Assembly (NCBI GenBank): GCA_009844405.1
Contig: VYBO01000142.1
Span: forward strand, 1 to 48,975
DNA: 48,975 bases
Source of the DNA: Acidimicrobiaceae bacterium
Lineage (GTDB): Bacteria > Actinomycetota > Acidimicrobiia > Acidimicrobiales > Aldehydirespiratoraceae
Reading direction: 5' to 3'
In this document: positions 1-48,975 of the stretch, piece after piece
Numbering within the stretch: the first letter of the stretch is position 1
Layout: every line of letters starts with the position of its first letter
Notes under the pieces: generated by a model
The model's input: only the letters and a program-made list of their open reading frames with translations
Databases searched by the model: none
What the model was told of the DNA's origin: nothing
Program-made: the position numbers and the translations under genes

Positions 1-55
1 AGCGGAAATGACCACCCTGCGACGCGATCGGCCGCCGATCAATCCGCGCTCGCTC
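1..55. repeat. Partial copy of the dispersed 139-bp repeat
   Basis: The first 55 bases match, with a few changes, the right-hand end of the 139-bp unit found twice in tandem at 33865-34142. The match includes the shared segments GACCACCCTGCG and CCGATCAATCCGCGCTCGCTC (given here in parts). The copy is cut by the window edge, so its full length is unknown. It lies upstream of paaZ and ends before the predicted promoter. Confidence 0.75.
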
Positions 56-107
56 ATAATCGGGAACCTGCTGGCCCGATCATGGTGGGAGCTGACTGAT
101 CATCCCC

Positions 108-137
108 TTGCAATCGCGATCAGGTACTCAACATAAT
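108..137 (+). promoter_or_regulatory. Predicted paaZ promoter
   Basis: A -35-like TTGCAA (108-113) is followed, after 18 bases, by a -10-like CATAAT (132-137). This is the only AT-rich stretch before paaZ. The mRNA would start near 144 and include the GAGGAG ribosome binding site at 154-159, six bases before the ATG. Several GATC-containing half-sites (GATCAT, TGATCAT) lie just upstream. They could be regulator sites, but no operator is assigned. Confidence 0.45.
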
Positions 138-164
138 CGCGCGTTCAGCACTTGAGGAGCTGCC

Positions 165-2237
165 ATGCAACGGGTGGAGAGCTACACGGCGGGCGCTTGG
201 CGCCGACCGTCAGGAGAGGGCCGGCCGCTCCGGGACGCCGCCACCGGCCGTGTGGTGGCCGAGCTGGCGCCGGCGGGCGCAGACGTTGCCGCCGCGGCCG
301 AGTACGGGCGCACCGTGGGCGGGCCTGCGCTGCGGGAGTTGACCTTCCATCAGCGGGCGGCCATCCTTCGCGACGCCGGCCGGTTGCTGCTGGCCGACCA
401 GGCCAAGGAACAGCTCTACGACCTGTCGTACTGCACCGGGGCCACCCGGTCGGACTCCTGGATCGACATCGAGGGCGGCGCCGGCGTGCTGCTGTCATAC
501 GCCGGCAAGGCCCGGCGCGAGCTGCCCAACTCCCGAGTGGCCGTCGACGGCGCCATCGAGGCACTGTCCCGGGACGACTCGTTCTCGGCTGCGCACCTCC
601 TGACCCCCCGCAAGGGCGTGGAGGTGCAGATCAACGCGTTCAACTTCCCGGTGTGGGGGATGCTGGAGAAGCTGGCGCCCGCGTTCATCGCGGGCGTGCC
701 CTCCGTCGTCAAGCCGGCGTCGCCCACCGCCTACCTGGCCGAGGCCGCGGTGCGGCTCATCATCGAGTCCGGGCTGCTCCCCGAAGGATCGATGCAGTTG
801 CTGTGCGCCTCTCCCCCCGAACTCGACAGCCTGCTCGACTGCCTCGGCGGCCAGGACAGCATCGCATTCACCGGCTCGGCCGCCACTGCAGCCGCGTTGC
901 GGGCCCATCCCGCCGTGACGGCAAGGGCCGCACGACTCAACGTCGAGGCCGACTCGCTCAACGCGGCCGTGCTGGCCCCCGGCGCCGCCCCCGGCACCGC
1001 CGAGTTCGACCTGTTCACGGCCGAGGTCGTCACCGAGATGACGGCCAAGGCCGGCCAGAAGTGCACCGCCATCCGCCGGGCGCTCGTACCGGAGCGGCAC
1101 CTCGATGCTGCTGCCGAGGCCCTCGCCGAGGCCCTGCGGGCTGTGGCCGTGGGCGATCCCCGCGACCGGTCCACCGGCATGGGTCCGCTCGTCGGCCTCG
1201 CCCAGCGCGACGAGGTGGCCGCCTCCGTGGCCGCGCTGCGCGAGGCCGCAGTGCCCGTAGCGGACTCCTGCGACCTCTCAGGCGTCGACCCGGTGGCGGG
1301 GGCGTTCATGGCCCCCACCCTGCTGCAGGCCACCGATCCTCGCTCCGAGACGGTCCACACCACCGAGGCGTTCGGTCCGGTATCGACACTCGTGCCCTAC
1401 GGCAGCATCGATGAGGCAGTCGAGCTCGTGGCGGCCGGCGGCGGGAGCCTGGTCGCCTCGGTCTACGGCGCCGACCGCGACGAGATCACCGACCTCGCGC
1501 TGGGGATCGCCTCCCATCACGGCCGGGTGCTGATCGTGGACCAGGCGATGGCCCCGGCCAGCACCGGCCACGGATCGCCCCTGCCGCCGCTGGTGCACGG
1601 CGGGCCCGGCCGGGCCGGCGGCGGCCAGGAGATGGGAGGCATGCGGGGCGTGCACGCCCACATGCAGCGCACCGCGGTGCAGGGCTCCCCCGACATGCTC
1701 ACCGCAGTGACCGGCGAGCATGTCGACGGCTCGGTGACCCGGGAGCACAAGGGACACCCGTTCAAGCTCACCTTCGACGAGCTCGAGGTGGGCGACTCCA
1801 TCACCACCGGGTCCCGGACGGTCACCCGGGCCGACATAGCCGCCTTCGCGGAGAGCACCGGAGACAAGTTCTATGCCCACATGGACGACGAGGCCGCCGC
1901 CCGCAGCCCGATCTTCAACGGCCTGGTGGCCCACGGCTACTTGGTGCTGTCGTTCGCGGCCGGGCTGTTCGTGTGGCCCGACGAGGGACCGGTGCTGGCC
2001 AACTACGGCATCGACCGGCTGCGCTTCGCCAAGCCCACCTACCCCGGCGACGAGATCCACGCCGTGCTCACCTGCAAGCGCAAGAGGAAGCTCGACGGCC
2101 GCGGCTACGGCGAGGTGGCCTGGGACACCAGGGTCGCCAACCAGCACGGCGAGGTAAACGCGGCCTACGACGTGTTGACCATGGTGGCCAACGCCCCCGG
2201 CGTCGACGGAGCCCCCGAGGCGAGCGGCGATGGCTAG
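165..2237 (+). CDS. paaZ: PaaZ: bifunctional oxepin-CoA hydrolase / semialdehyde dehydrogenase
   Basis: Fusion of an aldehyde dehydrogenase (about residues 1-520) and a MaoC-like hydratase (about 540-680). In PaaZ the hydratase domain opens the oxepin-CoA ring, and the dehydrogenase oxidises the resulting semialdehyde in phenylacetate catabolism. Visible marks are the dehydrogenase Cys300 in GQKCTA, Glu261 in NVEADSLN, and the hydratase motif with a His-containing TGDKFYAH followed by FNGLVAHGY. The length of 690 residues is close to the roughly 680 of E. coli PaaZ. The ATG has a GAGGAG site six bases upstream. It heads the operon and overlaps paaA by 8 bases. No ligase (paaK), paaD, paaE or regulator is in the window. 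Family assignment is strong; substrate range is inferred from paaABC next door. Confidence 0.93.
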   Translation: MQRVESYTAGAWRRPSGEGRPLRDAATGRVVAELAPAGADVAAAAEYGRTVGGPALRELTFHQRAAILRDAGRLLLADQAKEQLYDLSYCTGATRSDSWIDIEGGAGVLLSYAGKARRELPNSRVAVDGAIEALSRDDSFSAAHLLTPRKGVEVQINAFNFPVWGMLEKLAPAFIAGVPSVVKPASPTAYLAEAAVRLIIESGLLPEGSMQLLCASPPELDSLLDCLGGQDSIAFTGSAATAAALRAHPAVTARAARLNVEADSLNAAVLAPGAAPGTAEFDLFTAEVVTEMTAKAGQKCTAIRRALVPERHLDAAAEALAEALRAVAVGDPRDRSTGMGPLVGLAQRDEVAASVAALREAAVPVADSCDLSGVDPVAGAFMAPTLLQATDPRSETVHTTEAFGPVSTLVPYGSIDEAVELVAAGGGSLVASVYGADRDEITDLALGIASHHGRVLIVDQAMAPASTGHGSPLPPLVHGGPGRAGGGQEMGGMRGVHAHMQRTAVQGSPDMLTAVTGEHVDGSVTREHKGHPFKLTFDELEVGDSITTGSRTVTRADIAAFAESTGDKFYAHMDDEAAARSPIFNGLVAHGYLVLSFAAGLFVWPDEGPVLANYGIDRLRFAKPTYPGDEIHAVLTCKRKRKLDGRGYGEVAWDTRVANQHGEVNAAYDVLTMVANAPGVDGAPEASGDG

Positions 2238-3147
2238 ATCCTGGGCGACGATGGAGGACTTCGAGGCCTTCCTCGACGGCGGCGGCCTGGTCGAGGCGGA
2301 CGACGCCATGCCCGACGCCTACCGCCAGGCGGTGTTCGCCTTCATCGAGATGCACGCCAACAGCGAGTTGATGGGCGCCCTCACCGAGCGCGACTGGATC
2401 CCCAAGACCCCCGGTCTGCGACACAAGATGGCGGTGCTGGCCAAGACCCAGGACGAGATCGGCCACGGCCACCTGCTGTACATGGTGGCCGCCGACCTGG
2501 GCGTCAAGACCAGGACCCAGATGCTCGAGGACCTCTTCGCAGGCCGCAGCCGCTTCCACAACGTGTTCCACTACCGGGCGGTCACCTGGGGCGACCAGGT
2601 GGCCATAGCGTTCCTGGTGGACGCGGCCGCGCTGATCAGCCAGCAGGCCGTGTTCAAGAACTGCTCCTACGGCCCCTACAAGCGGATCCTGCGCCGCATC
2701 ATCGCCGAGGAGGGGTTCCACATGCGCCTGGGCGAGGACCGCATGATGCGCATCGCCGAGGGCACCGCCCGCCAGCGCCAGATGTTCCAGGAGTCGCTCG
2801 ACCGGTGGTTCTGGCCGGCGCTGCAGCTGTTCGGCCCCGACTCCAAGCCCGACGACATGCTGCTGCGCTGGCACATCAAGTCCGAGCGCAACGAGGCGCT
2901 GCGCGACCGGTGGGTGCAGAGGTTCGTTCCCATGCTGCAGGGCTACGGGTTCACCGTCCCCGCGCCCGGCCTGCGCTGGGACGACGAGGCCCGCCGCTGG
3001 GACGTGGGCCCCATCGACTGGGCGCCGCTCAGGCGCACGCTGGCCCAGGGCGGGCCGGACTCGGCTCGCCGCATCGGCGAGGCGGCCGACAACTGGCGCC
3101 GCACCGCCTGGGTGCGGACCGCCCTCTCCGACGGCAACGGCTCGTAG
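2230..3147 (+). CDS. paaA: PaaA: phenylacetyl-CoA 1,2-epoxidase, catalytic subunit
   Basis: Catalytic di-iron subunit of the multicomponent phenylacetyl-CoA epoxidase, which adds one oxygen across the aromatic ring of phenylacetyl-CoA. The 305-residue protein has ferritin-like ExxH metal motifs in QDEIGHGHLL and AEEGFHMRLG, plus the conserved FKNCSYGPYKRI segment typical of PaaA. Its length matches the family. The ATG overlaps the end of paaZ by 8 bases, and paaB starts 3 bases after its stop, so translational coupling is likely. The order Z-A-B-C differs from the E. coli operon (paaABCDE, with paaZ divergent). The reductase PaaE that would supply electrons is not seen here. Confidence 0.95.
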   Translation: MARSWATMEDFEAFLDGGGLVEADDAMPDAYRQAVFAFIEMHANSELMGALTERDWIPKTPGLRHKMAVLAKTQDEIGHGHLLYMVAADLGVKTRTQMLEDLFAGRSRFHNVFHYRAVTWGDQVAIAFLVDAAALISQQAVFKNCSYGPYKRILRRIIAEEGFHMRLGEDRMMRIAEGTARQRQMFQESLDRWFWPALQLFGPDSKPDDMLLRWHIKSERNEALRDRWVQRFVPMLQGYGFTVPAPGLRWDDEARRWDVGPIDWAPLRRTLAQGGPDSARRIGEAADNWRRTAWVRTALSDGNGS

Positions 3148-3150
3148 GCG

Positions 3151-3426
3151 ATGCACGTCTACGAGGTGTTCGTCAAGAAGGACGGCCGCGACGAGTTCCG
3201 CCACGCCGGCGCGCTGGAGGCGGCCAACGACGAGCTGGCTGTGGTGCTGGCCCGAGAGGCCTACCTGCGCCGGGCCGAGGGCGACAGGCTGTGGGTGGTG
3301 CGCCGGGACCATGTGGTGGCCGCGGCCGACGATTTCGTGGGCCCCAACGCCGACAAGCCGCATCGCCATCACGACGGCGCCGCGGTGGCCGCCCGCCGCA
3401 AGGCGTCCCGGCAGAGCCAGCAATGA
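3151..3426 (+). CDS. paaB: PaaB: phenylacetyl-CoA epoxidase subunit B
   Basis: Small 91-residue subunit of the phenylacetyl-CoA epoxidase, close to the roughly 95 residues usual for PaaB. It begins MHVYEVFVKKDGRDEF and includes the typical LAREAYLRRAEGDRLWVV stretch. In the known complex PaaB bridges PaaAC heterodimers. The ATG lies 3 bases after the paaA stop. The gene ends just before the 71-bp repeat array that separates it from paaC, so the otherwise tight operon is opened by 216 bases at this point. Confidence 0.92.
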   Translation: MHVYEVFVKKDGRDEFRHAGALEAANDELAVVLAREAYLRRAEGDRLWVVRRDHVVAAADDFVGPNADKPHRHHDGAAVAARRKASRQSQQ

Positions 3427-3434
3427 GCGTCTGG

Positions 3435-3627
3435 GCGAATTGGCAGCGTTTTGCCCGCTATGGGCGCATTCTGCTGCCAATTCGCGGGGCCGCTCTGGTG
3501 TCGGATCGAATTGGCAGCGTTTTGCCCGCTATGGGCGCATTCTGCTGCCAATTCGCGGGGCCGCTCTGGTGTCGGATCGAATTGGCAGCGTTTTGCCCGC
3601 TATGGGCGCATTCTGCTGCCAATTCGC
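3435..3627 (+). repeat. Three tandem copies of a 71-bp palindromic repeat between paaB and paaC
   Basis: Each 71-base unit holds a hairpin with perfect 13-base arms GCGAATTGGCAGC / GCTGCCAATTCGC around a centre with its own short GCCC / GGGC stem. Palindromes lie at 3435-3485, about 3507-3556 and about 3578-3627, and the linkers between them are identical. The unit has no stop codon in any of six frames. A fourth, single, diverged copy lies at 36187-36235. It may act as an mRNA stabiliser, a processing site or a weak terminator inside the paa operon. Confidence 0.9.
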
Positions 3628-3642
3628 GGTGACGGCGTAGGC

Positions 3643-4413
3643 ATGAGCGAACAGGGGGCGATCCGGGAGTTCCTGCTGGCCTTCGCCGACGACGAGCACT
3701 TGATGGGCCAGCAGCACACCGAGTGGATCGGCGTGGCCCCGTTCCTGGAGGAGGACCTGGCCTTCTCGAGCATCGGCCAGGACGAGCTGGGCCATGCCGC
3801 GATGCTCTACGAGCTGGTGCTCGAACTCGACGGGATCGAGCCCACCGACACGGCCGTGGACCTGCTCGCCTTCGGGCGGCCGAGTCATGCCTACCGTTGC
3901 TGCCACCTCGTCGAGTACGTGACGGAGGACTGGGCCGAGGCCCTCGTGCGGCACTGGATCTACGATGCCTTCGAGGAGAAGCGCTGGCATCTCGTGGCCG
4001 GCTCGTCGGTGCCCAAGCTGGCGGCCATCGCCGGCAAGGCTCTGCAGGAGGAGGCGTTCCACCGCCGTCACGCCGACGCCCTGCTGGACAAGCTCCTGGA
4101 AGCACCCCAAGCCCGGAAGCGGATTCTGGACGCTCTCGAAGCGGTCGCGCCCATGGTTCCCGGCTTGTGCGAGGCGGCCGCCGGCGAGGCTCGCGCCGTC
4201 GCGGAGGGGGCGACCGCCGGCGCGACCGCCGACCTCCTCGAGCCACTTGTCCGAGCTATCGACGAGCGATTCGGCCGCTCGACCGCGGCTGGGCTCACCG
4301 CTGACGACCCGGCGGACGGCCAGGCCCGACGCACCCGGCGCTCGGGCTCTTTCGAGCCGCTGATGGCCCGCATGCGCGAGGTCCTCGACTTCGACCCCGA
4401 GGCGGTGTGGTGA
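3643..4413 (+). CDS. paaC: PaaC: phenylacetyl-CoA epoxidase structural subunit
   Basis: Ferritin-like subunit of 256 residues that pairs with PaaA in the phenylacetyl-CoA epoxidase. The open frame extends back through the repeat array to 3451, but the protein proper begins at the ATG at 3643 (MSEQGAIREF); the upstream part is only translated repeat. The protein keeps two ExxH motifs (GQDELGHAAM and LQEEAFHRRH), whereas the E. coli PaaC I recall has lost the first. The C-terminal part (about 205-235) is Arg/Ala-rich and variable, then a conserved tail LMARMREVLDFDPEAVW follows. It ends 28 bases from the convergent transporter gene. PaaD and PaaE do not follow. Confidence 0.9.
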   Translation: MSEQGAIREFLLAFADDEHLMGQQHTEWIGVAPFLEEDLAFSSIGQDELGHAAMLYELVLELDGIEPTDTAVDLLAFGRPSHAYRCCHLVEYVTEDWAEALVRHWIYDAFEEKRWHLVAGSSVPKLAAIAGKALQEEAFHRRHADALLDKLLEAPQARKRILDALEAVAPMVPGLCEAAAGEARAVAEGATAGATADLLEPLVRAIDERFGRSTAAGLTADDPADGQARRTRRSGSFEPLMARMREVLDFDPEAVW

Positions 4414-4441
4414 ACCCGGCTGACCAACGAGGGGTTCGGCC

Positions 4442-6751
4442 TCAGGGCCGGCGGTTCGCCAACTCGCCCTCGACCCGCAGGTTGGGGATCAGGCGGTCGA
4501 GCCAGCGGGGCAGCCACCAGTTGCGGGCCCCGAGAAGCTCCATGGTTGAGGGCACGATCAGCATCCGCACCAGGGTGGCGTCGATGGCGATGGCGGTGGC
4601 CAGGCCGAGGCCGAAGAGCTTGACCGGACGGCTGTCCTCCAGCACGAAGCTGCCGAACACCACCACCATGATGGCCGCGGCCGCGGTTATCACCCGGGCG
4701 GTGGCGGCCAGCCCGTCGGCCACCGAGTTGACCGGGTCGCCGGTGCGCTCGTACTCCTCCTTCATGCGCGACAGCAGGAACACCTCGTAGTCCATCGACA
4801 GGCCGAAGAGGATGGCGAACAGCATCATCGGGATGAACGGCTCGATAGGCGCGGGCTCGACCCCGGTCAGGCCGCCCAGCCATCCCCACTGGAACACGGC
4901 CACGACCACCCCGTAGGCCGCCCCGATCGAGAGCATGTTCATGACCACCGCCTTCAGCGGCACCACCAGCGAACGGAACACCGCCATCAGCAGCAGGAAC
5001 GACGCCCCGAGCACCGCCGCGAAGAAGATGGGGATGCGGCCGGCCAGGTAGTCGGAGACGTCGATGTTGAAGGCCACCTGACCCGCGACCAGCGGGTCGA
5101 GGCCCGTGCCGTCGAGGGCAGGCGGGATCACGTGGTCGCGCATCCGATGCACCAGGTCTTCGGTGGCCGCATCCTGGGGGCCGGTGGTGGGCTGAACCCG
5201 GATCAGGAAGGCATCGACGGTCGCGTTCGCGATCGGCGGGGAGGCGAAGGCAACCCCCTCCGTCCGGTTCAGAGCTTCCGAAAGGCCCCGGAGCGCAGCG
5301 ATCTCGTCGGGATCGGGTGACGATTCGGCGACGACGATCAGAGGGCCGTTCGCCCCAGGCCCGAAGCCCTCGGAGATCAGGTCGTATGCCTTGCGGGTGG
5401 TGGTCTCCTCCGCGAAGTTGCCCTCGTCGGAGAACCCCAGACGAAGGCCCAGCACGGGCGCGGCCAGCACCAGCAGCACCACAGTGCCGCCCACCGCGAA
5501 CAGCCACGGCCGGGACTGGACCATCCGGCTGAGCCGGTACCAGCCGGTCTCGCGCCGCGGCTTGGGCTCACGCTGACGCACCACTCGTCTCAGCGGGTTG
5601 GACGGGGTCTTGAAGGACCCGGCCACCAGCACGACCGCGGCCAGGGGCACGCCCACCAGCAGCAGCCTGAAGCCGGTGCCGAAGCCGAGCAGGGCGACGG
5701 CGACCAGCGCAGAGGCCAACACGCCCCGGAAGCGGGTCGTGGTGATCCGGTCACCGAGCAGGCCGATCACGGCCGGCAGCAGCGTCACCGACCCGGCCAT
5801 CACGACAGTCACGGTGATGGCCGCCGCCAGGCCCAGCCCGGCCACGAACGGCAGGCCGATCAGCAGCAGACCCAGCAGCGACACCACCACGGTGGCGCCC
5901 GCGAAGACCACCGCCCGGCCGGCTGAGTCGAGCGCGGCCGCGGTGGCCTCCTCCGCGCTCAAGCCGCCGTGGACCCACTCCCGGTAGCGGGTGATTATGA
6001 ACAGCGCGTAGTCGATGCCCACACCGATGCCGATCATGATACCGATGGTCGGGGCGAACTCGGGGACGGTCGCCACGTTGCTCAACAGCACGACACCGGC
6101 CGCGCCGACGCCCACCCCGATGAGGGCCGTTCCGACGGTCATGCCCATGGCCACCACCGAGCCGACCGCCAGGATCAGCACGAACACCGCGAAGGCGAGC
6201 CCGATGGTCTCGGACTCGGGCGGCTCCCGGTCGGACAGCCAGGCCCCGCCCACCTCCACCTGAACGCCGTCCATCGAGCGCAGGCCGACCTCGTCGATGA
6301 GGCGTCCGATCTCGATTCCTATGTCCTCTGCTTCGAAGGCGGAGGTGCTGGCCCCGGTGTCGACATCGGCGTAAGCGATGCGCCCGGCCTCGGGGCCCTG
6401 AGCAGCGATGCGGTGAACTCCGTTCGGGTCATATGGAGAGCCGACGGTGACGCCGTCGATGGCCTTGACCCGCTCGAACAGCTCGGTCATGGCGGCCTGC
6501 ACGGCCGGGTCGTTCACACCCTGCTCGGCCCTGAACACGATCCGGCCGCTGATCACCGCCCCGATGCGGCCGAAGTGCTCGTCGAGGATGTCGGCCCCCC
6601 GGCTGCTCTCGGCGTCGGGGGCGGCCGGCGTGCCGCCGTACGCCGAGCCCACGCCCCGCGACGCCCCGGCAACGATCACGATGATCAGCAACCAGGCGAC
6701 AAGAACCCGCCACGGGTGCCGGTAGCACCACCGGCCGAGAGATGAGTACAC
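4442..6751 (-). CDS. MMPL-family RND transporter
   Basis: Membrane protein of 769 residues with the twofold RND layout: one N-terminal helix (MYSSLGRWCYRHPWRVLVAW start), a large extracytoplasmic loop (about 40-180), five helices, then the same pattern again. Hallmarks are GIGVGIDYALFIITRYRE in the first half and GLSMDYEVFLLSRMKEEY in the second, the MMPL/SSD-like segments with Asp-Tyr pairs thought to carry protons. MMPL proteins in actinobacteria export lipids or small molecules; the substrate here is unknown. The start is GTG with GGAAGG six bases upstream, and that site sits in the arm of a hairpin (6757-6775). Confidence 0.88.
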   Translation of the reverse strand: MYSSLGRWCYRHPWRVLVAWLLIIVIVAGASRGVGSAYGGTPAAPDAESSRGADILDEHFGRIGAVISGRIVFRAEQGVNDPAVQAAMTELFERVKAIDGVTVGSPYDPNGVHRIAAQGPEAGRIAYADVDTGASTSAFEAEDIGIEIGRLIDEVGLRSMDGVQVEVGGAWLSDREPPESETIGLAFAVFVLILAVGSVVAMGMTVGTALIGVGVGAAGVVLLSNVATVPEFAPTIGIMIGIGVGIDYALFIITRYREWVHGGLSAEEATAAALDSAGRAVVFAGATVVVSLLGLLLIGLPFVAGLGLAAAITVTVVMAGSVTLLPAVIGLLGDRITTTRFRGVLASALVAVALLGFGTGFRLLLVGVPLAAVVLVAGSFKTPSNPLRRVVRQREPKPRRETGWYRLSRMVQSRPWLFAVGGTVVLLVLAAPVLGLRLGFSDEGNFAEETTTRKAYDLISEGFGPGANGPLIVVAESSPDPDEIAALRGLSEALNRTEGVAFASPPIANATVDAFLIRVQPTTGPQDAATEDLVHRMRDHVIPPALDGTGLDPLVAGQVAFNIDVSDYLAGRIPIFFAAVLGASFLLLMAVFRSLVVPLKAVVMNMLSIGAAYGVVVAVFQWGWLGGLTGVEPAPIEPFIPMMLFAILFGLSMDYEVFLLSRMKEEYERTGDPVNSVADGLAATARVITAAAAIMVVVFGSFVLEDSRPVKLFGLGLATAIAIDATLVRMLIVPSTMELLGARNWWLPRWLDRLIPNLRVEGELANRRP

Positions 6752-6756
6752 AACAG

Positions 6757-6775
6757 GCCTTCCGGCCCGGAAGGC
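6757..6775 (-). promoter_or_regulatory. Hairpin covering the ribosome binding site of the MMPL gene
   Basis: Inverted repeat GCCTTCCG / CGGAAGGC with a 3-base loop, between the antitoxin-like gene and the MMPL transporter. On the minus strand the right arm contains GGAAGG, the likely ribosome binding site of the transporter, so folding would hide it. It may instead act as a weak terminator for the upstream pair. No T-run follows. Confidence 0.4.
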
Positions 6776-6796
6776 TAGTGCTGCATCAGTGGCGGC

Positions 6797-7003
6797 CTAC
6801 GCCGATTCGCGCCCCTCCTGGAGCGCGGCCCGCCTGGCTTCTTCTATCAACCTGTCGACCTCGGGGTCGTCGTCGAGCAGTTTGAGGATCTCTCGCGATC
6901 TCTCGGGGTCGGCGACCTTCAACTCCTCGGGCTTCACGCGTTCCGCCCAGTCCTCGAACGCCGCCAGCTTGTCGGCCAGCCATTCCTCTCTGGTCTGGCT
7001 CAT
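6797..7003 (-). CDS. Small antitoxin-like protein
   Basis: Charged 68-residue protein (MSQTREEWLADKLAAFEDWAE...), predicted mainly helical, with no known domain recognised by eye. Its ATG overlaps the end of the upstream toxin-like gene by 4 bases (ATGA), so the two are co-translated. The role as antitoxin is inferred from size, acidity and coupling only. It could equally be a small partner protein of another kind. Confidence 0.5.
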   Translation of the reverse strand: MSQTREEWLADKLAAFEDWAERVKPEELKVADPERSREILKLLDDDPEVDRLIEEARRAALQEGRESA

Positions 7004-7236
7004 CGGTTCCTTCGACCCGTCAGGTACTTCCGCCGAGCGCTCATCGCGTGGATGATAGCGGCCCCGCCTCCTCGGCTGACGACTGCTACTTCCAGCGGCG
7101 CGCCCGTCAAGGACGGACCGACGAACATCGCGACAGCCGGATCGGACGTGTCGAAGTGTCGCCAGCAGTGCCTCAACGCATGGAGCATGTCGCCATCGGA
7201 GACGCCGTGCCTGCGGGCGCTCTCCTCAATCTCCAC
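7000..7236 (-). CDS. Small toxin-like protein (BrnT/RelE-like candidate)
   Basis: 78-residue basic protein. Its C-terminal half has the pattern AMFVGPSLTGAPLEVAVV...AIIHAMSARRKYL. I recall this kind of ending from a family of small actinobacterial proteins encoded next to short antitoxin-like genes. The hydrophobic core strands followed by HAMSARRKYL resemble the RelE/BrnT RNase fold, but no catalytic residue can be named with confidence. The start is GTG at 7236 and appears leaderless: the -10 box TATGAC ends 6 bases before it. Toxin-first order and a 4-base overlap with the next gene fit a type II module. Confidence 0.5.
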   Translation of the reverse strand: MEIEESARRHGVSDGDMLHALRHCWRHFDTSDPAVAMFVGPSLTGAPLEVAVVSRGGGAAIIHAMSARRKYLTGRRNR

Positions 7237-7242
7237 CCCATA

Positions 7243-7286
7243 GTCATACAGCCCTATTTATGATATTACAATGAGTATAGCTATAC
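7243..7286 (-). promoter_or_regulatory. Promoter and palindromic operator candidate of the toxin-antitoxin-like pair
   Basis: On the minus strand, TTGTAA (7271-7266) and TATGAC (7248-7243) are 17 bases apart, a well-formed promoter that would start at or next to the GTG at 7236. A perfect 12-base palindrome GTATAGCTATAC lies at 7275-7286, immediately upstream of the -35 box. The stretch is sharply AT-rich against its surroundings. The palindrome is a plausible autoregulatory operator. Confidence 0.55.
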
Positions 7287-7347
7287 AGCGTTGTCGGCGA
7301 CGGTGCGCGGTTGGCGCGGCGGGGCCGGCGACGGGGGTGTGCCGCCG

Positions 7348-7362
7348 CCGGCCCGAAGCCGG
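7348..7362 (-). terminator. GC hairpin after the ABC binding-protein gene
   Basis: Stem CCGGC / GCCGG with a 5-base loop, about 20 bases after the stop of the gene ending at 7383 as read on the minus strand. There is no T-run, so termination is only suggested. The rest of 7287-7382 is GC-rich and shows nothing else. Confidence 0.3.
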
Positions 7363-7382
7363 ATTGCGGGTCTAGCTAGTGG

Positions 7383-8855
7383 CTACTCGCCGCCCGGGAG
7401 CAGCGTGACGGGAACGCGCTGCCAATTGTTGCCGATCACGTCCACTCCTGCGTTGCGCAGGTTGGTGACCGCCTCCCAGGCGATCTCGGGACGGTAGGCG
7501 TCGTCGTCGGGGGCCGAGGCGAGGATCCCCTCGCTGGTGGCCACCGCGACGGTCTGGTCCCACAGGTCCTTGTCCATCACGCCCACGCCCTGCGGCGACG
7601 GCCAGATCAGGGCGTTGATCTCGTTGAGCTGCCAGGTCTGGTGCGACCGGCCCAGAGTGGGAGCGTTGTCGAGGACGATGTCCACGCACTCCTCGGGGTT
7701 GTCGCGGCAGTAGATCCAGCCGAGGAGCGACGCCTCGACGAACTTGACCGCGGTCTCGTGGTACGCGGGGTCGTCGTCCAGGCGGTCGGCGTCGGCCCAC
7801 AGAGCATCCTGGAGCATGGCCGTGCCCACGTCGTTCCAGTTGATGATGTTGAGGTCGTAGGGCTGGTACAGCTCGCCGGTGTCGGGATTGACCGTCTCGA
7901 GCACCTGGGCGTACTCGTTGTAGATCATGGCCTGGGCTGCGTCGATCTCGCCGCTGATCAGGGCCAGCATGTCGAAGTTCTGCTGGACCAGCTGGACGTC
8001 GGATGCCGGGTCGAGCCCGTTGCGGCGAAGGCCGGCCAGCAACTCGAACTCGTTGCCGAAGCCCCAGTTGCCGACAGTGCGGCCCTCCAGGTCGGCGACG
8101 GTGGTGATGCCGGAGTCGGCGAAGGCCACCTGGAGTGTGGCGCTGCGCTGGAACACCTGGGCGATGTTGGTGATGTTGGCGCCCTCCTCGCGTGGCACCA
8201 GGCCGCGGGGCACCCACGACACCGCGAAGTCGGCGGCACCGGAGTCCAGCACGGAGGCGGGCACGATCTCCACGCCGCCCTCGAGGATCTCCACGTTCAG
8301 TCCGTGGTCCTCGTAGATGCCGGTGGCCACAGCCGCGTAGTAGCCCGCGAACTGCGACTGGGTGAACCATTGCAGCTGCAGGGTGACGTCGACCGGCGCC
8401 GCGGGCTCGGGCTCGGCCATGGCTTCCTCCATGGCCGCCTCGGCCTCGGCCGCGGCCGCTTCGGCATCGGCCGCGGCGGCCTCGGCATCCGCCTGCGCGG
8501 CTGCGGCTGCATCGGCCTCAGCCTGGGCGGCATCCCGCTCCGCTTCGAGCGCGGCGACGACCTCGGGGTCTATCGCCCCCTCGGCTTCAGCCATGGCCTC
8601 CGCGAGCGCGGCTTCGGCCTCGGCCGCCCTGTCGGCCGCCGCTTGCGCCTCGGCCGCAGCTGCGTCGGCTTCGGCCTGAGCCGCGGCTGCGTCGGCCTCA
8701 GCCGCGGCTTGAGCGGCAGCGGCCTCCGCGGCCGCGGCGTCCGCCGCGCTGGTGTCCGGAGCAGCCGGCTCCTCGTCGTCGCCACAGGCGGCGGCGATCA
8801 GGCCCAAGGCCAGAAGCGGCACCAACAGGCGCATCAAGGTTTTCTTGGTTTTCAT
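7383..8855 (-). CDS. ABC transporter substrate-binding lipoprotein, NMT1/THI5-like, with Ala-rich linker
   Basis: 490-residue lipoprotein. The signal is MKTKKTLMRLL... with lipobox LIAAAC and Cys24 as the anchor. Residues 25-153 form a very Ala/Glu/Asp/Gln-rich low-complexity stretch, likely one long helix or coiled coil. The NMT1/THI5-type binding domain starts about residue 155 (LQLQWFTQSQFAGYYAA). The family binds pyrimidine-like or related small ligands for import. ATG 8855 is chosen because GGGAGGG lies nine bases upstream; an in-frame TTG at 8873 would put that site inside the gene. It heads neither permease directly, but the downstream genes are its permease and ATPase. The ligand is inferred from the dihydropyrimidinase cluster to be a pyrimidine or hydantoin. 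Confidence 0.88.
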   Translation of the reverse strand: MKTKKTLMRLLVPLLALGLIAAACGDDEEPAAPDTSAADAAAAEAAAAQAAAEADAAAAQAEADAAAAEAQAAADRAAEAEAALAEAMAEAEGAIDPEVVAALEAERDAAQAEADAAAAAQADAEAAAADAEAAAAEAEAAMEEAMAEPEPAAPVDVTLQLQWFTQSQFAGYYAAVATGIYEDHGLNVEILEGGVEIVPASVLDSGAADFAVSWVPRGLVPREEGANITNIAQVFQRSATLQVAFADSGITTVADLEGRTVGNWGFGNEFELLAGLRRNGLDPASDVQLVQQNFDMLALISGEIDAAQAMIYNEYAQVLETVNPDTGELYQPYDLNIINWNDVGTAMLQDALWADADRLDDDPAYHETAVKFVEASLLGWIYCRDNPEECVDIVLDNAPTLGRSHQTWQLNEINALIWPSPQGVGVMDKDLWDQTVAVATSEGILASAPDDDAYRPEIAWEAVTNLRNAGVDVIGNNWQRVPVTLLPGGE

Positions 8856-8907
8856 GGTTTGTTGCCCTCCCAATTGGGTCTTCTCTTATGAGACTCAGTT
8901 GCATGCG

Positions 8908-9690
8908 TCACGCCGGCCTCCTGGCCGCGAAATGCCAGGGCATGACGAGGCGCTCGGCAAGGACTGCGAGCGCGTAGAGGCCGATTCCCACCAGCGAGCC
9001 GGCCAGCACTGCGGCCCAGGCGTCGTCGTAGCGGGTCAGTCCGGCCGAGTTGGTGATGAGGTTGCCCAGGGCGTCCTGGCGGCCGCCGAAGTACTCGGCC
9101 ACGATGGCGGCGATCACGGCCAGCGAGGTGGCCAGCTTCAGTGCGGTGAAGAAGAACGGCATGGCGTTGGGGATGCGTACCTCCCGCATGATCCGCCACT
9201 TGCCGGCGCCGTAGGACTCCATCAGCTCGATCTGGCTCGGCTCCACCTGGGTGAGGCCCCGTGCCGTGTTGATGAAGATCGGGAAGAACACCAGCACCAC
9301 CACCACGGCCTGGTTGGAGCGGGGCGACAGGAGCCCGAACCAGGCGTTGAAGATCGGGCCCAGCGCGATGATCGGCACCGCATTGACGGCCACCGCCAGG
9401 GGAGTGAGCGTCTCGTTGGCGGCCCGGGAGGCGGTGACGAGCAGAGCCAAGGCCGCTCCCACCACCACGCCGGCCAGCAGGCCGGTGACGATGATGAAGC
9501 CGGTGACCCCGGTGGCGGTGATGATGGCGTCGAAGTTCTCCGCCACTGCGCTCCCGATCTCCGAGGGCGGCGGAAGCACGAAGCCGTCGGGGCGCAGTAC
9601 CGCCAGAACCGCCTCCCAGCCGCCGAAGATCACCACCGCAGCCACCACCGGGGGAAGCCAGGAGCGCAGCAGCGTCCTTGCTGCGGTCAC
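8908..9690 (-). CDS. ABC transporter permease (importer, BPD type)
   Basis: 260-residue integral membrane protein with about six helices. It has the cytoplasmic EAA-type loop of importer permeases in MESYGAGKWRIMREVRIPNA, which docks on the ATPase. It starts with GTG at 9690, 48 bases after the ATPase stop. It belongs to the same importer as the binding protein and the second permease at 10533-11552; the two permeases would form a heterodimer. No substrate residues can be read from the sequence. Confidence 0.88.
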   Translation of the reverse strand: MTAARTLLRSWLPPVVAAVVIFGGWEAVLAVLRPDGFVLPPPSEIGSAVAENFDAIITATGVTGFIIVTGLLAGVVVGAALALLVTASRAANETLTPLAVAVNAVPIIALGPIFNAWFGLLSPRSNQAVVVVLVFFPIFINTARGLTQVEPSQIELMESYGAGKWRIMREVRIPNAMPFFFTALKLATSLAVIAAIVAEYFGGRQDALGNLITNSAGLTRYDDAWAAVLAGSLVGIGLYALAVLAERLVMPWHFAARRPA

Positions 9691-9738
9691 GGCTGTACCG
9701 GGTCCTTGTTCGAGGCGGGAACGGCTGCGGTCACGCTG

Positions 9739-10536
9739 CTAATGGCCTCCCCGCAGCGCGTCGCGCACCGCGGTGACGTTGCTGAAGAAGGCGGGATCGT
9801 CCCGGGTGGCGTCGGTGCGCGGGCCCAGATCGTTGTCGATCACGGCCGCGATCCGGCCCGGGCGGGGCGACATGACCGCCACCTCGGTGGACAGGAACAC
9901 CGCCTCACCTATGGAGTGGGTGACGAACACGACGGTGATCCGAGTCTCCGAACAGATGCGCAGGAGCTCGTTCTGCATGTGCTCGCGGGTCATCTCGTCG
10001 AGCGCGCCGAACGGCTCGTCCATCAGCAACAGCTGCGGGTGGAACGACATGGCCCGGGCGATGGCGATGCGCTGCTGCATGCCCCCGGAGAGCTCGGCGG
10101 GATGATGACGGGCGAACTCGGTGAGCTTGACCAGCTCGAGCATCTCCGCGGACCGCCGGCGCCGGTCGGCTGCCTTCCAGCCCATCAGCTCGAGCGGCAG
10201 CTCGATGTTGCGTGAGACGTTGCGCCAGTCGAACAGCCCCGCCCGCTGGAACACCATGGAATAGTCCCGGTCGAGGCGGGCCGCGTCGGCAGTCTTGCCG
10301 TTGACGAGGACGGTGCCGTCGCTGGGGTCGACGAGCGCCGCGATGAGACGCAGCAGGGTGCTCTTGCCGCAGCCCGAGGGGCCGATGAGGGTGACGAAGT
10401 CGCCCTGGTCGATGTGAAGGTCGATGTCTTCGAGGGCCTTCACCTCGTTGTGGCGCCCGGGATTGAAGATCTTGGACGCGCCGCGGATCTCGACGGCCGG
10501 AGCCTGGTCGTTCATGTCGGGTCCTGCGTCGCTCAT
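9739..10536 (-). CDS. ABC transporter ATP-binding protein (nitrate/sulfonate/pyrimidine type)
   Basis: 265-residue ATPase of the importer. Walker A is GPSGCGKST (52-60), the signature LSGGMQQR (149-156), Walker B LLLMDEP (169-175), followed by the D-loop GALD and the switch His in VTHS. The open frame extends upstream to 11370, but that part is antisense of the permease in another frame. ATG 10536 is chosen because it overlaps the upstream permease stop as ATGA. A second ATG at 10515 is possible. The sequence is closest in style to the TauB/SsuB/NrtD group used by aromatic and heterocycle importers. Confidence 0.9.
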   Translation of the reverse strand: MSDAGPDMNDQAPAVEIRGASKIFNPGRHNEVKALEDIDLHIDQGDFVTLIGPSGCGKSTLLRLIAALVDPSDGTVLVNGKTADAARLDRDYSMVFQRAGLFDWRNVSRNIELPLELMGWKAADRRRRSAEMLELVKLTEFARHHPAELSGGMQQRIAIARAMSFHPQLLLMDEPFGALDEMTREHMQNELLRICSETRITVVFVTHSIGEAVFLSTEVAVMSPRPGRIAAVIDNDLGPRTDATRDDPAFFSNVTAVRDALRGGH

Positions 10537-11552
10537 GTCACGGTCTCGCGACCCTTGCGACCGACCAGTCCGTACTCGATCGTCGAGATCACCGCGAACA
10601 CGAAGATCCCCAGAGCGGCCGCGCCCAGCACCGCCACGTACAGGCGCTCCGGGCCGGTGGTGTAGCGCTGGGCCTCCAGCAGCACCCGGCGGCCCAGGCC
10701 TCCCTTGACCCCGGCGGAGATCTCTCCCACGATGGCTCCCACCACGCTGGCGGTGGCCGCGATCTTGAACGCCGCGAACAGGTACGGCAGCGAGGCCGGC
10801 AGCCGCAGGCGCCACAGGGTCTGGCCCCAGCGGGCCGCGTAGGAGTCCATCAGCTCGAGGTTCTCGGGCCGGGGTGACTGCAGGCCCCTCAAGCCGTTGA
10901 TCGTGACGGGGAAGAACGTCAGGTAGGTGGCGATTATCGACACCGACATCCAGTCCTGCCACTCGAAGGGCAGGAAGTCGAAGCTCTTGCGGCCCCAGAT
11001 CACGATGATGGGCGCGATGGCGATGAGCGGGATGGTCTGGCTGGCGATCACGTGGGGCACCAGAGCCCGCTCCAAGCGCCCCGATGTGGTGAGCACGACG
11101 GCGATGCTGAGGCCCACCATCACGCCGACGGCGAATCCCACGGCTGCCTCCCGCAGGGTGAAGGCGGCCTCCTTTCCGACGATCGACCAGAAGGGCTCGT
11201 CGGTGCCCCTCGGCTCCTCGAAGACCCCTGACACGATGTCGAGGACCGGGGGCATCTTCAGGTCGTCGGACTCGGGCAGGATCGAGCCGATGACCGGCCA
11301 GCCGGACTGGGCGTCGTCGATGGCCGTGCCCACCGCCTTGTAGGCGCTGTAGGCCAGACCCAGCAGGCATATGAACACGGCCAGCACGACCACCTGCCGG
11401 CCGGTCCTGCGCATGCGGGCCCGCCGCTGCTCCCGGGCGGCCTGCAGGCGCAGCAGCTGCTCGAAGACGATCGGGTCGTCGACCGCCGCCGGCGCCCCGT
11501 CAGCCGTGTCGATCTCAGTCTCAGCCGAAGCCTGGCGGGCGGGATCGATCAT
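10533..11552 (-). CDS. ABC transporter permease with extended N-terminus
   Basis: 339-residue importer permease, longer than its partner because of a charged cytoplasmic N-terminus (about residues 1-50) before the first helix. The docking loop is in MDSYAARWGQTLWRLRLPAS. It carries six to seven membrane helices and ends by overlapping the ATPase start (ATGA at 10533-10536). It lies 42 bases after the oxidoreductase gene, so transport and catabolic genes probably share one transcript. Confidence 0.88.
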   Translation of the reverse strand: MIDPARQASAETEIDTADGAPAAVDDPIVFEQLLRLQAAREQRRARMRRTGRQVVVLAVFICLLGLAYSAYKAVGTAIDDAQSGWPVIGSILPESDDLKMPPVLDIVSGVFEEPRGTDEPFWSIVGKEAAFTLREAAVGFAVGVMVGLSIAVVLTTSGRLERALVPHVIASQTIPLIAIAPIIVIWGRKSFDFLPFEWQDWMSVSIIATYLTFFPVTINGLRGLQSPRPENLELMDSYAARWGQTLWRLRLPASLPYLFAAFKIAATASVVGAIVGEISAGVKGGLGRRVLLEAQRYTTGPERLYVAVLGAAALGIFVFAVISTIEYGLVGRKGRETVT

Positions 11553-11594
11553 GGAATCAACAGGGCTGACCCGGTTCGGAGCTCACGGTGGGTG

Positions 11595-12596
11595 TCAGTC
11601 CTTGAGCGCGGGGATGATCCGCTGGCCGTAGGCGTTGAGCGTCTCGTCCTTCTGGTCGTGCATCAGGTAGATGGCGAACTGGTCCACACCCAGGTCGCGC
11701 AGCTCCTGAAGGCGAGCAATGTGGTTGCCGGCGTCGCCGAGGAGGCAGAAGCGGTCGATCACCTCGTCGGGCACGAAGTCGGTGTGAACGTTGCCCGCCT
11801 TGCCGTGCTCCGAGTAGTCGTAGCCCTCCCGTCCCTCGATGTAGTCGGTGAGGGCCTGGGGCACTCCGGCGCCGGTGTCGCCGTAGCGGTCCACCAGGTC
11901 GGCCACATGGTTGCCGACCATGCCGCCGAACCAGCGGACCTGGTCGCGCTGGTGGGCCAGGTCGTCTCCCACGTAGGCGGGCGCGGCCACGCACATGTAC
12001 AGCCGGTCGGGATCGCGCCCCGCCTCGGCCGCGGCCAGGCGGACGGCCGCGATGGTCCACTCGGTGATCCGGGGATCGGCGAGCTGGAGGATGAACCCGT
12101 CGGCCTGCTCACCGCAGAGCTTCAGGGCTCTTGGCCCGTAGGCGGCCATCCAGATGTCGAGTTGGCTGCCGGCGGACCACGGGAACTGCTGGCGGGTGCC
12201 GTTGTAGTCGACCTCTCGTCCTTCGACCAGGCCCTTGATCACCTTCATGGATTCGCCCAGGGTGGCCAGGCTGGTGGGAGTGTGGCCCAGCACCCGCATG
12301 GCGGAGTCGCCCCGGCCGATGCCGCAGACGGTGCGGTTGCCGAACATGTCGTTGAGGGTGGCGAACAGCGACGCGGTGACCGTCCAGTTGCGGGTGCCGG
12401 GGTTGGTGACCATCGGCCCGACCATCATGCGGTTCGTGGCCGACAGCATCTGGCTGTAGATCACGAACGGCTCCTGCCAGAGCACATGGCTGTCGAATGT
12501 CCACCCGTGGGAGAACCCGTGCGTCTCGGCTTGCCGGGCCAGGTCCACCACCCGCCATGCCGGCGGATCGGTCTGCAGGACGACGCCGAAGTCCAT
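11595..12596 (-). CDS. Luciferase-like (LLM) flavin/F420-dependent oxidoreductase
   Basis: 333-residue TIM-barrel protein of the luciferase-like family, beginning MDFGVVLQTDPPAWRVVDLARQ. Typical features are GWTFDSHVLWQEPF near residue 30 and GIGRGDSAMR near residue 115. It resembles members annotated as F420-dependent oxidoreductases (the TIGR03842 type, from memory), which I recall near dihydropyrimidinase genes. Here it lies 9 bases from the semialdehyde dehydrogenase gene and just before the transporter. No dihydropyrimidine dehydrogenase is present in the window, so this enzyme is a candidate for the first step of the pathway. A cofC gene for F420 synthesis is at 41026. Whether it uses F420 or FMN cannot be read from the sequence. 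Confidence 0.82.
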   Translation of the reverse strand: MDFGVVLQTDPPAWRVVDLARQAETHGFSHGWTFDSHVLWQEPFVIYSQMLSATNRMMVGPMVTNPGTRNWTVTASLFATLNDMFGNRTVCGIGRGDSAMRVLGHTPTSLATLGESMKVIKGLVEGREVDYNGTRQQFPWSAGSQLDIWMAAYGPRALKLCGEQADGFILQLADPRITEWTIAAVRLAAAEAGRDPDRLYMCVAAPAYVGDDLAHQRDQVRWFGGMVGNHVADLVDRYGDTGAGVPQALTDYIEGREGYDYSEHGKAGNVHTDFVPDEVIDRFCLLGDAGNHIARLQELRDLGVDQFAIYLMHDQKDETLNAYGQRIIPALKD

Positions 12597-12605
12597 GGCC
12601 GCGCC

Positions 12606-14093
<1,488 letters not shown>

Positions 14094-14153
14094 GTGGCGT
14101 CTCCTGTCTTGCCTTCAAGTGGTGCGGAGGGAGCGGGTCGCCGTCCCCTCCTG

Positions 14154-15563
14154 CTACATCAGGTACTGGCTCAAGCCTCTCGGCAGGTACTGGCCGTCGC
14201 CGGCCCGGCCCAGGTACTGGCCGTTGTCGATGACCTTGCGGCCCCGCGAGAACACCGCGTCGACGTGGCCGGTCACCTCGGTGCCCTCGTAGGCGGAGTG
14301 GTCCATGTTCATGTGATGGTTGTCGACGCTGATGGTCCACTGCCTGTCGGGGTCGTAGAGCACGATGTCGGCGTCGGAGCCGGCAGCGATGATCCCCTTG
14401 CGGGGGTAGAGGCCCATCATGCGGGCCGGGGTAGTGGCGCACAGCTCCACCCAGCGGGCCAGGCCGATCTCGCCCGTGACCACGCCCTGGTAGATCATGT
14501 CCATGCGGTGCTCGACGCCGCCGATGCCGTTGGGGATGGCCCGGAAGTCGTTCAGGCCCAACTCCTTCTGCTCCTTCATGCAGAACGGGCAGTGATCGGT
14601 GGACACCACCGCCAGGTCGTTGGTGCGCAGCCCCCTCCAAAGGTCGTCCTGGTGGCCCTCGGCCCGCGACCGGAGCGGCGTGGAGCACACATAGGCGGCG
14701 CCCTCGAAGCCGGGACGGTCGAGATGCTCCTCCAGGCTGAAGTGCAGGTACTGCGGGCAGGTCTCCGCGAAGACGTTCATGCCGGCGTCGCGGGCCATGG
14801 CCACCTGCTCGAGCGCCTCGGAGGCCGAGAGGTGGACGATGTAGAGAGGCGCCGCCCCGACCTTGGCCAGCTGGATGGCCCGGTGGGTGGCCTCGGACTC
14901 CAGTTCCTTGCGGCGCACGTAGCCGTGGGTGACCGGGCTGATCTCGCCGCGCCCGAAGGCCTGTTCGGCCAGCACGTCGATGGCGAGGCCGTTCTCGGCG
15001 TGCATCATGATGAGCGCGCCGTTGCCTGCGGCCTGCTGCATGGCCCGCAGGATCTGGCCGTCGTCGGCGAGGAACACGCCCGGATAGGCCATGAACAGCT
15101 TGAAGCTGGTGATGCCCTCGTCGACCAGCAGGTCCATCTCCTTGAGCGAGTCGTTGTCGACTCCACCGATGACCATGTGGAAGCCGTAGTCGATGGCGCA
15201 GTTGCCCTCGGCCTTGGCCAGCCAGGCGTCGAGGCACTCCCGCACGTTCTCGCCGGTCTTCTGCACCGCGAAGTCCACGATGGTGGTGGTGCCGCCCCAG
15301 GCCGCGGCCCGGGTGCCCGTCTCGAAGGTGTCGGAGGCGAACGTCCCGCCGAAGGGCAGCTCCATGTGGGTGTGGACGTCGACGCCGCCGGGCACCACGA
15401 GCCGGCCGGTGGCGTCGACGACCTCCGCGCCCTGCTCGGCCGCGACCGCGATGTCGCTGCCGGGGCGCAGGACCGCAGCGATCTGCTCGCCGTCGATCAG
15501 CACCTCGGCCGGATCCGCGCCGGTCGAGCTGACGACGGTGCCTCCCTTGATGAGCGTTGCCAT
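14154..15563 (-). CDS. hydA: Dihydropyrimidinase / D-hydantoinase
   Basis: 469-residue amidohydrolase. Metal ligands are visible: His64 and His66 in VDVHTHMELPFGG, the carbamylated Lys155 in SFKLFMAYPG, His188 in MMHAENG, His244 in IVHLSA, and Asp323 in STDHCPF. It hydrolyses the ring of dihydrouracil, dihydrothymine or 5-substituted hydantoins to N-carbamoyl amino acids. The ATG has AAGGAG six bases upstream. The next gene upstream in the same direction encodes the enzyme that cleaves the carbamoyl product, so the two act in series. Its length is typical of the family (about 460-490). Confidence 0.93.
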   Translation of the reverse strand: MATLIKGGTVVSSTGADPAEVLIDGEQIAAVLRPGSDIAVAAEQGAEVVDATGRLVVPGGVDVHTHMELPFGGTFASDTFETGTRAAAWGGTTTIVDFAVQKTGENVRECLDAWLAKAEGNCAIDYGFHMVIGGVDNDSLKEMDLLVDEGITSFKLFMAYPGVFLADDGQILRAMQQAAGNGALIMMHAENGLAIDVLAEQAFGRGEISPVTHGYVRRKELESEATHRAIQLAKVGAAPLYIVHLSASEALEQVAMARDAGMNVFAETCPQYLHFSLEEHLDRPGFEGAAYVCSTPLRSRAEGHQDDLWRGLRTNDLAVVSTDHCPFCMKEQKELGLNDFRAIPNGIGGVEHRMDMIYQGVVTGEIGLARWVELCATTPARMMGLYPRKGIIAAGSDADIVLYDPDRQWTISVDNHHMNMDHSAYEGTEVTGHVDAVFSRGRKVIDNGQYLGRAGDGQYLPRGLSQYLM

Positions 15564-15613
15564 CTCTGTCTCCTTCCGGTGCCTCCGGCTGTTCGAACTG
15601 CCGGCCAGTCAGG

Positions 15614-16456
15614 TCATGGAGCGGTCAGGGGGCCGTAGACGTCGGGTCGGCGATCCCGGTAGAAGGCCCACTGGGACCGGACCTCCTCGATCTGGTCGAG
15701 GTCGAGGTCGCGCACCACCAGCTCCTCGGTCACCTCCGAGGCGGTGCCGTCAACGAACTGCCCTCTCGGGTTGGCGAAGTACGAGGTGCCGTAGAAGTCG
15801 TTGTCGCCCAGCGGCTCGACCCCCACCCGGTTGATGGCCCCGACGAAGTACATGTTGGCCACCGCGGCCGAGGTCTGCTCCAGCTGCCAGAGGTACGCGG
15901 AGAGGCCGCGGCTGGTGGCCGACGGGTTGAACACGATCTCCGCGCCGGCCAGCCCCAGGGCCCGCCAGCCCTCAGGGAAGTGGCGGTCATAGCAGATGTA
16001 CACCCCGACCGTGCCGACCGCGGTCTCGAACACCGGGTAGCCGAGGTTGCCGGGACGGAAGTAGAACTTCTCCCAGAACCCCTTGACCTGGGGAATGTGG
16101 GTCTTGCGGTACTTGCCCAGGTAGCTGCCGTCGGCGTCGATGACGGCCGCGGTGTTGTACAGGAACCCGGCCTTCTCGTGCTCGTACATGGGCAGCACCA
16201 GCACCATCTCGTGCTTGGCCGCCAGCTCCTGGAACCGCTTGGTGGTGGGACCGTCCGGTATGGCCTCGGCGTAGGAGTAGAACTCGGTGTCCTGCACCTG
16301 GCAGAAGTAGGGGCCGTAGAACAGCTCCTGGAAGCACATGGCCTGAGCGCCGGCCGAGGCCGCCTCGGCGACGTACTTCTCGTGGAGCTCGATCATCGAC
16401 TCCTTGTCGCCGGTCCAGGCCACCTGGACAATTGCCGAAGTAACCGTACGTGCCAT
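15614..16456 (-). CDS. Beta-ureidopropionase / N-carbamoyl amino-acid amidohydrolase (nitrilase family)
   Basis: 280-residue nitrilase-superfamily enzyme with the triad Glu44 (FQELFYGPYF), Lys118 (YRKTHIP) and Cys155 (VYICYDRHFPEG). The pattern and the FYFRPGNLGYPVF segment are those of N-carbamoyl-beta-alanine or N-carbamoyl-D-amino-acid amidohydrolases, which release ammonia and CO2 from the dihydropyrimidinase product. ATG 16456 is chosen for GGGAGGG seven bases upstream; the frame is open to 16477. It is the first catabolic gene of the minus-strand run. Confidence 0.9.
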   Translation of the reverse strand: MARTVTSAIVQVAWTGDKESMIELHEKYVAEAASAGAQAMCFQELFYGPYFCQVQDTEFYSYAEAIPDGPTTKRFQELAAKHEMVLVLPMYEHEKAGFLYNTAAVIDADGSYLGKYRKTHIPQVKGFWEKFYFRPGNLGYPVFETAVGTVGVYICYDRHFPEGWRALGLAGAEIVFNPSATSRGLSAYLWQLEQTSAAVANMYFVGAINRVGVEPLGDNDFYGTSYFANPRGQFVDGTASEVTEELVVRDLDLDQIEEVRSQWAFYRDRRPDVYGPLTAP

Positions 16457-16534
16457 GTGTGCCCTCCCTGATCCCACCGGATGCCCGTTCCGGCTCCTAG
16501 GGAAAGGGCGATCTTAGCGGACCTCCCGCCCGCG

Positions 16535-17050
16535 TCAATGGTGAGAGCCGCGGCGCGAGGAGATGACTCCGGTGTCGAATCCGGACAGGTGCAGACCGCC
16601 GTGGAAGCGGGCGTGCTCGATCTTCAGGCACCGGTCCATCACCACGTCGAGCCCGGCCGCGACGCAGCGCTGCGCGGCCTCGGGGCTCCACAGCCCGAGC
16701 TGCGCCCAGAAGACCGGCGCGCCCACGGCGATGGTCTCGTCCGCGACGGGGGGCAGATCCTCGGCGCGGCGGAACACGTCCACGATGTCGGGGGTGACCG
16801 GCAGGTCCGCGAGCGACGCGTAGACCCGGCGGCCGAGGATCTCGGTGCCGGCCGACCGGGGGTTCACCGGGTACACCTCGAAGTCGGTGGACGACGACAG
16901 CAGGTAGGTGAGGACGAAGTAGCTGGCCCGGGCCAGGTTGGCCGAGGCGCCGACGACCGCCACCGAGCGGGACCGGTTCAGGATGCGCTGGCGCTCCAGC
17001 GCGGTCGGCGGCGTCCAGCCCGCGACGGGCGGATGATCAGCCTCAGCCAC
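16535..17050 (-). CDS. CoA-binding domain protein (YccU-like)
   Basis: 171-residue Rossmann-fold CoA-binding protein. The nucleotide loop is VAVVGASANLARASY, followed by the PVNPRS and PDIVDVFRR strands seen in the YccU/succinyl-CoA-synthetase-like family. The exact function is unknown. The start is GTG with GGAGGACCC directly upstream. It lies 71 bases downstream of the O-acetylhomoserine sulfhydrylase gene in the same direction. In other genomes such genes often sit beside that enzyme, which suggests a link to sulfur or homoserine metabolism (from memory). Confidence 0.85.
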   Translation of the reverse strand: MAEADHPPVAGWTPPTALERQRILNRSRSVAVVGASANLARASYFVLTYLLSSSTDFEVYPVNPRSAGTEILGRRVYASLADLPVTPDIVDVFRRAEDLPPVADETIAVGAPVFWAQLGLWSPEAAQRCVAAGLDVVMDRCLKIEHARFHGGLHLSGFDTGVISSRRGSHH

Positions 17051-17121
17051 GGGTCCTCCGGGAATCGGCAGCGGTGAGTGCTCGAATGGGCGTCCTGGGC
17101 TGCCAATTCGGCTGGGAGCGC

Positions 17122-18420
17122 TCAGCCATCGGCGTCCTTGGTGGCCGCGGTCAAGGCCTGGTCGAGGTCCCAGATGATGTCGTCGACGTCCTCCAGCCCG
17201 ACCGATATGCGCACCATGTCAGGCGACACGCCTCCCGCCTCCAGCTCTTCGTCGGAGAGCTGCTGATGGGTCGTGGAGGCCGGATGGATGACGAGGGTCT
17301 TGGCGTCGCCCACGTTGGCCAGATGCGACACCATCTGCAGCGACTCGATGAAGCGGGCCCCGGCGGCGCGCCCGCCCACCACCCCGAAGGTGAAGATGGC
17401 GCCCGGCCCCTTGGGCAGGTAGCGGTCTGCCAGGTCGTGCTGCGGATGGTCGGGCAGGCCCGCCCACAGCACCCACGCCACCCGGTCGTCGGCGTCCAGC
17501 CGCTCGGCCACCGCCCGGGCGTTGGCGACGTGGGCGTCCATGCGCAACGGCAGCGTCTCGATCCCCTGCAGCAGCAGGAAGGCGTTGAACGGGGACAGGC
17601 AGGCCCCCACGTCTCGCAGTTGCTCGGCCCTCACCTTGGTGCAGAAGGCGTACTCGCCGAAGTTGTCCCACCAGCGCAGCTCGTTGTAGCTCGGGATCCG
17701 ATCGACCATGTGCGGGAACCGGCCCGAGTCCCAGTCGAAGCGTCCCGCTTCCACGATCACCCCGCCGATGGAGGTTCCGTGGCCGCCCAGGAACTTGGTG
17801 GCCGAGTGCAGGGCGATGTCGGCGCCGTGGTCCATCGGGCGGCACAGGTACGGCGTGGCGAAGGTGGAGTCCACCGCCAGCGGCAGGCGGTGGGCTTGGG
17901 CGACGTCGGCCAGGGCGGCGAGGTCGGCCACCGCCCCGGAGGGGTTGGCGATGATCTCGGTGTACAGCAGCTTGGTGTCATCGCGCACGGCGGCGGCGAA
18001 GGCGCCGGGGTCGGTCCCGTCCACGAACGTGGTGTCGATGCCGAGGCGTCGCAGCGTCACGTCGAGCAGGGTGTAGGTGCCGCCGTAGAGGCCGGCCGCG
18101 GCCACGATGTGGTCGCCGGCCGAGGCCAGCGCGGTGACGGTGAGGAACTCGGCGGCCTGGCCGCTGGAGGTGGCCACCGCCCCGATGCCACCCTCGAGGC
18201 TGGCCATGCGCTCCTCGAAGGCCGCGTTGGTCGGGTTGGAGATGCGGGTGTAGAACGGGCCGTACTTCTGGAGCGCGAAGAGGTCGGCTGCATCCGCGGT
18301 GTCCTCGAACACGAAGCTCGTCGACTGGTAGATGGGCACCGCCCTGGCGCCCGTGGCGGGGTCGGGCTGGCCGCCTGCGTGAAGGGCCCGGGTGCGGAAA
18401 CCCCAATTCCGGTCTTCCAT
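17122..18420 (-). CDS. metY: O-acetylhomoserine aminocarboxypropyltransferase / sulfhydrylase
   Basis: 432-residue PLP enzyme of the Cys/Met gamma-family. The Schiff-base lysine is Lys209 in [15 protein letters not shown], the N-terminal signature is [23 protein letters not shown], and the length of about 430 is typical of MetY rather than the shorter MetB/MetC. It makes homocysteine (or methionine) from O-acetylhomoserine and sulfide (or methanethiol). The transcript seems nearly leaderless: TATCGT at 18432-18427 is followed by six bases and the ATG. It is divergent from the hypothetical gene at 18501, with 80 bases between. Confidence 0.92.
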
Positions 18421-18426
18421 GCCTTG

Positions 18427-18492
18427 ACGATACTCATCCCGGCCGGCGGACCCCCCGGCCGGCGGACCCCCGGCCTGGCGCGGCGGTACGGT
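18427..18492. promoter_or_regulatory. Divergent -10 boxes for metY and the 18501 gene
   Basis: On the minus strand, TATCGT (18432-18427) lies 6 bases before the metY ATG. On the plus strand, TACGGT (18487-18492) lies 8 bases before the GTG at 18501. Both imply leaderless or near-leaderless mRNAs. No clear -35 was found for either. Between them lies a short GGCCGGCGGACCCCC duplication. Confidence 0.45.
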
Positions 18493-18500
18493 TCGGAGTT

Positions 18501-18995
18501 GTGGGCTCGTTCACTCCCGAGACGATCGCATTCGATTCAAGCGAGATCGATGCAGTCGTTCGTGAGATGAAGACTCTTGCGGATCGGGGCGATGGCTTGG
18601 GTTGGATCAACGTCGGTCCGGGCCTGCGGGACGACCAGATCGATCGACTGCCGGCGTCGACGGTGCTGGGCCGGTGGTTCTCCGGGCGGGGGCCGGCGGT
18701 GCCGATGGCGACCTGGACCCCGCCGCGGGAAGGCCAGGCCGGACTTGTGCCGACGATCGGCGTGGAGCATGGTGCGGGGCCGAAGGCGCTGGACCGGCTC
18801 CGCGACGCCGGGGCGCCGCTGCCGGCGGGGTGGCGCAAGGTTCAGGACCACGCCAAGCACGGCATTGTTGCTCACCCACCGCCGAGCGCGTCGCATGCCG
18901 ACGTATTGCGCTGGCTGCTGTCAGCTTGCTGGGCGCTGTGCCCGATCGAGATCGAGGACCACTGGCTGGCCGAGGTCCACCGGCCGCGCGCCTGA
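18501..18995 (+). CDS. Hypothetical protein, 164 residues
   Basis: Not recognised. The protein (start GTG, MGSFTPETIAFDSSEIDAVV) has no signal peptide or membrane helix. It holds the motif-like segments LGRWFSGRGPAVPMATW and GVEHGAGPKALDRLRDAG, and a C-terminal helical part with HADVLRWLLSACWALCP. Coding evidence is the -10 box 8 bases before the start, an uninterrupted frame with actinobacterial codon use, and a position between divergent and tandem genes. It precedes the methyltransferase by 149 bases without an obvious shared transcript. Confidence 0.6.
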   Translation: MGSFTPETIAFDSSEIDAVVREMKTLADRGDGLGWINVGPGLRDDQIDRLPASTVLGRWFSGRGPAVPMATWTPPREGQAGLVPTIGVEHGAGPKALDRLRDAGAPLPAGWRKVQDHAKHGIVAHPPPSASHADVLRWLLSACWALCPIEIEDHWLAEVHRPRA

Positions 18996-19131
18996 GTTCG
19001 TGCCCGTGTCCGCCTTCACGAGGCCGTGCGTTCGTGCCTGCGCCCTCTCCGTCCGGCCAGCCGCGCCCTTTGCGCCGGCTTCCACCGGTGCGGTCAACAT
19101 TGAAATGCCATGCACTGTCATAGCGATACGT

Positions 19132-19137
19132 TACAGT
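19132..19137 (+). promoter_or_regulatory. -10 box of the methyltransferase gene
   Basis: TACAGT ends seven bases before the ATG at 19145, so the mRNA would begin at the start codon. No -35 at normal spacing is evident. The 149-base gap before the gene (18996-19144) is slightly AT-richer near its end and holds nothing else recognised. Confidence 0.45.
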
Positions 19138-19144
19138 CGGGCTG

Positions 19145-22066
19145 ATGGCCACAACTGAGCCCACCGTCAACACCTACCTGGCGCAGACCCTGCGCACCAT
19201 GCACCCTCGTTGGAGCGAGAAGGGCGCGATCGTCTCGCAGGCGACCGGCGTGCTCGAGGGCGGCGAGGGCAGGCAGCCCGACATCCTCGTGCGGGTCCAC
19301 GACGCCGGTCCGCTGGTCATCGAGGCCGAGTTCCATCCGGCCCGGAGCCTCGAGGACGACGCGCTCTCGCGGGTGGGGGCCACCACGGGGCATCCGCGGC
19401 GGCCCATCGAGACCGTGGTGGCGCTCCGCTACCCGCGGCGGCTGCGGGGCGTGGCCGAATCCGAACTGGCCGAGACCCTGGCCGCTTGCGACGATCTGGC
19501 GTGGTGTGTGTGGCGCGAGGGGGCGGGCGAAGTCAGGTTTCCGAACGAAGGATGGCTGGTCGGAGGCCTTGCAGACCTCGCCGGCACGGTCGAGACCCTG
19601 GCGGTGTCGCCCCGCCGCCTAGACGATGCCGCCGACCGGCTCCAATACGCCGTCGAGGAGGGCGCCGGGCTGATCTCCGAGACCGGCGCCGCCACCGAGC
19701 GCCATGTGGCCGAGTGCCTCCATCAGGAGGCAGGCAGGCAGACGACGAGAATGGCGGCGTCCATCATCTTGAACGCCTTCCTGTTCCAGATCGCGGTGGC
19801 GTCGAGCCACGGCACTCCCACCATCGAGGAGACCGCGGCCGCGTCGGGCGATCCGGAGCGACTCAGCAAGCCGGATGTGCTCGACGCCTGGGGCCGCATC
19901 CTGGAGATCAACTACTGGCCGGTGTTCGAGGTCGCCCGACGGCTGCTGCTTCCCATCGAGCGGCGCCGCGCCGAGCACCTGTGCGATCGGCTGGCACTGG
20001 CCGCGGCGACCCTGGCCGGGGCGGGCGCAGTGGAGGTCCAGGACCTCGCCGGGCAGATGTTCGGGCGCCTGATCGCCGACCGCAAGTTCCTGGCCACCTT
20101 CTACACGCTCCCGGAATCGGCGGCCCTGCTGGCCGAAATGGCAGTGGCCCGCCTCGACGGCCGGGTCGACTGGTCCGACGAAGTGGCGGTGACCGACCTG
20201 CGGATCGGGGACCTCGCCTGCGGGACCGGCGCATTGCTGTCGGCGGTCTACAGACGGGTCGTGGCCCGCGTGCGCAGGGCCGGCCGCGACGACGCCGCGA
20301 TCCACGCGGCCATGATGCAGGAGGCACTGATCGGCGCCGACATCATGCCCGCCGCCGCGCACCTGACCACGACCATGCTCTGCGCGTCGCACCCGGCCGT
20401 CGGCTTCGGCAAGTGCGGCGTGCATGTGCTGCCTTTCGGCCGCACCCCGGACGGCCGGGTGGCGGTGGGCTCACTGGATCTGCTCGGCGACGCCGGGACG
20501 CTCTCGCTGCTGGGACGGCCCGGTACCCGGTTGGCGGGGCGGTTCGATGACGAAGAGCCCGACGACGACCTGATGGAATGCAACGTCGGCGACGGCACGC
20601 TCGACCTGTGCATCATGAATCCGCCGTTCACGCGGCCCACCAACCATGAGACCGCTCAGGCCGCTGGAGTGCCGGTGCCGTCGTTCGCCGGTTTCGGCGC
20701 CACGTCCGACGATCAGCGGGCCATGTCCGCCCGCCTCGCCGAACTGACCCCGGGCGGCGGCTCGGCGCGCGCCGGCCACGGCAATGCCGGCTTGGCCTCC
20801 AACTTCGTGGACCTTGCGCACGCCAAGTTGCGCCCGGGCGGCGTGCTGGCGCTCATTCTGCCGTTCGCGGCGGTGTCCGGTCGCTCCTGGGAGGGACTGC
20901 GCCGGCTGCTGGCCAGTCAATATTGCGACGTGTCCGTGACCTCCATAGCGACCCACGGAAGCACGGCACGAGCGTTCTCGGCCGACACCGGCATGGCCGA
21001 GATCGCGCTCGTGGCGGTCAAGCGCCCCGCGACGGCGGCCGCGGCCGTACAGTCGCCGGTCGACTGGATCAGCCTCGCCAGGCGACCGGCGACCATCACC
21101 GAGGCGGTGCAGGTGGCCCGGGCCATCGACGACCGGGGAGAGCCGAAGGGCACTCCAGCCATCGAGATCGGCCACGACCGTGCCGGCTGTGTGCTTCCGG
21201 GCGCCATCTCCCAAGGAGGGCTCACCGGGGTGACCGAACCGGAAGTAGCGGCCTGCGGTCTTGCACTGAGCCGATCCGCTCCGCGTCTTCCCCGCGTCGG
21301 GGATCTGCCGATCCCCATGGCGCCGCTGGGGGAGACGGGCAGGCCCGGACCAGTGCACAGAGACATCAGCGGCACGGACAAGACGACCGGCGCCCACCGC
21401 GGTCCGTTCGACGTCAAGCCCCTGGTCGCGGGTCGGACACCGACCTACCCGGTGCTGTGGGCCCACGAGGCCGGCTCGGGTCGGGAGTCGCAGATCGAGG
21501 TCCGGCCCGACACACAGGGAAGGGTCCGCTTCGGCATGGAGGAGGAGGCGCTGGCGGTGTGGGAGAGCTCGACCCGGCTCCACATCAACCTCGACTTCCA
21601 ACTCAACAGCCAGGCGCTGGCGGCCTGCATCACGGCCGAGCCGTGCATCGGCGGTCGGGCTTGGCCCTCGTTCGCTCTCGAATCGGTGGCATGGGAGGAG
21701 GCCGTGGCACTGTGGATGAACACCACGCTCGGCCTGATCGGGTTCTGGTTCGCGGCGAGCCGGCAGCAGCAGGGGCGTGCCAACGTGACCATCACCCGGC
21801 TGGAGGACCTGGTCGCGGTCGATCCTCGCAGACTTGCCGACGGGCAGCTCGCCGCCGCCGGCGAGGTGTTCGAACGCTTCAGGCTGCGTCGGCTGCTGCC
21901 GGCCAACGAGGCGTACCGCGACGACACCCGCTGGGAACTGGATGAGGCGGTGCTGTGCGAGGTGCTCGGGCTGCCGGCGGAGGTTCTCGTTCCGCTGGCC
22001 GTTCTGCGCACCCAGTGGTGCGAGGAGCCCTCGGTGCACGGAGGCAAGTCGACCCGCCCGGGCTAG
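19145..22066 (+). CDS. Large N6-adenine-type DNA methyltransferase with possible N-terminal nuclease fold
   Basis: 973 residues. SAM-binding motif I is DLACGTGALLSAVY (356-369). The catalytic NPPF motif (492-495) is in CIMNPPFTRP, typical of gamma-class N6-adenine methylases, preceded by FYTLPESAALLAEM. The N-terminal part (about 30-140) reads RQPDILVRV...LVIEAEFHP, a PD-(D/E)xK-like arrangement (Asp46, Glu60, Glu62) with Glu in place of the usual Lys. The C-terminal third (about 770-960) looks like target-recognition or helical sequence and shares features with the decayed relative at 46322-47331. The start is ATG, apparently leaderless. It faces the ATPase-helicase gene across 224 bases and is likely its partner in DNA defence. 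Confidence 0.85.
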   Translation: MATTEPTVNTYLAQTLRTMHPRWSEKGAIVSQATGVLEGGEGRQPDILVRVHDAGPLVIEAEFHPARSLEDDALSRVGATTGHPRRPIETVVALRYPRRLRGVAESELAETLAACDDLAWCVWREGAGEVRFPNEGWLVGGLADLAGTVETLAVSPRRLDDAADRLQYAVEEGAGLISETGAATERHVAECLHQEAGRQTTRMAASIILNAFLFQIAVASSHGTPTIEETAAASGDPERLSKPDVLDAWGRILEINYWPVFEVARRLLLPIERRRAEHLCDRLALAAATLAGAGAVEVQDLAGQMFGRLIADRKFLATFYTLPESAALLAEMAVARLDGRVDWSDEVAVTDLRIGDLACGTGALLSAVYRRVVARVRRAGRDDAAIHAAMMQEALIGADIMPAAAHLTTTMLCASHPAVGFGKCGVHVLPFGRTPDGRVAVGSLDLLGDAGTLSLLGRPGTRLAGRFDDEEPDDDLMECNVGDGTLDLCIMNPPFTRPTNHETAQAAGVPVPSFAGFGATSDDQRAMSARLAELTPGGGSARAGHGNAGLASNFVDLAHAKLRPGGVLALILPFAAVSGRSWEGLRRLLASQYCDVSVTSIATHGSTARAFSADTGMAEIALVAVKRPATAAAAVQSPVDWISLARRPATITEAVQVARAIDDRGEPKGTPAIEIGHDRAGCVLPGAISQGGLTGVTEPEVAACGLALSRSAPRLPRVGDLPIPMAPLGETGRPGPVHRDISGTDKTTGAHRGPFDVKPLVAGRTPTYPVLWAHEAGSGRESQIEVRPDTQGRVRFGMEEEALAVWESSTRLHINLDFQLNSQALAACITAEPCIGGRAWPSFALESVAWEEAVALWMNTTLGLIGFWFAASRQQQGRANVTITRLEDLVAVDPRRLADGQLAAAGEVFERFRLRRLLPANEAYRDDTRWELDEAVLCEVLGLPAEVLVPLAVLRTQWCEEPSVHGGKSTRPG

Positions 22067-22164
22067 CCGCGTCAGCGTACCGCACGCTGGACCTCCGGCC
22101 CGCGACATTACATGGAAAATATTGAGGATTGTCACCGTGCCGGTTCGCCGGTAGGGTCGAATCC

Positions 22165-22221
22165 ATGCGGGTCGGGTTCACCAAGACCCTGGCCCTGGAG
22201 TACGGCCACCGGGGCCTCCGG
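22165..22221 (+). pseudogene. Fragment of a short-chain dehydrogenase (SDR)
   Basis: A short stretch between the two convergent defence genes translates to MRVGFTKTLALEYGHRGLR. This matches the conserved SDR segment just after the catalytic Lys (VGFTKTLALEYGPRGIRVN in typical members). Sequence on either side does not continue the family. The rest of 22067-22290 shows a small CCGG-TTCG-CCGG hairpin (about 22139-22153) and nothing else. Confidence 0.4.
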
Positions 22222-22290
22222 CAACTGGAAGCCCCGCCTCGACGGCTCCCTCGGCCTGCTGCTCGATCGGGTCGGCAGATCTGGTTTCGG

Positions 22291-25200
22291 TCAGCCGGTC
22301 CAGAGCCAGTCCAGCTCCGAGAAGGCTAGCGCCCGGTGGAAGTTCTCGATGTTGTCGCGGACGTTGAGTATGAGGCAGCGGCAGTTGCCGCCGTTCTTCG
22401 GGCCTCGCAGGCCCCGGCCGACCATCTGGAAGTAGAGATTCGGGCTGTACACCGGGCGGGCCACGATGATGGCCCGTGTCCTCGGAGCGTCGAAGCCCTC
22501 ACGGAAGACGGCGTAGTTGACCAGAGCTTGGATCTTGCCCTCGCGGAACTGCTCCACCACGCGGCGCCGGGTGGCGTGCTCCGTCTCCCCGCTCACCGCG
22601 CGTGCAGTAATGCCCTTCCGGTTGAGCAACGCGGAGACGGTCTGGGCGTGCTCGACCGAGGTGGCGAACACGAGGGTGGGCCAGCCGGGCTTGATGTGGA
22701 CGTCGAACGCGTCGACGATGCGTTGTGTTCGCTCGGCGTCCCGGGCGATCCGCTCCTCTGCGGCCCGCGGCAGCCAGCCAACGCTCGGCGTCGCACCGGA
22801 AGCCCCTTCTCCACGCGTGAATCGCTGCATCTGGCTGAGTTCGTCGGCACTCAGCTCAAAGGTCGCGCCGTCGATGAGTTCATGGTCTGCCAGTGCGAGC
22901 ACCCTGGTGCGTTGGAGTTCCTCGATGACGGCCTGCGGGTCGTCGCTGCTGAACGCCCCGGCGTCGAGGCGGTTGCTGCCGTAGCGATTGACGAGCCGCG
23001 CCGTCTCCCTCTCGTCATGGCCTCGGTACGGAGTGGCGGTCAGGCCGAGAAGGAACGGTTCCTCCTGCCGCGTGCGGAACGTCAACCCGAGTTCGCCGAA
23101 CACGTTTGTCGAGGTCGGCGCGATCGACCTGTGAGCCTCGTCGAAGACCACCAGCCGGAACCCCTTGAGGAAGTCGTATCCCGGCGACGAGAGCCTGCTG
23201 TAGGCGGTCTGAATGGAGGCCACCACGACGTGCAACTTGCGAGTCTGCAGCGGTCGAGGCTGGCCGCGCCACATGCGCGAGATGCGGAGCCGGGTGGTCC
23301 GGCTGCCGATGCTGGCCCAGACCTGGCGCCAGGCCTCAACCGCCTGTTCGCAGAGTTCGTCGCGGTCCGCTATCCACAGCACGCCGCCGTCGAAGCCGTC
23401 GTCACGGATGGCTTCGACTATTGCTTGCACCGCCACGCGGGTCTTTCCTGATCCTGTGGGCATGCTGATCATCCCGCGCCGGGATCCGGTCTCCGAGTGC
23501 TCGGCCTGCATTAGTCGGCGAACGTTCTCCACAACTGTCCGCTGGTAGTCGTGCAGGTCAGGCAACTCCCACGGACCGTCGACAACTTCGAACGGCGGCC
23601 GCGGTCTGCTCCGCTCTCCCGCCCATTCTTCCGCGAAGCCGAGGGATCGCACGAAGTCAACCGCTCGAGCAGACCCAGCCCACTTGGAAGGGGGCTTCAG
23701 CGGGCCCAGCCGGTGCCGGAACTGCCTCAGTGCGTCGGTGTGGTAGGTCGCGATCGCTGCCTCAGCAATGTCGGTACCGGTGAGCTGTTCCCGACCGTCA
23801 GCCTCGAGGGCTTCCAGCAGGGATGGCGGCAGCCCGGCACGCAGGCCGCGCTCGCCTACGGCAGCCAGCAGGCGGCCGGCATCCGTGGTGTGCTGCCGCA
23901 CACGCGCGCGACGCTCTTCGACCTCGGACGGCGTGGTACCGCTCGCAATGTCCTCCATCACCGACTCACTCAGGTCGAGATGGAGCGCTTGCACCACCTG
24001 TCGAAGGCCGCTGAGCCTGTCCTCGTCGGTAGCGGCCGCAAGGTACACGTCGTCGCCGTCAAGGAGGCACACTCGGTCCTCGTGCCCCACCCGGATGCGC
24101 TCACAACGGACAAGTTGGAGAGATTCAATGTTGCCGCGCGTGTAGTCCTGCAGACCGGGCCACACGTCTATCAACGGAACCGGATCATGCACGCCGAAGA
24201 ACTCCGGTGCCGGGTCAGCAAGTCCGAAGGCGCTCTTGATGCGGTCGGCATTCGAATGGCGCAATAGGCAGAGGAGGGCATCGGTGTTGCGCGGAGGATC
24301 ACCGAGGGCATCGGCGAACGCGACGATGCCGTCGGCGGTCCCTATGCGCCCTAGTTCGCGGATCATCCGAACGGCGAGCGATTCGCAGTCTTGCTCGGGA
24401 TACCACTCTCTGTTACTCCCTGTGTGCCACATCGTCAGCGGCGCGTAGCAGTCGTCGTGCGACAGCAGGGCGTCGGTGTAGAGCGCTCGGCCTTCATCCG
24501 AGAGGGTTGTGAGCACGTTGAGCGGTCCGAGTCCGCGGCTTGACATAAAGCTCAGATAGCCCTGTCGAGGCGTGTACGGGAGGTCGTCGCGTGATCGATA
24601 GTGCTGCTCGCACTCGTCCTCATGACGGTCGTACGACGGCTCTATCGAAAGGTCACGCCCGCCTCGTGGCTGCTTGACCACGCCCAGATGCTCGAGTAGC
24701 GCCTCATCGGGTCCGTGGAAGCCCATGTCGACGGTCGCGTCATTGTCTCGACTGCCGTCTTCAGGCACGATCGAGTCGGGCCGGAGCACAGAGTGCGGCG
24801 CCGCCCAGGCCCCTGATCGTGTGAGTACGCGAATCCTTCCGAGTCGTCCAGCGCGCGCCCGATTCGGGGGCCCTCTGATGGCGCCCAGCGCTTCTTGCAC
24901 CTCCAGACGCCGTGAAGCAACCCAGAACGTCCGCCAATCCTCGTCGGAGGGACTGTGTCCAAGTCGCAGGGCCCGGTCAGCGAGCATTCTGAAGCCGGTT
25001 TCGGCCGTCTGCTCCCGAAGCCCCAGTTTCCTGAGGGCAGCAAGCGCATGGCTGTCCGCCGCCAGTGTCGGGTGCACGCAGGACCGAGGGTCGATTGTGC
25101 TGCCAACGGTCGGAGACTCGTAGGGCAGGAAGAGGCTCGCGGGATCGGGGAGTCTCCAAGCGCCGTTCGCCGTCAGCACAATGTTGCCGAGGTCCCCGGG

Positions 25201-26772
25201 CCCGAGTCTTGAGATGTCCAGGAGTGCCGCAACTCGCACTGCGACGCTCGATGCTTGCACCTGCTCAGGCGAGCGGGGGGCTTGCACTAGCGCTTCTAGC
25301 CACGCTCTTGCTGTTGCTCGCGGTGCCTCGCGATACGGAGTCTCGGGGTCGGACTCGAACAGCGCGTTGACTCGAGCGATCCTGTTGCGGGTCAGTGCCT
25401 TGTGGTGGAGCCAGTTCGTCGGTCGGGCGTCGTGCGATGCCCACAGGTCGAGAGCCTCCGCTGTCTGGCGGGGGTTCGACGCGAGCAGCGAGGGGGCGTA
25501 GGCGATCTCATTCGCACGCTTGAGCCGTCCGTCCTGATTGGGGAGAATGGCACGTCCGTGGATTGTCGAATAAAGATGGTGCCGGAGCCGGTCGGCGTGG
25601 AGAGAATCGCCGGCCTGATGGCGGCGCGGCAGAGCATCCAGGTGTCGGGCAGGGTCGGCGCCGGTTGCCAGCTGTGGCAGAGCGTCCGCGATCAACTTGG
25701 CTGCGGCGTGGATCAGCTCTTCGTTGAAGGGGCCGGTGAGGAGGTTCTGCCGGTCCACGTTGGTCTTCCAGGGCGCGTTCAGGATGCCGGCCACAAGGCT
25801 CTGCGTTTCTGTCGGGAAATAGGTCCAGAAGGTTCCCGGCTGATCGAGCCGCTCCAGCGGCGCAGCCCACCAGAGCTTCACGTCGTCCTGTGACTCTCCG
25901 TGCCTGCGGTCGGCGGCGGCGTCCGGCGACAGTTGGACCTGCTTGTCGAAGAGCTTCCACGCACTCTCGGTTCCGTCGTCGCGCAGGCGCCATTCGTCGT
26001 CGAGTTCGGACAGCTCCAGGCCACGGTCGAGCACACGCGAGCCGTCGGTGATCCTGAGCCTCCTGACATGCTTGACGAACAGGAGAAACTCGGCCGGAAA
26101 CGCCTTCATCTGGGCGTGAAGATCCTCGTATGCACCGGGCTTGAGCGCCAATCGGATGATGTTGGAGGCCCAGGACATCAGTTCGCGCCCGGCCTCGTCG
26201 TCGAGGCACTCCGCGGGATCGATCGGATCGGCGATCCGCAGCACGGGGTACAGCGGGACGTCCGGGACGACCTGGCTGATGCGCTCGTCCGAGCGGTTCC
26301 TGTCGAAGCGGAACGATCCGCTGCGGCTCAGGAACTCCGGCGAGTCGCTCACGCCGAGCAGCGACTTGAATCCCAGACCGAACGTTCCGATCTGGCTGGT
26401 GGCTCGCTTGGGCGACATGTGCGAGAACATCAGCGCCCTCACACCGTCCTCGTCGATAGGGCCGCCGTCGTCGGCGCAGTAGAGGCAGTCGTCGGCCAGT
26501 CGGACCTCGATGCGGCCACCGCGCGGTGCCCGGGGGCTGCATGCCCCGTCACTGGCTGAGGAGGCCGGCGCGAGCGCATCAGCGCCGTTTTGCACCAACT
26601 CGTAGAGCTGGCGGTGCTGGTAGCCGCCGCTGGCGGTGTCAGCCTCGAGGTTGGCGTGTTCGGTGACAAGGTTCGGCTGCGCGCGATAGGAGTCGAGAGT
26701 GCGCTGTGACTCCTCAGCGATGTAGCGGCCCAACTCTTCGTGCGGACCAGCCCAACCCGTCAGCGGTGACAT
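22291..26772 (-). CDS. GHKL/sacsin-like ATPase fused to an SF2 DEAH helicase
   Basis: 1493-residue fusion. The N-terminus is a GHKL-type ATPase of the sacsin kind: N-box ELVQNGADA (58-66), DDGG (101-104) and GTFGLGFKS (129-137). A middle region of about 900 residues shows no domain I recognise. The C-terminal part (about 1070-1493) is an SF2 helicase: Walker A MPTGSGKT (1104-1111), FDEAH (1210-1214), LTATPYRG, and motif VI QMVGRGLRG (about 1449-1457). The helicase core resembles type I restriction and DISARM-type helicases. TAGCGT 9 bases before the ATG suggests a near-leaderless mRNA. Codon use is somewhat less GC-biased in places than its neighbours, consistent with transfer. It is probably a defence protein acting with the convergent methyltransferase gene. 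Confidence 0.87.
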   Translation of the reverse strand: MSPLTGWAGPHEELGRYIAEESQRTLDSYRAQPNLVTEHANLEADTASGGYQHRQLYELVQNGADALAPASSASDGACSPRAPRGGRIEVRLADDCLYCADDGGPIDEDGVRALMFSHMSPKRATSQIGTFGLGFKSLLGVSDSPEFLSRSGSFRFDRNRSDERISQVVPDVPLYPVLRIADPIDPAECLDDEAGRELMSWASNIIRLALKPGAYEDLHAQMKAFPAEFLLFVKHVRRLRITDGSRVLDRGLELSELDDEWRLRDDGTESAWKLFDKQVQLSPDAAADRRHGESQDDVKLWWAAPLERLDQPGTFWTYFPTETQSLVAGILNAPWKTNVDRQNLLTGPFNEELIHAAAKLIADALPQLATGADPARHLDALPRRHQAGDSLHADRLRHHLYSTIHGRAILPNQDGRLKRANEIAYAPSLLASNPRQTAEALDLWASHDARPTNWLHHKALTRNRIARVNALFESDPETPYREAPRATARAWLEALVQAPRSPEQVQASSVAVRVAALLDISRLGPGDLGNIVLTANGAWRLPDPASLFLPYESPTVGSTIDPRSCVHPTLAADSHALAALRKLGLREQTAETGFRMLADRALRLGHSPSDEDWRTFWVASRRLEVQEALGAIRGPPNRARAGRLGRIRVLTRSGAWAAPHSVLRPDSIVPEDGSRDNDATVDMGFHGPDEALLEHLGVVKQPRGGRDLSIEPSYDRHEDECEQHYRSRDDLPYTPRQGYLSFMSSRGLGPLNVLTTLSDEGRALYTDALLSHDDCYAPLTMWHTGSNREWYPEQDCESLAVRMIRELGRIGTADGIVAFADALGDPPRNTDALLCLLRHSNADRIKSAFGLADPAPEFFGVHDPVPLIDVWPGLQDYTRGNIESLQLVRCERIRVGHEDRVCLLDGDDVYLAAATDEDRLSGLRQVVQALHLDLSESVMEDIASGTTPSEVEERRARVRQHTTDAGRLLAAVGERGLRAGLPPSLLEALEADGREQLTGTDIAEAAIATYHTDALRQFRHRLGPLKPPSKWAGSARAVDFVRSLGFAEEWAGERSRPRPPFEVVDGPWELPDLHDYQRTVVENVRRLMQAEHSETGSRRGMISMPTGSGKTRVAVQAIVEAIRDDGFDGGVLWIADRDELCEQAVEAWRQVWASIGSRTTRLRISRMWRGQPRPLQTRKLHVVVASIQTAYSRLSSPGYDFLKGFRLVVFDEAHRSIAPTSTNVFGELGLTFRTRQEEPFLLGLTATPYRGHDERETARLVNRYGSNRLDAGAFSSDDPQAVIEELQRTRVLALADHELIDGATFELSADELSQMQRFTRGEGASGATPSVGWLPRAAEERIARDAERTQRIVDAFDVHIKPGWPTLVFATSVEHAQTVSALLNRKGITARAVSGETEHATRRRVVEQFREGKIQALVNYAVFREGFDAPRTRAIIVARPVYSPNLYFQMVGRGLRGPKNGGNCRCLILNVRDNIENFHRALAFSELDWLWTG

Positions 26773-26781
26773 AAGGTCGTG

Positions 26782-26787
26782 ACGCTA
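26782..26787 (-). promoter_or_regulatory. -10 box of the ATPase-helicase gene
   Basis: On the minus strand TAGCGT (26787-26782) is followed by nine bases and the ATG at 26772. The remaining gap to the cupin gene (26788-26915) shows nothing else recognisable. Confidence 0.4.
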
Positions 26788-26915
26788 TCCGGCCGCACTG
26801 GCGCGGTCGAGACGTCTACACGGCGGCGTTCCAGCCGCAAGAGATCCGACGGTGAACCGGTGGGCCGCGCCCGCGCGCCTGATGCGGGCGGCAGCGCCTC
26901 TTCGGGCCAGGTCCG

Positions 26916-27383
26916 CTATGTGACGACGTTGGGGCGGGGCAGGCCCTGGGCCTCGCACATGGCGTAGTAGGCGGCCAGCACGCCCGGCCCGTCGGTGATC
27001 GACTCAACGTTGCCGTCGGCGTCAAGGTTGAGGTTCACGCCGTGTATCTGGAACCACACGTCGGTCGGCTCGGTGTTGTCGTCAGGCGTGGCGAGCGTGT
27101 GGACGCTGCCGGCCGGCTCGAACAGGAAGGACCCGGCCCGGTTGACCTCCGGGTACTCGAGGTACTTCCAGGCGCCGCTGAGGGTGTGGGCGTACACCGG
27201 TCCGGTATGGCGATGGGTCTGGATCACCACGCCGGGGGCGAACCGGTTGCGCACGATCCACAGGCCCTCGTCGTCGCGCACCATCAGCACCTTGAGCTCG
27301 ATGCCGCCCCCGGCGTCCGCCCACGGGATTTCCTCCTCGCCCCGGTGGATGGTGGTGGGCGTCTCGATCGCGGTGACGGACAT
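26916..27383 (-). CDS. Cupin, 2,4'-dihydroxyacetophenone dioxygenase-like
   Basis: 155-residue single-domain cupin. Metal-ligand His residues are in QTHRHTGPVYAHTLSG and EPAGSVHTL, with WKYLEYP and the tail NLDADGNVESI, a pattern I recall from the ChrR-like/2,4'-dihydroxyacetophenone dioxygenase family. The actual reaction is not known. ATG 27383 is preceded by AGGAGG; the longer open frame to 27947 is antisense of the next gene and is rejected. It ends 143 bases from the helicase start, and the PAC2 gene lies 20 bases upstream, so the two may share a transcript. Confidence 0.82.
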   Translation of the reverse strand: MSVTAIETPTTIHRGEEEIPWADAGGGIELKVLMVRDDEGLWIVRNRFAPGVVIQTHRHTGPVYAHTLSGAWKYLEYPEVNRAGSFLFEPAGSVHTLATPDDNTEPTDVWFQIHGVNLNLDADGNVESITDGPGVLAAYYAMCEAQGLPRPNVVT

Positions 27384-27403
27384 GTCGTTCCCTCCTGGCT
27401 CTG

Positions 27404-28261
27404 TCAGCCGGATGTGTCCTGCTGGCGCAGGAAGCGCTCGAACTCGGCGCCCAGATCGTCGGGACTGGGGACGCTGCGCTTGGCCCGGGCGTCGGCTCGG
27501 GCCTCGAGGCGCCGCACGTAGGCCACCACGTCTTCGTCGGAGTCCATGGCGTCGTTGACCCGCCGCTCCCACTCCGCCGCGGCCTCGTCGAGCTCGGACC
27601 AGCCGGTGGGCAGCCCGGTCACCCGCTCGAAACGCTCCAGCAGGGCGCGAGCCCCCTTGGGGTTCGGCGCGCCCGACACGTAGTGGGGCACCGCCACCCG
27701 CAGCGACACGGCCGGGATCCCGAACCTCTCGAAGCGATCGTGGAGCACGCCCACGATCCCGGTCGGGCCCTCGTAGGAGGGCCGGTCCAGCCCCCAGGCC
27801 TCGGCCAGGCCCGGGTCGGTGGTGGAGCCGGTCACCCCGAAGGGGCGGGTATGGGGTATGTCGGCGATGTGCGCGCCGACCGTCACCAGCGCGGCGGCCC
27901 CGCTCCGCGTCGCCAGCTCGACCACCACCTCGGCGTAGGACCGCCACTTCAGCTGCGGCTCCGCGCCCACCACCAGCACCAGGTCGTGGCGGGCGTCCGG
28001 CGGGCGCAGCACGTGCACGTCGTTGGCGGGCCAGACGATGTCTCGCCGCTCGTCGCGCAGGCGGATGATGGGTCTCTGCTCGGCGAAGTTGAAGAACTCC
28101 TCACCGTCGATGTGCGCCACCCGGATCGAGTCGCTGCGCTCGCTCAACCACTCGAGGGCGCCCGTCGCCGCCCCGCCCACGTCGAACCAGCCCTGGTAGG
28201 CCGTCACCAGGATCGGCGACCGGAGATCGGGCAGCGTCGCCTCCCAGACCAGACAGCTCAC
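27404..28261 (-). CDS. PAC2-family protein
   Basis: 285-residue PAC2 (proteasome assembly chaperone-like) protein common in actinobacteria. It opens VSCLVWEATLPDLRSPILVTAYQGWFDVGGAATG and holds the family strands LVLVVGAEPQLKW and VTVGAHIADIPHTRPFGVTG, and AVPHYVSGAPNPKGARALLERF. The C-terminal 60 residues are helical and charged. The bacterial role is not established. GTG 28261 is chosen because homology starts there; the frame stays open to 28528 through the leuA leader region on the other strand. It is divergent from leuA. Confidence 0.85.
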   Translation of the reverse strand: MSCLVWEATLPDLRSPILVTAYQGWFDVGGAATGALEWLSERSDSIRVAHIDGEEFFNFAEQRPIIRLRDERRDIVWPANDVHVLRPPDARHDLVLVVGAEPQLKWRSYAEVVVELATRSGAAALVTVGAHIADIPHTRPFGVTGSTTDPGLAEAWGLDRPSYEGPTGIVGVLHDRFERFGIPAVSLRVAVPHYVSGAPNPKGARALLERFERVTGLPTGWSELDEAAAEWERRVNDAMDSDEDVVAYVRRLEARADARAKRSVPSPDDLGAEFERFLRQQDTSG

Positions 28262-28336
28262 GCCCCAAGCATGGCGCGGATTGCACCCGGCGACACGCCC
28301 AGGACCGGCCCGCCCGCCGTGGTCGTTGCCGGTGTG

Positions 28337-28365
28337 TTGGACGCGAGCGCTGAGAGGGCTAGTGT
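28337..28365 (+). promoter_or_regulatory. leuA promoter
   Basis: TTGGAC (28337-28342) and TAGTGT (28360-28365) are spaced by 17 bases. The transcript would begin about 28372-28374, at the GTG of the leucine leader peptide. Confidence 0.7.
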
Positions 28366-28373
28366 TGACGGCG

Positions 28374-28409
28374 GTGACCACCTTCGCCGACCTCCTGCTT
28401 CTCGTGTAG
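28374..28409 (+). CDS. leuL: leuA leader peptide MTTFADLLLLV
   Basis: Eleven-codon open frame, GTG to TAG, encoding MTTFADLLLLV with four leucine codons in a row (CTC CTG CTT CTC). It begins at the predicted transcription start, so it is leaderless. Its stop codon overlaps the left arm of the first hairpin of the attenuator. Ribosome stalling at the leucine run when charged tRNA-Leu is scarce would control leuA, as known for amino-acid biosynthetic leaders in actinobacteria. Confidence 0.8.
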   Translation: MTTFADLLLLV

Positions 28410-28469
28410 GCGAGCGCCACATATCGGTGCTCGCCGATCCCCTCGTGCCTCTGGCCGGGGGGATTTGTG
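28409..28469 (+). promoter_or_regulatory. leuA transcription attenuator (two hairpins)
   Basis: Hairpin 1 has a 10-base stem GGCGAGCGCC / GGTGCTCGCC (28409-28418 with 28426-28435, one G-U pair) and a 7-base loop. Hairpin 2 pairs ATCCCC (28437-28442) with GGGGAT (28459-28464) and is followed by a T-rich stretch TTTGTGCTTGTT, giving a terminator-like end 47 bases before the leuA ATG. The alternative antiterminator pairing was not resolved by eye. Confidence 0.65.
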
Positions 28470-28515
28470 CTTGTTGGGACCCGAACCCGAACCCTCCCCC
28501 ACAAAGGACAAGACG

Positions 28516-30249
28516 ATGCCAACGCCAAAGACGATGCCGTTCACCAAATACCGGCCCTACCCAGCAGTCGAGCTGGCCGACCGCACCTGGCCGGACCGGC
28601 GGATCACCAAGGCTCCGCTGTGGTGCTCGGTCGACTTGCGGGACGGCAACCAGGCCCTGGTCGACCCCATGGACATCGGTCGCAAGCAGCGCATGTACGA
28701 CCACCTCGTCGACATGGGCTTCTCCGAGATCGAGGTGGGCTTCCCGGCCGCATCCCAGCCCGACTTCGACTTCTGCCGCAAGCTCATCGAATCCGACCGG
28801 ATCCCCGACGGCGTCACCATCCAGGTGCTCACCCAGGCCCGCGACGAACTCATCGAGCGCACCTTCGACGCCGTGGCCGGGGCGCCCCGGGCCATCGTGC
28901 ACCTCTACAATTCCACCTCCGTCACCCAGCGACGGGTGGTGTTCCGGACCGACCGGGCCGGCATCGTCGAGATCGCAGTGAACGGCGCCGAGCAGTGCAT
29001 GCGCGGCCTCGACAGAGCCCGGAAGGCCGGCGACGCCGACGGCATCCGCTTCGAGTACTCGCCGGAGAGCTACACCGGCACCGAGCCCGACTTCACCGTG
29101 GAGGTGTGCGAGGCGGTCATGGACGTGATCGGCCCCACGCCCGACTGGCCCCTGATCCTCAACCTGCCGGCCACCGTGGAGATGTCGTCGGCCAACATCT
29201 ACGGCGACATGATCGAGCGCTTCCACCGCGACATCCGCGACCGGGACACGATCGTGCTGTCGCTGCACCCCCACAACGACCGGGGCACCGCAGTGGCCGC
29301 GGCCGAGTTCGGGATCATGGCCGGCGCCGACCGGGTGGAGGGCACCCTGTTCGGAAACGGCGAGCGCACCGGCAACGTGGACGTGGTCACCATCGCGCTC
29401 AACCTGCTCACCCAGGGCGTCGACCCCGAGCTCGACATCAGCGACGTCGAGGAGGCCCGCCGGGTGTTCGAGTACGCCAACCGCATGACGGTTCCCGAGC
29501 GCCATCCCTATGTGGGCGACCTGGTGTACACGGCCTTCTCCGGCAGCCATCAGGACGCCATCAAGAAGGGCATGGCCGCCATTTACGACGTGGCGCCGGG
29601 CGAGTCCCTGGTAGGGGAGTACGACGTTTGGGACGTCCCCTACCTGCCGGTCGACCCCCGACACCTCGGCCGCAGCTACGAGGCGGTCGTGCGGGTCAAC
29701 AGCCAGTCGGGCAAGGGCGGCGTGGCCTACGTGCTGCTTCACGAGTACGGCCTGGACCTTCCCCGGGACCTGCAGGTGGACTTCTCCAAGCAGATCCAGA
29801 CCGTCACGGAGGACACCGGCACCGAGATCACCTCCTACGAGATCCACCGCCGGTTCATGTCCTCCTATGTGGAGCCGGAACGGCCCTGGGTCGAGTTGAT
29901 CGGCCATCGGGCCACCACCGACACCATCGGAGAATCCCGAACCGATCTCGAGGCTCGGCTGCGGGTCGCCGGCGAGGAGCGCACAATCACCGGGACCGGC
30001 AACGGGCCCATCGACGCGTTCGTGACCGCCCTACAGGCCGACGGGCTCTTCGCCGGCAAGATCCACGACTACTACGAGCACGCCATCGGCACCGGCAGCG
30101 ACGCCACCGCCGCGGCCTACGTGGAAGTCGACACCGGTGACCGCTACACCACCTGGGGGGTGGGCCTGCACGAGTCGATCGTGTCGGCCTCGCTGCGGGC
30201 CGTGGTCAGCGCCATCAACCGCATGCACGCCACCGGAGTCCTCGACTGA
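28516..30249 (+). CDS. leuA: 2-Isopropylmalate synthase
   Basis: 577-residue enzyme that condenses acetyl-CoA with 2-oxoisovalerate, the first committed step of leucine synthesis. The catalytic HMGL-like domain starts with WCSVDLRDGNQALVDPMD and holds the metal site SLHPHNDRGTA. The C-terminal regulatory (LeuA dimer) domain begins about residue 440. The long form with an extended N-terminus (MPTPKTMPFTKYRPYPAVEL) is that of actinobacterial LeuA. ATG 28516 is preceded by AAAGGA; the frame extends to 28465 through the attenuator. Expression is probably controlled by the leucine leader upstream. Confidence 0.95.
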   Translation: MPTPKTMPFTKYRPYPAVELADRTWPDRRITKAPLWCSVDLRDGNQALVDPMDIGRKQRMYDHLVDMGFSEIEVGFPAASQPDFDFCRKLIESDRIPDGVTIQVLTQARDELIERTFDAVAGAPRAIVHLYNSTSVTQRRVVFRTDRAGIVEIAVNGAEQCMRGLDRARKAGDADGIRFEYSPESYTGTEPDFTVEVCEAVMDVIGPTPDWPLILNLPATVEMSSANIYGDMIERFHRDIRDRDTIVLSLHPHNDRGTAVAAAEFGIMAGADRVEGTLFGNGERTGNVDVVTIALNLLTQGVDPELDISDVEEARRVFEYANRMTVPERHPYVGDLVYTAFSGSHQDAIKKGMAAIYDVAPGESLVGEYDVWDVPYLPVDPRHLGRSYEAVVRVNSQSGKGGVAYVLLHEYGLDLPRDLQVDFSKQIQTVTEDTGTEITSYEIHRRFMSSYVEPERPWVELIGHRATTDTIGESRTDLEARLRVAGEERTITGTGNGPIDAFVTALQADGLFAGKIHDYYEHAIGTGSDATAAAYVEVDTGDRYTTWGVGLHESIVSASLRAVVSAINRMHATGVLD

Positions 30250-30616
30250 CCGCGCTCGCTCCGAATCTCGGGTTGTTTCTGGGCGCATCGCACCCGTTTT
30301 CCCACCGAGACCGGCCGAGACAGCGAGCCCGGCGCGAGCGAGCCGGAGGGCGCTCTGCGATCGACGCGGCCTCCTCGTCGAGCCGGTCCACATCCGCCGG
30401 CGCGAGCGAGCCGGAGGGCGCTCTGCGATCGACGAGGCCTGGTCGGGCGCCCATCTGGCGGATGAACAAGTGCTGCCCGCTCTGGCAGACTGCCAGAGGC
30501 CGGGCGGATAGCAATAGGCTCGGGGAACTGCGAGAGGCGTTGAGCGAGGCCGTGGCCCGAGCGGCCCGTGAGCGAAGCGAACAAGAGCGGGAAAGACACG
30601 ACGCGAGAGATCTCAG
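30250..30616. other. Gene-free stretch with repeats between leuA and the hydratase gene
   Basis: No gene is visible here. It holds a 38-bp direct repeat (30329-30366 and 30397-30434, beginning CCGGCGCGAGCGAGCCGG), a perfect 8-base hairpin CTCTGGCA / TGCCAGAG at 30480-30498 with a 3-base loop, and a copy of the core of the dispersed repeat (30552-30593). The hairpin could terminate leuA transcription, though no T-run follows. Confidence 0.7.
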
Positions 30617-31396
30617 GTGGACTACCAGAACCTGCTGTGCAAGCGTGACGAACGCTACGTGACGATCACGCTCAACCGGCCCGAGCGGCGCAACTGCCTG
30701 TCGTCGGAGATGCTCGCCGAGCTCGACGACGCTCTGCGGGCCACCGGCACCGAAGGCGAGGTGGCCGGCGTGGTGCTGGCCGCCAACGGGCCGGTGTTCT
30801 CCTCGGGCCACGACCTGGCCGAGATGGCCGAGATGACCGAAGCCGACCTGCGAGAGCTGTTCGCCCTGTGCACCTCGGCCATGACTGCCATGGCCGAGAT
30901 CCCGCAGGTGGTGGTGGCCAAGGTTCACGCCCTGGCCACCGCGGCCGGCGCCCAGCTGGCGGCCAGCGCCGACTTGATAGTGGCCAGCACCGAGGCCGCC
31001 TTCGCCACCCCCGGCGGCAAGGGAGGTTTGTTCTGCCACACCCCGATGGTGGCAGTGGCCCGGCCGCTGGGTCGCAAGCGGGCCGTGGAGCTGGCCCTCA
31101 CCGGCGACGCCATCGACGCGGCCACCGCGCTCGAGTGGGGGCTCGTCAACCGGGTGGTGCCGCCGGCGGACCTTGACGAGGCAACCATGGACCTGCTGGG
31201 CCGGGCCACCCGGGGCAGCCGCTACGCCAAGGGCGTCGGCAAGCAGACCCTCTACGCGCAGATGGACATGGCCGTCGACGACGCCTATGAGTTGGCCATG
31301 GACGTGATGGCGACCAACGCGGCCCGCGGCGACGGCGCCGAGTGGCCCAAGGCCTTCATCGAGAAGCGCCGCCCCGTCTGGACCCACACCGGCTAG
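30617..31396 (+). CDS. Enoyl-CoA hydratase/isomerase family protein (ECHDC3-like)
   Basis: 259-residue crotonase-fold protein. Oxyanion-hole segments are SSGHDLAEM and ATAAGAQLAASADLIVAS. The region that carries the catalytic Glu residues in true hydratases reads ATPGGKGGLFCHTPMVAV. This is the GLFC(S)TP type I recall from ECHDC3-like members, so ordinary hydratase activity is doubtful. It starts with GTG directly after a dispersed repeat copy. The substrate is unknown. It is not obviously operonic with leuA (367 bases away). Confidence 0.85.
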   Translation: MDYQNLLCKRDERYVTITLNRPERRNCLSSEMLAELDDALRATGTEGEVAGVVLAANGPVFSSGHDLAEMAEMTEADLRELFALCTSAMTAMAEIPQVVVAKVHALATAAGAQLAASADLIVASTEAAFATPGGKGGLFCHTPMVAVARPLGRKRAVELALTGDAIDAATALEWGLVNRVVPPADLDEATMDLLGRATRGSRYAKGVGKQTLYAQMDMAVDDAYELAMDVMATNAARGDGAEWPKAFIEKRRPVWTHTG

Positions 31397-31481
31397 CACG
31401 CGGCTCGAAATCGATGCAGATCGCGACCCGTGAGGGCCAATATCCGCACCAATATGAAGGGTGGGGCGGACAGGCGATCGG

Positions 31482-32819
31482 CTAGCGGCCGTCCACCGAC
31501 CAGTGCCAGGGCTCGCTGGGGAGGTTCTTGAGGCCGAACTGGGGCGCGAGGCGCTGGAGCGCCTGGAACACGGCGCTGTTGCGGCTGGTGATGAGCCGGC
31601 CGTTGTTCGTCAGGTCGATGGCCAGGCCCCTCTCGTGGTTGCTCCGGCCCGGCCGAGCGGTGGGGGGCCGGCAAGTGCTGGAAGGCTTGCTCCAGATCTC
31701 CCATTCCGACGCGCCGCAGTTGGACCGGCGCAGGTTGATCTGCTCGGTGGCGGTCCGGTATCCCCAGCCGCCCAGGTTGAAGCCCTCCGCCTCCATGGCT
31801 GCGACCAGGCCGTCGACCGCCTCCGCGATCTGCACGTGCACCTCGAAGCCGCGCACCCAGACGAGCGGCAGGCCCGAATCGGACGGATCCACCGACTCGG
31901 CCAGCGCCCGTCCCTCGGCTGCCTCCTGCTCGGCCCTGAGCCGGGCCTCCTCGGCTCTGCGCCGCGCCTCCTCCGCCCGGCGGCGGGCCTCCTCCTCGGC
32001 CCGCTGGCGTTCCAGGGCCGCGGCGATCTCGCGCTCGGCTGCCTCGATCTCCGCGGCCAACGCCGCGTCCAGCTGTCTGATCGTCTGGACCTCGTACAGC
32101 CGCCTCTCGACACGCTCCTCGGCCGCTACCGACAGCTCGGCCTCGCGGTCGACGGCCGCTCGCAGGTCGGCGAGGATCAGGGCCGCCGCCCGGCGGTGAG
32201 CCTCGGCCGCATCGGCCGCTCCGACGGCTTGGAGCCGCCAGCGCTCCAACTCCTCGCCTATCCGGCGCAGCTCGTCGATGTCGTCGATCCGGCTGCCGGC
32301 GGCGAACCCGGCCAGTGCCTCCTCGCGGGCGTTCTGCCACGGGTCGGAGCCGAGCACGCTGAACGTTCCGGTCGGCGCCTGGAAAGAGACGTACGACTCG
32401 ATCACCGCCTCTCGCAGACCCTCCCGGGTGGCGAGCAGCTCGTCTTCAAGCTCCGAGATCCTGATTTCGGCCTCGCTCACTATGGCCTCGGCGTCCATCA
32501 CGGCCCGCTCGGCCTCGTCGAGGGCCGCCTGCTGGGCATCGACCGACGCCTGGGCCTTGTTGAGGGCGTCGATCAGGTCCTCGGCCTCGGCTGTGGCCGC
32601 GTCGAGGCTCCCGGCCGCGGCCTCCGCCGCCCTGTCCAGATCCTCGCGCTGGGCCTTGGTGTCCCTGACGGTCTGCCGGCCTTGCCTGACGATCTCCTCG
32701 TCGCTCTGGGCGGAGGCGGATCCCGCCGCGGCCGCGACCGCCAACAGGAGCGCGAGCACGGCCAGCCCGCGGCTCCGGCGGGCCGGGCGAGACGAGCGGC
32801 AGGGGGATCTCACAGTCAT
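31482..32819 (-). CDS. Secreted coiled-coil protein with M15 (VanY-like) peptidase domain
   Basis: 445 residues. It has an Arg-rich N-terminus then a hydrophobic core ending ASAQS, a Sec or Tat signal peptide with cleavage after about residue 38. Two long coiled-coil regions (about 40-130 and 165-300, with RRRAEEARRRAEEA repeats) precede a C-terminal M15 D-alanyl-D-alanine carboxypeptidase-like domain. The zinc-site pattern is complete: His395 and Asp402 in NHERGLAIDL, Glu436 and His439 in EPWHWSV. It resembles cell-wall hydrolases whose coiled coil is regulated by a membrane partner. ATG 32819 is preferred over the in-frame TTG at 32840. Likely extracytoplasmic peptidoglycan trimming. Confidence 0.82.
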   Translation of the reverse strand: MTVRSPCRSSRPARRSRGLAVLALLLAVAAAAGSASAQSDEEIVRQGRQTVRDTKAQREDLDRAAEAAAGSLDAATAEAEDLIDALNKAQASVDAQQAALDEAERAVMDAEAIVSEAEIRISELEDELLATREGLREAVIESYVSFQAPTGTFSVLGSDPWQNAREEALAGFAAGSRIDDIDELRRIGEELERWRLQAVGAADAAEAHRRAAALILADLRAAVDREAELSVAAEERVERRLYEVQTIRQLDAALAAEIEAAEREIAAALERQRAEEEARRRAEEARRRAEEARLRAEQEAAEGRALAESVDPSDSGLPLVWVRGFEVHVQIAEAVDGLVAAMEAEGFNLGGWGYRTATEQINLRRSNCGASEWEIWSKPSSTCRPPTARPGRSNHERGLAIDLTNNGRLITSRNSAVFQALQRLAPQFGLKNLPSEPWHWSVDGR

Positions 32820-32910
32820 GGTGTAGTCACCGCCCGCCAAGAACCGCAGCCCAAGCTACCAGGGTGGGTGACCCGACAGCGGTGAGGGTGTGGTGGGTCA
32901 GCGTGCATGC

Positions 32911-33006
32911 GTGCAGCTGGGCCTGACGCTGGGTTGCTGGGGCCGGGCCACGCCCGACGGTGTGGCGGAGTTGGCCGCCGCGGCCGACCGGGCCGGATTC
33001 CCGGGC
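32911..33006 (+). pseudogene. N-terminal fragment of an LLM oxidoreductase
   Basis: From the GTG at 32911 the sequence reads MQLGLTLGCWGRATPDGVAELAAAADRAGF. This is the first strand and helix of a luciferase-like F420-dependent oxidoreductase. Homology stops at about residue 32. The frame continues open by chance, into antisense of the next pseudogene. It is a separate truncated gene, since the neighbour on the other strand has its own N-terminus. Confidence 0.55.
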
Positions 33007-33094
33007 GCGCGTCTCAGTGCCGGTAGGGGATCGGCATCGACGTGCTGGGAGGCGGAGTCGTCTCGATGTCCGGTGGCGGCGCGTTCCACTCCGG

Positions 33095-34542
33095 TTACTT
33101 GCGCACCGCGTCGGCCCGGTACTTCTCGGTGGAGTGCACCCGGTCTGGGTCGAACTCGGGGATCGCCTGGTCGCCGAGGATCTCGATCATCTCGAGGACC
33201 TCCTCGTAGGCGAGGCCCTCGTTGGGCAGGCCGAACACCAGCCGGTCGGTGCCCACGGCCACATACGACTTCTCCAGCTCCCGCACACCTCCTCGGGCGT
33301 GCCGCACAGCATGTAGCCGGCGTCGATGGCGAAGTCGAGGGTGGCCTCTTCGGGCAGGCCGGTGGGCGGCTCGGGCCCGGTGGGCGCGCCCTCCGGCTCG
33401 GCGATGGCGTCGTGGTACAGGCACACCATCGAGTAGAGGTAGCCCCGGACGGGCGTCAACGCGATCTCCCGGGCCCGGTCGCGGCCGTCGAGGCAGATCA
33501 CGGCGTTGGTCATCATCACGTTGTCGTTCATGTAGGAGCCGTGGGGCTCGGAGCACTCGGCGATGGCCTCCTTGCAGCTGTCGATGCGCCCCTCGAGTGC
33601 GGGCGCGGGCTCGAAGTTGAAGGCGATGGCGCCGATGCCCATGCTGCCGGCGGTGGTGAACGTGGCCGGACTGCCGCAGGCCACCCACGAAGGCGGGTGG
33701 GTGCCGTAGAGGGGCTCGGGGAGGATGTCGTGGTTGGGCGGCAAACCGAAGTGCTCGCCCTCGTAGGAATAGTCCCGCTGGGCCCACATGCGGGGCGTCT
33801 CGGCCATCACCTCGTTCCACATGGCCTTGGAGGCCCCGCGGAAAGGCGGGCGACCCGGCCCATAAGAGGCCCCGCGGATAGGCGGGCGACCCGGCCCATA
33901 CGGGGCGGGGCCGTGGCCCGAGCGGCCCGTGAGCGAAGCGAACAAGAGCGGGAATGACCACCCTGCGCCGCGATTGGCCGCCGATCAATCCGCGCTCGCT
34001 CTTAGAGGCCCCGCGGATAGGCGGGCGACCCGGCCCATACGGGGCGGGGCCGTGGCCCGAGCGGCCCGTGAGCGAAGCGAACAAGAGCGGGAATGACCAC
34101 CCTGCGCCGCGATTGGCTGCCGATCAATCCGCGCTCGCTCTTGGTATCGGAGGTCAGGGTGCTGTTGAAGGTGGCCACCTCGTGGCTGCCCGCGCTCCGG
34201 CCGGCGCCGAACTCGAAGCGGCCCTCGCAGAAGCGGTCGAGCATGGCGGCCCGCTCGGCGATGCGGACCGGTTGCTCCTTGGTGGTCGGCAGGCTGGTGA
34301 TGGCGGTGCCCAGGTGGATGTAGTCGGTCTGGGCCGCGATCCAGCCGATCATCACCTCCGGTGCCGACATTGTGGCTGTACTCGGTGAGGCAGTGGTGCT
34401 CCCCGAACCAGGCGAACTTTCAGTTGTGCTTGTCGGCATGGATCACATACGACGCCTCGCGCATCACCACGAGTTGCTCGTGCTCGGGAATGCGCGCCGA
34501 GGGGCCCGGAATGCAGCCGTTCTGGAATATCCCGAACTCCAT
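33095..34542 (-). pseudogene. LLM-class oxidoreductase, broken by a stop, frameshifts and a repeat insertion
   Basis: On the minus strand from ATG 34542 (GGGAGGG upstream) the protein begins MEFGIFQNGCIPGPSARIPE and would be a luciferase-like oxidoreductase of about 370 residues. It is broken four times: a TGA at 34422-34420 where the family has Trp (HN-stop-KFAWFGEHH), a one-base insertion near 34371 (after LTEYSH), about 310 bp of repeat sequence at 33830-34142 between ATFNSTLTSDT and KAMWNEVM, and a frameshift near 33290 (EVCGSW to ELEKSYVAVGTDRLVFG). It ends with a TAA at 33095. Decay of a former F420- or flavin-linked enzyme. Confidence 0.8.
33830..34142. repeat. Tandem copies of a 139-bp dispersed repeat
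   Basis: Two full units at 33865-34003 and 34004-34142 differ at a handful of sites, and a partial third piece of about 35 bp lies at 33830-33864. Each unit contains AGGCCCCGCGGATAGGCGGG, then the core GTGGCCCGAGCGGCCC, then GAATGACCACCCTGCG. Single or partial copies of the unit or its core occur at 1-55, 30552-30593, 34605-34675, 37211-37304, 41807-41840 and 41878-41930, on both strands. Confidence 0.9.
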
Positions 34543-34604
34543 GGACCCTCCCCTGGGTGGACGGCAGGCAGTTGCGGCTGTCGGCGCCGAGGTTGACGGA
34601 CGCC

Positions 34605-34675
34605 ATTCCCGCTTGTGTTCGCCTTCGCTTGTGTTCGCCTTCGCTCACGGGCCGCTCGGGCCACGGCCTCGCGGG
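34605..34675 (-). repeat. Diverged copy of the dispersed repeat core
   Basis: Reverse-orientation copy of the repeat core, with an internal duplication of CTTGTGTTCGCCTTCG. It lies upstream of the methyltransferase gene; the frame of that gene stays open through it, but the translation is that of the repeat. Confidence 0.75.
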
Positions 34676-34736
34676 GACTCCGATCGATCGCTCCCTGGCC
34701 GCTCGGCCTCAGAACTGATGCCAAGGTCGGCGCGGT

Positions 34737-34742
34737 TAGGGT
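34737..34742 (+). promoter_or_regulatory. -10 box of the methyltransferase at 34750
   Basis: TAGGGT ends seven bases before the GTG start, predicting a leaderless mRNA. A weak -35-like CTGATG lies at 34715-34720, 16 bases upstream. Confidence 0.45.
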
Positions 34743-34749
34743 TGGCGAG

Positions 34750-35352
34750 GTGAACCGGTGGTGGGAGATCGGCGGTGCGGCCCACGGCGGCGTCTACGAC
34801 GACCGTTGGCGGCGAATGGAGGCCAGGGGCGGGTGGGTCCACGGCGAGGCCGACCTGGTGAGCTGGTTCGAGCCGGCTTCGGTGCTGGACGCCGGCTGCG
34901 GCACGGGCCGTGTGGCCATCGAACTCAACCGCCGCGGCACCGATGTCGTGGGCGTGGACCTCGACACCCGCATGCTGGACGAGGCCCGCAGCAAGGCCCC
35001 GCAGGTGCCGTGGATCCTGGGCGACCTCAGCGATGTGGAGATCCCGGCGCCCGGCGCGGCCCAAGGGAGGCGACAGTTCGACCTGACCGTGCTGGCCGGC
35101 AACGTGATGGCGTTCGTGGAGATCGGCACCGAGGCGGCGGTCGTGGCCAACATGGCCCGTCACCTGAGCCCGGGCGGGCGGCTGGTGTCCGGCTTCCGCC
35201 TCGGGCTCAGCCCGCTGACCTTCGCCGACTACGACCGGTTCGCCGGCGCCGTCGGCCTGGAGTGGGAGCACCGCTGGACCACCTGGGACCGCGAGCCCTA
35301 CGACGGCGGCAGCTACGCGGTCACCGTGCACCGACGGCCGAGAGACGTGTGA
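34750..35352 (+). CDS. Class I SAM-dependent methyltransferase
   Basis: 200-residue Rossmann-fold methyltransferase. Motif I is VLDAGCGTGRVAIEL (45-59), with the acidic end of strand 2 in VVGVDLD and a post-motif ILGDLSDV. The acceptor is unknown: the family includes many small-molecule methylases. GTG 34750 is chosen over the frame start at 34615, since the upstream 45 residues are translated repeat and a -10 box ends seven bases before this GTG. The next gene starts 85 bases after its stop. Confidence 0.83.
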   Translation: MNRWWEIGGAAHGGVYDDRWRRMEARGGWVHGEADLVSWFEPASVLDAGCGTGRVAIELNRRGTDVVGVDLDTRMLDEARSKAPQVPWILGDLSDVEIPAPGAAQGRRQFDLTVLAGNVMAFVEIGTEAAVVANMARHLSPGGRLVSGFRLGLSPLTFADYDRFAGAVGLEWEHRWTTWDREPYDGGSYAVTVHRRPRDV

Positions 35353-35437
35353 GGGTGCTCGTCAGCGAGATTGATGCAGTTGGCGCCCCAGCACGGCAGT
35401 TGTCCGCATCCATTTCGGGTGGGTCGGCCAGGGCGTG

Positions 35438-36184
35438 ATGGCAGAGATCGACGATCACGCACTGGCATCCCGGCTGGCCCAGGAATGCGGCCGCCGGCTG
35501 CTCGACCTGCTGCACGACCCTTCGGCGCCGCAGGGCTGGGGACTGGAGGAGGCGGGCGACCGGCAGGCCCACGAGTTCCTCACCCGCGAGCTGGCCCGCC
35601 TGCGGCCGGGCGACGCGGTGCTGTCCGAGGAGGGCCGCGACGACCGCCGGCGACGGCTGGGTGCCGAGCGGGTCTGGATCCTCGACCCGCTCGACGGCTC
35701 GATGAACTTCGGGGTGTCCGGGGCGTGGGCGGTGCATGTGGCGCTTTGCGAGCGGGGCGTCCCGGCCGCGGCCGCGGTGGCCGTGCCCGCCTGGAGGACC
35801 ACTTTCGTCACCGATCCGCCGTCGGAGCCCACCAAATGCCGGGTCGGGCGCCGCCGGATCGTGGTGGCCAGGTCCCGGGGCTACAGCGACGGCCGCATGC
35901 TGGCCCAGCGCCTCGACGCCGAGGTGGTGACCATGGGCTCCGCGGGAGTCAAGGCGATGGCGGTGGTGCGGGGCGAGATGGACGCCTATGCACACGCCGG
36001 CGGGCTCTACGAGTGGGACACCTGCGCGCCGGCCGCGGTGGCCCTGGCCGCCGGCCTGCACGCTTCGTGCGCCGACGGCTCGCCCCTGCGGTTCAACAAA
36101 CCGAGCCCGCGCACCTCCGGCCTGGTCATCTGCCGCCCTGATTTCGCCGACGAGCTGCTCGAGGCCGTAGCACTCGCCGTCTAG
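35438..36184 (+). CDS. Inositol-monophosphatase family phosphatase (CysQ/IMPase-like)
   Basis: 248-residue lithium-sensitive-type phosphatase. Metal-binding motifs are LSEEGRDD (62-69), WILDPLDGSMNF (80-91) and EWDTCAPAAVALAAG near residue 191. Members remove phosphate from inositol phosphates, 3'-phosphoadenosine-5'-phosphate or fructose bisphosphate. The actinobacterial CysQ-like form is favoured by size and by the LSEE sequence, but the substrate is not settled. The start is ATG 35438, with a GTG three bases before as an alternative. It ends two bases before the palindromic repeat that separates it from the convergent lipid-kinase gene. Confidence 0.85.
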   Translation: MAEIDDHALASRLAQECGRRLLDLLHDPSAPQGWGLEEAGDRQAHEFLTRELARLRPGDAVLSEEGRDDRRRRLGAERVWILDPLDGSMNFGVSGAWAVHVALCERGVPAAAAVAVPAWRTTFVTDPPSEPTKCRVGRRRIVVARSRGYSDGRMLAQRLDAEVVTMGSAGVKAMAVVRGEMDAYAHAGGLYEWDTCAPAAVALAAGLHASCADGSPLRFNKPSPRTSGLVICRPDFADELLEAVALAV

Positions 36185-36186
36185 CC

Positions 36187-36235
36187 GCGAATTGGCAGCG
36201 TTGTGCACGGCATGGGTGCATTCTGCTGCCAATTC
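36187..36235. repeat. Fourth copy of the palindromic repeat, between convergent genes
   Basis: Single copy of the hairpin found in the paa operon, with arms GCGAATTGGCAGC and GCTGCCAATTC and several base changes in the loop. It starts two bases after one stop codon and overlaps the stop codon of the opposing gene (36234-36236). Its place suggests use as a two-way terminator. Confidence 0.8.
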
Positions 36236-37112
36236 AGGGGCTAGCCCCCGCGGCGAACTGCACCGCGCCGGGGACGACCTCCAGGGTGATCGGCGCGGGG
36301 CCGAGTTCCTCGCCGTCGGCGACGAGGTCCATCTCGCCCTCGACAGTGACGGTGCGCCCCCGCATCATGTGAACTTGGCGATGGCCGACATGGCCGCCCT
36401 CGAACACCTTCGGGAGCAGGCGCAGCATGGTGGTCCGGCTGGCGGGGCCCACCGCGCACACGTCGATCAGGCCGTCGGCGGGGTCGGCGCCGGGGCAGAT
36501 GGCCATTCCGCCCCCGAACGTCGGGGTGTTGTTCACCGCGAACAGGGCGCTGCGCAACTCGGTGCGCTGCCCGTCGACGGTGACGGCAAGCTCACGATGC
36601 CGCAGTCCCGGCAGGGTCAGCAGGGTGGCCACCGTGTAACGGCTCGGCCCCTTCGGGAAGCGCATCCCGCCGGCCCGGACGTTGACATCGACGCTGAAGC
36701 CGCCGGTCACGCTGAAGGCGACCCACCGACCGCGGTCGGTGCGGATGACGTCGACGGGTCGGGCCGGACCCAAGGCCCTTGCCGCGGCCTCCTCGACGCG
36801 GAGTCCGAACAATCCGAACGCTCGGGCGTAGTCGTTGCCGGTGCCTGCGGGCACCAGTCCCAGCACCGCATCGGTGCCGGCTGCTCCCTGCAGGGCCAGG
36901 TGCAGGGTGCCGTCACCGCCCACCGCGATGAGCCGCTCCGCGCCCGCTACCACCGCGGCCCGGGCCGCGTCGGCCGACTCCTCCGCGGAGGCCCCGCTGA
37001 CATCGACCGGCGTGTGGCCGGCCTGTTTGATCACCCGGCGAACGACCGGCGCGGCGGCCGCGGCCCGACCCCGGCCCCCCCGGGGGCCAACCAGCATATG
37101 GACCTCGCCCAC
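36234..37112 (-). CDS. Diacylglycerol/lipid kinase family protein (YegS/BmrU-like)
   Basis: 292-residue lipid kinase of the DAGK-catalytic family. The nucleotide loop is VGGDGTLHLAL with GGDGT at 65-69, then PAGTGNDYARAFG. The C-terminal beta-sandwich half holds GLIDVCAVGPAS and EGEMDLVADGEELGPAPITLEVVPGAVQF. It probably phosphorylates diacylglycerol or another membrane lipid. The start is GTG 37112 (GTGGGCGAGG). A TAGACC about nine bases upstream could be its -10 box. The stop lies inside the palindromic repeat. Confidence 0.88.
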   Translation of the reverse strand: MGEVHMLVGPRGGRGRAAAAAPVVRRVIKQAGHTPVDVSGASAEESADAARAAVVAGAERLIAVGGDGTLHLALQGAAGTDAVLGLVPAGTGNDYARAFGLFGLRVEEAAARALGPARPVDVIRTDRGRWVAFSVTGGFSVDVNVRAGGMRFPKGPSRYTVATLLTLPGLRHRELAVTVDGQRTELRSALFAVNNTPTFGGGMAICPGADPADGLIDVCAVGPASRTTMLRLLPKVFEGGHVGHRQVHMMRGRTVTVEGEMDLVADGEELGPAPITLEVVPGAVQFAAGASP

Positions 37113-37210
37113 CCCACCCGGTCTAGCACCGCTTCGGAGGCACCGCTGTGCAGTCAGCCTCCGTGAGAGCGTGCGCGGGTAGGTGCAGCCCCGTCGAATC
37201 GGGACGGGGT

Positions 37211-37304
37211 GCTTCCCGCTCTTGTTCGCTGCGCTCTCGGCCCGCTCGGGCCACGGCCCCGCCCCGTATGGGCCGGGTTGCCCGCCTACCCGCGGGGCCT
37301 CTAA
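37211..37304 (-). repeat. Copy of the dispersed repeat, reverse orientation
   Basis: The sequence CTTCCCGCTCTTGTTCG through GCGGGGCCTCT is the reverse complement of the left two-thirds of the 139-bp unit. It fills most of the gap between the lipid-kinase gene and the small gene at 37346. Confidence 0.85.
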
Positions 37305-37345
37305 TGAGTTTGCTTCATGTCGGCAGGGGCGGCAATGGTCGGATC

Positions 37346-37648
37346 ATGAACGCGATCAGCTTGTCGCAGCTGGGCCCGATCATCGCAGCGATCATGGGTC
37401 CGATGCTCGCGTTCGTCGTGGCATCGATGAGGTTCCAGCACCTGGAGGCGGTCAGGACGCGGGAGCCGATAGCAGACTCCGAGCGGGAGACCCGGGAACT
37501 GATCACGAACTCCGAGCGCGGGATCCGCGGCGAACCGGCCGATGTCCGCGAGCGGTCGGCCCGCATCGAGGGACGGCTCGGGATCGCTGCGCCGCCACCG
37601 CAAGACGAGACGGGCGAGGCAGGCGAGAGCGGCCCGGAGGCCGCTTGA
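37346..37648 (+). CDS. Small membrane-anchored hypothetical protein
   Basis: 100 residues. One N-terminal membrane helix (SQLGPIIAAIMGPMLAFVVASM) is followed by a charged, probably coiled-coil region (RTREPIADSERETRELITNSERG... RSARIEGRLGI) and a polar tail. Short proteins with this build (one helix, then a repeat of RELI/ARIEG-like heptads) are common in this kind of genome; no function is known. The frame is open from 37148, but the part before 37304 is repeat. ATG 37304 is an alternative start. It overlaps, antisense, the tail of the frame that follows the P-type ATPase. Confidence 0.5.
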   Translation: MNAISLSQLGPIIAAIMGPMLAFVVASMRFQHLEAVRTREPIADSERETRELITNSERGIRGEPADVRERSARIEGRLGIAAPPPQDETGEAGESGPEAA

Positions 37649-37665
37649 CCCCGGCGACGATGCCG

Positions 37666-37878
37666 GCGCGCGCCGCGGCCCGGGCCGTCCACGAAGCCGT
37701 CGTCGAAGCCGTTGTCGACAACGGCCGGTTCCGGTGCCGCCACCAGCACGTCCCCCGACAGTTTGGGGGCCAGGGCAGCCGCGGGGTCGCCCCCGCCCAC
37801 GACCAGCACGTCGCGGCTCACGCCGGCGCCTATCGCTCGTATGAGTGTGTGAGTGGGTGCCAGCACGTAGCGGCTCAT
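37666..37878 (-). other. Possible remnant gene coupled to the P-type ATPase
   Basis: An ATG at 37878 overlaps the ATPase stop as ATGA and opens a frame MSRYVLAPTHTLIRAIGAGVSRDVLVVGGG, whose first 70 residues have ordinary composition (VLVVGGGDPAAALAPKLSGDVLV, Rossmann-like). The frame then runs on through antisense of the 37346 gene with poor composition. It is probably a 3'-truncated gene. The end given is approximate. Confidence 0.3.
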
Positions 37879-40289
37879 GCCGGCGCCTCTCGTCCGGCGG
37901 CGATGCTCTCTCGCAGCTCGACCGCGCCCCACGCCCCGGCCCCGCCGACGACCACCGCGACCAGCACGCACAGCCAGCCGCCCCGCGACGGCGCGTCCAG
38001 CTCGAAGAACTCGCGCAGGAACGGCAGGGCCATCGCCGCGCCGTAGGAGGCGGCCATGGCGGCGGCCAGCCCAACCTTCCACGGCCTCAGCGGCCGGCTG
38101 ATCAGCACCAGGATCACCAGGCCGACGCCCAGCAGCGTCATCGTGGCCGACGTGCGGGCCTCGTCAAGGCTCACGCCGTCGAGGCGGCGCACGACCTCGT
38201 ACAGCACGAAGGTCACTACCCCGGCCACCGCCCCCGCCGGCAGTGAGAAGCGCAGCACCCGGCGCAGGAAGCCGGGCTTGACCAGGCGGTGGTTGGGCGC
38301 CAGGGCCAGGAAGAAGCCGGGCACGCCCACCGAGAACGTGCCGATGAGGGTCAGATGGCGGGGCAGGAACGGGAACGGCGAGCCGGCCAAGCCGATCAGC
38401 AGGGTCAGCAGCACCGCGTAGGCCGCCTTGGTGATGAACAGGTTGGCCACCCGCTCGATGTTGTTGATCACCCGGCGGCCCTCGGCCAGCACCCGGGGCA
38501 GGGTGGCGAAGCGGTTGTCGAGCAGCACCAGCTGGGCCACGGCCCGGGCCGCCGAGGATCCGGTGCCCATGGCGATTCCCATGTCGGCGTCCTTGAGGGC
38601 GAGCACGTCGTTCACACCGTCGCCGGTCATGGCCACCGTCCGCCCCCGGGACTGCAGCGCGTGGACCATGGCCCGCTTCTGGTGCGGGTCGACCCGCCCG
38701 AACACCGTCGTGGACTCCAGGGTGTCGGCCAGCTCGCCGGGCTCGGCGGGAAGCCGGCGGGCGTCGACAGCCGGCGGGTGCGGCCGGCCCGGGACAGCGG
38801 CACCGCCGTCCAGGTCGCCGGTGATGCCGGCCCGGTGCGCCACCGCGGCCACGGTGGCCGGATGGTCGCCGGAGATGACCTTGAGGTCCACGCCCTGGTC
38901 GCGGAAGTAGGCGAAGATCTCCGCCGCGTCGGATCGCAGCGTGTCGCCGAGACGCACCAGGCACAGCGGCTCGCGGTCGGCGGGCAGGGCCTCGTCGGAC
39001 GGCTCCGCCGCGCCGGCGCGGGTCACCACCAGCACTCGCTCGCCGTCGACGGAGGCGGCCGCCGCCCGGGTCCGGGCCTCGTCGCTGGCGTCGCCCGCTC
39101 CCAGCAGCACGTCGGGCGCGCCCAGGTGGAAGGTGCCCCGGCCCTCGAAGCTGGCCGCGGCCCACTTCCGGGCCGACGAGAACGGCACGCTGCCGGTCAA
39201 CTGCCATCCGGGTGGCGGGCTGCCGACCGCGTCGATGATGGCGGCCAGGGTGGCGTTGGGCGCCGGGTCGGCGGAGGCCAGCGCGGCCAGCGCGCCGGTC
39301 GCCTCGGTCTCGGTGGTCGATCCCAGCGGCTCCACCCGCTCGAAGGAGATGTCCCCGGTGGTGATCGTCCCCGTCTTGTCGAGGCACAGGGTGTCGACCC
39401 GGGCCAGCAGCTCGACCGACGCCAGCTCCTTGGCCAGCGCCCGCCGGCGGGCCAGGGCGACCACGCCGGTGAAGAAGGACAGGCTGGTGAGCAGTACCAG
39501 GCCGTCGGGCACCATGGCCACCGCGGCGGCGACCGTGCCCCGCAGCGCCTCCTGCCAGCGGTCCTCGGTGGCCAGCAGCCTCCCCAGCAGCAGCACTGTG
39601 GCCAGAGGGATGATCCATGTCAGGCGGCGCAGGATCACGTTGACGCCGCCCGTGAGCTCGCTGCCGGCCAGCTTGAACCGGCGGGCCTCCTCCGCCAGGC
39701 GGGCCGCGTAGGAATCGGCGCCGATGGCGGTGGCCCGGTACCAGCCCGCGCCGGCGTTCACGAACGATCCCGACATCACGCCGTCGCCGGAGGACTTGTC
39801 GACCGGGTCTCTCTCGCCGGTCAGCAGCGACTCGTCGATCTCGAGGCCCCGGGCAGCCACCACCTCGCCGTCCACCACCACTTGGTCGCCGGGCTGGAGC
39901 TCCAGGATCTCGTCGGCCACCACCTCGCTCGTGCCGACCTCCAGCGTCCGCCCGTCGCGGACCACCCGGGCCCGGGGGGCCGACATCACCGCCAGCCTGT
40001 GGAGCTCGCGCCGGGCCTTGAGCTCCTGGGCGATGCCGATGGCGCTGTTCGACACCACCACCCCGGCGAAGAGGGCGTCGGCCGGGAAGCCGGCCACCAT
40101 GATGAGCACGAACATCGAGCCGATGATGGCGTTGACCGGGGTGAGCACGTTGTTGCGGACGATCTGGCCCACGGTGCGGACCGGGGCGTCGGGCACATCG
40201 TTGGTGCGGCCCTCGCGGCGGCGCTGCTCGACCTCTGCGGTGCTGAGCCCCCGGGGCGCGGCGGATATCTCGGGCATCTCTGGCGTCAC
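37875..40289 (-). CDS. P-type cation-transporting ATPase (CtpE-like)
   Basis: 804-residue P-type ATPase. The phosphorylation site is CLDKTGTITTG (DKTGT at 304-308), the actuator LLTGE near 155-159, the hinge TGDGVNDVLALKDADMGIA, and about ten membrane helices. MVPDGL replaces the MVPEGL of most class II pumps. Overall similarity is to mycobacterial CtpE, a calcium-uptake pump, from memory of its N-terminus (GRTNDVPDAPVRTVGQIVRNNV). GTG 40289 overlaps the deacetylase stop as GTGA; ATG 40277 is the alternative. It is part of the cofC / deacetylase / ATPase run. Confidence 0.88.
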   Translation of the reverse strand: MTPEMPEISAAPRGLSTAEVEQRRREGRTNDVPDAPVRTVGQIVRNNVLTPVNAIIGSMFVLIMVAGFPADALFAGVVVSNSAIGIAQELKARRELHRLAVMSAPRARVVRDGRTLEVGTSEVVADEILELQPGDQVVVDGEVVAARGLEIDESLLTGERDPVDKSSGDGVMSGSFVNAGAGWYRATAIGADSYAARLAEEARRFKLAGSELTGGVNVILRRLTWIIPLATVLLLGRLLATEDRWQEALRGTVAAAVAMVPDGLVLLTSLSFFTGVVALARRRALAKELASVELLARVDTLCLDKTGTITTGDISFERVEPLGSTTETEATGALAALASADPAPNATLAAIIDAVGSPPPGWQLTGSVPFSSARKWAAASFEGRGTFHLGAPDVLLGAGDASDEARTRAAAASVDGERVLVVTRAGAAEPSDEALPADREPLCLVRLGDTLRSDAAEIFAYFRDQGVDLKVISGDHPATVAAVAHRAGITGDLDGGAAVPGRPHPPAVDARRLPAEPGELADTLESTTVFGRVDPHQKRAMVHALQSRGRTVAMTGDGVNDVLALKDADMGIAMGTGSSAARAVAQLVLLDNRFATLPRVLAEGRRVINNIERVANLFITKAAYAVLLTLLIGLAGSPFPFLPRHLTLIGTFSVGVPGFFLALAPNHRLVKPGFLRRVLRFSLPAGAVAGVVTFVLYEVVRRLDGVSLDEARTSATMTLLGVGLVILVLISRPLRPWKVGLAAAMAASYGAAMALPFLREFFELDAPSRGGWLCVLVAVVVGGAGAWGAVELRESIAAGREAPA

Positions 40290-41029
40290 ACCCGCTCGAC
40301 GCGCTTGAAGGCCTCGCCGTAGGGCAGGCCCGCCCTGCGACCGGCGTCGCGGCACCTCTCGACGACGCGGGCCCGGAACGCGGCCATGCCGGTGCCGTCG
40401 TCGTCTCCACTGATGCCGTGGGTGCTCACGAACTGGCTCTCGTGGGCCAGAAGGGCCTGCACCTTGGCCTCGATCTGGGCCGGGCCCACCTGCTCGACGT
40501 GATCAGGAGCCTCGCACTCGAACAGCAGCAGCTCGGCAGGGCGGTGGTGCTCAAGGCCATGCTCACGGAACTGCTCGGGGAAGAAGTGCGGGTCGCGTGC
40601 GGCCACCAGCGAGTCCATGCACAGGAACCCGGCGGCCCGGTGGTCGGGGTGGAGGCGCCAGCGCTTGAACGGGTCGTGGCCCAGCACCACGTCGGGGCGC
40701 AGCTCCCGGATGACCCCGGCCATCCGGCTGCGCAGGGCCATGGTCACCTCCAGCTCGCCGTCCACCTCCCCCAGGAAGCGCGGCTCGCCGAGGGCGCCGA
40801 GCCGGCGGGCCGCTTCGGACTGCTCCCGCCGGCGGCGGGCCACCAGGGCAGCGATGTCGGCGCCGGCGTCCCAGGTTCCCTTCGAGCCGTCGGTGCACAC
40901 CAGCAGGCTGGCCTCGCAGCCGGCCTCGGCCCACTTGGCCAGCGTCGCCCCGCAGCCGAACTCGATGTCGTCGGGGTGGGCCCCGATGGCGAGCGCCCGT
41001 GCCGGCACGGCCACGTCGACGGTGGTCAT
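40286..41029 (-). CDS. PIG-L family (LmbE-like) N-deacetylase
   Basis: 247-residue zinc deacetylase. The zinc motif is AIGAHPDDIEFGCG (His18, Asp20-Asp21), and the third ligand is probably in LHPDHRAAG. Family members deacetylate N-acetylglucosaminyl lipids or mycothiol/bacillithiol precursors (MshB, BshB); which one is not evident. ATG 41029 overlaps the cofC stop as ATGA, and its own stop overlaps the ATPase start as GTGA. This ties three unrelated-looking functions into one coupled operon. The frame upstream to 41302 is antisense and not used. Confidence 0.87.
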   Translation of the reverse strand: MTTVDVAVPARALAIGAHPDDIEFGCGATLAKWAEAGCEASLLVCTDGSKGTWDAGADIAALVARRRREQSEAARRLGALGEPRFLGEVDGELEVTMALRSRMAGVIRELRPDVVLGHDPFKRWRLHPDHRAAGFLCMDSLVAARDPHFFPEQFREHGLEHHRPAELLLFECEAPDHVEQVGPAQIEAKVQALLAHESQFVSTHGISGDDDGTGMAAFRARVVERCRDAGRRAGLPYGEAFKRVERV

Positions 41030-41703
41030 CGCGCCGTAGGGTCGAATTGGGAGCTGTCGGGGCTGTTCTGGGCGTCGGTGGCTGCCAGTTCGCGGGCGCC
41101 GGTGGCGAGTGGGTCGAGCCCCAGGGCCTGACGATCGGCCGGGCTCAGGTCCAGCAGGTCCTCGGGGTGGTCGATGTCGGTTGCGAGGGCGCCGTCGTCG
41201 ACCACAGTCACATCCAGTCCCACCCGGACGGCCTCGGCCACATGGCGGGCGAACGAGCCCGGCCCGTAGGCGAAGCGGAACCCGCAGCCGGTAGGGACGC
41301 ACACCACGTTGGAGCCGTCGCGGCGTCGATCCGGCACGATCACCAGCCCCGGGCCCGCCGCCGGCCGCAGCGTCCGGGCCAGCGCCAAGTCGGCGTGGGC
41401 CACCACCGCCCGCTCCACTCCGGCCGCGGCCAGCCCGTCCACGGCCATCGCGACCGCGATGTTCAGGCCGGGCCGGCCTACCGCCACCACGTCCGCCCCC
41501 AGGTCGGCGGCCCAGGACGCCACCTCGGCGTCGTCGGTGGCCACATGGACCGGCAGGCCACCGGCCGCGGCCACCACCCGGCCCGCCATCCGGCGCATCA
41601 GGTCGCGGCAGCCGGAGCGGCCGAGGACGCGCTCCAGTCGCGACAAGGCGCCCTCGAAGGAGCGGATCGGCACCACCACCGCCGTGGCGGGCTCTTCAGA
41701 CAC
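41026..41703 (-). CDS. cofC: 2-Phospho-L-lactate / phosphoenolpyruvate guanylyltransferase (F420 synthesis)
   Basis: 225-residue nucleotidyltransferase of the CofC/FbiD family. The N-terminal loop is VVVPIRSFEGALSRL, and the family signature is VPDRRRDGSNVVCVP followed by FRFAYGPGSFARHV. It makes the GTP-activated lactate or PEP precursor of coenzyme F420, which fits the luciferase-like oxidoreductase genes in this window. The start GTG 41703 is chosen where homology begins; the frame stays open further upstream through repeats. It is divergent from gpsA, 288 bases away. Confidence 0.86.
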   Translation of the reverse strand: MSEEPATAVVVPIRSFEGALSRLERVLGRSGCRDLMRRMAGRVVAAAGGLPVHVATDDAEVASWAADLGADVVAVGRPGLNIAVAMAVDGLAAAGVERAVVAHADLALARTLRPAAGPGLVIVPDRRRDGSNVVCVPTGCGFRFAYGPGSFARHVAEAVRVGLDVTVVDDGALATDIDHPEDLLDLSPADRQALGLDPLATGARELAATDAQNSPDSSQFDPTAR

Positions 41704-41806
41704 TGGCGGCGATGCCACTGGGCGCCTCCGGGGCAGTCCGTTCGAGGGCTGGAGCGAGTCTATGGGCGAGCGCGAACCGGCAAGAGCCCTTCGCGACGCA
41801 TCGGTA

Positions 41807-41930
41807 TCACTCCCGCTCTTGTTCGCTGCGCTCACGGGCCTTCTGGAACCGGGCCGCCACCGGCTCGGCGCGCAGGTATCACTCCCGCTCTTGTTCGCTG
41901 CGCTCACGGGCCGCTCGGGCCACGGCCTCG
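41807..41930 (-). repeat. Two partial copies of the dispersed repeat core between cofC and gpsA
   Basis: GGTATCACTCCCGCTCTTG and the following bases to CTCACGGGCC occur twice, at about 41804-41840 and 41876-41912, in reverse orientation to the unit at 33865. The second continues with the full core to about 41930. They fill much of the 288-base divergent gap. Apart from the gpsA -10 box nothing else is seen there. Confidence 0.85.
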
Positions 41931-41978
41931 CTCAGATCCTCGCCGAGACTCGTGGGTCGCTCCCACCCGCTCGGCCTC

Positions 41979-41984
41979 TACGGT
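41979..41984 (+). promoter_or_regulatory. -10 box of gpsA
   Basis: TACGGT is followed by seven bases and the GTG of gpsA, predicting a leaderless mRNA. No -35 consensus is visible. Confidence 0.45.
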
Positions 41985-41991
41985 TGCGGCT

Positions 41992-42996
41992 GTGAACCTT
42001 CGGGTCGGGGTGATCGGCGCAGGCTCGTGGGGGACCACCGTCGCCCACCTCTGCGCCCACAATGCCTCCACCGTGCTCTACGCCCGCGATCCCACGATCG
42101 CAGGAGCGCTCAACTCGACCGGCGAGAACCCCCGCTACCTGCCCGGCCGGGCGCTGCACCCCGAACTGCGGGCCACCGCGGACATCGGCGAGGCGGCCGG
42201 CGGCGCCGACGCGGTCGTGATGGCCGTGCCCTCCCACGGGTTCCGCGACACCCTGCGGTTGCTGCCCCCGCATGTGGGCGACGGCACGCCAGTTGTGTCG
42301 CTCACCAAGGGCCTGGAGGCACGCACCCGCAGGCGGATGACCGAGGTGGTGGTGGACGAGTTGCCCGGGCGCCCGGCCGGGGTGCTGACCGGGCCGAACC
42401 TGGCCAAGGAGATCCTCGCCGGGAGAGCCGCGGCGGCCGTGCTGGCCATGGCGCCCGCCGACGCCCCGCTGGCCGAGCGGCTGCGGGCCGTGTTCTGCGC
42501 CGGCGACTTCCGGGTGTACACCAACACCGACGTCGTGGGGGCCGAGATCGCGGGCGCCACCAAGAACGTGATCGCCCTGGCCGCCGGCATATCCGACGGC
42601 CTCGGAGCCGGCGACAACACCCGGGCCGCGCTCATCACCCGGGGCCTGGCCGAGGTGACCCGCCTGGGAGTGGCCCTCGGCGGCGACCCGGCCACGTTCG
42701 CGGGCCTGGCTGGGATCGGCGACATCGTGGCCACCTGCGTCAGCCCGCAGAGCCGCAACCGCCATGTGGGCGAGCGTCTGGGCCGGGGCGAGGCGATCAC
42801 CGAGATCGTGGCGTCCATGGACCAGGTGGCCGAGGGCGTGAGGTCCACACCGGTCGTGGCCGCGCTGGCCCGCTCGCGGGGCGTGGACATGCCGATCACC
42901 GAGGAGGTGCGGGCCGTGATCGAGGACGGCCGTCCCGCCGCCGCGGCCTACCGGGCGCTGCTCGACCGACCCCCCACCAGCGAAACCCGCCGGTGA
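41992..42996 (+). CDS. gpsA: NAD(P)-dependent glycerol-3-phosphate dehydrogenase
   Basis: 334-residue enzyme that reduces dihydroxyacetone phosphate to glycerol-3-phosphate for phospholipid synthesis. It has the dinucleotide loop GVIGAGSWGTTVA (6-18), the family segments SLTKGLE, LTGPNLAKEI and ATKNVIALAAGISDGLG, and the C-terminal helix bundle with AGIGDIVATC. Length and all landmarks are standard. GTG 41992 lies seven bases after a -10 box; the much longer upstream frame is spurious. Its stop overlaps the next start as GTGA. Confidence 0.95.
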   Translation: MNLRVGVIGAGSWGTTVAHLCAHNASTVLYARDPTIAGALNSTGENPRYLPGRALHPELRATADIGEAAGGADAVVMAVPSHGFRDTLRLLPPHVGDGTPVVSLTKGLEARTRRRMTEVVVDELPGRPAGVLTGPNLAKEILAGRAAAAVLAMAPADAPLAERLRAVFCAGDFRVYTNTDVVGAEIAGATKNVIALAAGISDGLGAGDNTRAALITRGLAEVTRLGVALGGDPATFAGLAGIGDIVATCVSPQSRNRHVGERLGRGEAITEIVASMDQVAEGVRSTPVVAALARSRGVDMPITEEVRAVIEDGRPAAAAYRALLDRPPTSETRR

Positions 42997-44561
42997 GGAG
43001 ACTCAGGTCCCCCGCCCTGCAGGCGGTCTCCATGCCGGATGGCGAACTCGCGTCCGAGGGAGGCGGCGGGGAGCTGATCGGCGATCTCGACGGACCGCTG
43101 GCCGTGGTGGACCGGTCGGGAGCGGTGGCTCCGGTCGGCGTGGGATGGCGAGTGGTCTGGGCGGTCGGCGCCGGGGACCGTTGGCATGTCGCTGCGGAAG
43201 AGGCGGCGGTGCGGTCGGGGCTGATCGACGACATGCCGGCGACTGCGACGCTTATGAGAGTGCCGGGTGGCGACGTGATACTGCGAGTGGCCGCGGGCCG
43301 GGCTGGCCCGGCCAGGGCGGCTGTGCTGGAGTTCGTCAACGACTCGCCGGTGGCGGTGAACCTGGCCGTGGGAGTGGCCGGCTCCATCAGGTTGGCCGCG
43401 GTGCGCGGCTCCCGCCTGCTGGCCGACGACCGGGCGGTGGTGGAGCTGGGACGCACCCCCGGAGGGACCGCGGCCGTCGACGACGGCGACGTGTGGCGTG
43501 CCGTCCGGGCCGAGCCGTCCGCGGGGAACTGCGAGGCCCGGAGCCGCGAGGGGCGGGCCGCCGCCGCGGCGGTGATCCCACTGGCTCCACGGGTGCCCCT
43601 GCGGGTGACTGCCGCCGGTGTCGAGAGCCGGTCCTTGGGTTCCCCGGGCGGCGTCGGCTCGCCGGAGGAGATCGCAGCCGGCTGGCGTGCCGTGGTGGAG
43701 CGGGCCGCGGTGGTGGATCTCCCCGACGAGGCGGCCGCCAGAGCCTGGCGACGGGGAATCGCAGCGTCGATCCTGGCCGCGGGCCGCACCGAGTCGTCGG
43801 CGGCCGCCGTGGTGCACGACCGGGTGGGTCTTGCTTACGGCTGCACGAGCCTCGATTGGGGCTGTGCCGCGCGGGCCGCGGTCGTGCTCGACCGGGTGGG
43901 CCTGCCCGATGAGGCCGACAGGGCCAGGGGAGCGCTGGTCGCCGCGGCCGAGCGCTCGCTCCTGCCGCCGTTGGTCGCCGCGGCCGCGCTGCGAGCCTTG
44001 GCGTCGCGCCGGCTGCGGACCGGTCGGGTCTCGGGACTGGCGGAGTGGGCCGGTCCTCTGGCCGAGGCCGCGGGCGACCATCTCAACCCTCTCACCCTGG
44101 AACAGGTGGCCGCTGTCCTGGAGACCGAAGCGCCGGCCGCGGCCCGCGACGCCCGCCGCCTGCTCGCTGAGGCGTCGCCCATCTCGGTTTCGCGCTCCGT
44201 TGCCGGCGACGAACTCGCCGGAACGGCCCGGCGCAGCGTCGCCTTCGGCGGTGACGGTCTCGATGGCGTGGAGGCGCTGCTCCATTGCCTGGCCGCCGAA
44301 GCCGAGGATCATCTGGTCATCGCACCCACCCTGCCCGCCGAGTGGACCGGCGCACCGGTCGACACCAGCGGGCTGCTCACTCGTCATGGCGCGCTGTCGT
44401 TCTCGGTGCGCTGGCACGGAACCCGTCCGGCGCTCCTCTGGGACTTGACGCCCGCGGATCGCTCGGCCACCGCCGGACCCGGCGATGAAGTTGCCCTGCG
44501 CTGCGGACTCGACCCTTCCTGGACCACGTCGGAGCCCGCGGGCGAAGTGCTCCTCAGCTGA
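42993..44561 (+). CDS. Hypothetical protein coupled to gpsA
   Basis: 522 residues, family not recognised. The N-terminal half looks like a beta-rich domain (VILRVAAGRAGPARAAVLEFVNDSPVAVNLAVGVAG). The middle is Ala-rich and helical (EEAAARAW-type repeats, ALRALASRRLRTGRVSGLAEWA), suggesting an alpha/alpha barrel. The C-terminus (LVIAPTLPAEWTGAPV... LSFSVRWHGTRPALLWDL) resembles the beta-sandwich end of some glycoside hydrolases, so a sugar-related role is possible but unproven. The start is GTG, overlapping the gpsA stop (GTGA); ATG 43032 is the alternative. Its 3' part is duplicated at 47332-47949. Confidence 0.65.
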   Translation: MRRLRSPALQAVSMPDGELASEGGGGELIGDLDGPLAVVDRSGAVAPVGVGWRVVWAVGAGDRWHVAAEEAAVRSGLIDDMPATATLMRVPGGDVILRVAAGRAGPARAAVLEFVNDSPVAVNLAVGVAGSIRLAAVRGSRLLADDRAVVELGRTPGGTAAVDDGDVWRAVRAEPSAGNCEARSREGRAAAAAVIPLAPRVPLRVTAAGVESRSLGSPGGVGSPEEIAAGWRAVVERAAVVDLPDEAAARAWRRGIAASILAAGRTESSAAAVVHDRVGLAYGCTSLDWGCAARAAVVLDRVGLPDEADRARGALVAAAERSLLPPLVAAAALRALASRRLRTGRVSGLAEWAGPLAEAAGDHLNPLTLEQVAAVLETEAPAAARDARRLLAEASPISVSRSVAGDELAGTARRSVAFGGDGLDGVEALLHCLAAEAEDHLVIAPTLPAEWTGAPVDTSGLLTRHGALSFSVRWHGTRPALLWDLTPADRSATAGPGDEVALRCGLDPSWTTSEPAGEVLLS

Positions 44562-44651
44562 GGCCCGATTAGGGGCATCCAAGACTGTCAAATCCACCGC
44601 CTCTCGCAGCACCGGGACCCGGCGAAGTGTGGCGGCCGTGCTGCCCCACGC

Positions 44652-44681
44652 CGCTAGCCCCCCCAAAAGATGTGGCTAGCG
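44652..44681. terminator. Inverted repeat between convergent genes
   Basis: Perfect 8-base arms CGCTAGCC / GGCTAGCG flank a loop containing CCCCCAAAAGATGT. It lies 90 bases after one gene and 16 bases after the stop of the opposing gene, so it may terminate both. The rest of 44562-44696 shows nothing else. Confidence 0.45.
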
Positions 44682-44696
44682 CGGCTCAGATCCCGG

Positions 44697-45947
44697 TCAA
44701 GATGCGGTCCAAAGACGCGAGATCGGCAGCGCCAGAATGCGGTCATCGAGACGGTAGGCGCGTCCGCCAGTGTGCAGGACAACGCCGCAGACGAAGTCCT
44801 CGGGGGCCTTGTCGCGAAGCCAGCGCAAATGCCGTGCATCTGAGCGGTCCACAGTCGGGCCCGACTTGATCTCGACCGCGACCAGCCGCCCGTCGGCAGC
44901 CTCAGCGACAACGTCGATCTCCAGCCCGCCACGGTCGCGGAAATGGTGCAGCGTGACGACGCCACGATGCCAGGACGCTTGGCGGTGCATCTCGTTGACG
45001 GCGAACGACTCGACGATCTGTCCGCGGGCAGGGTCAGTAGGGCGCGCCAGAGCCTGAGGCGACTTGCCGAGAAGGTGGGCCGCGAGTCCGCTGTCTGTGA
45101 TGTGGACCTTCGGCCGGCGGGCGGCCTTGCTTGTGAGATTGCGCGACCATGCCGGCAGCAGCAGCACCAGGTAGGTCATCTGCAGATACCCGAGGTACGC
45201 CTCGGTGGTGTGACTGCTCCCGAACCCGGCGTCCTCGTGCAGGTTCTTCATCACCAGCTCGCCCGCTGTGCGCGCCGCCAGCAGCCTCAGCAGTTTGGGA
45301 AGGTCCTGGGTGCGGCGAGCGCTGGAGAGGTCCTTGATGTCGCGCTGGATGACGGTCCGCAGATAGTCGCGGAACCATGTGTGTCGGGCTGGCGGCGACA
45401 GGAATACCGCCTCTGGGAAACCGCCGGCGCAGGCCCGTTCGAGGTAGTCGCTGGTGCCCAGAGGCGAGGCTCCGCCTTCGAGGAGGCGGTTGTGGTCCGA
45501 GAAGGCCGCCTCGATGAACCCGTCTGGCGTCTGGTGAAGCTCGCCCTGGGTGAACGGCCACAACTCCAGGAACACCGCCCGCCCGGCGAGGGACTCCGAG
45601 ATGGTCGGGACGGTCAAGAAGTCCGCTGAACCATTGAGAAGGAACTGTCCACGGCTAGGATCGTCATCCACGACGTGCTTGATCGCCCGTATCAGCGGAT
45701 CCCCAGCGCGTTGCACCTCGTCGAAGGCTCGCGGGGTCTCCCCGAACGCCGCGAATCCGTCGGGGTCCGTTAGCGCGGCTTGCAGCGTAGCGACGCGATC
45801 AAGCCGAGCAAAGGTGCCCGAGCCGCCCAACACGCGGCGCACCAGAGTGGTCTTGCCCGCTTGGCGTGGCCCTGTAACCGCCACGACTCGGAAATCATCC
45901 AGCGCCTGGCGGGTGATCGGTTCCAGCCTCCGCGGCAACTCGTTCAT
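44697..45947 (-). CDS. AAA ATPase with DUF4143 domain
   Basis: 416 residues. The N-terminal AAA_14-type ATPase has Walker A VTGPRQAGKTTL (24-35), Walker B in PRAFDEVQ, and the arginine-rich sensor region after LLNGSADF. The C-terminal DUF4143 part carries a PD-(D/E)xK-like arrangement LEIDVVAEAADGRLVAVEIKSG near residues 355-376. Such ATPases are widespread, often on mobile or accessory DNA, with no settled function. ATG 45947 has AGGAA upstream. It sits between the two copies of the duplicated gene segment, so it may have arrived with that rearrangement. Confidence 0.85.
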   Translation of the reverse strand: MNELPRRLEPITRQALDDFRVVAVTGPRQAGKTTLVRRVLGGSGTFARLDRVATLQAALTDPDGFAAFGETPRAFDEVQRAGDPLIRAIKHVVDDDPSRGQFLLNGSADFLTVPTISESLAGRAVFLELWPFTQGELHQTPDGFIEAAFSDHNRLLEGGASPLGTSDYLERACAGGFPEAVFLSPPARHTWFRDYLRTVIQRDIKDLSSARRTQDLPKLLRLLAARTAGELVMKNLHEDAGFGSSHTTEAYLGYLQMTYLVLLLPAWSRNLTSKAARRPKVHITDSGLAAHLLGKSPQALARPTDPARGQIVESFAVNEMHRQASWHRGVVTLHHFRDRGGLEIDVVAEAADGRLVAVEIKSGPTVDRSDARHLRWLRDKAPEDFVCGVVLHTGGRAYRLDDRILALPISRLWTAS

Positions 45948-46321
45948 CGGTCTGTTCCTGCTGCCAGCGCCAGCTAGGCCTACTGCTCTTTCCGTCCCAG
46001 TTCTAATGCTAATATCGTCCGAATGATACTGCCATTGTCGTCCGTCCTCAACTGACGGATGGCGCGACCCGCTGCTGGTGCTGGCCCATGTGGTGCCCCG
46101 GATCGGCTTGCTGCGGTGGACGCAGATCGGAGTGTTGACGAGGTCCAATGCTTCGCTCTTCGACGGTCTTGACAGGTGCCGATGCACTGTTTGTCATCAC
46201 CCCAAGTATCCGCAGATCGCGCTCTTTGGCATGTGTCAACCTGATGTAGCTTGTCGGCAGATTAACGTCACGCAGTGGAGGGTCTACTTGGGCAGCGTGA
46301 GTCGTTGACGGGGTCAGCGGC
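45948..46321. other. Gene-free accessory stretch
   Basis: 374 bases without a convincing gene. An AT-rich patch at about 46004-46027 (TAATGCTAATATCGTCCG) probably holds the promoter of the minus-strand ATPase. The rest has lower GC than the surroundings and no recognisable repeat, RNA or terminal inverted repeat. Confidence 0.5.
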
Positions 46322-47331
46322 TCATGCCTTCCACTGCCCGAACGGGACGCCCCTGACGTGGGGCTCGCATGCGAGCTGTTCGCCGAGTTCGGCGATCTCG
46401 TCGATTTCCCAACCCAAAGCGGCGCACACGGCTTCGTCCCAGCGGCGGCGGATCTCGGTGTAGCCGTCACGGAACTGAGGGACGAACTCGTAGCGGGTGG
46501 CCTCCCAGCAGGCGGCGAGCGTCTCGCTGATGTGAGCGTCATACAGGTTCGGGATTGGGAGGTCGCCCCAGACGGCGGGGTTGTAGAACGGGAATCTCAG
46601 CTTCTTGCCCGGACCCCGCAGGGTCAACAAACGTCCGGGCGTGGAGTTGAGAAACACGGCGGCTGCCTTGCTGGCACCGCGGTCTAGACCGGTGACGGGC
46701 ATCCACCCCTGCCCGACATAGCGCTCGTCTGACGCGACCGCGGTGAGCCGGGCCGTCGACGGCTGGTGCCCCATTGACACCAACAGATGTCCAGCCTTTG
46801 CCAGGATTGCCAGATCGCCCGATTCCTTGGGTTCCCACCATTCGTCGGGGATGGCTTCAATGTGTTGCTGCCCATCAGCCCCTTTGGAAGCCAGAACCGG
46901 GAAGGCGCCGGACCCACCGTCGGCGGCCTGTTGATGCCCTCCGCGATGCAAGTCTCGCCCCGTCTGGCGCACTATTCGCTCCTCGTGTCGCCCGGCGGCA
47001 GAGTCTTGCGGTAGCCGCTGTAGAGCGGCTGGAGCGTCGCTTGGACCCTCACGCGCCCCTGCCCGTCGCGTGCGTCGTTCTGCGGTATCCGGCGCTGAGC
47101 GTCGGGCTGGTCTTGTGGATCGTGATCTCTCTCTCTCTCTCTCTGCATTGCTGCGAGGTCGGCGTGCTGGGCGAAGGCTGCGGCTGCCGTCGCGAGACTT
47201 GGAGACCGCCACACAGCAGCAGTCCAGTCGCCCGAAGCGACACGCTCTGCGGGCCAATACGAGACTTCGCCCCACCCATCGGGCAGTGTCCCCGTCTGGG
47301 TGGACCGCAGATATGAGTGAAGCGCCTCGGT
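46322..47331 (-). pseudogene. C-terminal remnant of an N6-adenine methylase / restriction-type protein
   Basis: Pieces in three frames on the minus strand make up the C-terminal part of a protein related to the methyltransferase at 19145. TEALHSYLRSTQTGTLPDGWGEVSYWPAERV ends at the (CT)9 tract (about 47331-47145). ITIHKTSPTLSAGYRRTTHATGRGA follows in the next frame (about 47125-47049). After roughly 140 inserted or scrambled bases, FPVLASKGADGQQHIEAIPDEWWE leads an intact frame to the stop at 46322. The segment PVLASKG..GQQHIEAIP parallels PVLWAHEAGSGRESQIEVRP in the intact gene, and VFLNSTPGRL parallels ALWMNTTLGL. There is no catalytic part, so it is dead as it stands. Confidence 0.65.
47126..47144. 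repeat. (CT)9 simple-sequence tract
   Basis: Uninterrupted CT dinucleotide repeat, nine units (47127-47144), inside the methylase remnant. On the coding (minus) strand it is (AG)9, giving Arg-Glu repeats. The protein homology changes frame at this point, as expected from slippage. Confidence 0.9.
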
Positions 47332-47949
47332 GTCGTGCTCGACGGGGTGGGCCTGCCCGATGAGGCCGACAGGGCCAGGAGGGCGCTGGTCCGCGAGGCC
47401 GGGTTCGCCTCGATCCCGCCGCCGCTGGCCGCGGCTGCGCTGCGGGCTTTGGCCTCGCGCCGGCTGCGGACCGGTAGGGTCTCGGGACTGGCGGAGTGGG
47501 CCGGTCCTCTGGCCGAGGCCGCGGGTGGCCATCTCGACCCTCTCACTCTGGAGCAAGTGGCCGCCGTCCTAGAGACCGAAGCGCCGGCCGCGGCCCGCGA
47601 CGCCCGCCGCATCCTGGTCGAGACACATTCGGCACCCTCGATGCCGGATGCGGCTGCGACCACCGACGGCCTCGCCATCGCTGTGCGGAACGGCATCGCA
47701 TTCGGCGAGGACGGCCCCGCCGGGGTCGAGGCCCTGCTGGAATGCCTAGTCGGGGAGTCCCCCGATCACCTTGTCGTCCTGCCCGCGCTGCCCAGCGACT
47801 GGAAGAGCGCGCCGCTCGACGTGCGGGATCTGGTCACCCGCCAAGGCCTGCTGTCGTTCTCGGTGCGCTGGCACGGGAGCCGTCCGGCGCTGCTCTGGGA
47901 GCTGGTGCCGCCAACGCAGCGACCCTTCTTCAAGTTGTTAGAATCTTGA
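47317..47949 (+). pseudogene. Truncated recent duplicate of the 42993 gene
   Basis: From about 47332 the DNA matches the 3' part of the gene at 42993-44561 (from about 43881) almost base for base at first (GTCGTGCTCGAC, then CTGCCCGATGAGGCCGACAG) and less so further on. The frame is open for 210 residues, and the C-terminal end differs (PPTQRPFFKLLES). It lacks the first 295 residues of the parent. The left edge abuts the methylase remnant within one base or so. Confidence 0.8.
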
Positions 47950-47963
47950 AAGTGAGACCCTAA

Positions 47964-48975
47964 CTCAGACTTGACGACATTCCTGAGCGGCTGTCCGAAG
48001 ACGACTTCTGGAATCTGTTTGGTCGAATCGAGCACCAGTCGCTGGACTTCAAGCGCGGGGTCCCTGATGACATCCTGGCGACGATCCCAGCCATGGCCAT
48101 GACGGATGGTGGCCTCATCGTCCACGGCGTCGCTGACGATCGAACGATCATCGGCTGCCCTCTCTCGCAGAACACGGCGGACCGCATACAGCGATACGCG
48201 CGAGAGTGCGACGTCGAGGTGCGTGCTCGACCGGTTCAGGTCGGCGAGTCCGAGATCACCGTGACCGAGATGCCTGAGATCCGAGGTCGCGTCGTCACTA
48301 CCCCTGACGGAAGGCTGCTCAGGCGAGTTGGCGGAGATTCCCAGCCGCTGCGCGGCGACGCGCACTCACGGTTCATCCGCGAGCGCGAGGATCGTCCGGG
48401 CGAAGAAGAGCCCGCCCGCGGCTTTCGGTCGGATGACGTGGACCTGTCGGTCCTGAACGAGGTGCTTGCTGCGGAAGCGAGACCGGCTGCCGAACGCGAC
48501 AACGCTCTCCGTGCGCTGGTGGACCTGGGAGTGGCGCTTCCGGGCGAGTCTTCTGCCGACGCGACGGTACTGCGGGCCGCCGCGGTGCTACTTGCACGCG
48601 ATCCCGGGAAGTTCTTCCCCACCGCCCATCTTCTTGGCAGCTGGGGGATCCGTGACCGTGACGCTACGGAATCGATTCCTCGTGGATGTCGAGGATCAGG
48701 TCTGGCTTTCGTTGCTCGGCCACTATCCCATGACGGTGGACGAGCGCAGGGCACTGGTGCTCGCCCACCGGGAAGGGTCGGTGACGCCTGGGCGCCTTCG
48801 CCAGGTGCTGGGCGATTCAGATGTGACGGTGACGGCGGTGCTCCATGCCGACGCGCCGGCGGTGGGCGCTTTCGCCGGGTGCTGGGCGATTCAGATGTGA
48901 CGGTGACGGCGGTGCTCCATGCCGACGCGCCGGCGGTGGGCGCTTTCGCCGGGTGCTGGGCGATTCAGATGTGAC
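47964..48975 (+). pseudogene. Schlafen/AlbA_2-type ATP-binding protein, damaged; runs off the window
   Basis: LDDIPERLSEDDFWNLFGRIEHQSLDFKRGVPDDIL... AMTDGGLIVHGVADDRTIIGCP is the AlbA_2 (divergent AAA-4/Schlafen-like) domain. Reading back from it, a TAA (47961-47963) is met before any ATG, GTG or TTG; the first ATG (48093) lies inside the domain, so the start is lost or non-standard. The C-terminal part continues one frame over after a G5 run at 48643-48647 (TLRNRFLVDVEDQVWLSLLGHYPMTVDERRALVL), a frameshift or a sequencing error. It ends in the 74-bp tandem repeats at the window edge. Such domains often belong to defence or regulatory genes. Confidence 0.65.
48804..48975 (+). repeat. 74-bp tandem repeat at the end of the window
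   Basis: The unit begins GGTGCTGGGCGATTCAGATG. It starts at 48804, 48878 and 48952, an exact 74-base period, with at least 2.3 copies before the window ends. Since 74 is not a multiple of 3, each copy shifts the frame. The copies are nearly identical, so recent expansion or an assembly artefact at a contig end are both possible. Confidence 0.9.

Follow-up and report, generated by a model that had tools for sequence, protein, structure and literature searches.

The stretch of Acidimicrobiaceae DNA analysed here, referred to below as the window, spans 48,975 nucleotides (contig VYBO01000142.1) and carries leuA on the forward strand behind a promoter, a short leader frame with a run of leucine codons, and two hairpins, H1 and T (Table 1). 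The leader reads GTG-ACC-ACC-TTC-GCC-GAC-CTC-CTG-CTT-CTC-GTG-TAG, and the 11-codon frame with four consecutive leucine codons, described in an earlier note on this DNA, can thus be read directly from the sequence. The same note placed a 10-pair hairpin so that it touches the stop codon. The hairpin is real, but the two elements overlap, the G of TAG being the first base of H1. The second hairpin followed by a T-rich stretch ahead of leuA was found as described, with the tail interrupted in the window (TTGTGCTTGTT). The folding of the region surpasses that of 200/200 shuffled sequences (z -2.8). The gene upstream of the element lies on the minus strand and is divergent; therefore, T does not serve as the terminator of an upstream operon. 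The promoter boxes and their spacing likewise agree with the earlier description, whereas its rating as a good promoter seems high: the match to the consensus, which is that of E. coli, is only moderate, and the promoter is absent from a strict sigma-70 scan of the window. A 49-nt direct repeat in two copies, 94% alike and 68 nt apart, lies just 3' of leuA (window 30329-30445).

Table 1. The leuA leader region in window coordinates
Feature	Position	Strand	Remarks
Whole element, promoter to terminator tail	28337-28475		5' of leuA
-35 box TTGGAC	28337-28342	+	TTGRC-type box ~17 nt before -10 in most relatives
-10 box TAGTGT	28360-28365	+	8 nt to leader GTG; 17-nt spacer from -35
Leader frame MTTFADLLLLV, predicted leaderless	28374-28409	+	11 codons; GTG at 28374, TAG at 28407-28409
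Regulatory Leu codons CTC-CTG-CTT-CTC	28392-28403	+	Run conserved, CTT enriched
Hairpin H1, 10 bp, 7-nt loop	28409-28435	+	Arms 28409-28418 and 28426-28435; one of 10 pairs G-U; folding; both-sided changes at 5/10 pairs
Terminator hairpin T, 12-13 bp	28437-28464	+	Arms 28437-28449 and 28453-28464; bulged T at 28446; one base between H1 and T; folding; both-sided changes at 6/11 pairs
T-rich tail of terminator, TTGTGCTTGTT	28465-28475	+	T-rich in aligned relatives too
Likely leuA Shine-Dalgarno AAAGGA	28503-28508	+	Sequence
leuA, 2-isopropylmalate synthase, 577 aa	28516-30249	+	Start ATG; TIGR00970 E=1e-231, exceeds curated cut-off

Conservation of the element in the order

We located leuA in the genomes of relatives and compared the DNA upstream of it. 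A leader frame consisting of the leucine run, one further codon and a stop is kept in 42 members of the order (window included), and the stop is TAG in 40 of them. The alignment of relatives for the leucine run and the stems, suggested in the earlier note as a check of its proposal, thus came out in its favour, both stems showing compensatory changes. Base pairing is maintained in 93.5% of the cells of a 35-sequence alignment. Changes on both sides of a pair were found in 11 of the 21 pairs against 5.2 in shuffles, none of 500 shuffles reaching the observed value, and the covariation signal is lost once the pairing partner is slid. With its GC-rich stem, T-rich tail and covariation, T is, judged by its sequence, a conserved intrinsic-terminator-like hairpin. 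The leucine codons of the leaders are also unusual in composition: CTT makes up 59/164 (36%) of them, against 78/1055 (7%) in the coding sequence of leuA.

The promoter displays a conserved arrangement as well. A -10-like hexamer is mostly found 7-9 nt before the leader ATG or GTG in aligned relatives, a few of which have no clean -10 placement, and a TTGAC- or TTGGAC-like box precedes the hexamer by about 17 nt. The -10-to-start spacing suggests that initiation at the start codon of the leader is conserved, and the constancy of this spacing in the order provides better evidence for the promoter than the consensus score.

At E<=0.01, a covariance model built on the element detects it in 198 of the 248 genomes that were sampled from the order and in 56 of 297 from the phylum, where many matches are weak; the E-values of the models come from a short calibration. 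The named relatives carrying the element are Acidimicrobiia metagenome bins, several of them labelled Acidimicrobiaceae; the model matched none of the records that have a similar LeuA and are labelled Alphaproteobacteria or Kiloniellaceae. A search of Rfam 15, T-box and gamma-proteobacterial leader families included, returned no family at the gathering score, and a single chance match on the minus strand (E=0.78) at a lax threshold. The literature searched holds no earlier report of attenuation in Acidimicrobiia.

Several genomes of the order depart from the common layout. In one of the same family as the window (L018, G019), no remnant of the element precedes leuA. In another (L015, G004) the leader and hairpins are intact, but roughly 12 nt, among them the -10 box, are lacking, and leuA is interrupted around residue 54; either an assembly error or decay would account for these defects. 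In two families of the order (L043, G053; L046, G060), leuA is preceded by leaders devoid of H1 and the terminator, MSFLLDLRLLSPAA and MRIELLALRLMHPAS, each followed by one GC-rich hairpin; these resemble the LEU-element kind.

The conservation pattern bears on the level at which control would be exerted. Control would be translational if the leuA Shine-Dalgarno box were hidden, a mechanism proposed for the LEU element of actinobacteria, and LEU elements too have a leucine-run leader before leuA (PMC1262725). We consider this very unlikely in view of the conserved terminator, of the interval between leader start and leuA, which ranges from 130 to 267 nt within the genus of the window across an unconserved spacer, and of the fact that no pairing to the region around the start of leuA was seen to be conserved among the sequences compared.

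Codon runs and downstream genes

The genes 3' of the model matches were read for a sample, mostly of the strongest matches. They comprise two distant types of leuA, leuS, ilvB and leuB; both leuA types carry the element, at times together in one genome. A second model, built from the leuA, leuS and ilvB elements, reveals a further element in the majority of genomes from the genus of the window, and those that were read precede leuB-ilvE-cimA. In one genome (L108; G311, contig C78), the model matches partially ahead of a serC-like aminotransferase gene and serA, where a possible leader, MKLTRRSNK, has no clear codon run.

The composition of the run, taken as the four codons preceding the last codon of the leader, shifts with the gene that follows. 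Leucine accounts for 93% of the run in leuA leaders (n=65) and for 70% in leuS leaders (n=5). The ilvB leaders contain 41% Val, 36% Leu and 18% Ile (n=11), and the leuB-ilvE-cimA leaders 57% Ile, 23% Val and 0% Leu (n=14). The association between codon run and gene is pronounced (Fisher p about 1e-45, from counts that are phylogenetically non-independent). In the last group the run matches the products of the genes, since the enzymes encoded by cimA and ilvE act in isoleucine and branched-chain synthesis. The genome of the window itself carries such a second element, with Ile codons, before leuB-ilvE-cimA (L240; G000, contig C134, ~11.9-12.1 kb, minus strand), with the leader MANRPSIAIP, a -10 box, TATGCT, at 7 nt from the GTG, and the same layout. 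Within a single genome, codons that change with the gene are difficult to account for other than by codon-specific sensing of charged tRNA, and the comparison of leaders offers strong evolutionary evidence for such sensing by the ribosome.

T by itself is a plausible intrinsic terminator, and it could in principle be an ordinary constitutive or bidirectional one, preceded by a leucine run by chance. The conservation of the element throughout the order and the gene-matched runs contradict this explanation, which we regard as having next to no likelihood. Conservation, covariation and the matching of codon run to gene instead argue that the leucine attenuator proposed in the earlier note was mostly the right reading, and the element is very probably a ribosome-mediated transcription attenuator of leuA. 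Its parts follow one another as in a leader-peptide attenuator, from codon run through hairpin and terminator to gene. Most likely, it would reduce the synthesis of leucine under ample leucine supply.

H1, T and the translating ribosome

The attenuator would operate as follows. Going by the conserved promoter spacing, RNA polymerase is expected to initiate at or beside the GTG at 28374, and a 70S ribosome would load onto the bare 5' end and translate MTTFADLLLLV. With ample Leu-tRNA, the ribosome would finish the frame and depart, T would form, and transcription would end before leuA. When leucine is short, the ribosome would stall in the leucine run and more polymerases would read through, as the tracking of the gene by the codons suggests. 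The position of H1 is such that its folding would report that of the ribosome.

We modelled the ribosome states of 103 elements with a footprint of 26 nt, the size used in PMC13236596. The pairing of H1 falls from 0.98 through 0.88 and 0.54 to 0.12 as the ribosome moves over run codons 1 to 4, and is 0.00 with the ribosome at the stop. The codon run therefore spans exactly the zone where the ribosome shifts from sparing H1 to unfolding it. The pairing of T stays at 0.94-0.97 in all modelled ribosome states, and T is retained in folding when the leader is blocked.

Pairing between the segments was also examined for cognate preference, a test that is blind to any pairing identical in all members. 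The arms of H1 and T favour their own over foreign partners by 3.6-7.1 kcal/mol, and beyond these arms no segment pair is clearly better in its own combination; a borderline preference was seen for the leader with the 3' arm of T in the ilvB/leuB group (-0.99, se 0.50). Neither folding nor the complementarity and cognate tests revealed a conserved alternative helix that could act as an antiterminator mutually exclusive with the terminator. Three candidates were considered and rejected. A 2:3 antiterminator, combining the 3' arm of H1 with the 5' arm of T, could form weakly, over 5 bp, in many leuA elements and lacks cognate preference. The leucine run is frequently complementary to the 3' arm of T owing to the pyrimidine-rich leucine codons and the G-rich arm, again with no cognate preference in leuA elements. 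An extension of the terminator through the last bases of H1 (GCCGAA with TTTCGTGC) is mainly confined to the family of the window. The link from H1 to T thus involves no base pairing visible by comparison of these sequences. Because no base-paired antiterminator was found, the two hairpins do not explain the step from stalling to read-through. This lowers the standing of the element as a classical attenuator, not as one that works like it. Mutations in the leuA leader of Streptomyces coelicolor, as cited in PMC1262725, had effects inconsistent with classical attenuation and, like the interrupted tail of T in the window, speak against the attenuator reading.

Two accounts of H1 appear about equally likely. 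H1 might be the ON structure: a ribosome on the first codons of the run leaves H1 folded, which hinders termination, and once the ribosome has reached the stop codon, H1 is unfolded and T can form. The geometry is that proposed for the M. tuberculosis ilvB1 leader, minus the shared antiterminator strand, where the ribosome at the stop codon is described as masking the antiterminator (PMC13236596). The two extremes of modelled H1 pairing are consistent with this arrangement, as are the overlap of H1 with the stop codon, whose third base opens the hairpin in 75 of 101 elements, and the gap of 0-1 nt between H1 and T in most leuA and leuS elements. The gap is looser in leuB elements (1-4 nt), however, and H1 and T can pair simultaneously, so that a steric or kinetic effect must be invoked.

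Conversely, H1 could, in the manner of hairpin 1:2 of trp, serve for pausing and protection, its folding letting T form and transcription stop. A stalled ribosome would then open H1, and either the freed 3' arm would disturb T by weak, unspecific pairing, or the polymerase would no longer be held for the ribosome. The ribosome does cover H1 when positioned on the last two codons of the run, and weak GGYGC:GUGCC complementarity is present in many leuA elements. A U followed by a G is found 9-13 nt past H1 in about 33 of 35 leuA elements, suggesting a polymerase pause mark roughly 11 nt after the hairpin. In E. coli, hairpin pauses occur at a distance of about 9-13 nt after the hairpin. Against this tentative account, the 3' arm of H1 has no cognate preference for either terminator arm, and the U-G mark is partly due to the inner stem of the terminator and missing from Ile-type elements.

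Relation to known leader-peptide systems

The earlier note regarded a leaderless leader peptide as unusual. A leaderless start as such is not novel: such leaders have already been reported in actinobacteria, before leuA and leuS of Streptomyces and in mycobacterial cysteine-related frames. The elements of Acidimicrobiia and of some other members of the phylum may, tentatively, constitute a distinct class of attenuators of branched-chain genes. This class would combine a leaderless frame, a stop codon forming the base of the first hairpin and a terminator almost directly after it, and would dispense with a base-paired antiterminator, control being exerted through the position of the ribosome at the first hairpin. 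The findings would extend leader-peptide control, with predicted leaderless starts, to a large, mostly uncultured order and define a small putative regulon (leuA, leuS, ilvB and leuB-ilvE-cimA) in which the run varies with the gene and the layout of the hairpins is constant. They also supply a natural series in which to study how termination could be controlled by a ribosome when the hairpins share no competing strand.

The leader attenuators of E. coli leu, trp and his consist of a codon run, a downstream hairpin, a 2:3 antiterminator and a terminator. The element shares with them the codon run, the hairpin after the run and the terminator before the structural gene, and differs in its predicted leaderless start, in a first hairpin that begins in the stop codon and in having no 2:3 antiterminator.

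In Streptomyces lividans, RNA-seq has identified leaderless leucine-run leaders, LeuL1 before leuA and LeuL2 before leuS (PMC8079986). Both resemble the present leaders in the leucine run, in the target genes and in a transcript that starts from the leader start codon (here predicted). LeuL2 is followed by a hairpin and a U stretch, as here; LeuL1 has no typical terminator, whereas the leuA leader described here is followed by tandem hairpins with a terminator, H1 starting from the stop codon. The LEU element, present in most Actinobacteria, likewise places a leader peptide with leucine codons before leuA in the same phylum. It forms a pseudoknot whose base stem reaches the Shine-Dalgarno box of leuA, with no terminator (Seliverstov et al. 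2005, PMC1262725). The present element, with simple tandem nested hairpins, a terminator and an unconserved distance to leuA, appears not to belong to it. Leaderless polycysteine short frames acting as attenuators in mycobacteria (Canestrari et al. 2020, as cited in PMC13236596) are, in that account, similar in being regulatory frames with a codon run ahead of biosynthetic genes; they concern cysteine and other genes, and no conserved terminator hairpin was seen with them (PMC1262725). The attenuator of M. tuberculosis ilvB1 and the ilvB-II motif of Corynebacterium (PMC10272879) share with the element a run of branched-chain codons in a short leader before a branched-chain gene. A mutually exclusive antiterminator has been proposed for ilvB1 and none is conserved here. 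The ilvB1 leader is the best tested analogue: it has an intrinsic terminator, its response to branched-chain amino acid supply has been demonstrated, and replacing its LVVI codons with alanine abolishes the response (PMC13236596).
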